NCBI GenBank assembly: GCA_016946835.1
Contig: JACVTC010000029.1
Span: forward strand, 1,137,501-1,201,500
Reading direction: 5' to 3'
Origin: Neocallimastix lanati (nom. inval.)
Taxonomy: Eukaryota; Neocallimastigomycota; Neocallimastigomycetes; Neocallimastigales; Neocallimastigaceae
DNA: 64,000 nucleotides
Shown here piece by piece: positions 1 to 64,000 of this stretch. Positions within the stretch are counted from its first letter, which is position 1. Each line of letters opens with the position of its first letter. Both the position numbers and the translations under genes were made by a program. The notes beneath the pieces were generated by a model that worked only from the letters and a program-made list of their open reading frames with translations, ran no database searches and was not told where the DNA came from.

Positions 1-264
1 TATATCTTAAAAAAAAATTATTAAATTATTAAAATAGAGTTTTTATTATTATTATTATTATTATAATGTATTAGCAATTTAATAATCATATTTTCTTTTT
101 TTTTTTTTTTAGTATTGATTTTTAACTAAAAAAAAAAAAAGAATATATATATATATATATATATTAAAACATTTTATATATATATTAAAAATAAAATTTT
201 TAATTATTAATATAAAAATTGATTAATTTTAGTTTTAATTTTTTTTTTTTTTTTTTTTTTTTAG

Positions 265-720
265 ATTGAGATTATCATGAGGGGAGGACAATAGGGCTTC
301 CAGTTTCTCCATTAATAATGTATCAGACTCTCACTGGATTCTTTGCTCTACCGTTTCGGCGTTGATGCGGACCTCTCACTAAGCAAGGTTAATATGAAAA
401 AAAATTTTCCCATAAGCCACTTTTATATGACAGGCTTTCTTTTTCAGTGATCGCTTGAACCTTCATCAAGGGAGGAAGGAACAACAAACACTAATTCTTT
501 CATCGATATGTGAAAGTGCTCTCTGCATGAAACCAATGATATAATATAGCAATAGGAATACTTACCATGGTGAGCGAAACACTCAACTTCACATTTATAA
601 GGAAAAAATATTTGAAAAATACATGGACGGATGAATAGCCCCCCATAATAAATTTAAGAAGGTGGTTGCGGAGGTCAATCCATAAACTTTAAGTGTGCTT
701 GGACCCAGTGCAAAGGCATT
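265..720. other. GC-richer island, unidentified (degenerate coding sequence or RNA gene)
   Basis: This block of about 455 bp stands out sharply from the surrounding AT tracts because it has ordinary base composition. On the minus strand, short stretches read like a membrane protein, for example residues YGLTSATTFLNLLWGAIHP and, in another frame, LSVSLTMVSIPIAILYHWF. They do not lie in one frame. The plus strand also gives short coding-like stretches such as LPVSPLIMYQTLTGFFALPF. A GTAAGT donor-like site occurs on the minus strand near 558-566, so a gene with tiny exons is possible. A faint resemblance to the sterol-scaffold protein Erg28 crossed my mind but is not firm. A structured non-coding RNA would also explain a composition island. 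I cannot choose between these, so function is unknown. Confidence 0.4.
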
Positions 721-1111
721 AATTTTAATTTAAAATTTTTTAAAAAAAAAAAAAAAATTTAAATATTAGACCAAAATTTATAATAAAGTTTTAAGATGAT
801 TTAAAAATTTTTTAAAAAAAATATTTTTTGTGGTAAGATGAACTTTATTTTTAACATTTTAAAAAATCTTTTTTTTTTTATTATTTATAATAATTTTATT
901 TAATCATATAGAAATAATTTAATTTATTATAATTAAAAAATTAATATTTAGAATTTTAAAAAAAAAAAAAAAAAAAAAAAGTTTTTTCTATTTTTTTTTT
1001 TTTTTTTTTAAAAAATTATATTTATTAATAATTTATAACATTTTTTTATTATAGCCTAAATTATTAAAGAACTTTAACTTTATTTATTTATTTATTAATT
1101 ATATGAATATT

Positions 1112-1145
<34 letters not shown>

Positions 1146-1146
<1 letters not shown>

Positions 1147-1692
1147 AAACACACACTATTAATAATAAAAAAAAAATATTATTTATCAAAATTTGAATAT
1201 AATAATATTTTAAATAGTTAATATGAAATTGAAAGTAATATTCAAAATAAAAGTGTATAAATAAATTCAAAAAAAAAAAAAATTCATTTGCAAAGAACCT
1301 CACCTCCAATACCATAAAAATTTTTTGTGTAATAAAATAAAATCATTATAATAAAAAAAAATAATTATAATAAAAAAAAATAATTATAATAAAAAAAAAT
1401 AATTATAATAAAATAAAATAATTATAATAAAATAAAATAATTATAATAAAATAAAATAATTATAATAAAATAAAATAATTATAATAAAAAAAAATAATTA
1501 TAATAAAAAAAAATAATTATAATAAAAAAAAATAATTATAATAAAAAAAAAATAAAGCATTAGAAAGAATAAGAGAATAGAAGATAAAATTTAGATATTT
1601 ATAATATATTTGTGTATAAAATGTAAAAAAAAAAAAAAAAAAAAAATTAAAATATTAATTTAAATTTTTTGGTTATTTATTTTTATCTTTTA

Positions 1693-1733
<41 letters not shown>

Positions 1734-2283
1734 AAACACACACTATTAATAATAAAAAAAAATATTATTTATCAAAATTTGAATATAATAATATTTTAAA
1801 TAGTTAATATGAAATTGAAAGTAATATTCAAAATAAAAGTGTATAAATAAATTCAAAAAAAAAAAAAATTCATTTGCAAAGAACCTCACCTCCAATACCA
1901 TAAAAATTTTTTGTGTAATAAAATAAAATCATTATAATAAAATAAAATAATTATAATAAAAAAAATAATTATAATAAAAAAAAATAATTATAATAAAATA
2001 AAATAATTATAATAAAATAAAATAATTATAATAAAAAAAAATAATTATAATAAAAAAAAATAATTATAATAAAATAAAATAATTATAATAAAATAAAATA
2101 ATTATAATAAAAAAAAATAATTATAATAAAAAAAAAATAAAGCATTAGAAAGAATAAGAGAATAGAAGATAAAATTTAGATATTTATAATATATTTGTGT
2201 ATAAAATGTAAAAAAAAAAAAAAAAAAAATAGAATTAAAATATTAATTTAAATTTTTTGGTTATTTATTTTTATCTTTTACAT
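1146..2283. repeat. Tandem duplication of a 587-bp non-coding unit
   Basis: A unit starting with GAAACACACACTATTAATAA at 1146 is repeated almost exactly from 1733. Both copies carry the same landmark (CAAAGAACCTCACCTCCAAT), the same AATAATTATAATAAAA microsatellite of variable length, and the same tail (GGTTATTTATTTTTATC). No coding sequence is evident. A diverged piece related to the start of the unit appears near 10770-10990. The rest of 721-3401 is poly-A/poly-T and AT microsatellite in which I see no gene. Confidence 0.85.
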
Positions 2284-2985
2284 TTTTTTTTTTTTTGGTT
2301 TTTTTTTTTAATTTTAAAGTTAATAATTAATACTCTTAAATAAAAAAAAAAAAAAACAAAAAAAAAAGATTCATAATTTGTACTTGATTTCTGTTTTAAA
2401 ATAAATAAACATTAATAAAATTAATAAATGAGAAAAAAAAAAAATTTTTTTTTTTTTTTATCTGCTTCCCAAATAGAATAATAAATACAGAGTTAAATAT
2501 TGGAAAAATATTATTATATATATATATAAATATATTTTTTTTATCTACATTAATATTTATTTATTCATTTAAATATAATTCTATTTTTTAACAATTTTTT
2601 TTTTTATATATATAAATTAAAAATAAAATAATATTTGATTATTTATTTATCATTTTAAATAAATAAATAAGTAAATAAATAAAAAATTATATATAAAAAA
2701 AAATGTAAAAATAAATATTTTAAAACTTTTTATTTTTTTTTATTTTATTTATTTGTTAAATACAATTAAAAAAAATACAACAGCAGAAATAGTTCAAAGT
2801 TTTATTTTATTAATAAAAAAGAAAAAAAAAATAAAAATAAAAATATATATTATATATAACTTTTTATTTTATTTTATTTTATTAATTATTTTTTTTTTAA
2901 CTTTTTTCTCTAATTTTTAAAAGTTCACTTTTTTTTATTTACATTTTATATTATTTCTTTTCAAATATTTTAATAGATCTCATAG

Positions 2986-3016
<31 letters not shown>

Positions 3017-3369
3017 ATAATAAATTTTTTTTGAAAGAGAATATATTTTAATAGATTCTATTCTATTCTATTCTATTATAAAAATATAATTTTAATTTGC
3101 TTAATGTATATACATTTAATAATTTATATACAATTTGTATTTTCTACTTTTTTTTTTTTTTTCTATAAAGTAAAAATTTATGAAAAAAATTTTTTTTTTT
3201 TTTTTATAATTTTTTATCAAAAATATAATTAAAAATAATTGAAAAAAAAAAAAAAAAAAAATAGTAATTAAAAGTAAAAATGAAAAAAAGTAATTTTAAA
3301 TAATAAAAAATAAAAATAATTAATTATGTAAATAAATAAATAGTTATTTATTTTTTTATTTATTTATTA

Positions 3370-3401
<32 letters not shown>

Positions 3402-3406
<5 letters not shown>

Positions 3407-5936
3407 TTTTATTTTTTTTATTATTGGGAAGGGTGTTTAATACTTGATTCATTTCATAGCTATGTTTCCTATAAGAAAAGAGATTACTTCCTTCCAATTC
3501 GATACCATGTTTTTTAGCATAATCGATCAACATTCGAACAATGGATGTATTTTCATTATTGATTGCTAGGCTTAAGGGTGTTAATCTCATGAAATCGCTT
3601 TTATTAATCATTAATTCAATGTTGTTTTCTTCGGCATACGCCATAAGAAACTCAACTATTTCGGGAGAGTTTCGTTTAACGGATTCTAAAAGTGGATAAG
3701 TCCTTGTTGATCCCTTCACAGGATTAATCCTTAATACTTGACCAACATCTCTGGCATAATTTGCGAGCAATTTAATAATTTCAAGATTATTATTAATGGC
3801 GGCTTGGAGTAATGGAGAGTCGAATTGATAAAATCTATCCTCTCCTTCCTCCTTCAACTCTTCTACTTCATTGTCATTATTTAGATTGACGGGGGAGTTT
3901 GTTGCTTTGGCATAGTTCAATAATAGCTCAACCATTTCGATATTATTATTTCTTGCGGCATATATGAGAGGATAGGAATCAATTTGATCTCTATCATTTA
4001 ATCGCAATGGTGTATTCGTTTCCTTGGCGTAGTTAACCAAAAGTTGAACACATTTTATATCATCATATTGAACTGCTTTTACTAACGGATACTCCGCATA
4101 AATACCATTGGCATTAATATCAAATTTGATATGATTTCGCTTGGTATAGTCCAAGACCATCGAGAGCATTTTACTGTCATGACTTTTTATGGCCGCTAAG
4201 ATGGGACTACCATTAAAATTATAAATTTCATTAATAGGCAGGAGGACATCATTCGTTTCTGCATATTCTAGGATTATGTTTAAGATTTCCATATTTCTTT
4301 CTAGGATAGCACTTAATAATGGATGATTAAAAAAATCATCCACGGTTTGAAGATCCAGAATATAATGATGTTGTTTAGCATAGTCGACAAGAAGTCGAAC
4401 TATTTCCACATTACTATTATCTTTGATGGCTTTTAACATGGCAGTGCATTGGCTTTCATTTTTTAAGTTTAGGTCTAAAATAATATTATGCGCGTTGGTA
4501 TAATCCATTAAGAGTTTTACGACTCTAACATTTCGGTTTCTAACGGCCCATATCAATGGAAAATATTGAAATTTGTCCTTCCCATTTGGATTCAAAACTA
4601 TATCATTTTGGTCGGCATAGTCGATCAAGAGTTGTATCAATTTCTCATCATTACTTTTGACAGCACTTAGAAGTGGATAGTTATGATCGCAATTTTCATC
4701 TGTTACGTTTAATACTATTCCGTTTTTGTTGGCATAATCGATTAAGAGTTGAAAAACTTCAATCTTGTCATAATCGATCGCTCTTAAAACTGGATAGTCT
4801 TGTTTGTTGTTTTTATCATTTAGCTTTAATACAATACCATTTTGATTGGCATAATCTATAAGGGTTTGTACGACTTTCACTTTACAATCCCAGATGATAC
4901 TTAAAAGTGGATAATTTTGGTCATCCAATTTTTTGTTCAAGTCAATAATAATATGGTGTTTGAGGGTATAATTTATTATTATATCAAGGATTTCGGAATT
5001 TTCTGATATTTTCAGAGAATTTAAATAGTGCCTATTGATATAGTTTAATTTTATTTTATTATGTTCCGCATAGTTAATTAACAACTGAAAAATATCCACT
5101 TTTTTAAGTTCAATAGCCCTATCCAATGGATTATTACTTTCATTACTTTCATTGACCTCCAGATCAACATGATTACGAATGGCATAATCAATCAACATCT
5201 TGACCACTTCTTCGCTACTAATCAACATCTTGATCACTTCTTCGCTACCACTAAGTAAAGCCCAGACTACTGGCGAAAAGTTCTCTATCCTCATTTCATT
5301 TAATTTTATGATTGATTTATTATTATAAAAAAAAATATTATTTAATTGGTCGTCGGAAAGGGCTTTTCCAGCCTTGTAAATAAAGAGAAGATTTTTTATA
5401 AAATCAATATCATAACATTTAATCTCGAATAGTTTTTTTAATTCCCTTTTACGTAATAAATATTCGAAAACCTTAAGGGTAACCAGTGAGAAATCATTGG
5501 TTTTTTTTAAAATATAATTTATTCTTTTTTCTGTTAAATTAAAATATGCTTCTCTTTCATTATATAAATATAAATGTTCCAAAATATTTTTAGAGTTTAC
5601 AATTTCAGCGTCTAGTCGAGCCCCATACTTCAGTAATAAATCAGCAGCTTTAAAATTATCTTTCAATATAGCTTTAAAAAGCAATACATTATATGGTGAT
5701 CCTGCTTCGTTAATTTTATTTTGTTTATGTTTTTGATTTTCTTCCAAAATAAATTCCATACTGCCCAATTGATCCTTTTCTAATAAATACGATAGTGTAT
5801 CAACAAAATCACACATTTTTTCCCATTTTATTGTAAAATTTTTAAAAATTTCTTTAATTTCATATACATTTTTTTCTTTAATTAAAGTTAAGAGAATTTT
5901 CTGAGATTCAATGTTTTCACCATTATCTAATTCCAT
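3402..5936 (-). CDS. Large ankyrin-repeat protein (844 aa)
   Basis: A single-exon reading frame starts at an ATG (5934-5936) just downstream of an A/T-rich leader. Residues 1-215 are a helical region with weak ankyrin character. From about residue 217 to 830 there are roughly 15 repeats of about 39 residues each. Each opens with a PLL-A-(I/V) motif, followed by a helix of the type VQLLIDYA and an extended loop (NxIxLxLN). The units are longer than the canonical 33-residue ankyrin repeat because of this loop. A short charged tail ends in NNKKNKN. There is no signal peptide, membrane segment or catalytic domain, so a cytosolic or nuclear protein-binding scaffold is inferred. The binding partner cannot be told. 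An in-frame 30-bp duplication lengthens the first repeat. The base composition is much richer in GC than the flanks, as expected for real coding sequence. No operon-like neighbour exists. Confidence 0.93.
5191..5250 (-). repeat. In-frame 30-bp direct duplication inside the ankyrin gene
   Basis: Bases 5191-5220 and 5221-5250 are near-identical direct repeats (ATCAACATCTTGA-CACTTCT core). They encode two successive copies of an EEV(I/V)KMLI segment around residues 229-248. The ten extra codons lengthen one ankyrin helix region without breaking the frame, so this is a recent slippage or duplication. Confidence 0.9.
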
Positions 5937-6723
5937 TTTCCTTTTTTTTTTTTTTTAGAAAAAAAATTATTTTTTAATTACTATACAAATAAATCTAAAT
6001 TAATTAAAACAACCTTTTACTATCTATTAATATGAATTTAATTTAAAAGCCAAAAAAAAAAAAAAGCTTTTTATTTTTTTTTTATTGTTTTTTTTTTTAA
6101 AATATAATAAATTTCAGACAAAAAAAAAACCTTTTACCACTTTTTTTTTTTTTTTTTTTTTTTTTCAATTAACCATTTTAATATAAATAATAATATTTAA
6201 TAATAATAAATAATAATAATAAATAATAAATAATAATAAATAATAATAAATAATAATATTTAATAATAAATAATATTTAATAATAAATAATAATAAATAA
6301 TAATAAATAATAAATAATAAATAATAATAAATAATAATATTTAATAATAATAAATAAATAATAAATAATAAATTGTAAAAAAAAAAAAATTTTTTTTTTC
6401 TTAATTTGGTTCAATTAAAATTTTTATTTATATAATTTTCTACATTAAAACTATTAAAAATATTTAAAACTATTAAAACATTATCATTATTATTTTCAAA
6501 TTCCGTAAATATCAAGACAAAAAGCTCAGTGTTCTGTTAATATAAATCATTAAACCATACAAGAATTATGTATAAAGCGAGAGAAGAAAACCTTTGAAAT
6601 AAGTCTTCTAAAGAAGCCTCGCTTACCTAAATTACTCTCATACTTTTATATTTATTCCTATTAAGTATTATTGGAACTATTGGCAACACCTAAATTTATT
6701 ACATTTTAATAATTGCATTACAT
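5937..6723. repeat. AT-only spacer with AATAAT microsatellite
   Basis: This is the upstream region of the ankyrin gene. It holds poly-T/poly-A runs and an (AATAATA)n-type microsatellite at about 6184-6372. Less repetitive sequence at 6490-6690 includes the hairpin listed separately. I see no coding sequence. Confidence 0.7.
6575..6624. other. Inverted repeat that could fold into a hairpin
   Basis: AAGCGAG followed by AGAAGA is mirrored by TCTTCT and then CTCGCTT, giving two stem segments (7 and 6 bp) with a loop of about 16 nt and a side bulge. It lies in one of the few non-repetitive stretches of this spacer. It could be a structured RNA element or chance; no known RNA family is recognised. 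Confidence 0.35.
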
Positions 6724-7110
6724 CAATCATTCAATTATTTATTATTCAATTATTCAATTATTCAATTATTCAATTATTCAATTATTCAATTATTTATTAT
6801 TCAATTATTTATTATTCAATTATCTATTATTCAATTATTATTATTTATTATTATTATTATTATTATTATTTATTATTTATTATTTATTATTTATTATTTA
6901 TTATTTATTATTTATTATTTATTATTTATTATTTATTATTTATTATTTATTATTTATTATTTATTATTTATTATTTATTATTTATTATTTATTATTTATT
7001 ATTTATTATTTATTATTTATTATTTATTATTTATTATTTATTATTTATTATTTTATTATTTATTATTCAATTATTTATTATTCAATTATTAATTATTATT
7101 TATTTATTAT
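6724..7110. repeat. TATTATT heptamer / TTCAA satellite array
   Basis: A first part is built of ATTATTCA units (6724-6840). The main part (about 6865-7050) is a near-perfect 7-bp tandem array of TATTATT, more than 20 copies. Open frames through it (Leu/Ile/Tyr only) are artefacts of the repeat. Confidence 0.9.
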
Positions 7111-7320
7111 CTAATCTTAAATTATTTATATATAAATATAGATTATATATTGAATTTTTTTTTAAATAAAAATTATTTTCTCAAGAAATATTAATCATGA
7201 AAGAAGTGATATGATAAACAATTATACATGATATTATGTTATTACTTGATTGTTCTAATTTCGTATTAGATTATTTATTTTATTTATTACCAAATTTTAA
7301 ATTCCAAAAAACCAATTTCA

Positions 7321-9650
7321 ACATCACTGAACACCATATTCGACATCGCTGATGATCTTGTAAAAAGCACGTTCTTTGTGATTGCTAAAACAGACGGGTT
7401 ACGTCGATTAGTCATTATCATCAATCATTTAATGTTTAGTGTATCTGAAAATTTCGAGGTGGAATACATCGATTGTATTAACTCCGATCGTCATTTAGTT
7501 TTCGATTGTGAATTTGTAAAATGATAATGTAAAGATTTAATAAAATCTTTAATAATTAATTATTACATAATTAATTAATGTAATAAAATTACATAAATTT
7601 ATGATTTACGTATATGAAAATTAATTATAAATTTATGTAAACTTTTCATAAAGGAAAAATTATTATTTAAATAATTTTGGATAATAACTTTAATCTAAAT
7701 AATTTATTTAAGTTAGTTAATTTAGTTTAGTTTATTTAAAATAGTTATTCTATTTAACTTAGTTAATTTAGTTTAGTTAGTTTAAAATACTTTAAAATTA
7801 ATTTCGGAATAGTTTTAAATAGTTAAAATTAGTTTAAATAGTTTATAAAAATAGTTTTAAATTGTAAATATATAAACATTAGTATTAATAATATTTATAT
7901 AATAAATATATAATAAATGAGTTGTTATTGAATTTAATTATTATTGTAAATAAGTTGAAAGTTTATTGAATTAATTATTGTTTAGTTTAGTTAATTATTA
8001 TTTAATAAAATTATTAATAAATATTTTGTTTATAAATAAATAGTAATATATGTAAATTAGATAGAAATAATATATTATAATGTAATAATGAAAAAATATA
8101 AATACATGTAAATTTCTATAATTAAATCGATGTATTAGTTATTGACTATATGATAGTTAATAACAAAAAAGAGATTTAATTTTTTTTAATTAATAAAGAT
8201 TATTTTATTTAAAAAAACGAATTTTTATTACGTGTTTTTTTATTTTGGTGTTAAAATTTGTTATTTATAATCTGTTTCTGATAGAACTCTTTACAGATAA
8301 ATTTTACCCCATTTGATATTTTTTATATCATAATGTCGATTTTGAGATTAAAGAGTTATAAGGAACGCATTGCTATTCTTGATTCTTTTAAATTTTGACT
8401 CCTTCAAAAGGATAAATTTAAGCGAAAAAAAATTAGAAAATGTGGAAATTATTCCGATTTACAAAATTTTAGAAAAAATGAAATTAATAATGAAAATAAA
8501 AATTTTATGCCAAATGATGGTATTATTAATACGGATGGTGCTGCTACTTATACTTTACAAAATATTATTCCTTTTGATAGCCACTGGGTTGAAGATATTA
8601 GAATTTATAAGATTAAAACAAGGAACACTGTTGATATTTGATTTGATGGTCGTTATTTTTTACGCTAAACAACATTCAATTAAAAAGTCGAATCTAAAAT
8701 TGACATTAGCGGAATTTTAGAAAAAAAAATATGTTTAAAGTATCATCAACATAAAAAGTTAAATCGTGATAAAAATAAAAATTATTACGTATTACCGTAA
8801 AAAGAAAAAAAGTGGTTATTATCAATGATACTCCGTTCAATAAACGTATTATTTACTATCAACTAGTGAAAGAAAAGAAAAAAATTCCTTTTATTATTGA
8901 ATTCGATATGGATAAAGGAGTATTTGTGAAAGAACGGGAAGATAAATGGACCTCGAATAGTTTAAATACTTTTAATAGTGTAGTTCTTGTTTCTTTTCAA
9001 AAAAATTAATATTGAAATATTTTCACCGGATTCTAATACCCTAAATGAGTAAATATCATAATAGAATAAAACAAAATATACTTAATGAATATAAAGGAAA
9101 CTTACTTGATATAGGTTCTGGGAATGGTGGAGATATTCATAAATGGAAACACTTCTGAAAAATTGCGTGGGTTGAACCCGACAACGTGAAATTAAAAAAT
9201 TTAAAGGAAAGAATTAAAAAAAAAAAAATCTGATATTAAGAATCGTATCACCATTTATCCAAATACTATTCAAAACATTAAATTAAAAGACTCTTTTAAT
9301 ATGGCTACGTACTTTTTTGTTTTTGCCTTTAATGATTTCAATTATAGTGACGTTGAAAGTATGTTGAACAATATTAGCCAAAATATTAATGGAATAATTT
9401 ATAGTTCTTTTTTTATGGATTATTAGCTTATTCAATAGTGATATCGATTCTCCTTGCATAAAATGTCGACAATGTATTGTTACAAATAAAAATAAATTTT
9501 TATATTCATTAGACAAGGAATCACAAGTTTATTTTATTAGGCAATTTACGATATGTGCATAAAGAATGTGATACTATAATGTTTGTAAATATTGAAAAAA
9601 ACCAATTTAACGGAACATTATGAAAATGAAATTAACAGTGAAAAAGTAAT
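7321..9650 (+). pseudogene. Fossil mRNA capping enzyme of large-DNA-virus / linear-plasmid type
   Basis: Scattered stretches on the plus strand match, in the right order, the parts of a combined capping enzyme. The guanylyltransferase motif KTDG (7387-7398) is followed by a DCEF motif-III-like stretch near 7500, an NDG motif (about 8511-8520) and an NTVD motif (8624-8635). Downstream comes the SAM-binding motif LDIGSGNGGD of an (guanine-N7)-methyltransferase (9105-9134) followed by HKWKH. Guanylyltransferase and N7-methyltransferase on one chain is the arrangement known in African swine fever virus, mimivirus relatives and yeast linear killer plasmids. Fungal nuclear genes keep these activities on separate proteins. 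The gene is clearly broken many times and partly interrupted by AT-rich filler, so it is an old fossil. No other viral gene is recognised beside it. The family call rests on motifs and order only. Confidence 0.68.
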
Positions 9651-11994
9651 AAAAATATTTAAAAAAAAAAGTTTAATATAATTAGTCAATATTCAATACA
9701 ATAAAACCATATTCATTCTTTAATCCATCTCAAAATCTATATACTTCATATTTGAGAGTTATTAAATTTTCACATACAAATGACTAACAAATTATGAAAT
9801 AAATTAAAGACATAACATTAAGAGATTAAATAAATATCATTATGATTATAAAACTAACTCTATTGTAAAACTTTCAAACTAATATTCTCTATATTTTATT
9901 TTTTATTATTAATAATAATTCTAGAATATCTGTTCATATTATATTTAATTGTTCTAGACTATGTGTAATAATTATAATAAAAATATTTTTATTTTTAAAT
10001 AGTTTTGAATAATTGCTCATTTAAATTACTTTAATTAATAATACAGAAAAGTTTATACTTTATGGATTATTTAATGTTAAAATATATATATATATTTTTT
10101 TTTTAAAAAGAAGATCCAATTCTATTAAACAAATAACTATATGATTTTATAGTAAATTAATGATAAAAAAAAAATAAATAAATTTATACATTTAGGTTTA
10201 ATTAATAAAATATATATTTTTTCTTGAAAGAAAGGAATTGATAATTAGATTAGAATGTGTTAATCCTACAAAAAATAACATTAATTAACATAAACAGATT
10301 TCTCATATTTATTATTAAGATATTAATTTATTATTTAGTAAAATAATTTTTAAAAATTATTATTATATTAAAAAAATTTATTTAAATTTTATTTGATATA
10401 ACTAATAAAAAATTTTATTTCCAAGTAGTATATAATTATTTTTAAATTTGTTCAATATATTCAGGTAATAATAGTAATTAATAGGAGGAATCTATAATAA
10501 TTATTAATATATAATTTATTGTGGTCTAACAAAATAAGTTGGATTAAGATTATTAGTAATTAAAATAATGTTATATAATGTATGTAATAACAATACATAA
10601 TAACAATATAATACATTCAATATATTAAAAATAATTCTTAATTTTATGAATAGAAAGATTCGTATCATTGGTTTATTATCTTTTGGAAATTTAAAATTTA
10701 TTAAAAATTGAACTCAAAAAATAATTTCAATTAAATTTTTAATTTTTTTATTTTTTTTAAGTTCGCAATTATTTCAAACTTTAACTTTATTAATTTATTC
10801 ATTTATTCATTTATTTATTAATTATATGTGTATTTTTTAAAAATATAAAATTAATGAAAAATATTTTTATATCACCAAATTGAACATATTAATTTTTTAA
10901 TAGTATTGTGAAATAAAAAAAAAAAAAAATTAAAAATAAAATGTATAAATAATTTCGGAAAAAGTTTCGCAATTAACAATATTGAAAATCAAGATTTAGA
11001 TTTTAATTGATAATTTAATTACCGAACATTGAAGATTTTAAATTTAGTTTAATGGAAGAATATTCAGTAACTCCTTTTCACTATTATTAATTCTTCTTAA
11101 CCTTTATGTACTTTGTTATTAAAAATAATTAAATTTTCAAATCTAAAATATTTTAGTTAATTTAAATAATATAAATGTTTTAAAAAGTAATATAATGTAT
11201 AATTAAGAATAAACTATTTCTTAATTTTAACCAAAGTTACTAAAATATAATATTAATTTAACAAGTTTACAATAATGCATTTTAATTTCAACATGAATAT
11301 ATAAATAATTTATATTTATTTCTTTTAGATTAATTATAGTATAATATTTGATAAATTCATGGTAACTACAATTACATTTATTACAATATTTAGTAAATTA
11401 ATATAAATAATATTTCAAAATATTTATATATTTAAATCATTGTAAATTTATGTACACTATATATATTTACACAGAATAATAATATAATATGCTTATTTTG
11501 TAATAAAATTTATATATTACGATATTTACATGGTTTTATTTTATATTACCTAGTTATCTTATTTTATTTACTATTAATAGGATTTTATATTTTTATATTG
11601 TTATTTATTCTGTAGTTATGATAAAATATATATAATAAAATATATATAGTAAATAAAATTAATCATCATAATTTTATGTTGTAATAGCACAAATTATTGG
11701 ATCAACTACTATCTGAATAAATTTTATTATTTCAAATGATTACTTTAATATATTAATATTAATGTTTTTTTTTTATTCTATATTAATTATTCTTTATATT
11801 AAAAGAATTATTGACTTTATATATAAAATAATACTATAAAAATTAAAATTATTATTTTTTATGCTTATATTCAATTTTATTTTCAATAGGTTTCTGGGAT
11901 ACAATTTCATAGTTATTAAAAGTTTGATTTAGATATATTTTTATAATGATTAAGATTTGAAATTTTTAATTTATTCTTAAATTTGTAATTTTTT

Positions 11995-12032
<38 letters not shown>

Positions 12033-12053
12033 TTATTAATAAAACTTTTTTTT
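9651..12053. other. AT-rich spacer without recognisable genes
   Basis: About 2.4 kb of AT-rich, weakly repetitive DNA. A segment near 10770-10990 is distantly related to the 587-bp repeat unit at 1.1-2.3 kb. I find no convincing reading frame, RNA or transposon end here. Confidence 0.6.
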
Positions 12054-12480
12054 TCAGTAGTTTTTTGTAAATTTTATACTCTTTATGTTATTATTGTTAT
12101 TTCTATTAATAATAGCCTTATTCTTATTATTTTTTTTACTATTATCCTGTAAAATTTTGGTATGGCTTTCATTTAATGTCATTTTTATACTTTCTTCAAT
12201 AGTTGAATTTTTGAGTATTTGCTCCTGATTTTCAGCTAATTTTTGATTTTCATTAATATAATTCTTCATTAATTCTATCTTCATTAATTTTTTTTTTTTT
12301 TTTGTTTTTTGAATTATTATCTAATATGTTTTCATTATTGTATTCTTTCATTAAATCTATATTTATCTTCAAGATTAATTTTGTTCTTTTTGCTTTCATT
12401 CATTTCAAATTCATTATGATTTTGATTATCTGAAGGATTTGAGGAATAAAAAAAAAAAAAAAAAAAAAAGATGTCCAAGT
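12054..12480 (-). other. Asn/Lys/Glu-rich coding-like stretch, unidentified
   Basis: A 76-codon frame (12054-12284) and a further coding-like stretch upstream to about 12450 are rich in Asn, Lys and Glu. They contain poly-Asn and end without a recognisable domain. It lies directly downstream of a minus-strand copia fragment and could be a piece of an Asn-rich retroelement linker or of a host protein. No function can be given. Confidence 0.25.
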
Positions 12481-12639
12481 GAGCCTAGTGTACTTTCATT
12501 TTGAAATATTCATCACCAATTATTATTATTATTGATTTACTTCAAATTTATTTTACTTGTTAAATTAAATTTGCTAAATTATAACTCTAAATCATCAATT
12601 TTTTTTGGAATAGAGAATTCCTAAAATTTATCCATGAGA

Positions 12640-13125
12640 GTATTGTTCAAGTACTTGGTAAATCCATCTGCTAAATTCTATTCAGATTTTATATATTAAT
12701 AATTTTATTTTATTTTTTTTTTTTTTTTAACTAACTCCCTTACATAATGAAATCTAATGTCAATATGTTTAGTTTTCGGATTTATGGATTGATTTTTTTT
12801 TGCTATTGTAAATAGCTGCTTTTTTTTTTTAATCGATATTTACAGTTATGTAATTTTTTTATATCAAATTTTAGTTCATTTAAAACATTCAAGTACCAAA
12901 TGCATTGTTTATCACATTCACTCAGACTGGTAGTACTCTTAGTACTTTTGATTCTGCTGTTGAGGTGAAAACGCAATGATGCAGTTTTGAACACCAACTT
13001 ATTGGTGTATTACCTATTGATACTAAAAAAAAAAAAAACCTTTCGTTGATCTTCTCGTCTAGATGTCACCTGTAGAGTCAGCATCTATAAATGCCATAAT
13101 TTCTTCATAATCAGTTGTTAAACGT
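12640..13125 (-). mobile_element. Ty1/copia fragment: RNase H end of pol
   Basis: The minus-strand translation shows the end of copia pol. A DADSTGD-like RNase H start (about 13080-13110) is followed by a CSKLHHCV stretch and the C-terminal region that in the intact copia of this window reads SEYNLSDGFTKYLN. It is most similar to the element at 58.6-64 kb and so belongs to the same lineage. It is a broken fragment without LTRs and abuts the 3' end of the Ty3/gypsy fossil in the same orientation, so one probably inserted beside or into the other. Confidence 0.75.
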
Positions 13126-13149
13126 ACTTTTTTTTTTTTTTTTTTTTTT

Positions 13150-16100
13150 ATTTTGTTTTTTATTTGCAATTTCTCCTATCTTTAAATTCCTTTTCATAGT
13201 AAGGCTCAAGGAATGAAACATGAAAAACTGGATGGCAACGCATTCCCTTTGGAAGATTAAGTTCATAAGCTAAATCACTTTTTTTTCTTACTAATTTTGA
13301 AGAGGGGACCATTCATTTGATTAGAAAGTTTTACTTTTTCTTATTTTTTTTTTTTTTTTTTTTTTGTTAATTCCTTTAAGTAACTAAAACTTTATCACCA
13401 ACTTCAAATTTAGAAGGATCCACTCTTCTTTGATCAGCATATTTCTTATAAGTTTCTTTTTTGCTCAATGTAAATTCGCTTTTAGAAAAAATTTTTTATT
13501 TTCATTCATCTCGGTTACATCGTTTTTTCCGCCCTTTCTAGGTCTTTTGTGTGGTGGGATTTCTAGATGAGCTTTAGGATTAAATCTATAATTAGTTAAA
13601 AAAAAAAAAAAATAAATAGGCATTTGATGGATTGATTACTGTATGGAGTTATTTCTATGAGAACTCCGCAAATGGTAAAAAGAATCCAATTGTTTTTGTC
13701 TTTCGTTGATGAAGCAACGGAGCTATTGCTCCAATATCGCATTCACCCTCTCCGTTTAAGACGTGGGACCTTATTTTCACAACAAATCTCCCAAAGATTT
13801 AACAAACCTGGAAACATCATTGGATAATTTTGGTCACCAAAAATTACAAGGAAATAAATAAGTTCGGAAAGTCCTTTTCAATACCAAAGTAACCAGCAGA
13901 AACTGAATCATGATGGAGTTTCAAGAATCCTAGTTCTTAATGATTCAGGAACATAAATTAAATTAAATTTAAATTATCGAAAAGTAGAAATCCTTCCTTA
14001 TCGATTTTTTTTTTACTTTATTTAGTATTTATTGATTGGTGGTGAAGATGAGGAATTGTTGCTTTAAATAAGCTTTAAATTTTTTTACAACAATAATTCA
14101 TCCGAATTTAATGAAGAAAATATGGAATTAATGAGGGAATCACCTGATTTTTTTACTAATTGTTAAACAACATTTTGACACAGTTCGTAAAATGGCGAAT
14201 AAATGATCACTTCTTCTTGAGAGTAAATCAGGTCTACCAGACTTCTTTCCAGCAAGATAAATAATCTTAAAATCGAATCTACATAAAAAATTTCTTACCA
14301 TCGAATTTGTCGTTGAGAGCACATTTTCTGGTTTTCTAGGGGAAAGTAAGATTTTTATGATCAGTATAAACGAAAAAATTGTTGCCGAGCACCTTCTAAG
14401 TAATGTCGCCATTTCCTCAAGTACTAATTTAATTGCTAACAACTCTTTATCATAAATTTGGTAATTCCTTTGACATTTGGTTAAATTTTTTGAGAGAAAT
14501 GCAACAGAATGCAATTAACCTTCAAATTCTTGAGATAGTACAGCTCCAACAGCTAAAGGTACTTGCATCAATTTCAACTATAAAAAGTTTATTGCTGTCA
14601 GGATTTCTTAAGATAGAAGCAGAAGTAAATAGATGCTTTAACTTATCAAAAGCGTCTTGTTGATCTTTACCCCCCCAAACAAATTGAACATTTTTTTCTA
14701 GAGAGTTTGTGAATAGGATTTGCGATTTTAGCAAAAATCTTTTATGAAAAGATGATAATAATAATTGTAAAGATCAATGAACGATTGGACTTCCTTAACG
14801 TTTGTTGAAAAAGGCCATTCTAAAATCGCTTTAACTTTTTCATTATCATTTTTTTAATCCATCCTTTGAGATTACATAACTAACGAAAGTGGTTTCCAAT
14901 TTATCAAATTCACCATTTTCCAATTTCAAAACTAAATGATTTTCTAGTAATCTTTTTAAAACCTTTTTTACAATGTATGTGATGCTCTTCCAATATTATT
15001 AGAAAAGATAAGAATATCATCACAATAAGGAATGACAAAATCATCTAAACAGTGACTGAGAACATTATTGATAGAGTGTTGAAAAGTAGCTGGTGCATTC
15101 TTTAGTCCGAAAGGCATACCTAAGAATTCAAAATGCCTATACCTGGTTCTAAAGACAGTTTTATATTCATCACCTTCTTTAATACGGACTAGATTATATG
15201 TAGATTTTAAATCTAATTTCATAAAATACTTTAGCACCTTTAACTCTATCAAGTAGTTCACTACAAAGGTAAAGGATATGAATTACGTATCGTTATTTCA
15301 TTTAACTTTCTATAATCAATAAATAACTAAATGTAAAGTACCATCTTTTTTCCTAAAAAATAAAACGGGAGCACCTGCAGGAGAAGTGAATTTTCTAATG
15401 AATTCTTTATCTAATAAATAATTACTTTAATTGCTTCTTTACTTCTTCACACTCTAATTTCGTCAAAAGATATAATCTCATTAGTCTTGATAAAAAAAAT
15501 CTAAAATATTCGTTTTTTGTTTTTCGGTGATTTTTATCGTCACAAGTAATTTCCCTCATCATTAAAAGTTCTTCACGTTCAGTAAGTCTTCTTATTCTTC
15601 TCATATTTGAAGAGTTACCCATAAAACTCTTATCAGTATCTTTTCCCTTTATAATCAATCTTAAGTTTTTTGGTTTAACCTTGTTTGAACAATTGAATTT
15701 GAGATGTCCTAGTTGTTAGTATAGGAAAGAAACACCTTTCTTTCTTTTTTCAGAATAATATCTCTTTTCTTCTTTATCCGACGGTAAGTATATTTTCTCT
15801 CGTTGGGACCTCTTTTTATATGATAAAGGTCGATGTCCATTGGGTCATTTTGCGTAGCAGTATTACTGAAAAATTCTTCCTTTTCATTTCTTCTGAGTAA
15901 GCTTTCTATATTTAATACGTTAGTAGTTAACCTAGCAAGAGATCTAGGATTTGGATCGACTAGAGCAAGTTTTTCTCTTAATGGCTGTTTTAATCCTCTA
16001 ATAAACATATAAATTTTTGCACTTTCATTAAAATCAGAATATTGGGCGATCCTCTGAAATTCTGAAATATATTCAAATATGTGTTTATTCTTCATCTGAT

Positions 16101-16473
16101 AAATATTACACAGCTTACTATTTGCTACTATAGACTCACTGGTATAATCACCGAAATAAAATTTTGATTCTTTCACAAAATAATAGTACGAGTTAAGTAA
16201 CGGACTATTATTTCTACGTAAGCAGGAGACCCATTCCAAAGGTTTTCCAAGCATATAGGACATTAAGAATCTTACTCTTGCTGCAACGTTATTAAATTGA
16301 TTTGGTAGGGATTCCATTGTTACTTCTGCACTTGTAAGGAATCCCTCAAAGTCGCATTTTCTTCCATTGAACGATGGCGGCTTATTAATTACTTCAATTA
16401 CACCGTTTTCTTTGCGATTTTCCATTATCTCTTCCAAGGATAATGTTTCAAAGAGTCTTTCTAAGTTTTCCAA
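13150..16473 (-). mobile_element. Ty3/gypsy retrotransposon fossil (gag, RT, RNase H, integrase)
   Basis: On the minus strand the parts follow the gypsy order. Gag lies at 15709-16473 (254 codons, capsid-like, with a degenerate zinc-knuckle stretch just downstream). Reverse transcriptase at about 14968-15261 has [16 protein letters not shown] and a YCDDILIF active-site box. RNase H at about 14140-14734 has AVAFLSKNLTKCQRNY and KELLAI. Integrase remnants end in the typical C-terminal stretch GMRCHPVFHVSFLEPY (about 13200-13300). The element is broken in several places and is therefore old, although the gag part is still open. No LTR pair was found. Confidence 0.9.
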
Positions 16474-17088
16474 TTTAATAAAATTTAATATATATATTTA
16501 TTTATTTATTTATTTTATTTTTATTTTTATTTTTTATTTTATTTTTTTTGTTTTTTAATTTCTCAAATTTAATAACTTTATAATTTATTCAGTAAAGTCG
16601 ACCAGGTCTATGTCTAATTATGAATGGTGACGGTCGAGTAAACTAATTTTATAAATGGCATATTAATTTTGAAAAGTAAATTTTTTTTTTTTTTTGATCA
16701 GTTGTTTTAGTCCTATTTAATAGATATAATGTTCATTTAAACCCTAAGTAGTGGTCCTCAATTACAAATCCAAGACTTTTTAATTAATTATTCCTTAATG
16801 GTAGCTCTGAATAAAACTCTATACTTTCGGTAGACCGAAAAAAAAATCTTCAGCTAGTAGATTCCAAGTTAATGTAACGTATTTTGTTAAAGAAAAGGTA
16901 ATTGTTATTGTAAAACTAACACTAAAATAGTTTACAATAACTTCATGATAAAATTTTGTTTTATTAAATTGTTTATTAAAAAATCTTCTTTTTTTCTTAT
17001 AGTTAATAATTAATAATAGTTAATAATTAAAAATGATTAATAACAATTACATCAAAAAAAAAAAAAAAAAAAAAGTATCTTTTATTTT
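16474..17088. other. Leader region upstream of gypsy gag; possible LTR remnant
   Basis: This stretch precedes the gypsy gag (minus strand). It contains non-repetitive segments (16580-16680, 16730-16930) that could be 5' leader or LTR remnant, but I find no primer-binding site or matching 3' copy. The end nearest 17088 is poly-A. Confidence 0.35.
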
Positions 17089-17996
17089 GGGGGAGGTGCA
17101 TTTCGAAAAATTTCATTTTGGAAAGTTTCATTTCGGAAAATTTACATAAAAAGTTTCATTTCTCAAAAATTTTTTTTAAAGTTAATAAATAAATAAATTA
17201 ATAATAAAACAAATAAATAATTTATATAATTTAAATAAATAACTAAATAAATAAAAATAAATAAATAAAACTATAATAAATAAATAAATTTAAAATTAAA
17301 TTTTTTAGAAAAAGGAAAAATATTTATATACATATATATAATAAATATACATTATATAATAATAAATATTAATTAGAATTAAAGCTTTAAAAAATAAAAT
17401 AATTTATCCTACATTTTAAATGTTCTATAATATATAATTAATAATAATTTTATATATATATAAAAATAAGCATTAATAATTTAAAATATAACTATTAAAA
17501 TTAAAAATAATTAAAAAATAATTATTATAAAGATTAAAAAATAATATCTAAATAATTAATTGATCATTTTACACCTTTTAAGTCCTTGCGCAGTATTTTA
17601 AAAAAATTTTAAATTACTAATAAATTTTTTTAATAAAAGAAATATTTATAAATAATCCAGTATAAAAAAAAAAAAAAAAAGATGAGGACATCATAAAAAA
17701 AGGGAGTTAAAAGTAGCACAAAGTTAGGATGATTTTAGGTGGTATCTATTTTTTTTATTTTATATTTTTTTTTTATTATATATTTTATATTTTATATTTT
17801 ATATTTTATATTTTATATTTTTTTTATTTTTTATTTTTTTTTTTATTTTTTATTTTTTTTTTTATTTTTTATTTATTTTATTATTTATTTATTTTATTAT
17901 TTATTTATCTATTTATTAAAATTTTGCGAAATGAAACTTTTCCGAAATGATACAAAAAATTTTCCGAAATGAAACTTCTTCGAAATGACACACACA
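17089..17996. mobile_element. Foldback / MITE-like DNA element with long terminal inverted repeats
   Basis: The left end (17089-17164) starts GGGGGAGGTGCATTTCG and carries tandem TTTCATTTCGGAAAA-type subrepeats. The right end (17925-17994) is the inverse, with CGAAATGAAAC and TTTTCCGAAATGA subrepeats. The two ends can pair over roughly 60-70 bp. The interior of about 750 bp is AT-rich with no transposase-like reading frame, so it would be non-autonomous. Related single ends occur at 27844-27865, 36879-36901 and 47421-47439. Target-site duplications are not obvious in the AT-rich flank. Confidence 0.7.
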
Positions 17997-18233
17997 TTGA
18001 TAATATATTATTATTTTTAAATTACGTTTATTATAATATAAAACTATTCTATTGAATTTTATTAAATAATAAATTTATGAACTCTAGCTAAATTTAGTAA
18101 ATTATAATTATTAATTAAACCTAATATTAAATAATATAAATTTTATTATTTTAATTTAAAATAAGTATTTATTATTTTAATATTATAAATAATATTTTTA
18201 TTTATTTTCAATGATTTATTACATAATAATAAT

Positions 18234-21068
18234 ATGAAATTATTTATTTATTTCATTTTTATATTTTATTTTTTTTTTAAGGTAAAGACAGTAGTTTTAT
18301 TGTTTAAAAAAAAAAAACTGTTTTTACAGAAAATTAATTCTTTATTTTAATAATTAAAAATATAATATATATATTTATATATATTAATTTAGAAAGATGT
18401 AATACTTTAGAATTAAATGCTATAGCATACACATATCAAAACTACATTCCATATTTCACATCTGTTTTAGACAAATTTAATGAGTATACAAAGCAAAATA
18501 ATGTTGATATACACGTTTCATTAAATTTATATTCACCAGATAATTCTACGAGAAATGTCAATGATTATGGATCAACAGTAGAATCCATACTTTTTAAAGG
18601 TTCAACAAAATATGATATCTTTTTTTATGATACCATGTATTCTCCGAGGTATTCCTCCTATTTAATAGATTTAATGGATTGGTTACCTGAGGATCATATG
18701 GCTATGTATACCTCTGGTGTTGCATCCCAAACTTGTACTTATAAAGGCAGATGGGTTGGCTTAGTATGTATTAAACAAAAAAGAAAAAAAAATATATTTA
18801 AATAACAAATAAAAATAATAAATGTACTAATATTCTATTAAATTATTTTTAATTACAATAAAATTCGGTGAATAAAATAAAATATTAACTATATTATTAA
18901 ATATTTTTTAATATATGTATTTTTAATTAAAATAAAAGCCTTTAACTGTTCATTTTGATGTTTTATATTCTAATATGGATTTATTAAATAAATATGAAAA
19001 AGATATTCCGAAAACTTGGGATGAATTAATCAAAACTGGAAAATTTATTTTAGAAAATGAAAGAAAAAATGGAAATGAAGATTTATTGGGATATAATGGA
19101 CTATTTGCTGGTAAAAATAATAATATTATTATATATCTATCTTATTTATAAAACAATAAAAAAAATTTAAAAAAAAAAGTATTAATAAAATAAAAATAAA
19201 ATTATAATATAATAATAGTAATAATAATAAATTAATTATATATTATATTATTGTAACATCTGTATATATAATTATATTAAAAGATCAAGAATCTGGGATG
19301 ATATCTGCACTAGAATTTATATATTCATTCAGAAAAACAAAAGATGCACCTTTTCCAAAATACACAGATCAAGAAGCAGTAGATGCATTAAATAAAATTA
19401 AAGAACTGAAAGACGCATTATCTTCAGGTAATTTTTTTTTTTTTTTAATTATTACTGAAAATTAAAATAAATATTAAATTAAAATATAAATAAAAAAAAA
19501 GATAAAAAAAAAATTCACTATTAATAAATATTTTATTATAAATTAAATATATATATGATACAAAAATATATATATATATTATTATAAAAGATATTATTTT
19601 CAAAATGGAGGAAGAAATAACAATTGAAAAATTATTTGATGGAAAAGCAATTTTTATTAAATTTTTTGATGCTTGGAATGTACATCCTTCATATAAAAAA
19701 TCAATATTAGTAGGTAATAAAGAAGGTGTTTCAGCATCAAGTCTTGGAGGTTCAAATATTGGAATAAATAAATATATTTCTGATGAAAGAAAAAAAGGGG
19801 CCGTTGAAGCTTTGAAATTTATAACATCATATGATACTCAAAAATTTTTAGTCATAAACTATAAGGCAGGATCCGGAATTAATGCCTTATATGATGATGA
19901 AGAAGTATGTAAAGAATATGATTGTAATTTAGCAAAAGGTATTCAGTTTATTGCAAGACCGAGTGCTCTTACAAATGATTATGATGAATATTCTAGAACT
20001 TTAAGAAGGTATTTAAATGAATTTTTATATGGAGATAAAGATGCTGTTGAAGCATTAAATGAAATAAATGATATCACTAGAATTTATGATATACCTATTA
20101 ATTATTCGGAATCATCAGTTGGTTTCATAATATTTATTTTAACTATAGTAATTATGTTAATTATATTATCATCGTTGATATTTCTTTTTATCAGAAAGTA
20201 CAAAGAATATTACAATTTTTTTAGTTTAGATTTATGGATAATAATATTTACTGGATACATCATCACTCTCTTTTGTGTATTCACCGAATATGGAGAAGTG
20301 AAAAGATGGAAATGTCATTTAAAATATTTATTTATATCTTTGGGATTAACATTGATATTTATTCCAATGCTTTATAAATTACTTGTTAATTTTCCATATA
20401 ATGATGAAAATAATAAGTTTTTCGGATGGATTAATCAAAAAAGAAATAAAATTATATTTATTTCATTTTTTTTAATATATGAAATTGTTTTCCTATTTCT
20501 TCGGATTATTCCATCCTATGAAATTAAATATCATTATATTCATGATGGTAAAAATTATGAAACATGTAAAATAAATAAAGTATTTGGATATATATTAATA
20601 TATTTAATTATGATAGAAAAAATAATTATTTTATTATTGATTTCATTACTGATATTTATGGAATGGAATATTTTAAATTCATCGACAGATATAAAGTTAA
20701 TGACTACCAGTATATATATTACCATTTTAATGTTAATTTTGTCGATTCTTTATAAGTTAATTATCATTAATAATTACCTATTACATTTTATAATAAAGAC
20801 ATTATTAATAATTTCATTTGTTTTTTCTCATTTCTTTTTTTTCTATGTAATACGAATCTTCTTATTTATATTTGATAATAAAAATAAAAATATAATAGAA
20901 ATAAAACCAGTATCTGCAGTTACCACTAGTAATATATCAAATGAAGTATCTAAAAATAAAAGTTATGTGGAAAAAGATAAAAAAACTTCAATGTTATCAG
21001 CAATAATGAATTATCATAATTACACTGGAGAAGAGAGTAAAAAAAAAATTATTTTTAGCGATAATTAA
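18234..21068 (+). CDS. Class C GPCR with bacterial-type solute-binding ectodomain, copy A
   Basis: Exons by homology and splice sites: 18234-18281, 18393-18763, 18939-19110, 19284-19427, 19591-21068. Exons 2-4 and the start of exon 5 form a periplasmic-binding-protein-like domain (motifs SSYLIDLMDWLPEDHM, PKTWDELI, ALTNDYDEYSRTL). Exon 5 then has seven hydrophobic segments of a 7TM_3 receptor. The class C disulphide cysteines are visible at the top of TM3 (RWKCHLKYLF) and in the following loop (YETCKINK). A Ser/Lys/Asn-rich tail follows. The role is presumably cell-surface sensing of a small ligand such as a sugar, coupled to G proteins; the ligand is unknown. Exon 1 (M-K-L-F, hydrophobic signal) is 48 nt, whereas the other copies have 49. 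The splice phase therefore does not fit, through one base in a T-run. This may be a sequencing error or real loss of the signal exon. Confidence 0.85.
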
Positions 21069-21296
21069 TATATATTAATATAGATATATGTGTTTATTTT
21101 TTTAAATAAAAAAATTAAATTAGAATACAAATTCAAATAAATTAATTATTAATTTAATAAAAATAAAAGTAAAATAAAATAAAATAAAATAAAATAAAAT
21201 AAAATAAAATAAAATAAAAAAAAAATTATAAATAATTATTAAAATTGAATAAAGTATTTTTTCTTTAATATTTTATTCATCAATTTTAATTAATAT

Positions 21297-21341
<45 letters not shown>

Positions 21342-23538
21342 ATAAATAAATAATAATTAATAATAAATAACCAGTTCATCATAATTATTAATATATTTTT
21401 TAAGAAATTAATGTAATTTGAGGGAAAAAAAAATTTTTTTTTATGTTGTCATTACAGATTTGTACTATTAGTATAGATTGAGAATGGTTTGCATGGTTTA
21501 CAATTTTTAGTCCTGCATTATTAGTACAATAAAATAATTCATATAATTAAATATTTTTAATTGATTTTAATTATTATTATTATTATTATTAGATTATATG
21601 AAGTTAATTAAATATATTTAAAATTTTATTAATTATATTATTTGGTTATATGTAAATTATTCTCTTTATATTTGAAATTAATTAATTCATATATTATTAT
21701 CAAGCCTCAATCAGTATTAATAATTTTAATTTTATCAAACATTTTTTATCTTTGTAATATTGCTTATTATTTCTAAATAATAACTTTTAACAACTAAAAT
21801 TTAATTAATAATAAAAAGTTTTATTTGCTTAAAGATTAAGACTCTCAAATTAAAAAAAAAAATGTCTGGAAGTATATATTCCCTTCTTTGTCTAAAAAAA
21901 AAAAAAAAAGTCTGTCCTAATAAGACTAACTTTGATGAATAGTTTTTCTTAATTAAAAATTCATTAATGGCTAAAAAGATATAAATTTAATATTTAATAA
22001 TTATTATTAAATATACAAATATGTTGCTACACATATTTGTTTTATATCAATTAATCTATTGTACTATAAATGATGAATAGTTAAATAACATAAAAAAATT
22101 TTTTTTTAATTTATTTTTTTTAATTTTTTTTTTTTATTTATTTTAAAATCTCCATTTAACTAAATAAAAATTTTAATAGTTTTAAGCAACACCTATTTAT
22201 TAATCTATTTATTAAAAAAATTTTTTTTTATAATTTTATTATTATCAAGTATTATTATTATTATTTTTTTTATTTTAAATAGATTCGTTTTTGAATTTGT
22301 GTTTTTATTTAAAAAGAAAAAAAAATTATTTTTGATTGTTAACTCTATTTTAAATATTAATTCACTTTCTCCAGTTGAGTTAATGATAATTCACTATATT
22401 GAATATTTTTTTTATATTCTTATTTAAATAAATATTATTTAATTTTAAATTAGATTTATTCATATTTTTTTTTAAAAAAAAATCATAATAAATAATTTAA
22501 TATTAACATTTTATTAATTAAAATTATAAATTTTATTTTATTGTAACATTTTTTTTTTTATTTTAATAATATTATATTACAGTTTTATTATAATTATAAT
22601 TATAATTATAATTACTTTTGTTGTGTCATGAACTTTTTTTTTTAATTTTTTTATAATTATAATTAAGTATAATAAACTATTTTTTTTTTTTCCTCTTCTA
22701 TAATAACTAAAATTTATAATTATTAAATAATATCTGCTTTATATATATTTTAATTATTTTAAATAAACAAATAAAAAAAAGTTCTAATTGAATTTTTTAA
22801 TAAAGACAACATTGAAATATTTAATAAAATGAATTGTGTCATTAAAATTTATGATGTTTTTATTCTTTTTTTTAAATTCATTCATTTAATTTATAATATT
22901 TATTAATTTTAATAATATTAATTATGATGATTTATTAATATTTCTTTTCATTGAAAAATAAAAAGAATAATATCTAAGGATAATATAGTTTATATTTTAG
23001 GATAATAATAATAAATGATAATATGATAATATGATTAATTTCTTATATATTTACAGAATATGGAACAGTTAATAAATGAAATTAAATTGTTTTTTAAATA
23101 TTATTTAAATAAGTTTAAAAAAAAAAGAAAATTAAATTTAATTTCTTCTTCTTATAATAATTATTTATTAAAAATTCTTATAAGAATGTATTTTTTTATT
23201 ACGTAATTTAAATTCAAAAACAAAACGAAATTACATTATACATTTTAAAACAATTTTTCTTTTAAAAATAAAACATTATTAAATTATTATATTCAATATA
23301 AATTATAAAATAAGATTTAAATTTATAAAATTAGATTTTATAATAATTAAGATTAAATTTATAAAAATATTATTATTATATAAATCAACTATTATATAAG
23401 ATCAACTATTTTTTCCTTTTCTTATTTTTAGAAATTAAAATTTAAATATTTCTTTAATAACTTTTTTAATTTTTTTTTTTTTTTTTTTATTTTGAAAATA
23501 AATTATTTTTATTTCAATGTTATTTATATAAAATTATT
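21069..23538. other. Spacer between receptor copies A and B
   Basis: About 2.5 kb of AT-rich DNA. The first 100 bp match the 3' flank of receptor C. The part from about 22640 on is a diverged version of the 5' flank shared by copies B-E (ATAATAAACTATT, then AAATAAACAAATAAAAAAAA landmarks). A short motif GGAAGTATATATTCCCTTCT followed by TTGTCT and poly-A occurs at about 21865-21910 and recurs at 57518. No gene is seen. Confidence 0.6.
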
Positions 23539-26726
<3,188 letters not shown>

Positions 26727-27499
26727 TATTTATTTTTACTTTTATTATTTTTTTATCTTTATTTTTATTTTTATTTTTTTTTTTTTTTGAAAAAACGTAA
26801 AATATAAAATAATTGGTAAAAGGAAGTTACTGTAAGTTAATTAAAACTCCAAAAATATAAAAATATTAATTTAATAGGGAAAAATACGCTCAAGTAAATC
26901 TAATTTATAACAATCTATATCCACCCTATTAATATTCGAAATAAAATTTAATAATAATATATATATTAAGATGATTTATTAAATACACCAATATATAATT
27001 AACAATTTATTTTAATAATTATACCTAAAACTACAAAGAAAAATATAAAAAAGTTAGCCCTAATCTATAAAGCGGATTACATAATTGAAAGTGATGTAAA
27101 ACCCAATATATAAGAGGTATTCACACAAATTAAGATGATATAATATCACTCTTCAAGAGAAAAGTTTCCATCATATAAATGGTAATATATATAAACCATA
27201 TATTATAAGAGATGTTTTAGAAACATATAATATTAATGGTGTAATAATATTAAATGCTTAGTTTTAAGGGGAAAATTATCAGATTATAAATTAATTTAAG
27301 AAATTATTTTAGCAATATTTAAATTGAATTAAATAATTAATATAATGTAAAATACTCAATTCATGTAAAAATTAAAGGTTAATTTAGAATAGAAATAAAT
27401 AACAATTTAATAATATCAAGTTAATATTGTAAAATATGATAATTTTATATACACATATTCACCAGTAAACCAATTTATTTATTATAGATTTAAGGAGAA
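26727..27499. other. Spacer, probably the decayed 3' end of a retroelement
   Basis: It holds the 3' flank of receptor B followed by about 600 bp of less repetitive sequence without clear reading frames. It ends in a purine stretch AAGGAGAA (27492-27499) directly before an LTR, which looks like a polypurine tract. This suggests the region is the ruined end of a copia-type element, but I recognise no protein motif in it. Confidence 0.4.
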
Positions 27500-27666
27500 T
27501 GTCATAATATGTGAAATGTACGAAAAATGAACTTCAAATGTATTGAAACTAATTGTAATATAAATAATGTATAAGCCGCAATGTATTCATATAAAAGCAT
27601 TTAATTCAGAATAATTAAGTGCTAGTAACTGTTTGTCATAAAATATATTAATAAAATTCTCTTAAC
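27500..27666 (+). mobile_element. LTR of copia family 2 (about 167 bp)
   Basis: It begins TGTCATAATATGTGAAATG and ends TCTCTTAACA, approximating TG...CA ends. It matches the LTR at 45631-45902 over most of its length (shared TATAAGCC-CAATGTATT and AATTAAGTGCTAGTAACT) and an inverted copy at 43058-43156. The preceding purine tract suggests a 3' LTR. Confidence 0.7.
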
Positions 27667-27702
<36 letters not shown>

Positions 27703-27843
27703 TGATAAGAAAATAATTTAATAATAAAATATATTATTTTAATGCATGAAATTAATGATTATAATTTTATTAATAATCTAAGTTAATTAAGAAGTTATAA
27801 ATATATATAAAATATATTAAATTGTAAAAATAATTTTAGATGT

Positions 27844-27865
27844 GGTGTATTTCGCAAAATGTGGC
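27844..27865. repeat. Isolated end of the foldback element family
   Basis: GGTGTATTTCGCAAAATGTG resembles the left end of the element at 17.09 kb (GGTGCATTTCGAAAAATTTC). It lies about 80 bp upstream of the family-1 LTR at 27948. An inverse version lies at 47421-47439. This is a short match, so it is uncertain. Confidence 0.4.
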
Positions 27866-27947
27866 TTATAATATTTTTAAAAAATAAACATATAAATAAA
27901 TAAAATAAATAAATAAAAAAAAATATAAAATAATTTAATACTTTTAA

Positions 27948-29728
27948 TGTTAACTTTATTAATATAAAGTTATATTCTAGCCTAAGTTTAATAAAATATT
28001 AAATAAAATTATATTAAATACATTGTAATTATAAATTAAATATAAATTAATATGTATCTAGAACAAACCACAATTTAAATATAAAAACATATAATTTTGT
28101 CTGTACTTAAAATCTTTGTTAACCATTTATTTATATTCTATATTAATTAATAAAACAATCTTTAATAGATTAAGAGTCTCATCAATCGAAAATGTCTGAC
28201 AGCGCTGAATGTTTCGTTTATAAGGGTTCCAACTTCAAAATGTGGAAAAAGTTACTCATTAACATTTTGAAAGCTAAAGACTTTTCTAATTACGTCACTT
28301 CCAATATTTTTAATGAAGGTGATAAAGACCTTGAAAATTTTGGGGAAATTGATAAAAATAATTCGAAAGTTGTTGCTATCATCATCAAGTCTGTGGATGA
28401 ATCAATTTATCAAGATATTGAGGATTTGGAATCTGCTTATGACCTGATCAAGAAATTGGAAGAGATAAACCAAGAAACAGATGAACTAATTGTAGAGAAA
28501 TTAATCAAGCAACTGAAAATTATGAAGCCTCAAAACTATATGGAAGTTTTAAAATGTTTATCTGATATGTTAAACAACGAATCAACTTGGATTTATGATT
28601 CTGGTGCAATTGTACACATTATTAATGACAGAAGTTTATTAACTAACTTTAATAAATAAAAAATTAATTTAACTTATGCTAACAATTCTGAAATGGAATT
28701 CGATGGATTTGGTACATGCAAAGACACAATTAACGGTTACGATATTACCTTAAGCAAAGTATTTTATTCAAGACATGCAAATAAAAATTTGATTAGTGGA
28801 ATTTAATTTGCTTACACCGAATTAATCTCAATAACTAAACTTATTAACAATGAGCCACACCTTATCATTATAGATAATAATAACAATATTATTAACACTT
28901 ATAGATCAATTGATGGATGAAACACTTTCAGAATTAAAATAAATAATAAATATAAAAATTTAATTATGAACAATGAAAACCATAATCTTTGGCATAGAAG
29001 ACTTGGTCACTTTTATCACAAAGATTTATCAGTTGACATTATTATTAATTTTTTCAAATATTTAAATGACCTTTTTCCAAACTATACAATTACTAATTTT
29101 AAATCGGACCAAGGTAAAGAATATTGTAGTAGAAGAGTAGAAGAGTCAACAAATTCTGTAAAAAGAATGGTATTAGAAAACTCTATTCTCCTCCGAAAAA
29201 TCCCTAATATAATGGTATTGCTGAACGTTTTAATCAAACCATTATTTATTCTTTAAAATGTTTACTAAGCTAGAGTAAACTTAACATTAGATTTTTGGAC
29301 TTTGCTATCCATTATTCCAAATATCTTTATAATCTTACTCCTCATTCTGGAATTATTAATCAAATTCCCAATGAAGTATTTTTTGGTACTCCCGTTCATG
29401 TCAATCATGTTAAAGTTTTTGGATGTATCGCATATTATAAGGATTTCTCTCCCAAAAAAGGAAAATTAAATCCTAATGATAAAAAAAGATTTTTTCTTAG
29501 GATTCATTAATGATTCAAACTCTTATTTAATAATGGACTATAATAATTTTTCTTTAAATCAAGTAAGAGAAGTTATGTTTCAAGAAGATACCCCAACCTG
29601 TATAACTAAGGATATTACGAAAAGAATCTCATCTTATATTAAAAATAATAATAATAATAATAAATTAAATTTATGTTTAGATTTATCTTTTATCAATAAA
29701 TTATTAAGCAATTATATAAATAATTATG

Positions 29729-29765
<37 letters not shown>

Positions 29766-30002
29766 TAATAATAATGATAGTAATATCAGCAATAATTATT
29801 ACAGTAATGATAATAATTATTATATTCCTGATAATAATATCATTAATATTCCTGACAATCAACCTATTAATAATAATTTTTCTAATAATTATATTCTTAA
29901 TAATAATTATAATAACAATTTACCTGATGATAATAATGGTAATAATAATAACCTTAACAATAATTTAAATATTGATAATTATAATATTTCAAATCAAAAT
30001 AA

Positions 30003-30036
<34 letters not shown>

Positions 30037-31568
30037 TTTTCTAATCATAAAAATGAAAAATTTTTAATTAATAATAATATGTCAAAAAATAATTTTAATA
30101 ATAATTTTAATAATATTAATAATAAAAATAATTTTTTATATTATAAAAATTTTTCAAATAATTTTATTAATTCTAATAACAATTCTATTGGCCCAAAAAT
30201 TCTACAATGGTAAAAATTTTTCGGATGCAATAAATTCAGAATTTAATCAAAATTTAGAAAATTTTAATCAAAATACAAATACCAGTACAATAATCAATGA
30301 AAATTTTTCATATACCAAAAATTTTTCTGATTCAAATTATGTACAACATTCTAATAATAAAAAATTTTTAATTTATGAAAATTTTAATTCAAAAAATGAT
30401 CAAAATTTTATTATCAGATGTAGGTAAAAATAATAATATTAACAATAATTCAATTAATAATAATCTAAATATTAATAAAAACAATAAAAGAAAATCTAAT
30501 TTTACTAATAATAATATTATTAAATATTAATAATAATAATATTGATTTTTACAACAATAATAATATTATTAATTTTAATAATAATAATAATAATTTTAAT
30601 TTTAATAATGATAATTTTATTAATACTATTGAAACTGAAAATGAAGAAGTTCCGAAAACTTATCAAAAAGCCCTCAATTGTAATCATGCCGATGAATGGG
30701 ATATTGCCATTCAAGAAGAACTCAAAATTTTATATAATAATAATACAATGACTTTTGTTGGAAAACTAACGAAAGGAAAACGACCAAACTTCTACAAGAT
30801 GGGTTTTTGCAATTAAAAAAGGATGAAAATAATAAAATTATTAAAAGAAAGGCCAGACTTGTTGTAAGAGGTTTTGCTCAAAGATACGGTATTGATTATG
30901 AGCTTACATACAGTCCAACCTTAAACATTGATTATATAAAATTACTTCTCGCTTATGCTGCCAAACTTCAATGGAATGTTTACCAATTAGATTTTAAATC
31001 AGCCTACCTAAATGCCGCCTTAGACAAAGAAATTTACACCGAGATTCCATACGGCGATGAAAACTACGGCAAAGGCTATTGGGTACTAAATAAGACATTA
31101 TACTGTCTTAAACATTCAGGTTGCCAGTGTAATAAAACCATTACAAAATTTTTAACTAAAAACAAATTTCATCAATCTATGTGTTTTCTTCAAAAAGCTT
31201 AAGGTTAAACTAACTTGTGTCATAGGACTTTATGTTGATGATATGCTAATTATAGGTAAAAATTTCGAAATCGTTAAAATTGTTTCAAGAATTAAAGATA
31301 ACTTTAAATATCAAAATGTTGGTTATATTAGGAATCAAAATAGAAAGAGAAAACAAAGATTGATAAATTATATTTTTCAAGTTTAATAAAATCTTAAATT
31401 ATATTAAATACATTGTAATTATAAATAAAATATACATTAATATGTGTCTAGAATAAGCCACAATTTAAATATAAAATCATGTCTATACTTTAAATCTTTG
31501 TTAACTATTTATTTATATTCTATAAATAATAAATCTATATTAATTAATAATCAATCTTTAATATTTAA
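27948..31568 (+). mobile_element. Ty1/copia retrotransposon fossil with both LTRs (family 1)
   Basis: The 5' LTR (27948-28166, starting TGTTAACTTTATTAATATAA) and a somewhat shortened 3' LTR (about 31377-31568) flank an internal region in copia order. Gag starts at 28192 (MSDSAECFVYKGSNFKMWKK). A protease box WIYDSGA is near 28590, and the integrase zinc region LWHRRLGHFYH near 28990, with integrase core remnants to about 29500. A long Asn-rich linker covers about 29640-30640. Reverse transcriptase follows, with WNVYQLDFKSAYLNAALD and a YVDDM box near 31230. The element is broken in several places and cut before RNase H. The LTRs differ by a handful of substitutions plus small indels in about 150 alignable bases, so it is middle-aged rather than ancient. 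Confidence 0.9.
28167..28180 (+). promoter_or_regulatory. Primer-binding site complementary to tRNA-Lys(CUU) anticodon arm
   Basis: AGATTAAGAGTCTC directly follows the 5' LTR and precedes gag by 11 bases. Its reverse complement, GAGACTCTTAATCT, is the anticodon stem-loop of tRNA-Lys with anticodon CTT. The match continues two more bases (AT). Priming from a tRNA half, as in Drosophila copia with initiator tRNA, is inferred. The same 14 bases stand upstream of gag in the copia fossil at 46-50.6 kb. Confidence 0.75.
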
Positions 31569-31888
31569 TAAATAAAAAAATAAATATATTATTTATTTAA
31601 TTATTTATTAAATTATTTTTTCCATTTATTTTTTTTTTTTTTTTTTTTTTTTTTTATATTATTTAAATATAATAAACTATTCTCTTTTCTATTTATATAA
31701 TAACTGAATTTTTTTTTTAAAAAATTATATATTACTTAACCATTTCAATTTTTATCTCTAAATTTAAATTAATTACGAACAAACATTAACTCTATTTAAT
31801 TTATATTTCTTATATATATAGTTTTCTTTTTTGAAAGTATTTTAAATATTTTAAATAGGCAAATAAAAAAAATAATCATAATATATAT

Positions 31889-31922
<34 letters not shown>

Positions 31923-32753
31923 ATTAAAGTTCATTTTTATCTAAAAAATAAAAGTAAAATGAAAATCCTCAATTCATAATAATTAATAATTTTATTTCTA
32001 ATTTCTAATATAAATCTTATAAATATATATTATAAAAAAAATATATATATATATATATTATATATGTAAAATTATTAATATAATAAAAAAAAATAAAAAT
32101 AAAAAGTTTAAATTAATTATTAAATTTTAAGAAAGATTTTATAATAATTAGGATTGAATTTATAAAATAAGATTATAATATAAGATCATATATATATATA
32201 CATATTTTTTTCCTTATTTTTATAAATTAAAATTTATAATATTTTCTTCCTTCTTTTTTTTTTTTTTTTTTTTTTCTAATATTATTTAAATTTAATATTT
32301 TTTAATAAAATTAGATTATTTTATAAATATTATTTAAGGTAGATATTAGATATATTAAATTTTTATTAAAAATAAAAATATATAATTTAATAATGAAAAT
32401 AAAATAAAAATAGATAGTTTGTTACTCCATAAAAAATACTGGTAAAAATTATTTTAAAAGTAATATTAAAGTAACCTTCAATTTTAATATTGTTTTTGGT
32501 ATATATATTAAATATTTTAATGTATGTAATTTTATTATTTCAAATAATTATTTTAATAATATTTTAATATTTTTTTATTTTTTTATTTTATTTTATATTA
32601 ATTTCCTTTTTATAAAAAGAATTATTTACTTAGCACATAAAACAATAATAATAATAAAAAAAAAAATTATTGTATCATAATTAATAATCATTAAAATATT
32701 TTATTTTTGAAAATTAATTATTTTTTTTCAATGATATATTACATAAAATTATT
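31569..32753 (+). repeat. Duplicated 5' flank of receptor C (copy also at 37118-38346)
   Basis: From the end of the family-1 LTR to exon 1 of receptor C, about 1.2 kb matches the corresponding stretch upstream of receptor D. Shared landmarks are AATATAATAAACTATTCTC, GATAGTTTGTTACTCCATAA and GGTAAAAACAGTTTATTTTC. More diverged versions stand upstream of copies B and E. It presumably carries the receptor promoter, but no defined element can be named in such AT-rich DNA. Confidence 0.85.
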
Positions 32754-33543
32754 ATGAGATTATTTACATTTTTAATTTTTATTATTATTATTTTTTTAAA
32801 AGGTAAAAACAGTTTATTTTCCTATTTGATGTTTTTTTTAAAAAAAAAAATGTTTTATTGAAATTAATATTTTATTTTAATATTTAAAAATAATATATAT
32901 ATATGTTATATTTTTTAAATATATATATATATATATATATATTTAGAAAGATGTAATACTTTAGAATTAAATGCTGTAGCATTCTCATTTCAAAACAACG
33001 TTTTATATTTAACAGATCTAATAAACAAATTTAATGAGTATACAAAACAAAATAATATTGGCATACATGTTACATTAAATCTATATTCACTAGATAATTC
33101 TACAATATATGTCGATGATTACGGATCAACAATAGAATCCATACTTTCTCGAGGTTCAATCAAATATGATATTTTTTTTTATGATACCATGTATTCTCCG
33201 AGGTATTCCTCCTATTTAATAGATTTAATGGATTGGTTACCTGAGGATCATATGGCTATGTATTCCTCTGGTATTACATCCCAATCTTGTACTTATAAAG
33301 GCAAATGGGTTGGTTTAGTATGTAATAAACCAAAGAAAAAAAAATTTTGTTTTTTAAATATATATATATAATTATTTTAAATAACATATAAAAATGATAA
33401 TTAAATTAATATTTCATTAAATTATTTTTAGTTATCATAAAATCCGATTTATAAAATTAAATATTTACTATATTATTAAATATTTATTATTATTATTATT
33501 AAATATTTATTATTATTATTATTAAATATTTATTATTATTATA

Positions 33544-33588
<45 letters not shown>

Positions 33589-34066
33589 TATTTTTTTTGT
33601 TTAATTAAAATACAAGCCATTAACTGCTGACTTTGATGTTTTATATTCAAATATAGATTTATTAAATAAATATGGAAAAGAGATACCAAAAACATGGGAT
33701 GAATTAATCAGTACTGGAAATTTTATTTTAGAAAATGAAAGAAAAAATGGAAATGAAGATTTAATAGGATATAATGGACTATTTGCTGGTAAAAAATTAT
33801 AATAATCTTATTTATTTATCATATATTATAAAAATAAAATAAAATAAAATAAAATAAAATAAAATAAAATAAAATAAAATAAAATAAAATAAAATAAAAT
33901 AAAATAAAATAAAATAAAATAAAATAAAATAAAATAAAATAAAATAAAATAAAATAAAATAAAATAAAATAAAATAAAATAAATAAAATAAAAATAAAAA
34001 TAAAATAAATAAAATAAAATAAAAATACAATAAAAATAAAATAAAAATTAAATAAAAATAAAATTA

Positions 34067-34113
<47 letters not shown>

Positions 34114-35963
34114 TAAATATATATTTTATTATATTATGTAATATCTGTATATATATTAATATTTATATTAAAAGATCAAGAATCTGGGATGATATCTATA
34201 CTAGAATTTATATATTCATTTAGAAAAACAAAAGATGCACCTTTTCCAAAATACACAGATCAAGAAGCAGTAGATGCATTGAATAAAATTAAAGAACTAA
34301 AAGATGCATTAGCATCTGGTAAATTTTTTTTTTTTATGATTTTTACTGCAAATTAAATTAAAAATTAAAAATATTAATAAAAAAAAAAAAAAAAAAAAAT
34401 CTATTAATAAATATTTAAATATGAATTAAATATTAATATGATTAAAAATAAATATATATATATATTTTATTTTTGTTTATGATAGATATTATATTCAAAA
34501 TGGAAGAAAATGAAGCAGTTGAAAAAATATTTAATGGAAATGCAATTTTTATTAAATTTTTTGATGTTTGGAATATACATCCTTCATATAAAAAAACAAT
34601 ATTAGTAGGTAATAAAGAAGGTGTTTCAGCATCAATTCTTGGGGGTTCAAATATTGGAATAAATAAATATATTTCTGATGAAAGAAAAAAAGGGGCCGTT
34701 GAAGTTGTGAAATTTTTAACATCTTATGATACTCAAAAATTTTTAGTCATAAACTATAAGAAAGGATCTGCAATTAATGCTTTATATGATGATGAAGAAG
34801 TATGTAAAGAATATGATTGTAATTTAGCAAAAGGTATTCAGTTTATTGCAAGACCGAGTGCTCTTACAAATGATTATGATGAATATTCTAGAACTTTAAG
34901 AAGGTATTTAAATGAATTTTTATATGGAGATAAAGATGCTGTTGAAGCATTAAATGAAATAAATGATATCACTAGAATTTATGATATACCTATTAATTAT
35001 TCGGAATCATCAGTTGGTTTCATAATATTTATTTTAACTATAGTAATTATGTTAATTATATTATCATCGTTGATATTTCTTTTTATCAGAAAGTACAAAG
35101 AATATTTCAATTTTTTTAGTTTAGATTTATGGATAATAATATTTACTGGATACATCATCACTCTCTTTTATGTATTCACCGAATATGGAGAAGTGAAGAG
35201 ATGGAAATGTCATTTAAAATATTTATTTATATCTTTGGGATTAACATTGATATTTATTCCAATACTTTATAAATTACTTGTTAATTTTCCATATAATGAT
35301 GAAAATAATAAGTTTTTCGGATGGATTAATCAAAAAAGAAATAAAATTATATTTATTTCATTTTTTTTAATATATGAAATTGTTTTCCTATTTCTTCGGA
35401 TTATTCCATCCTATGAAATTAAATATCATTATATTCATGATGGTAAAAATTATGAAACATGTAAAATAAATAAAGTATTTGGATATATATTAATATATTT
35501 AATTATGATAGAAAAAATAATTATTTTATTATTGATTTCATTACTGATATTTATGGAATGGAATATTTTAAATTCATCGACAGATATAAAGTTAATGACT
35601 ACCAGTATATATATTACCATTTTAATGTTAATTTTGTCGATTCTTTATAAGTTAATTATCATTAATAATTACCTATTACATTTTATAATAAAGACATTAT
35701 TAATAATTTCATTTGTTTTTTCTCATTTCTTTTTTTTCTATGTAATACGAATCTTCTTATTTATATTTGATAATAAAAATAAAAATATAATAGAAATAAA
35801 ACCAGTATCTGCAGTTACCACTAGTAATATATCAAATGAAGTATCTAAAAATAAAAGTTATGTGGAAAAAGATAAAAAAACTTCAATGTTATCAGCAATA
35901 ATGAATTATCATAATTACACTGGAGAAGAGAGTAAAAAAAAAATTATTTTTAGCGATAATTAA
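32754..35963 (+). CDS. Class C GPCR with bacterial-type solute-binding ectodomain, copy C
   Basis: Exons: 32754-32802 (signal peptide MRLFTFLIFIIIIFLK), 32947-33317, 33617-33788, 34175-34318, 34486-35963. They have the same lengths and phases as copies B and D and give 737 residues. The ectodomain exons are close to copy D (shared NNIGIHVTLNLYSLDNST and SRGSIKYDIFFYD). From about 35290 to the stop and into the 3' flank, the sequence is identical to copy A (KNKSYVEKDKKTSMLSAIMN in the tail). The gene is thus a mosaic, best explained by gene conversion. Intron 3 holds a long (AAAAT)n array. All splice sites are intact. Role as for the other copies: a membrane receptor with a sugar-binding-protein-like outer domain; the ligand is unknown. 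Confidence 0.9.
33830..34020. repeat. (AAAAT)n microsatellite in intron 3 of receptor C
   Basis: More than 30 AAAAT units sit in the same intron that carries (ATA)n in copy B and short AAAAT tracts in copy D. A TAA tract follows at 34071-34110. The poly-Phe/Tyr/Ile frame across it is an artefact. Confidence 0.95.
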
Positions 35964-36345
35964 TATATATTAATATAGATATATGTGTTTATTTTTTTAA
36001 ATAAAAAAATTAAATTAGAATATAAATTCAAATAATTAATTATTAACTAATAAAAAATAAAAAAAAAGTAAAATTAAAAAAAATTATAAATAATTATTTA
36101 AAAGTGAATAAAATATTTTTTTTAGTATTTTATACATATCAATTTTAATTTTAATATATATAAAAAAAAATATTAAAATAAATAATTAATATATATAATA
36201 TAAAAATAAAATAATAATAACCAAATGAAAAGATCATCAAAATTTTTAATAATTTTAAACCATTAAAGTAATTTGGGAGGAAAATAATAATTTTTATTAT
36301 CATTTATTATTGTGAACTCCCCATTTATTTATCTATTTTATTCAT

Positions 36346-36380
<35 letters not shown>

Positions 36381-36878
36381 TTATAATTTTCCACGTTATA
36401 CATAACATAAACCTATGTTATTGTATTTTTAATTTATTTTTAATTTATTTTATGTATATTATATATAAATCACATGATGTATTATATGATATGCAGGACT
36501 TTTATGTGCTACTAATTTTTAATAGTATTGCTATATTTAATTAACCTTTATTAATATATTTTAATTTAAAAACCCAATTAACCAAGGGTCTTCTCTAAAC
36601 TACAATCAAGAAAAATAGTTATTAGGAAATCTTTATAATAATTTAATTATTAATAATAATAAATATACATTTAAAATATATTATATCGGAGTATAGTATA
36701 ATATATAATAATTATATATTAAAAATAATAAATAAAATAAATATTTACTATATAATTCTTAAAAATGAAAATAAGAATAAAAAAGTTAAATATATAATAA
36801 TATAATTGTATAATAAATATAAATATAATAAATATCAACTATATATATTTAATTATAATTAAAATAACTATATATATA
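35964..36878. other. 3' flank of receptor C and spacer
   Basis: The first 100 bp repeat the 3' flank of receptor A almost exactly. A further block (AAATGAAAAGATCATCAAAA, then AAAGTAATTTGGGAG) is shared with the 3' flank of receptor D at about 41648. The rest (36300-36878) is AT-rich with no gene recognised. Confidence 0.65.
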
Positions 36879-36901
36879 GAAATTTTTCGAAATGCTCCCC
36901 C
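36879..36901. repeat. Isolated end of the foldback element family
   Basis: TTTTTCGAAATGCTCCCCC is the reverse complement of the outermost left end of the element at 17089 (GGGGGAGGTGCATTTCGAAA), lacking three bases. It directly abuts the solo LTR at 36903. Confidence 0.6.
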
Positions 36902-36902
36902 A

Positions 36903-37117
36903 TGTTAACTTTATTAATATAAAGTTATATTCTAGCTTAAGTTTAAAAAAATATTTAATTATATTATATTGGTAATTATAAATTAATATGCTCTAAAACA
37001 AACCAAAATTTAAATATAAAAACATGTAATTTTGTCTGTACTTTAAATCTTTGTTAACCATTTATTTATATTCTATAAATAATAAATTTTTATTAATTAA
37101 TAAACAATCTTAAATAT
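36903..37117 (+). mobile_element. Solo LTR of copia family 1
   Basis: It begins TGTTAACTTTATTAATATAA and matches the 5' LTR at 27948 over its whole length (ATTTTGTCTGTACTTTAAAT and TTTGTTAACCATTTATTTAT are shared). No internal element follows. Instead, the 3' neighbour is the same DNA that follows the 3' LTR at 31568. This places the LTR at the equivalent position upstream of receptor D. Confidence 0.85.
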
Positions 37118-37179
37118 TTAATAAATAAAAAAATAAATATATTATTTATTTAATTATTTATTAAATTATTTTTTCCATT

Positions 37180-37224
<45 letters not shown>

Positions 37225-37821
37225 TTATTTAAATATAATAAACTATTCTCTTTTCTATTTATATAATAACTGAATTTTTTTTTTTCTAAAAATTATATAT
37301 TACTTAACCATTTCAAATTTTATCACTTATCACTAAATTTAAATTAATTATAAACATTAACTCTATTTAATTTATATTTCTTATATATATAGTTTTCTTT
37401 TTTGAAAGTATTTTAAATATTTTAAATAGGCAAATAAAAAAAATAATCATAATATATATTCTTTTTTTTTTTTTTTTTTTTTTTTTGTATTAAAATTTAT
37501 TTTTATCTAAAAAAATAAAAGTTAAATAAAAATCCTCAATTTATAATAATTAATAATGTTATTTCTAATTTCTAATATAAATCTTATAAATATATATTAT
37601 AAAATAAAAAAAAATATATATATAAAATTAAAAATATAATAAAAAAAAAATAAAACTAAAAATTAAAAGTTTATTTTAATTATTAAATTTTAAGTAAGAT
37701 TTTATAATAATTAGTATTGAATTTATAAAATAAGATTATAATATAAATAAGAATATATAAATATATATATATATATTTTTTCTTTATTTTTATAAATTAA
37801 AATTTATAATATTTTCTTCCT

Positions 37822-37867
<46 letters not shown>

Positions 37868-38346
37868 ATTTAAATTTAATATTTTTTTAATAAAATTAGA
37901 TTATTTTATAAATATTATTTAATATAGATATTAGATATATCAAATTTTTATTAAAAATAAAGATATATAATTTAATAATGAAAATAAAATAAAAATAGAT
38001 AGTTTGTTACTCCATAAAAAATACTGGTAAAAAATTTTTTAAAAGTAAAATTAAAGTAACCTTCAATTTTAATATTGTTTTTGGTATATATATTAAATAT
38101 TTTAATGTAATTTTATTATTTCAAATAATTAATTTAATAATATTTTAATATTTTAATATTTTTTTATTTTTTTATTTTATTTTATATTAATTTCCTTTTT
38201 ATAAAAAGAATTATTTACTTTGCACATAAAACAATAATAATAATAAAAAAAAAAAAAAATTATTGTATCATAATTAATAATCATTAAAATATTTTATTTT
38301 TGAAAATTAATTATTTTCTTTCAATGATATATTACATAAAATTATT

Positions 38347-39099
38347 ATGAGATTATTTACATTTTTAATTTTTATTATTATTATTTTTTTAAAAGGTAAA
38401 AACAGTTTATTTTCCTATTTTATGTTTTTTTTAAAAAAAAAAATGTTTTATTGAAATTAATATTTTATTTTAATATTTAAAAATAATATATATATATGTT
38501 ATATTTTTTAAATATATATATATATATATATATATATTTAGAAAGATGTAATACTTTAGAATTAAATGCTGTAGCATTCTCATTTCAAATCAAAGATTCA
38601 TATTTAGCAGTTCTAATAAACAAATTTAATGAGTATACAAAACAAAATAATATTGGCATACATGTTACATTAAATCTATATTCACTAGATAATTCTACAA
38701 AATATGTCAATGATTACGGATCAACAATAGAATCCATACTTTCTCGAGGTTCAATCAAATATGATATCTTTTTTTATGATAACATGTATTCTCCAAGATA
38801 TTCTTCCTATTTTATAGATTTAATGGATTGGTTACCTGAGGATCATATGGCTATGTATTCCTCTGGTATTGCATCCCAATCTTGTACTTATAAAGGCAAA
38901 TGGGTTGGTTTAGTATGTAATAAACCAAAGAAAAAAAAAATTTTTTTTTTTAAATATAAATATATAATTATTTTAAATAACATATAAAAACGATAATTAA
39001 ATTAATATTTCATTAAATTATTTTTAGTTATCATAAAATCCGATTTATAAAATTAAATATTTACTATATTATTAAATATTTATTATTATTATTATTAAA

Positions 39100-39170
<71 letters not shown>

Positions 39171-39520
39171 TATTTTTTTTGTTTAATTAAAATACAAGCC
39201 ATTAACTGCTGACTTTGATGTTTTATATTCAAATATAGATTTATTAAATAAATATGGAAAAGAGATACCGAAAACATGGGATGAATTAATCAGTACTGGA
39301 AATTTTATTTTAGAAAATGAAAGAAAAAATGGAAATGAAGATTTAATAGGATATAATGGACTATTTGCTGGTAAAAAATTATAATAATCTTATTTATTAT
39401 CATATATTATAAAAAAAAATAAAATAAAATAAAATAAAATAAAAATAAAGTAAAAATAAAATAAAAACAGAATAAAAATAAAATAAAAATACAATAAAAA
39501 TTAAATAAAAATAAAATTAA

Positions 39521-39554
<34 letters not shown>

Positions 39555-41415
39555 TAATTATATATTTTATTATATTATGTAATATCTGTATATATATTTA
39601 TATTTATATTAAAAGATCAAGAATCTGGGATGATATCTATACTAGAATATATATATTCATTTAGAAAAACAAAAGATTCACCTTTTCCAAAATACACAGA
39701 TCAAGAAGCAGTAGATGCATTGAATAAAATTAAAGAACTAAAAGATGCATTAGCATCTGGTAAATTTTTTTTTTATAATATTTACTGAAAATTAAATTAA
39801 AAATTAGTTTAAAATATTAAAAAAAAAAAATCTATTAATAAATATTTAAATATGAATTAGAATTAATTAATTATAAATTATATATATATAATTAAATATA
39901 TATATAAATATATATATTTTATTTCTATTTATAAAAGATATTATATTTAAAATGGAAGAAGAAGAAACAATTGAAAAATTATTTAGTGCAAATGCAATTT
40001 TTATTAAATTTTTTGATATTTCGAATATACATCCTTCATATAAAAAAACAATATTAGTAGGTAATAAAGAAGGAGTTTCAGCATCAATTCTTGGGGGTTC
40101 AAATATTGGAATAAATAAATATATTTCTGATGAAAGAAAAAAAGGAGCCGTTGAAGTTGTGAAATTTTTAACATCTTATGATTCTCAAAAATTTTTAGTC
40201 ATAAACTATAAGATAGGATCTGCAATTAATGCCTTATATGATGATGAAGAAGTATGTAAAGAATATGATTGTAATTTAGCAAAAGGTATTCAGTATATTG
40301 CAAGACCGAGTGCTCTTACAAATGATTATGATGAATATTCTAGAACTTTAAGAAGGTATTTCGTTGAATTTTTATATGGAGATAAAGATGCTGTTGAAGC
40401 ATTAAATGAAATAAATGATATCACTAGAATTTATGATATATCTATTAATTATTCGGAATCATCAGTTGGTTTCATAATATTTATTTTAACTATAGTAATT
40501 ATTTTAATTATATTATCATCGTTGATATTTCTTTTTATCAGAAAGTACAAAGAATATTTCAATTTTTTTAGTTTAGATTTATGGATAATAATATTTATTG
40601 GATACATCATCTCTCTCTTTTGTGTGTTCACCGAATATGGAGAAGTGAAAAGATGGAAATGTCATTTAAAATATTTATTTATATCTTTGGGATTAACATT
40701 GATATTTATTCCAATACTTTATAAATTACTTGTTAATTTTCCATATAATGATGAAAATAATAAGTTTTTTGGATGGATTAATCAAAAAAGAAATAAAATT
40801 ATATTTATTTCATTTTTTTTAATATATGAAATTATTTTTCAATTACTTTTAATTATTCCATCCTATGAAATTAAATATCATTATATTCATGATGGTAAAA
40901 ATTATGAAACATGTGAGATAAATAAATTATTTGGATATATATTAATATCTTTTATTATAATAGAAAAAATAATTATTTTAATATTAATTTCATTACTGGT
41001 ATTTATGGAATGGAATATTTTAAATTCATTGACAGATATAAAGTTAATGATTACCAGTATATATATTACCATTTTAGTATCAGTTGCATCGATTCTATAT
41101 AAATTAATTACTATTAATGATTATCTGATTTACTTTATATTAAAATCATCGATAATAATTTTATTCGTTTTATCCCATTTCATTTTTTTCTACGTAATAC
41201 GAATCTTCTTATTTTTATTTAATAATAAAGATAAAAATATAATAAAAGTGAAACCAGTATCTGCCGTTACCACTAGTAATATATTAAATGAAATATCTAA
41301 AAATAAAAGTTATGTGGAAAAAGGTAGAAAAGCTTCAATGTTATCAGCAATAATGAATTATCATAATTACACTGGAGAAGAGAGTGAAAATAAAATTTCT
41401 TTAAGAAGTAATTAA
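38347..41415 (+). CDS. Class C GPCR with bacterial-type solute-binding ectodomain, copy D
   Basis: Exons: 38347-38395 (signal peptide as in copy C), 38542-38912, 39199-39370, 39616-39759, 39938-41415. They have phases and lengths identical to B and C and give 737 residues. The ectodomain is nearest to copy C. TM4-TM6 resemble copy B (FQLLLIIPSYE, CEINKLFGYILISF), and the tail has its own ending (SENKISLRSN). The seven hydrophobic segments and the paired class C cysteines are present. All splice junctions fit GT-AG. It is probably functional. The upstream DNA from the solo LTR to exon 1 repeats that of copy C, so transcription control is likely shared. Confidence 0.9.
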
Positions 41416-42059
41416 TATATATTTAAATTTTTATATTTTTTTTAAAATTAAAAAATAAAAAATTAAATTTGAATATCAAATCAAATAATTAATTATTAAC
41501 TAATAAAAAAAAATTATAAATAATTATTTAAAAGTGAATAAAATATTTAGTATTTTATACATATCAATTTTAATTTAAATATATATATAAAAAAAATTAA
41601 AATAAATAATTAATATAAATAATATAAAAATAAAATAATAATAAACAAATGAAAAGATCATCAAAATTTTTAGTAATTTTAAACAATTAAAGTAATTTGG
41701 GAGTAGGAAAATAATATATACTAATTAAGATTAATTGTGTTATATGAAAAATTTATAAAATTTTTAATTCAATTTTGAAAATTTTTCATTAATAATTTTT
41801 TTTATTTGTTTGTTTGTTTATCGAATAATATCAATATTATTTATTCTAAACGCTAGTTTCTCAATACTTCAATGCTCTAAGTATATTTTTTTATCTTATT
41901 TATCCTATTTAGTATTAAATTTTTTTTTATACGAGTTAATAAATATTGTTGTAAAGAATTAACACAAGATAATAAATATCATAACTTTATAACAATTATA
42001 CTTCTCAAATTGATATTAAAATGACTGATATTACTACTAACCCATTAAGAAAAAGACCT
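41416..42059. other. Spacer downstream of receptor D
   Basis: The first 290 bp correspond to the 3' flank of receptor C. From about 41715 the sequence is unrelated. At 42021 a short coding-like stretch begins (MTDITTNPLRKRPHGSS), leading into the copia fragment that follows, so it probably belongs to that element. Confidence 0.5.
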
Positions 42060-43015
42060 CATGGTTCTTCGATCCCTGATTTTCCTAATACTTATCCTAA
42101 TTCTCAATTTAAAGATAATCACTAAAATACTGATAAAATGATTGCTTCTGTCCTATCAGGTCAAATTGGATCAATGCTATTAAAGACGAACATAATAACC
42201 TTTGCAATAAAAAATTCATAACTTTTGTTAAACATATTTCAAAAAATAAAAATTTTACAACTACTAAGTGGGTGTATGCTACTAAGAAAGATGCCAACAT
42301 TAATATTATAAAATATATAGCTCGACTTGTTGAAAGAGGAATTTAAACAAAAATATGGCATTGATTATGAACTCACTTATTCCCTTACTCTTAATATTGA
42401 TGGTTTAAAACTTATTTTTTGCTTTATCAGCCAAATTTCGTTGGAATGTCTACCAACTGGATATCAAAGCGGCTTATCTCAATGCTCAATTGGATAAAGA
42501 TATTTATATTAGCAATTCCAAAGGATATAACAACTTTGGGAGGGGATATTGGAAACTTAACAAGCCTCTTTATGAACTAAAGCAATCAGGAAGACAATAA
42601 GAACACCATGAACAAGTGATAACATAAAATCTGATAAAAAAAAAAACCTTTTAACATCACAACTTATGAAAGTGCGATAGGATCATTAATTTACCTATCA
42701 AAAAAGCATTATATCAGATATTGCCTTCTCAGTAAATAAAGCTGCAAAAAAATGTGAAGGTCCCACAATATTTGATTGGAATAAACTAATTAATATATTA
42801 AAATATATTAATTCTACCAAAAATTCAAAAATGGTATAAGATAGTAAGGGAGAAATTAATGCTTATACAGATTCGGACTATGGATGTGACTTTGATGACA
42901 GAAAATCTACTTCTGAAGGTATAATTCTTACAGGAAATTCTCCAATTTGTTGGATTTCTAAAAAGTAACCATGTGTATATACATCTATCACCGAGGCAGA
43001 ATATATAAATACCTC
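42060..43015 (+). mobile_element. Ty1/copia fragment: reverse transcriptase and RNase H remnants
   Basis: Plus-strand stretches show the copia RT start (KWVYATKKDAN, WNVYQLDIKAAYLNAQLDKD), a KLNKPLYELKQSG-type stretch, and then RNase H (INAYTDSDYGCDFDDRKST and a TSITEAEY box near 42990). The fragment is broken several times, has lost part of the RT palm, and has no LTR of its own. It ends where an inverted family-2 LTR piece begins. Confidence 0.85.
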
Positions 43016-43057
43016 AGAAAATTTAAAGAAAATTTTATTAGTATATTTTATGATAAA

Positions 43058-43156
43058 GAGTTACTAGTACTTAATTATTCTAAATTAAATACTTTTATAT
43101 TAATACATTGTGGCTTATACATTATTATTATTACAATATGTTTCAATATTCTAACA
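43058..43156 (-). mobile_element. Inverted partial LTR of copia family 2
   Basis: The reverse complement of this stretch matches the LTR at 45631-45902: it starts TGTTAGAATATTGAAACATA and includes AATGTATAAGCCACAATGT and CTAGTAACTC. It lacks an internal segment of about 33 bp present in the other copies. Confidence 0.75.
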
Positions 43157-44564
43157 ATTATTATTAATATTATTAAATATTATTATTATTATTAAATATC
43201 ATTATTATTTTTCCTGTATTATGAATGGATTTTTATGTAACCATTAAATATTTAAATTTTTTTTTTTAATATTTTTATATTATTTAAATATAATAAACTA
43301 CCTTTTTTTTTTTTTTTTTGTATTGTTTATTTTTATCCAAAAATAACAGTAAAATGAAAATCCTCAATTTATAATAATTAATAATATGATATTATTTGTT
43401 GATAAAAAAAAATTTTTTTTTATTTTATTTATGAAGAAATGCAAAATATAAATTATAAATACAATAAAATAAAATAAAATAAAAAAAAATTAAATAAAAT
43501 AAAATTAAATATATATTTTTATAATGAAAATATAAAAAAAAAAAAAAAAAAAAAAAAAAATAGTTAATTTGTTAGTAAAAAATTTTTATATTAGTATTAA
43601 AGTAACTTTTGACTTTAGTATTATTTTTAGTATATATATTAAATATACTAATATAATTATTATATTTTAATGTATGTAATTTTATTATTTCAAATGATTA
43701 ATTTAATAATATTTTTACATTATTTTTTTTTATTATTATCATTGTTTCAATACATTCACATATTCATTCTAATATAATTAAATATAATTAACTATTTTTT
43801 TTTCCTCTTTTTTATTAACATAAAACTTCATTTTTTTTTTTTATATTAAAAATATATATATTAATTAACCATTTCAATTTATCTTTAAATTTTAATTAAT
43901 TATCAACATAAAACTCTTTAATTCATATTTCTTAATAAAAACTTTTTTTTTTTTTGGAAGTATTTTAAATACTTTAAATAAACAAATTAAAAAAAAAATC
44001 TAATAACTATTCTTTTTCTATTTTATTTATTTTTTATTTTTTATTTTAATTTTTTTTATTATATTATTGTTCAGTCTTAACTAAAAATTAAAAGTAAAAT
44101 GAAAAACCTCAATTTAAAATAATTAATAATATGATATCATCTGTTGATAAATACTAACAAATATATATAAAAATTAAAAAAAAATATATATTTGTAAAGA
44201 AATGAAAATTATAAATAGTTATAAATAAATAAATAAAATAAAAAAAATAATGAATAGTAATAAAGATATAAAATAATAAAAATAAATTCAAAATTTTAAT
44301 TTTTACTTTACAAAATAAAAAAAAAAAAAAAAAGCTATTTAAATATTTTAATAGAAAAGGAAAATATCACAGATAATTATTATAAAAAATAAAAAAAATT
44401 ATAATATTTGAGTTTCTTTTTCTTTTTAATTAATATAAAATAATTGTAAAGTATTTTTAAAAATGTAAAAAATAAAAAAAAAAAATAAAAATAATTTTTT
44501 ATCTAATATATATAAATAATTTTATAATTTTATAATGAAATCAATTTAAAAAAGCGAAGTTAAC

Positions 44565-44607
<43 letters not shown>

Positions 44608-45060
44608 AACAAAAATGAATTGAAATAATTACTTTTTACAAATAATATAAATTATTTTAAATCCAATGATGATATAAAATGGTTAGTATAATAAATAAAA
44701 AAAAAAAAAAAAAAAAAAGATCAATAAAATAATAAAATTCCAAAATATATAGAAGAAAAAAAAGAAATAAAAAAAATCATTAAATTAAGCGAACTAGGTT
44801 CTCTCCTGGTTGTTAGTCCATGGACTATCCTCCATAAGGCTCCTGATTCGACCCCGCCCTTTGACCATTTTCCGGTTTTTCCTGAACAAAAGGTTTTTTT
44901 ATATTAATTTTATTTTTTATAAAAAGAATTGTTTACTTTACACACAAAATAATACAAAAAAAAAAAAGATAATCGTTATTTCTTAATTAATAAATATTAA
45001 AATATTCTTGTTTTTGTTAATATCATTTTTTTTTTCAATGATATATTACATAAAATTAAT
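43157..45060. other. 5' flank of relic receptor E with a small GC-rich insert
   Basis: This stretch carries diverged copies of the receptor 5' flank (AATATAATAAACTA at about 43285; AAATACTTTAAATAAACAAA at about 43970). It is AT-rich otherwise, except for the island at 44790-44892 listed separately. No gene is seen. Confidence 0.55.
44790..44892. other. Small GC-rich insert, tRNA-like (possible SINE piece)
   Basis: About 100 bp of ordinary composition lie within pure AT. It contains a 14-base palindrome TAGTCCATGGACTA (44814-44827, which also reads as a Pol III A-box) and GATTCGACCCC (44845-44855), close to a B-box. The stems do not pair as in a true tRNA, and the two boxes are too close. A related stretch with CATGGACTTTGGTCCATG lies at 47797-47860. 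A tRNA-derived SINE fragment is possible. Confidence 0.4.
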
Positions 45061-45190
45061 ATGGGATTATTTACTTTTCTAATTTTTATATTTTATTTTT
45101 ATATAAAAGGTAAAGACAGTAATTTTATTGAAAAAATGTTTTGCAGAAAATTATTTTTTTATTTCGATATTTAAAAATATAATACATATA

Positions 45191-45224
<34 letters not shown>

Positions 45225-45592
45225 TTTAATTTGGAAAGATGTAACACTTTAAAATTAAATGCTATAGCATTCACATTTCAAAACAACTCCCTTATTTCAC
45301 AATTGTAATAGACAAATTTAATGAATATACAAAACAAAATAATATTGATATACATGTTACATTAAATTTATATTCACTAGATAATTCTACAAAATATGTC
45401 AATGATTACGGATCAACAATAGAATCCATACTTTCTCGAGGTTCAATCAAATATGATATCTTTTTTTATGATAACATGTATTCTCCAAGGTATTCCTCCT
45501 ATTTCATAGATTTAATGGATTGGTTACCTGAGGATCATATATCTATGTATACCTCTGGATTTGCATCCCAATAATGGCAAATGGGTTGGTTT

Positions 45593-45600
<8 letters not shown>
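45061..45600 (+). pseudogene. Relic of a fifth class C GPCR copy (E)
   Basis: Exon 1 is intact (45061-45109, MGLFTFLIFIFYFYIK, donor GTAAAG), and exon 2 sequence follows from about 45236 with the same motifs as the other copies (SRGSIKYDIFFYD, FIDLMDWLPEDH). The intron 1 acceptor AG has become GG. A short deletion lies near the start of exon 2. The stretch encoding SCTYKG at its end is missing. Exons 3-5 are absent, replaced by an ATT microsatellite and an LTR at 45631. The copy is therefore a pseudogene, truncated most likely by the retroelement. Confidence 0.88.
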
Positions 45601-45630
<30 letters not shown>

Positions 45631-45631
<1 letters not shown>

Positions 45632-45902
45632 GTTAGAATATGTGAAATGTATGAAAAATAAGCTTCAAATGTATTGAAACATATTGTAATATAAATAATG
45701 TATAAGCCACAATGTATTAATATAAAAGCATTTAATTTACAATAATTAAGTGCTAGTAACTCTTTATAATTATGTCAACTTTATTAATATATTTTATGAT
45801 AAATATGTCAACTTTATTAATATATTTTATGATAAATATGTCAACTTTATTAATATATTTTATGATAAACTATAAATTCATAACTCTTAACAAATATTAT
45901 TA
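45631..45902 (+). mobile_element. Solo LTR of copia family 2 with an internal 33-bp triplication
   Basis: It starts TGTTAGAATATGTGAAATG and ends AACTCTTAACA. It matches 27500-27666 but carries three tandem copies of a 33-bp unit (TATGTCAACTTTATTAATAT...) at about 45769-45868. No internal element follows. Confidence 0.75.
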
Positions 45903-45974
45903 TTATATTATTACTATTATTATTATTATTATTATTAAGAAACTATCGATAGAAACATACAAATGTTAATGAAT

Positions 45975-46036
45975 AATTGTATATTATATTATATTATATT
46001 ATATTATATTATATTATATTATATTATATTATTTAT
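45975..46036. repeat. (ATATT)n microsatellite
   Basis: About eleven units of ATATT/TTATA lie just upstream (in plus coordinates) of the 3' end region of the minus-strand copia fossil. Confidence 0.9.
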
Positions 46037-47796
46037 TTATATTAAAGGGAATTCTTTTACATTAGTTTATCACTGTAAAGGTATATTTATAATGAATATG
46101 AATAGATTTATAACTTAATTACATAAATTTAAATTTAACTTATGACGTCATACAATATACATATATATACCTATATATATTATTTATATATATATAAATA
46201 TCGTATTGCTTTTATTATATGAAATATTATATGATTTATTTTATTAAATATTTAGAGATGTTGGTACTCCCCTTTCAAACTAGTTTTTTTTTTTTTTTTT
46301 TTATTTATAAAAAACTTTGTTTGAGAAGTTAACTATATTTTTACTATTTTTATTCTTTGTTAGAATATCAGCTAGCATTTCCTTTGACTCAATATAATCT
46401 AAAGTTATTTATAACCTTTATCGATCGATATATTGTCTTTATTGAAGAAAATTTTTAATATATCCATATGTTTTAATTTTTGTGTTAATTTTTGTCCTTC
46501 TCAATATTAGTTTTTTGCTAGCTATGTTGTCAGCCAAGATTTTTACTGATTTATTGAAATTTAAAATTATTCTTGTAATATTTTTCTAATCTATATGATT
46601 TTTTTTCTTTTAGTGAATTTAGAGGTGTTAAATATATTCTGCTTCGGGTGGTGGAGGTGGCAACAATGGTTTGTTTCTTGGAAGCCCAACATATTGAACT
46701 ATTATTCTATTAAAATGATGTTGCCTGATGTGGATTTTCTAACCCGACGAAATCAGAATCGGTATAGGCAACCTATTTCCCCTTCTCCATTATAATGTAT
46801 CTTATTAATCTTTGGTTGTATTAATATATTTTTTAAAATGTAAGCTACCTTAAATCCAGTCTGAAAACAGTTGAATTTTCTGAATTTCTTGTAACTTTTT
46901 ATGTACTGCAAATGATGAAGTCTTGTCCAGTGTATTCTTGATAAAATAGATAAATAGATCAACATATACCTATGGCATTTTTGTAGACAGTCTTATCAAA
47001 TGGTTTTGTATTTCTTACCTATAGTGTTATTGTTCATAATACACGAAGTGCATGCATGTTTTTCTTGTGTGCTTAATATTGAACCTCTCAAGTATATATA
47101 TTGTTGGTAAAGTTTTTCTTGTGAGATAACACGTGAGTTGTGAATATTTTCTTCTTTTTATTCCAAGAATACAGTTTATATTGGTTCATATTTTTGAAAT
47201 TTTTTAAACATTTTCCTTTTAGGATTAAAGCGATATATATATATATTTATATATATATTTTTTTTTGGATTTTGCCATTTCTTCCTGTGATGACCATATC
47301 TTCAACGTATAATTCCAATGATGGAAATAACTTATTATTTATTTAATTATTATTTATTTAATTATTATTTATTTAATTATTATTTATTTGATAATTAAAA
47401 AAAGCCACATACAAAAATACGCCACATTGTGAAATGCATGATTGCGAGATACACGATTACAAAACGTACTAGATTTAGATTCTTATAATCCAGGGTATTC
47501 ACAAAACCTCTATTATGATAAAAAAAAAAATTCATCGTCCTTTTTTTTTTTTTTTTTTTTTTTTTTTTCATTCATTCATTCATTTATGGTGAGCATTTTA
47601 TTTAGAAAAAAAATTCTCTTGGATTAAAAGGAAAAAAAAAAAAAGGAAAGGAAAGGAAAGGAAAGGAAAGAAGGAAGGAGGAAGAAGAGAGAGAGGGATG
47701 GAGAATGAATAGAAAAAATGGGAAAAAAAATGTTTTCCAGAAGAAGAATATGATGAATCAATCAATCAATTAATCAATCAATCATTAGTGGTTGGA

Positions 47797-47860
47797 TTGT
47801 AGTCTAGTTCATGGACTTTGGTCCATGGTCTTTGTTCGTTGATCTTCTTGAAAGGGATAT
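47797..47860. other. Perfect hairpin in a small tRNA-like stretch
   Basis: CATGGAC-TTTG-GTCCATG forms a perfect 7-bp stem with a 4-base loop. Just before it stands TAGTCTAGTTCATGG, similar to a Pol III A-box, and after it TTGTTCGTTGATC, similar to a B-box. It resembles the insert at 44790-44892, so both may derive from one short element. Confidence 0.35.
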
Positions 47861-48807
47861 CGGATTTTTTTTCCTTTTTTTTGTTTTTTTTTTTTTGAAG
47901 ATGATGATGATGATGATGATGATTCCAGCAGCCGTCAGCAGTTACATTATTTAGAGGGGTAGGCTTCCCCAGTTTTATTAAAAAATAAAAAAAAAAAAAT
48001 TAAAAAAAAAAAAAAAAAAAATATTAATATATATATAATATATATATAATTTTTTTTTATACCATCATAATAAATCTTGTGGGGGAGAGGAGGTAATTTT
48101 TTTTTTTTTTTTTTTTTTTTAGTTGAAATCTTATTGAAAAGGCATTCTTGAATTTCATTCATTTTCATTTCATTAGGTAGGTAAGGTTGAGGTAGAGGTA
48201 GAGGTAGGTTAGATTAGATTAGATAGAATCAGGTTTAATCAATGATTTTCTATTTCTTTCCAAGGTAAGGCTTTTTTTTTTTTAAAAAAAAAAAGTTTTA
48301 TTTGGTTCTTTTTTTTTTTTTTTTTTAAGTTTCATTTAGTTTTTTTTTTTTTTTCCTCATTTGAACATTTTTTCCATGAGTTTCATTTTTTTTTTTGAAG
48401 GGAGTAGAAGATGAATACAAAAAAAAAAGTAAAAAAAAAAGTTAAAAAAAAAAAGTATTTATTCAAGGAAATAAAAAGATAATTTTTTTTTTAAATACAA
48501 ATGATTTGATCTAAAATTTAAAATTGAAGGGATTCTTTTGAAGAAGAAGAAGAAGAAGAAGAAAAAAAAAAAAAAAGAAAATTAATGTTCAGTGGGTTGA
48601 GGTTTTTATGATAGGTTGCAAGTCAAGTGAACTACTAAGACTAAGATAAAGATGACCACCAATAAAGATGGTAGGTAGGAAGGAATCGATGATGACGACG
48701 AACGACGAACAACATAGAATTGTGTTTTTTTTTTTTTATTTATTTATTTATTGTATTATTGTAGGTAGGTTTTGTTAGTTTGTTTGAATAGGTTATTGTT
48801 GTTCATG

Positions 48808-48838
<31 letters not shown>

Positions 48839-49152
48839 TTTTTTTTTTAAAAAAATTTTCTTTTTTTTATTTGTTTTAAAAAAATTTTTTTTCAATTGTT
48901 TCACTATCTATGGTCTCTATCGGAATTGCTAAAGACCTTGGCTAGAATGCTTTTTTTTTAATGTTTTCCAATATACCCCTTTTCCAAAGTTGATTATTGC
49001 CTTTTTAAAAGGAATGGTCGAGTAAAAATATCTTTGGTGTCAATAAAAATATCTTTTATCGAGAAGGAGGTGGAGCCTTAAGATAAGATCAATCAATCGT
49101 CTTAATATTAAGTTGGAAGATATTCCAGTGAAAAGCAAGCTGATAATGTAAA

Positions 49153-49188
<36 letters not shown>

Positions 49189-50611
49189 TTCTTTTTTTTT
49201 TTGTAACGGAAAAACCTCTTACAATTAGATGACCTTTATATTAATACATAAAATTATTATTACTTTATTCCCTTTTTTAAGTAATAAAAAAAAAAAAAAA
49301 AAGGAAGAAGAAAACTCTATTTCGTTGAAAGAGTATTATTTACCTCGGAGGAAACATTTTTTCTTGAAACAAAAAAAAAAAAAAAAAAAGTTATCATTTT
49401 TATTTGAATATAAATTATTTTAAAATTCATTTTTAATGGAAATTAATCCAGTGATTTTTATTTTTTTTTTTTTGAAGATTACAAAATGACATTCTTTAGT
49501 GGAATGTCCATTCATATCCCCCTAGATGGCAATAACTTTTTTTTTATTATCCTTCTTCTAATCTATATTTATTTTTCTTTCTTTCTTTCTTTCTTTCTTT
49601 CTTATTGTTTTTTGTTTTAAGTTTGAAAAGTTTTTTTTTTTTTCCTCTTGCTAAGGTAATCCATGATTCCATAGGATCATCCTCTCTCTTCATCTTTATC
49701 TTTTTTTTTTTTTTCTTTAGGAGTCTTTCCCAATTTTCAATATATGACCTTGTTTAAAGATAATTCTTTTTTAAAAAAAAAAAAAAAAAAGAATTTCTAA
49801 ATATTCATCTGGATCACTGTTCAAAGTCGAATTTGAACAATATTATTTTTTTTTAATACTCATCTGAGAGAATGTTATAATAGTGTATTTTTTAATTTTT
49901 TTTTTTTGTTTGTAATACCTAAATCAATTTCTTCTATCTCTATTGAAGATTTCCTTTTTTGCTTGGACTAACATTCTAAATTTACTTTGTTTTTATTCTT
50001 TGGCTTTTAAAACTTCTGAATCTTTTTAAGTTCAGTAACTCCCATATCAACATTGTTGTTTACCGTATTTTCCCTTGAGTCTTTCCATAATAACGATAAC
50101 TTATTATTAGTTAGATAACTTATCTCTTTTAAGAAAATTTTTTTTTGTCAATATTATTACCAATCAGTAAAAATCAATTTGACATCAAATTTTTTCAGTC
50201 TCTATGATAATTAGTTTTTTTTTTTTTTTTGTTCTATTCTTTAATAATAAATTTTGAACATTATTGTTTACATCCGCTCGGGGAGAGGGAGAGAAGAGGT
50301 TCTTGACCAAGAATTTGGAGGTTTAAGTTGGTAATAATGTCCGTAATGGTCTCTGTTGGTTACATCATTACCGTTTGGAAAGTAATCAAAGAATTCATTA
50401 TTTAGAAGACCAATACTATTAGTTTCTAAAAAATTCCTTAAATACCATAAGTTTTTGGTCAGATTTAAAATAAGAAATTTCCATTCATTGAAGATGGACT
50501 TTCCGTGGAGGTGTTGAGTTGGTCTTTTAGTTAAAGTAGTTTTTCTTTGAAACATTTCATATTTTTTTATAAAAAAAAAAAAAATTTTTTAATATTAGAA
50601 TAGAATCAACA

Positions 50612-50625
50612 GAGACTCTTAATCT
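50612..50625 (-). promoter_or_regulatory. Second copy of the tRNA-Lys(CUU) anticodon-arm primer site
   Basis: On the minus strand this reads AGATTAAGAGTCTC, identical to the site at 28167-28180. It lies 56 bases upstream of the gag-like frame. It supports the reading of 46.2-50.6 kb as one copia element in minus orientation. Confidence 0.75.
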
Positions 50626-51782
50626 GATAATCTGATATATGTTGTTTATTTTTTTTTATAATAATATGAAAGTATTATGGTTAAAAGGAGGAGAAATAGT
50701 AGGATACTACATTCATGATGTTTTATATAGAGCGTCTATCCCATGAATACATTTATTAACGTATATACAAGTTACACAAAATAGTTAAAACGATTGTTAA
50801 CCTAAAATTTATAGGACATAAAATAACCGTATTAACTTTATTTACATAAAACATAAGTAGAAGTACACTTTAATAAATTTACATAGTAATTAAATAGTTA
50901 AGATAATATGAATAAATATAAATATAAATATAAATATAAATATTATATTATAATTATTATAATTATTAAGTAGTTAATAATAATTATCAATATAATAAAA
51001 ATAAATATCAATATAATATAAAATAATATAGAAATAATAAAAAAAAAAAAAAATTTATAAATTATTTTCAATATTAACATAGCCTAAGATTTTTATGATA
51101 TAAATTTTATTTTTATATTAATTTTATTATGGTCTTGTATAATTTTATTTTATGTCATAGCATAATTTTATTTTTATCACGTTTATTCAATCACGTAATC
51201 ACGTGTTATTTATATCACGGTAGTTTCAAATGATTTTTTAATTGATTTTTATGTAGTTATTGATAAATATATTTTATTAATAATTAAAGTTTTAAGGATC
51301 ATTTTATATCAATGGACTTTTTTTAGGTAAATCTTGAATTATTAATAATAAATATCAAAAAAAAAGAATAATGATCCACTCTATCTATAATTAATTCTAA
51401 TGATTTTATTATATATTATAATTAATTAATTAATTAATTAATTCTAATGATTTTATTATATTTTAATATATAAAAGAATTTTGTATTTATTTAATATAAA
51501 CTGTCAGGATAAATAAGAATATTTAAATTATATATAATACCAATATTATTATATAATATATTAATAATAAATTAATTATTTAATTTAATATATAATATAA
51601 TAGTAATTATAATATATTTGTGAATATCAAATTAATAAAGGAATAAAGAAATGATATTCCAAAAAAAAAAAAGTAAAAAGATTAAATAAATAAATAAATA
51701 AATAATAATAAATAAATAAATATATAAAAAATAAATAAATAAATAAATAATTAATAGTTAATAATAAATAAATAGTTAATAA

Positions 51783-51814
<32 letters not shown>

Positions 51815-54060
51815 AAATAAATAAATTATTATTATTTTATTTTTATTAATTAAATTTAATTAATAAAAATAAAATTTTTTTGTTTTTGTTTTCTTATAAC
51901 AATAAACTTTTTATTTTTTTTTTATCATCAGAAAAAAATAAGGATGAATGGATCATCCATTCATTTTATTCTCAAATAAAATAATAAATAGATAGAAATA
52001 AACACATTTTATTAATATTGAAAATAATTAAATAATTAAATAAATAATTAAATAAATAATTAAATAATTAAATAATTGAATAAATAATTAAATAAATAAT
52101 TAAATAATTAAATAATTGAATAAATAATTAAATAAATAATTAAATAAATAATTAAATAATTAAATAATTGAATAAATAATTAAATAAATAATTTCATTGT
52201 AATCTTTTTTTTTTTTATTTCTTTATTTTAAATATTATTATTATCTGTTATTATTATTATAATAAATATAATCTTTTTATAATTATTAATATTATTAATA
52301 TTATTAATATTATTAATATTATTAATATTATTATTAATATTATTATTTATTTATATATATTATTAATATTATTAATATTAATATTAATAATATTATTTAT
52401 TATTTATTATTCCATTATTATCAGTTGTGACTATTAAATCCAATCTTTTTTATTTATGATCAGTTATTTTATTATTTTTATTAGGATTTAAAGTTTTTTA
52501 ATGATTTTTCATTGGTGCTCGCTTTGAACCACAGAAAGAAAATTTTAAAATTTATAGAAAATAGAAAATAAAATATAACCAAAAATTTTATATTATTTTA
52601 TTTTTATTTATTTATTTATTATTATTAATATTATTATTTATTATTTATTTATTTATTTATATTATTTATAAGAATATTCAAAATGAAGAAATATTAAGAA
52701 TGAATAAATAATAAATAATAAATAATAGTAAATAATAAATAAATACTAAATTATAAATAATTAAATAATAAATATAAATAAATAAATAAATAATAATAAA
52801 TAAATAAATATATAGAAAGGTTTAAACTATCTAAATTTTATCCTCCATAATTTTAAAATCCACATCATTTCATTATTTAATTATTTAATTTTTTGTTATT
52901 ATTTATTATTATTTTATATTATTTAATTATTTTGTATTATTTAATTGTTTTGTATTTAAAATTGATTTGGTAATTAATTAAAATAAAACTTTATTTCATA
53001 TTCTATTTTGATTATTATTCATAAATTTAACATTCATTTCCATTTATTTAATGTATTAAAATGTAATGTATTAAAATGTAATGTATTAAAATTTAATATA
53101 TCATAAAATGTTTTAAAATTAAAAAGGATTATGCTTAAATATTATTGATCATCATTTATTTATTCTAATTATTATTATTCTAATTATTATTATTATACAT
53201 TATTATTATCTGTTATTATTTATTCTATTATTATTTATTCTATTATTTATTATTATCTGTTATTATTATTCATTATTATTATTCTTTATTATTATGTATG
53301 ACTTATTATTATTATCTGTTATTATTTATTCTATTATTTATTATTATCTGTTATTATCTGTTATTATTTTAATATTTATAATAATATTAAATAACAGATA
53401 ATAATAAATAATAGAATAAGTCATAAATGATAATAGAATAATAATAATTAGAATAATAAATAATAGAATAAATAATAAATGATGATAAATGAATGATGCT
53501 GATCAATTATCAACTTTATTTTTATTAATATATTATTATTTTAATTTTTTTTATTTAATATTTATTTATTTATTTATTTATTAATATATTATTATTTAAT
53601 ATTTATTTATTTATTTAATATTTATTTATTTAATATTTATTTTTTGTAAAAGAATTAATAAAAATTAAATAAAAAAAATTAAAATGGAAATAGAATGCTT
53701 ATTCTCTTCTTAAAAAATAGAAAATAAAAATAAAATTTAAAAAATAAAAATAATAGAAAAAAAAAAAATAAAAATAATAGAAAATAAAATAAAATAGGAA
53801 AAAACAACATAGAAAAATAATAGAAAATCAAAAAGTATAGAAATAAATTAAAATAAAAACAAAAATATAAAATAAAAAATAAAATAAAATAAAATAAAAT
53901 AAAATAAATTATAAAAATAAATTATAAAATAAAAAAATATAAAATATTAAATATAGAATATAAAATATAAAATATAAAATAAATTATAAAATATAAAATT
54001 AAATATAAAATATAAATTATAAAATAAAATAAAAATAAAATATAGAAATAAAAAAAAAAA
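50626..54060. repeat. Long AT-only spacer with many microsatellites
   Basis: About 3.4 kb. The part at 50630-51360 is less repetitive and may hold the ruined 5' LTR of the minus-strand copia. A CACGTG site lies near 51200. From 51400 on it is dominated by AATAAATAATTAAAT units (52020-52190), AAATA, TATTA and ATTATTATCTGTT units (53170-53380). It ends in an A-rich AAATA tract leading to the esterase start codon. No gene is recognised. Confidence 0.75.
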
Positions 54061-55008
54061 ATGGTTTCTTTTGGAGCTAACGTTTTTAAATATATGGTAA
54101 AAACTGGTAAAGCAGTTACAGAGTATATCACAGGTAAATCCATAATGGACAATATGAGCCAACTTAAACAAGAAAAACCATCCGAACATAAGTTTAAAGA
54201 TGGTTATAAGGTAACCTTTAAAGAGACTGAAACTAAAAGTAGATACATTATTTTACAAAAACAATCCACGGAACCTATTAGAAAAGTCATTTACTTTATC
54301 CACGGTGGTGCCTATCACGCCGGATTAAATTCTATTTATTATAATTTATCCTATAGTTTTTGTGACTTAAAGGATGATCTTGCAGTTGTCTTATTAGATT
54401 ATTCTTTGGCTCCAGAATTCAAATATCCAACTCAAATTAACGAGGCTTATGACGTATGGAATGAGTTAACCACTCAGTATAAACCAGAGGATATTCTTCT
54501 TATGGGAGACTCTTCTGGTGGTAATTGTTCCCTTGTATTAATTCAAAGGTTAGTCAAAGAAAATAAGGAACTTCCAAGAGCAGCGGTCATCGTTTCTGCT
54601 ATGGCTGATTATACCATGTCTGGAAAAAGTATTTACAGCAATTATCAAAAAGATTTCTTATTTGGTAAGAATGAACCACTTACCGAAGAAGGTTTTGAAG
54701 AATTTAAAAATGGATCGGTTAATACAAATTATTATGGCGATGCCGATCCAAAAGATACTACCATTTCTCCTGCACTATGGGACTATACTGCTTTCCCTAA
54801 AAAGTCACTTTTCATTGTAGGTGGGGATGAAATATTCCTTAGCGATACTTTAACCATTGTAGAAAAATTAAAGAATAATGGTATTGAAACAGAATGTATT
54901 GTAGGCGAAGGAATGTTTCATTGTTATGCTTTTAATTTTTCTTGGATTCCAGAAGTTAATGAAGCTCAAACAAAATTGAAATCCTATATTTTAGAAAATT
55001 TATATTAA
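54061..55008 (+). CDS. Alpha/beta-hydrolase, hormone-sensitive-lipase-like esterase (315 aa)
   Basis: A single-exon gene with an ATG right after an A-run. The oxyanion-hole motif HGGAY is at residues 81-85 and the nucleophile motif GDSSGGN at 149-155 (catalytic Ser about 151). The acid lies in GGDEIFLSD (Asp 256 or 262) and the histidine in GMFHCYAF (His 287). The order and spacing fit the hormone-sensitive-lipase / acetyl-esterase family (alpha/beta hydrolase 3), and the length is usual. It would hydrolyse short-chain acyl or acetyl esters. No cleavable signal peptide is evident, so an intracellular esterase is inferred rather than a secreted feruloyl or acetylxylan esterase. The substrate is unknown. 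Relics of a second copy lie downstream. Confidence 0.93.
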   Translation: MVSFGANVFKYMVKTGKAVTEYITGKSIMDNMSQLKQEKPSEHKFKDGYKVTFKETETKSRYIILQKQSTEPIRKVIYFIHGGAYHAGLNSIYYNLSYSFCDLKDDLAVVLLDYSLAPEFKYPTQINEAYDVWNELTTQYKPEDILLMGDSSGGNCSLVLIQRLVKENKELPRAAVIVSAMADYTMSGKSIYSNYQKDFLFGKNEPLTEEGFEEFKNGSVNTNYYGDADPKDTTISPALWDYTAFPKKSLFIVGGDEIFLSDTLTIVEKLKNNGIETECIVGEGMFHCYAFNFSWIPEVNEAQTKLKSYILENLY

Positions 55009-55779
55009 AAAGGAAAAAAAAAAACAAAAAAAAAAAAAGTAAAGTATAATTTTATTAATAACAATGAATAATAATATAATAATAATAATAATAATAATAA
55101 ATTATAATTAAAAAAAAAATAAAAATAAAATATAATTTTAAAAACAATGAATAATAAAAAATTAGTAACTCATAGGTTTTAAAATATTTTTAAAAAATTA
55201 TATATAAAAAAATAAAAATAAATAAATAAATATAATTGTTTTTAAAATCAAATATTAATAAAATATCATCTTATATTCCAATTTCTTTATATATTTAACT
55301 AATTAATTAATTATTGATTTATTTACAAAAGTATTTAAATTAATAATATTTTAATTTCTGGAATTTATATATATATATATATATATACATTTTTTTTTTC
55401 TTTTCCTTCATAAATGGAACATGTTAAATGTTACGTAATACCTAATATTTTACAATATCTATTATTGGTAGGATAAATAATATAATGAAATATACAATCA
55501 ATTTTTTTTATATTATATATAACATATGAGCATGATTTATTTTTAATAACTATCGATGGTGGTAGTAGTAGTGAATAAGAAGAACTTTTCCATTTATAAT
55601 TTTTTTTTAATAAATAAAAAAAAAGGTATGAAGTTAACATTTATTAAAGAAACAGGAAATTAAATTAAATATATTATAAATAATATACCAAAAGAATATT
55701 TTATTTTAAAAAAAAAAAAAAAAAAAAATTAAATTATAGGTATTTGTTAATGGATTTAGATGATGTTAATTACTATATA
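55009..55779. other. 3' flank of the esterase gene
   Basis: AT-rich with short AAT and AT repeats and poly-A. Open frames on the minus strand (about 55431-55640) have a composition typical of noise. Nothing else is seen. Confidence 0.6.
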
Positions 55780-55935
55780 TTTACTTTTTGAGATTTAAAA
55801 AGATTGAATTTTTGCTTTTGTTATGGTAGATTATTCTTTTATTTCGGAATTCAAATATCCTACACAGATGAGTAAAGTTTTTTCTATGGAGTATGAAATG
55901 ATATAACTATTTAATATAAATCAGATAAAGTAAGA
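55780..55935 (+). pseudogene. Esterase gene relic
   Basis: The stretch is a decayed copy of the nearby esterase, corresponding to about residues 99-140. GATTATTCTTT followed by GAATTCAAATATCC matches the intact gene part encoding LDYSLAPEFKYP, and a TATGGA-TATGA stretch matches YDVWNE. Reading frames are disrupted and the flanking parts are lost. A second short match (TTTATCGTATAGTTTATGAC, about 56388-56408) corresponds to the part encoding NLSYSFCD, so the fragments do not form one collinear copy. Confidence 0.65.
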
Positions 55936-55953
55936 TGTTTTACCACTTTACCA

Positions 55954-55996
<43 letters not shown>

Positions 55997-56162
55997 TAAT
56001 GAAAAAAAAAAAAAAAAAAAAAAAAAAAACTACAAATATACTATATTAAAGAGTTATCGACACCAATAATAGTCTATATATATATATATAATTAACAACC
56101 CTTTTTTAATTTTTTAATTTTTTTTTTTTTTTTTTATTTTATTTTATTTTTTATTTTATTTT

Positions 56163-56216
<54 letters not shown>

Positions 56217-56900
56217 TAATTTTATAGGTTTATTTAAACTATTTTTATTTTTTTTATGTTTTATTTTTTTTTATTTTTTATTTTTTTCATTTATAATAAT
56301 AATAATAATAATAGAAGATAAAAATATTATGAAAGAAAGAAATTGAGTCAATTATAGTATTCCATATTAATTATAATATAATAATTTATCGTATAGTTTA
56401 TGACTATAAGAATATATAATTATTACTCTTAATATTATTACTATTTTTATTAAATTATTTATTTATTTTTCAATAATACTACCTTTTTGTTTAATTTAAT
56501 TTTCTTTTTTTCTTGTAATACCTATAGAATTCCTAGTATTTATATACTTCGGAGAATGATACTTATCAACCGTTAAAGAAATACCATCAATAATAATAAT
56601 TAAATTTTTTTTTTTTTTTTTTTTTTTCTTGAACTTAACCATTATGACTATTGTATTTTTACTCTCTCCTTCTTTCTAAATTATCAATCTTCTTCATTAT
56701 GCATCTTCATCTTCATTTTCATCATCATCTTTTTTTTTTTTTTTATCTATTTTATTATTATTAATTATAGTTTTATTTAAAAAAAAAAAAAAAAAAATAG
56801 ACTGATATATTGATTTAGTTTTTGACCATCCTTTTCACCTTTCCTTTTTTTTTTTATTAGAAATGGTAACCTTTATTTTTTTTTTTTTTTTTTTTTTGAT
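55936..56900. other. AT-rich spacer with poly-T tracts
   Basis: Microsatellites and poly-T. A short second esterase-like match lies near 56388-56408. A minus-strand acidic stretch (KDDDENEDEDA) near 56700-56735 could be the end of a lost gene. Nothing firmer can be said. Confidence 0.45.
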
Positions 56901-56902
56901 TA

Positions 56903-57190
56903 ATGATATATCCATCAAACGATGGAAACTACCTTATCTATAGTTCAGATTTGAAGATGAGACTTAACTTTGTGAGTTGGGGTAAAACAAAGAAAAAAAA
57001 ATTTTTTTTTTTTTTTTTTAAACTTTTTAATATGGATTTAATTAAAACCTCAAAAAATTATTTTTTTTATTTTTTTTTTTTTTTGAATAGAAGAAATGGT
57101 AACCAATTAAAAAAAAAAAATGTAGAAAAATCGTATTATTAAATAAAAAAATAAAAAAAAAAAAAAATTTAAAAAACTTTAAAATAAAAT

Positions 57191-57228
<38 letters not shown>

Positions 57229-57420
57229 GAAATAAAATTTTCTTTTTTAAAAATTATCTCTCCCTAGTAGTTCAATAAATGATGAGTCCGGGGAGAGTTT
57301 AGTGGACACCACACTATCTATTTTAAAGATGTTACTTCTAGGTTTTATTTCTTTTTTATTTGATAGGAAGGGAAAAATTCCCGCATAGTACAACTTGCCG
57401 AAATACATAGTATTTTCGAG
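56903..57420. other. Short coding-like strips, unidentified
   Basis: Two strips have ordinary composition. On the plus strand, 56903-56995 reads MIYPSNDGNYLIYSSDLKMR and continues without a domain. On the minus strand, about 57255-57410 reads MYFGKLYYAGIFPFLSN and ends at a stop after GRDNF. They could be exons or relics of one or two genes. No homology is recognised and no splice frame links them, so no function is given. Confidence 0.25.
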
Positions 57421-57538
57421 CTTTTTTATTTTTTTTATTTTTTAATTTTTATTTTTTAATTTCAAATGTACTTTTCACCTACATGTATTTTTTAAAATAA
57501 AATTTTAATAAAGTTTTGGAAGTGTATTCTCTTCCCTG

Positions 57539-57575
<37 letters not shown>

Positions 57576-58364
57576 TTAAAAATTATAAAAAAAATAAATA
57601 AAAAAATATAAAAAAAAATATAAAAAAAAAAAATAAAAAATTCAATGACTTAACTGAAGGTCTCTATGGTGGTGGAGTGAAAGATTTCCCTTTCCTCCCC
57701 TTTTCAATATTAAAAGTTAAGTTGATCTCTCTTTCTTTCTGAGGGCTATTCCTTTCACTATAGAATAGGTAGAAAAAGATGCCATTAAGCTTTTTTTTTT
57801 TTTTTTTTTTTTTTTAAACTTATTTCTATAAAATTTATTACCTAATGGGATAAAAAAAATTTTTTTGGTATATAAGAGGAGTATCTTTAGGGAGACACAT
57901 ATATTATCTGGCTTACTCATGATTCCTTTGTCTTAAAATGGTTGAGAGAGAGAGAGAGAGAGGAGAGCTTGATGATGAGAAGTAACTAAACTAGGCTTCT
58001 CCAAATTAGAATTGGGATTTGAGATTTGGGAATTGGAACATTGGAACATATAATATAGGAGTATGTGAACAGGTGATCATGTTCAAGTATGTAAACATGT
58101 TCTGGTAAGGTGAATATGGAAATTCTTTATTGTTTAACCTTATTATATAAAAAAAAAAAGTCTATTTTAACTCATAAAATATTCGATGGATCATCCCCAT
58201 TCAATATTTTTAAAAAAAAAAAAAAAAAAGAAAATTTATTAAAAAAAAAAGTTTTATAAACTTTAAAAAAAAATTAGTAGAAAATATATTATTAAGAATT
58301 TATGTTTTTAATTTTAGAATGTGTGATCACTTTATTAATTATATATAATTATTATTATTATTTT
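57421..58364. other. Spacer before the right-hand copia element
   Basis: AT-rich with some less repetitive stretches (57640-57720, 57870-58130) that have no convincing frame. GGAAGTGTATTCTCTTCC followed by CTGTCT and a long poly-A (57518-57570) resembles 21865-21910. A GA-microsatellite lies at about 57945-57966. Confidence 0.5.
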
Positions 58365-58598
58365 TGTTAAAGGTTATTTTTTAATTTTAATTATATGATT
58401 ATAATCATTTACATTTCTTAAAAATTTAACTATATTTGTTTATACATGTAAAACTCTGATGTATATCAGGCATGCGCCTCATACATCTACATAACATACA
58501 TATTTAATTTATAATTAAGTATAAATAAATATACTAATCTAAGTTAAATATACCAAATTATTATTCATTATTTAAGATATTAAACTTTATTTCTAACA
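58365..58598 (-). mobile_element. 3' LTR of the right-hand copia element
   Basis: On the minus strand it runs from TGTTAGAAATAAAG to CCTTTAACA, 234 bp with TGTTA...TAACA inverted ends. It is directly preceded by a polypurine tract TTTAGGGGGAA that overlaps the pol stop codon. The 5' partner LTR would lie beyond the right edge. The left boundary is set by the inverted end only. Confidence 0.75.
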
Positions 58599-58604
58599 TT
58601 CCCC

Positions 58605-61600
58605 CTAAAGTTTAAGATCCTTAAAGCTAGTGAGAATATTTTCTCTGAATTTATTCATCAAAGTAGTATTTAAATACTTTGTAAATCCGTCTGATAAATT
58701 ATATTCGGATTTAACATATTTCAAATTTATATATTTTTCTTTTATCAACTCCCTTATGCTATGATATCTCAAATCGATATGCTTAGACTTCGGATTAATT
58801 GTTTCGTTTTCGCAGTTATAAATAGCGGCTTTATTGTCAGTATTTATTGTTATACTGTTATTATTCAATCCAAGTTCCTTAAAAATGTTTCTGTACCAAA
58901 GGCAATGTCTTGCACACTCATGTATACCATAATATTCGCTTTCTGCGGTAGAAACGGAAACACAATGTTGGAGTTTAGAATACCAACTTGTTGGAGCTGA
59001 ATTTATTAACATCAAGAATCCTGTAGTAGATCTTCTAGTATCTTTATCACCACCTAAATCTGCATCTACGTAGACTTTAAACTCGAGTTTATTATTATAT
59101 GTAAATTTAATTCCATAATCAGGCTTACCTTTTAGATATCTAAAAATTTTTATTACATTATACCAATCTTCATAGGTGGGATCTTTGGATTTTCTTGAAG
59201 CTCTACTTACTGAAAATAGGATATCAGGTCTCGTACTTATAGCTAAGTACAATAAGGATCCAATTGCTTGTTTGTATTTTGTTGGATTAAATTTCTTTGA
59301 TTTTAATATATTATTTTCGATTGGAATCATGTTTGAAGTAGGTTTAAATTTGTTTATTTCAAATTTATTTAATATATCTTCTAAATATTTCTTTTGGTGT
59401 ATAAAATAACCATCTTTGCATTTAACAAATTTTATACCTATAACATAATCAACTTCACCTACATCAGTTGCTTCAAAATTTTCTTTTATTAAAGATTTTG
59501 TTTTATTTACTTCTTCTGAAGTACCAGCTACAATTATATCATCTACATAAACTGCTAATAAACACTTAATATTATTATTTTCATCTTTCTTGATATATAC
59601 ACAAGGATCACTCAAGAATCTTTTAAAATTTAATTTTAACAATACCTTATTTAATGTTTCGTTCCACATTCTGCCAGATTGTTTAAGGCCGTATAATGCT
59701 TTGTTCAGTTTACAATACCCTTTTTGATTCATTCCTTCTGGCATACTCATATATATATCCTCTTCTAATCTAGCGTTCAAATATGCAGCTTTGATATCCA
59801 TTTGATGAATATCAAATTTATTTTGTACTGCAATCGCAATAATTGTTTTAAGTGTATCCTGTTTAAGTGTTGGCGAAAATGTATTTTTGTAATCTATTCC
59901 GTAAACTTGTGTATAACCTTTAGCAACTAATCTTGCTTTATACTTCACAATTTTACCGTTAGCATCTCTTTTATGTTTTAGTACCCACCTTGTTGACACA
60001 ACATTAGCGTTCTTAGGTACTTTATCCACAATTGTAAAAACATTCATCCTTTTCATATTACCTAACTCTTCATCAACAGCTTTTAACCACTTATCTTTAT
60101 CTTTCATATTAAAGATATCAATATAACTACGTGGTTCAATAAAATCATTTTCATTTGTTGATAAGAGTGCAACTGTATCTAGAATATCTTTTATTTTAAA
60201 AGAGCGTTTTGAAGGATGACTAGTAATATTATATTCATCACGATAATGATATTTGCGTTTACATCTAGTTTTATTGTTTTTATTTTTATTTTTATTTGGA
60301 TGTTGTTTATTAACGTCTTTATACTTATTTCTATTATTAATATTAACTACTCTTTCAATTTGGTTTATTTCATTAGTATTATTAATATCATTAACATTTT
60401 TATTATTTTCATTAGTTTTATAATTTTCCATTTGTTCCTTTGATTTTTGAGAAAGTTCTTTCAATTTATTTAATAAAAAATGAGTATCTTTTATTTTATC
60501 TGATTTTCTCTCTTTAATTGAATTTGCTTGTTTTATATCTTTAATTTTATTGATATTATCAATTTTATCATTATCACTTTTATCATTATTACTTTTATTT
60601 AAGGTAACACTTTTATTTAAATTATTATTTATTCGTTTGTTTATATAATTTATTTTGTCCATATAAGTTACGTTATTTTGATAATTATTACTAGCAAATT
60701 CTTTATTATTATAGCTATACTCACTTCTTAGAGAATGCTTTTCATTTAAATTATTATTATTAAATTTACCTTTATTTAATTCTTCAATTAATTCATTAAA
60801 GAATTCACTATTATTTTCTTTATTATATTTATTTTGTTCATTTAAATTATTTTTATCATTTATATCTTCTTTGTTTACATCATTTTCTTTGTTTACATTA
60901 TTTTTATTTTCTTCAATTAAATTTTGATTTAAATTATAATTTATAAAATTGACATTTTTATTACTTACATTTAAATTATTAACGTCGTTGGTTTCTATAT
61001 AATTATTTATGTTATTATTTTTATTATTTGTGAAATTGTCATTTGAATTATAATTATTTAGATCAAAATACTCATTGTTTACATTATTTGATAAATTTGA
61101 ATTATTTAAATTATTTTTATTTCCTTCGATAATTAAATTATTTTTATTTATGTAATTATTGTGAGTTTCCAAATCCTGTATATTTTCATAATTAAAATCC
61201 TGCTTATTTATTCCTGTTACGTCTTCATTGGTTTTCATATTGGTTATCTTATTTCCATTATTTTCTGTGACTTTACTTCCTAAATTCTGATTTAAATTAT
61301 TATTTAAATTTAAATCATTTAAATTATTAATTTTAATTAAATTGTTAGTACTATAATTTTCTTTATTCCCATTATGAAAATTTATATTATTTTCTTTTTG
61401 GAAATAAATATTATTATTATTATTTTCATTTATTTCAGTAAGGTTGTTTTTATTATTATAATTTAAATTTAATGATGAATCATTAAATTCATGATTTGAA
61501 TGTAAATTATTAAATAGGTAATTTAAGTTGTAATTTGAAAAATTTTTATTATTATTTTCGAAATTACTGTTATATTGTATAAGACCAATAGAATTATTTT

Positions 61601-64000
61601 GTGATAAATTATTTATATTATTAAAATTATTTTGATTTAAATTATTTAAATTATTATATGGGACATTCATTTGATTTAAATTATTTATATTATTATATGG
61701 AACATTCATTTGATTTAAATTATTATTTAAATTAATTTGATTTTCATTATTAAATAAATTATTATTGTTATTATTAATATTATAAACTTCATGATATTCA
61801 TTATTATTGTTATCATTTATATCGTCTTCAATTTCTTCAGATTCATAAAATGGAGTAAAGTTAAATATATCTGGAGAGGACAGAGGAGGACCTATATTTG
61901 CAGGTTCATCTTCAAGAAATGCGACTGTTCGTGAAAGAATTATTTTATTATTATTAATATCATATATTCTATATGCTGTATGATTAATTTCGTCATAACC
62001 TAAGAATACACCTGGTAGGGTTGTATTACAAAACTTCTTTCTGAATTGTTTAGGAACATAAAAGTACACTCGACAGCCGAAAACTTTAAGTCTATTATAA
62101 TCTACCTTTTCGTTATACAATAATTCATATGGAATTTTATTATTATTACCTTTATGTGGTAATCGATTATGAATATAATTAGCCGTTGCAACTGCATCCT
62201 GCCAAAATTTATGACTTAATTTAGCATCAGCTAACATTGCATCTCCATTAGATATCAATGTTCTGTGCAATCTTTCTACTCTACCGTTTTGTTGGGGGTT
62301 ATGTGGCACTGTGTGTTCATGAATTATTCCAGTTTTATTGTAAAACTCATTAAAATTATTATTGAAAAATTCTGTCCCATTATCTGTTTTTATGTATTTA
62401 ATATTATAATTTTTAAATATATTTTTAATTTGATTATACCAAATAATAAAAGCATTATATACATCGCTTTTATTTTTAACAAATAGTACCCAACTATACC
62501 GTGTAAAATCATCGAGTATAGTTACAAAATATCTATTGTTATAAAATGAAAAATCAGGAGCCTTAACCAAATCCATGTGTAAAAGTTCAAAAGGTTCCTT
62601 TGTATGATTGATTGATGGGTAATATGGTAAATTTGTAAGTTTTGATTTTAAACAAATTTTGCATTTTGGTGTAAAATTAATTTTCTTTAATTTATTTTTA
62701 ATTAGGTCAATGTTAAAATGACCAAATCTTCTATGCCATAGATTCAAACTTGAGTCATTCGTGGCATCTTCAATATTATAACAAGTAACGTTATTGAAAC
62801 TTGTAGATATATTACTTTTTGTTGTAAATATTTTGTAGACTTTAGATTCATTTGAATAACTTGTATATATTCTTTTTCCTTTATTATTATACAATAGAGC
62901 ACACCTTTTATTATTGTATTTATTTTTATAGAAAACTATTTTATAATTGTCATCACTTAGATGATCAATTGATAAAAGACTTCTTTTAAAAGATGGAACA
63001 TATAGGACATCGTTTAATATTATTTTGTGGTTATTGATTAATCCTATATATTTACCTATTAATTTTGATTCAACGACATCACCATTAGCAAAATGAATAT
63101 TAATATGGTGATCATGTGTATCTACTAAATTTTCTCTGTTATGGGTCATGTGATATGACGCCCCAGAGTCTAAAGTCCATATTGTGATGTTACTGTTATT
63201 AATATTGGGTTTTTGGTTTTGGGCAGTATAATAACTTAAATTTTGCCCTTCTGGCTTACGCCATTTAACGAAATTTCTTGTTATCAGAAATTGCGCTATT
63301 CGATTGATTTATATTATCATCATTATAATCGATGGATAACGTATTATCAAAAATCTCATTATAGTTTTCTCTTTCTTCTTTATCCAAGTTTACCTTAACA
63401 TTATCAGCATGGTACTTTTCTTTTTTCTTTCTTTGGTCCTTATTTTCATATTTTCTTTTGTAGTTATTGTATCTTTTGTAGCTATTTTGTCTTCTTCTGA
63501 GGGTTTTGACTCTACAGTCACGTGCTATATGGCCTGCTTTGCCACATTTGAAACATATAACCTTCCTCTTGTTATTTTGTTGATTGTTTATTTCTGAATT
63601 GTACACCTTAATTTTTTCTTGATCACTTTTTAAACTTCGTAAATACTTTAATCTTGGAATAGTCTTTTTTAATTGCTCACAACATTTCTTCCAGTCATCT
63701 TGGTATGATATCACATTGGTTAATTGAACAATGTCGCTGGGTAGTGCATTATATAAATAATTAAATTTTCTTTCGTCACTTATTGACTCACCTAGTTCTT
63801 CTAACTTGTCAATTGTATTTAATAATTTGGAAAGAAATATTCCAAAATCATCATTTATATTGTATTTTAAAATATTCAACTTTTTGACTGTTTCTAATTT
63901 TATTTCTTCGTTGTTCTTTACAAAGAGTCCTTGTAAGTGGTTCCAAACTTCGTAAGCGGTTTTATTCTTAAAATCTATTGTACTTTTGGTTTTATCGTCA
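58605..64000 (-). mobile_element. Ty1/copia retrotransposon, frames whole within the window, cut by the right edge
   Basis: Pol is open from the stop at 58605 to beyond 63149. A protease box LDSGAS lies just upstream of the first Met. The integrase zinc region (LWHRRFGHF, CKIC, residues about 138-166 counted from 63149) and DDE core (HMDLV, TDNGTEF, NPQQNGRVERLH) follow. An Asn-rich linker of about 500 residues (about 446-950) precedes the reverse transcriptase (WVLKHKRDANGK, YVDDI near 1201) and RNase H (VYVDADLGG near 1356). Gag (63265 to past 64000) is in another frame and carries the zinc knuckle CFKCGKAGHIARDC. It remains open to the window edge, so its true start is outside. A frame change between gag and pol is usual in this family. 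No break is visible, so the element is probably young. Confidence 0.95.

Follow-up and report, generated by a model that had tools for sequence, protein, structure and literature searches.

The window analysed here, a stretch of 64,000 nucleotides from the genome of the anaerobic gut fungus Neocallimastix lanati (C212:1137501-1201500, in an assembly of 199 Mb and 762 contigs), carries on its forward strand, at positions 7177-9778, a decayed gene for a one-chain mRNA capping enzyme, which covers about residues 338-939 of a 940-residue relative and is spread over three frames. The reference is an open frame at C274:9190-12009 of the same genome, whose product matches window positions 7113-9778 with E-values of about 1e-56 to 1e-59; the segment 7113-7176 is part of this alignment, yet lies outside the viral stretch, which begins abruptly at 7177 (residue 338) beside low-complexity DNA. 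With the same query there was no match at E <= 10 (database size 4e8) in the window once 7101-9900 had been cut out of it, nor in the window reversed. The first part of the gene (7177-7528, forward strand, about residues 338-442) holds the guanylyltransferase motif KTDG at about 7387, and the second (8301-9778, forward strand, about residues 446-939) holds the remainder of the guanylyltransferase with NDG (about 8513) and NTVD (about 8624), an OB-fold region, and an N7-methyltransferase with LDIGSGNGGD and HKWK (about 9105-9149). The first-pass annotation had named these motifs, and they are indeed present in that order on the forward strand, distributed over different reading frames so that no single open frame holds them. 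Its assignment to a viral-type one-chain capping enzyme, dead and residing in a fungal chromosome, is borne out by the match to the 940-residue relative and by the position of the copy at about 1.15 Mb in a contig of 1.51 Mb, which makes it chromosomal. The location it gave, 7321-9650, is real and too narrow, as the gene extends from 7177 to 9778 and the sequence shared with other copies to about 11728.

Two boundaries within this gene can be read from its relatives. Nine other copies align from 7177 and resemble one another upstream of it as well, which means that it is the window copy that has been truncated at that point; the idea that 7177 marks the defined end of a transposon-like repeat was ruled out, as the other copies run on upstream. 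Between the two parts lies an AT-rich segment of 772 bp (7529-8300, no strand assigned) that splits the gene, with a short inverted TGTAAAGA-like repeat at its ends as judged by eye and a relative at C63:201256-201965 (90%). It is a later insert, since the copies reaching that point join 7528 to 8301, and is likely a small non-autonomous transposon. Downstream of the gene an AT-rich non-coding stretch (9779-11728, forward strand) is common to other degraded copies, C41 sharing sequence with the window to 11172 and C55 to 11728, gaps included. Fifteen aligned residues of the window copy hit a stop, residue 334 lying just left of the edge, and some of these stops may reflect a mere change of frame. 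The copy itself does nothing. In profile searches three of seven window pieces gave weak, ordered Pfam matches, all under the curated cut-offs, to MCEL_GT_NTPase (the poxvirus-type guanylyltransferase, E 0.05), mRNA_cap_C (0.002) and the N7-methyltransferase family (0.0065), and the other four gave no relevant match. Against solved structures the pieces had no match apart from one at E 0.8, and comparison with PHROGs gave nothing useful.

The remainder of the window is of another character. When 17 proteins of the element described below were compared with it, none but the capping enzyme matched at E <= 1e-5, and Rfam and tRNA scans of the window were empty. Four spaced forward-strand frames of 487-496 residues (19605-21068, 25242-26726, 34473-35963 and 39952-41415) match the class-C receptor family 7tm_3 above cut-off and form a local receptor-like gene cluster. 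On the reverse strand lie a Ty3-type gag fragment (15709-16473) and an open copia-type retrotransposon polyprotein of 1514 residues (58605-63149) adjoined by a zinc-knuckle frame (63265-63879), the length of the open frame suggesting that the copia-type insertion is recent. Apart from one frame without a match, the long frames outside the capping gene are fungal or transposon-like, and they also include ankyrin repeats and an esterase-like gene besides the pieces of retrotransposons.

It is clear that the window copy is one of many. A DNA search of the genome with it returned at least 47 matches including the window itself, the other 46 at 67-92% identity; these fall at 40 places by our own count, window included, with 40 of 94 candidates scored. 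Ten 20-kb regions, when compared, separate into two diverged lineages. Lineage A (C274, C100, C721, C322 and C198) has mostly open genes, the breaks being an Rpb2 gene in three frames in C274 and one stop each in the D5 and capping genes of C198/C322. Lineage B (C55, C710, C41, C63, C752 and the window) is degraded and has about 40-70% amino-acid identity to lineage A in most aligned pieces. A lineage-A piece that overlaps C100 occurs within C55 as well. Querying the genome with Rpb2 gave at least 50 matches. At least 15 of these, including the ones on C198 and C322, span the full length in an open frame and are 97-100% identical; these counts are lower bounds, 39 of 5838 candidates having been scored. 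Copies are found on large contigs too (C721, 934 kb; C55, 425 kb), and no telomere repeats occur within the loci examined. A single old integration is rejected on the strength of the at least 47 DNA matches and at least 15 open Rpb2 copies. The old integration proposed in the first-pass annotation falls short in number and age if it is read as a single event, there being at least two lineages in many copies, the younger of which has open, near-identical genes.

Further genes of this kind occur elsewhere in the genome. Open genes in the cassettes encode a family-B DNA polymerase (PolB), a D5-type primase-helicase, Rpb2, a uracil-DNA glycosylase (UDG), the capping enzyme and parts of Rpb1, so that the element has its own large RNA polymerase subunits, Rpb2 and Rpb1. 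Assembled from pieces on C274, C100, C721, C322, C198 and C55, the block runs PolB(-), a 151-residue gene(-), a 196-residue gene(+), D5(+), Rpb2(-), UDG(+) and capping enzyme(+); PolB, whose frame is incomplete at the limit of the sequence read, and the 151-residue gene were placed beyond the 196-residue gene by way of the lineage-A piece in C55 and its overlap with C100. UDG and Rpb2 are divergent and their starts overlap. The primase-helicase matches D5_N (E 8.7e-8) and the P4-family primase C-terminal domain (E 1.4e-34, above cut-off). Rpb1 domain 5 lies in a separate 500-residue frame on C198 (E 2.9e-14), and Rpb1 is probably split into two genes. Viral late transcription factor 3 has a sole genome match, below cut-off (C240:36892-37068, E 0.095), in a 489-residue frame between Rpb2 and Rpb1 inside an element contig. 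Upstream of 15 element genes no clear common promoter was apparent by eye, except GAAAATATTTA in the capping enzyme and PolB genes.

The genes beside the capping gene differ from copy to copy. A 2031-residue protein and its relatives occupy this position in C274, C100 and C721 and other genes do so in C198/C322, of which parts were read; the very large proteins lie at L026:2525-8617, L028:5553-9998 and L030:4843-7767. The 2031-residue family has signal-peptide-like starts, by eye. Over the longest stretches that align, its members are alike at about 33-48%, against about 95% for the capping enzymes of these copies, and this cargo of large proteins appears, from such comparisons, to be a fast-changing part of the element. 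Another cargo protein has 283 residues. Among ten cargo-side frames, Pfam matches above cut-off were confined to an ankyrin protein of C721 and an Rpb1 part. Between the capping gene and the Rpb1 part of C198 is an open frame of 736 residues (L034:5592-7799, equivalent to C198:42592-44799) without a Pfam match at E <= 0.05, in which a PRTLFVPYGFEL stretch is followed by a CPKC motif. Outside the fungus, a stray 5.1-kb contig (L047; SUTQ01000041.1, 1-5134) carries D5 and Rpb2 genes of the element group, about 58-69% alike, as convergent neighbours as in the fungal block. It is binned as the rumen methanogen Methanosphaera stadtmanae, probably by mistake, and probably indicates that the element occurs in the rumen.

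The larger layout emerges from the spacing of the polymerase subunits. Rpb1 domain 2 gave 55 genome matches, 34 of which (on 33 contigs) were grouped as element type by their like scores (63.7-65.1 bits); most are in 724-residue frames, and cellular-looking and scattered matches were excluded. Rpb2 and Rpb1 stand together on 18 contigs (of 30 and 33, respectively) as 20 pairs, all on opposite strands, with Rpb1 toward the capping-enzyme side in 16 (24.3-34.0 kb) and toward the other side in four (26.7-27.2 kb), the distance for one C193 copy being corrected for 182 absent first residues. Two Rpb1 copies are spaced 54.7 kb apart on C172, and two Rpb2 copies 58.6 kb apart on C193. The constant orientation of the two genes on the 18 contigs argues for units of about 51-61 kb that are either circular or joined head to tail; this is the simplest map, and chromosomal arrays and episomes both fit it. 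On C322 two Rpb2 copies are just 26.0 kb apart; this contig was considered as a compact complete unit, an idea dropped because it has no Rpb1 domain-2 match, and it may be a deletion form.

The affinities of the element's proteins are not uniform. A sequence search with the capping enzyme gave 31 matches, of which the named ones all belong to Neocallimastix, Anaeromyces and Piromyces and the rest are metagenome proteins, with no named virus among the 31. Across 14 capping-enzyme members, Pfam matched a general methyltransferase family in 14, mRNA_cap_C in six and the ligase-type DNA_ligase_A_M in six, and the open enzymes matched no capping-specific guanylyltransferase or methyltransferase family at E <= 0.1. 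In a Foldseek comparison with viral models the best 17 matches (E 1.9e-21 to 3.9e-12) have alignments of 610-954 columns, and the 14 named ones are all nucleocytovirus mRNA capping enzymes or mRNA 5'-phosphatases; the query model is poor (mean pLDDT 48, whole-chain TM about 0.2), which makes this fold ranking a lead, and the library contains viral proteins only, so that cellular relatives cannot show there. Guanylyltransferase and methyltransferase are supported in the enzyme, the triphosphatase part aligned only in the low-confidence model, and the methyltransferase domain is about as similar to cellular cap methyltransferases as to viral ones. The element PolB matches PF00136 (E 4.7e-62) and PF03104, its exonuclease domain being present, and its model (pLDDT 71) finds Pithovirus LCPAC104 as the best viral match (E 1.2e-52), with ASFV at rank 17; 14 of the best 20 are named, 13 of which we take to be nucleocytoviruses. 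By sequence, its nearest solved structure is cellular polymerase delta (E 6e-48). In a tree of 64 of 68 PolB matches (four short ones dropped, one named virus included), 22 gut-fungus-type sequences group in a single clade (support 1.0), which has metagenome sequences as its nearest neighbours and is separate from the polymerase-delta group with its C4 finger, and N. lanati sequences appear at more than one place. Within the library of viral models the capping enzyme (as a lead) and PolB rank nearest to nucleocytoviruses. When solved structures are searched by sequence, Rpb2 matches RNA polymerase II and archaeal Rpb2 (E 2e-60) far more closely than it does vaccinia (7.7e-22) or to an RPB2 homolog chain that is presumably from African swine fever virus (2.1e-23). 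Its relatives, among the best 120 of 168, are first gut-fungus and metagenome sequences and then, at 27-41%, archaeal, eukaryotic and unnamed Rpb2-type proteins, with bacterial ones last. In IMG/VR the capping-enzyme queries found no relative, Rpb2 gave one empty scan and in another one weak match (L046), and PolB gave 568 relatives, the best segments of the 80 kept having 20-28% identity.

The reading that we favour, with considerable confidence, is that the window holds the dead, truncated capping gene of a nucleocytovirus-like DNA element that entered N. lanati often or multiplied there. The working element encodes PolB, the D5-type primase-helicase, UDG, Rpb1 (probably as two genes), Rpb2 and the one-chain capping enzyme. 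Replication and transcription would probably take place outside the nucleus, where the element would need its own RNA polymerase and capping enzyme, since capping in the host is coupled to nuclear RNA polymerase II. Against this reading stand the closeness of PolB and Rpb2 to cellular enzymes among solved structures, the poor model and missing capping-specific Pfam matches of the capping enzyme, the lack of a named virus among its sequence matches, and the searches for a capsid and a packaging ATPase described below, which gave no match. The evidence supports a giant-virus-type fossil of which young copies exist too. The many copies, several with open genes, point to DNA viruses or virus-like elements of anaerobic gut fungi that form a group as yet little known.

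How the copies came to be so many has a second plausible answer, which we consider possible and on balance rather doubtful: they may have spread as a passive host repeat, a single dead insertion having been copied by segmental or subtelomeric duplication, in place of repeated live entry. Nine other copies are 85-94% alike to the first part of the window copy, the degraded C55 and C710 have 7.7 kb in common at 92.7%, and C198 and C322, which may be one place, are 99.97% identical across 18.7 kb, all as duplication would have it. The stops of the window copy divide on the question, six of the 15 recurring in one or two other copies and nine being absent from all 25 compared, some of which are near-identical or one place taken twice. 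Rates of substitution, calculated with stop codons and gaps excluded, are likewise informative. Rpb2 within the degraded group has dN/dS of 0.29-1.07, which a passive repeat would accommodate; the two lineages, in contrast, parted under strong constraint, with values between A and B of 0.12-0.22 for Rpb2, 0.15-0.19 for D5, 0.21-0.44 for UDG and, among the pairs listed, 0.18-0.29 for the capping enzyme, at a dS of about 1.0-1.9 that is near saturation. These low ratios indicate that A and B diverged as working genes. Inside lineage A the Rpb2 ratio is 0.17-0.26 (dS 0.03-0.05), and the at least 15 fully open Rpb2 copies are hard to derive from a dead insertion. Between the window and 18 other degraded copies dN/dS is 0.59-0.81, as is expected of decay, and the window copy thus decayed after the lineages split.

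Descent from a yeast-type cytoplasmic linear plasmid of the killer-plasmid kind, with a capping enzyme and RNA polymerase of its own, is improbable. Such yeast elements do have an RNA polymerase of their own and a capping enzyme that is virus-like (PMC6831550), and the N. lanati genome has likewise yielded no capsid: double-jelly-roll major capsid families (PF04451/PF16903) matched nowhere in it, in a search whose control matched nowhere either, six virus records included. A packaging ATPase of the A32 type (PF04665, Pox_A32) was also without a match at E <= 0.1 while four of 14 controls matched, and a diverged form could escape. The polymerase points the other way, fitting PF00136 and PF03104 and not PF03175 (DNA_pol_B_2), the protein-primed type, which had no match in the whole genome (its control, too, matched nowhere), as do the D5-type primase-helicase, UDG and repeat units of tens of kb. 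The linear-plasmid origin that the first-pass annotation had allowed is accordingly set aside as the main reading. That the gene is instead what is left of two host genes, relatives of Ceg1 and Abd1 fused or adjoining, is scarcely credible, as the relatives hold both activities on one chain next to PolB, D5, Rpb2 and UDG, and the fungal mRNA_cap_enzyme family (PF01331), the mark of the ordinary capping gene against which the first-pass annotation had set its reading, matches on C1 and C51 and neither in the window nor in its separate pieces.

Beyond the nucleocytovirus-like element that we favour, a broader proposal can be put forward tentatively, and we think it less probable than otherwise: gut fungi may harbour a living nucleocytovirus-derived lineage with circular or head-to-tail units of about 51-61 kb, in which the replication-transcription arm is constant and the cargo arm, with its large secreted-looking proteins, varies; it may persist without a capsid as a cytoplasmic episome, and the window would represent an older, dead sister lineage. 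Because the core genes are present as many open, near-identical copies in a fungal genus that grows in culture, activity of the element is directly testable there, and the open, multi-copy lineage is the part most worth following. Such work would bear on the relation of capsid-bearing large DNA viruses to plasmid-like cytoplasmic elements.

Parallels with known systems are instructive. The pGKL1/2 elements of yeast are small. Like the N. lanati element they are AT-rich, reside in a fungus, and have their own RNA polymerase and a virus-like capping enzyme; according to PMC6831550, their linear DNA codes for a DNA polymerase along with a terminal protein, in contrast to the PF00136-type PolB, D5-type helicase, UDG and larger units found here. 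The capping enzymes of Nucleocytoviricota (ASFV NP868R, those of pithovirus, marseillevirus and mimivirus type, and poxvirus D1) similarly carry guanylyltransferase and then N7-methyltransferase on one chain; the element's enzyme differs in that its N-terminal triphosphatase part is unclear in the model and its 31 sequence matches include no named virus. In 2020 Gong, Zhang and Han reportedly described nucleocytovirus PolB fossils across fungal phyla, partly related to pithoviruses; these too are viral polymerase genes in fungal genomes, to which N. lanati adds a multi-gene unit and a repeated layout. Such PolB fossils in several fungal phyla are also cited in PMC10640383, which describes a 1.5-Mb endogenous asfarvirus-like region in Rhizophagus irregularis that contains PolB, two RNA polymerase subunits and a capping enzyme, with no major capsid protein found; beyond that region each genome has fifteen to thirty-three further polB copies. 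Within the large Rhizophagus region no D5 was found and each marker is single-copy, whereas the N. lanati element has D5 and occurs as many-copy units of tens of kb. Judged by titles and the starts of abstracts, no literature on such elements in Neocallimastigomycota turned up. Fungal nucleocytovirus fossils are thus already known, and it is the lineage in N. lanati and its layout that look new.
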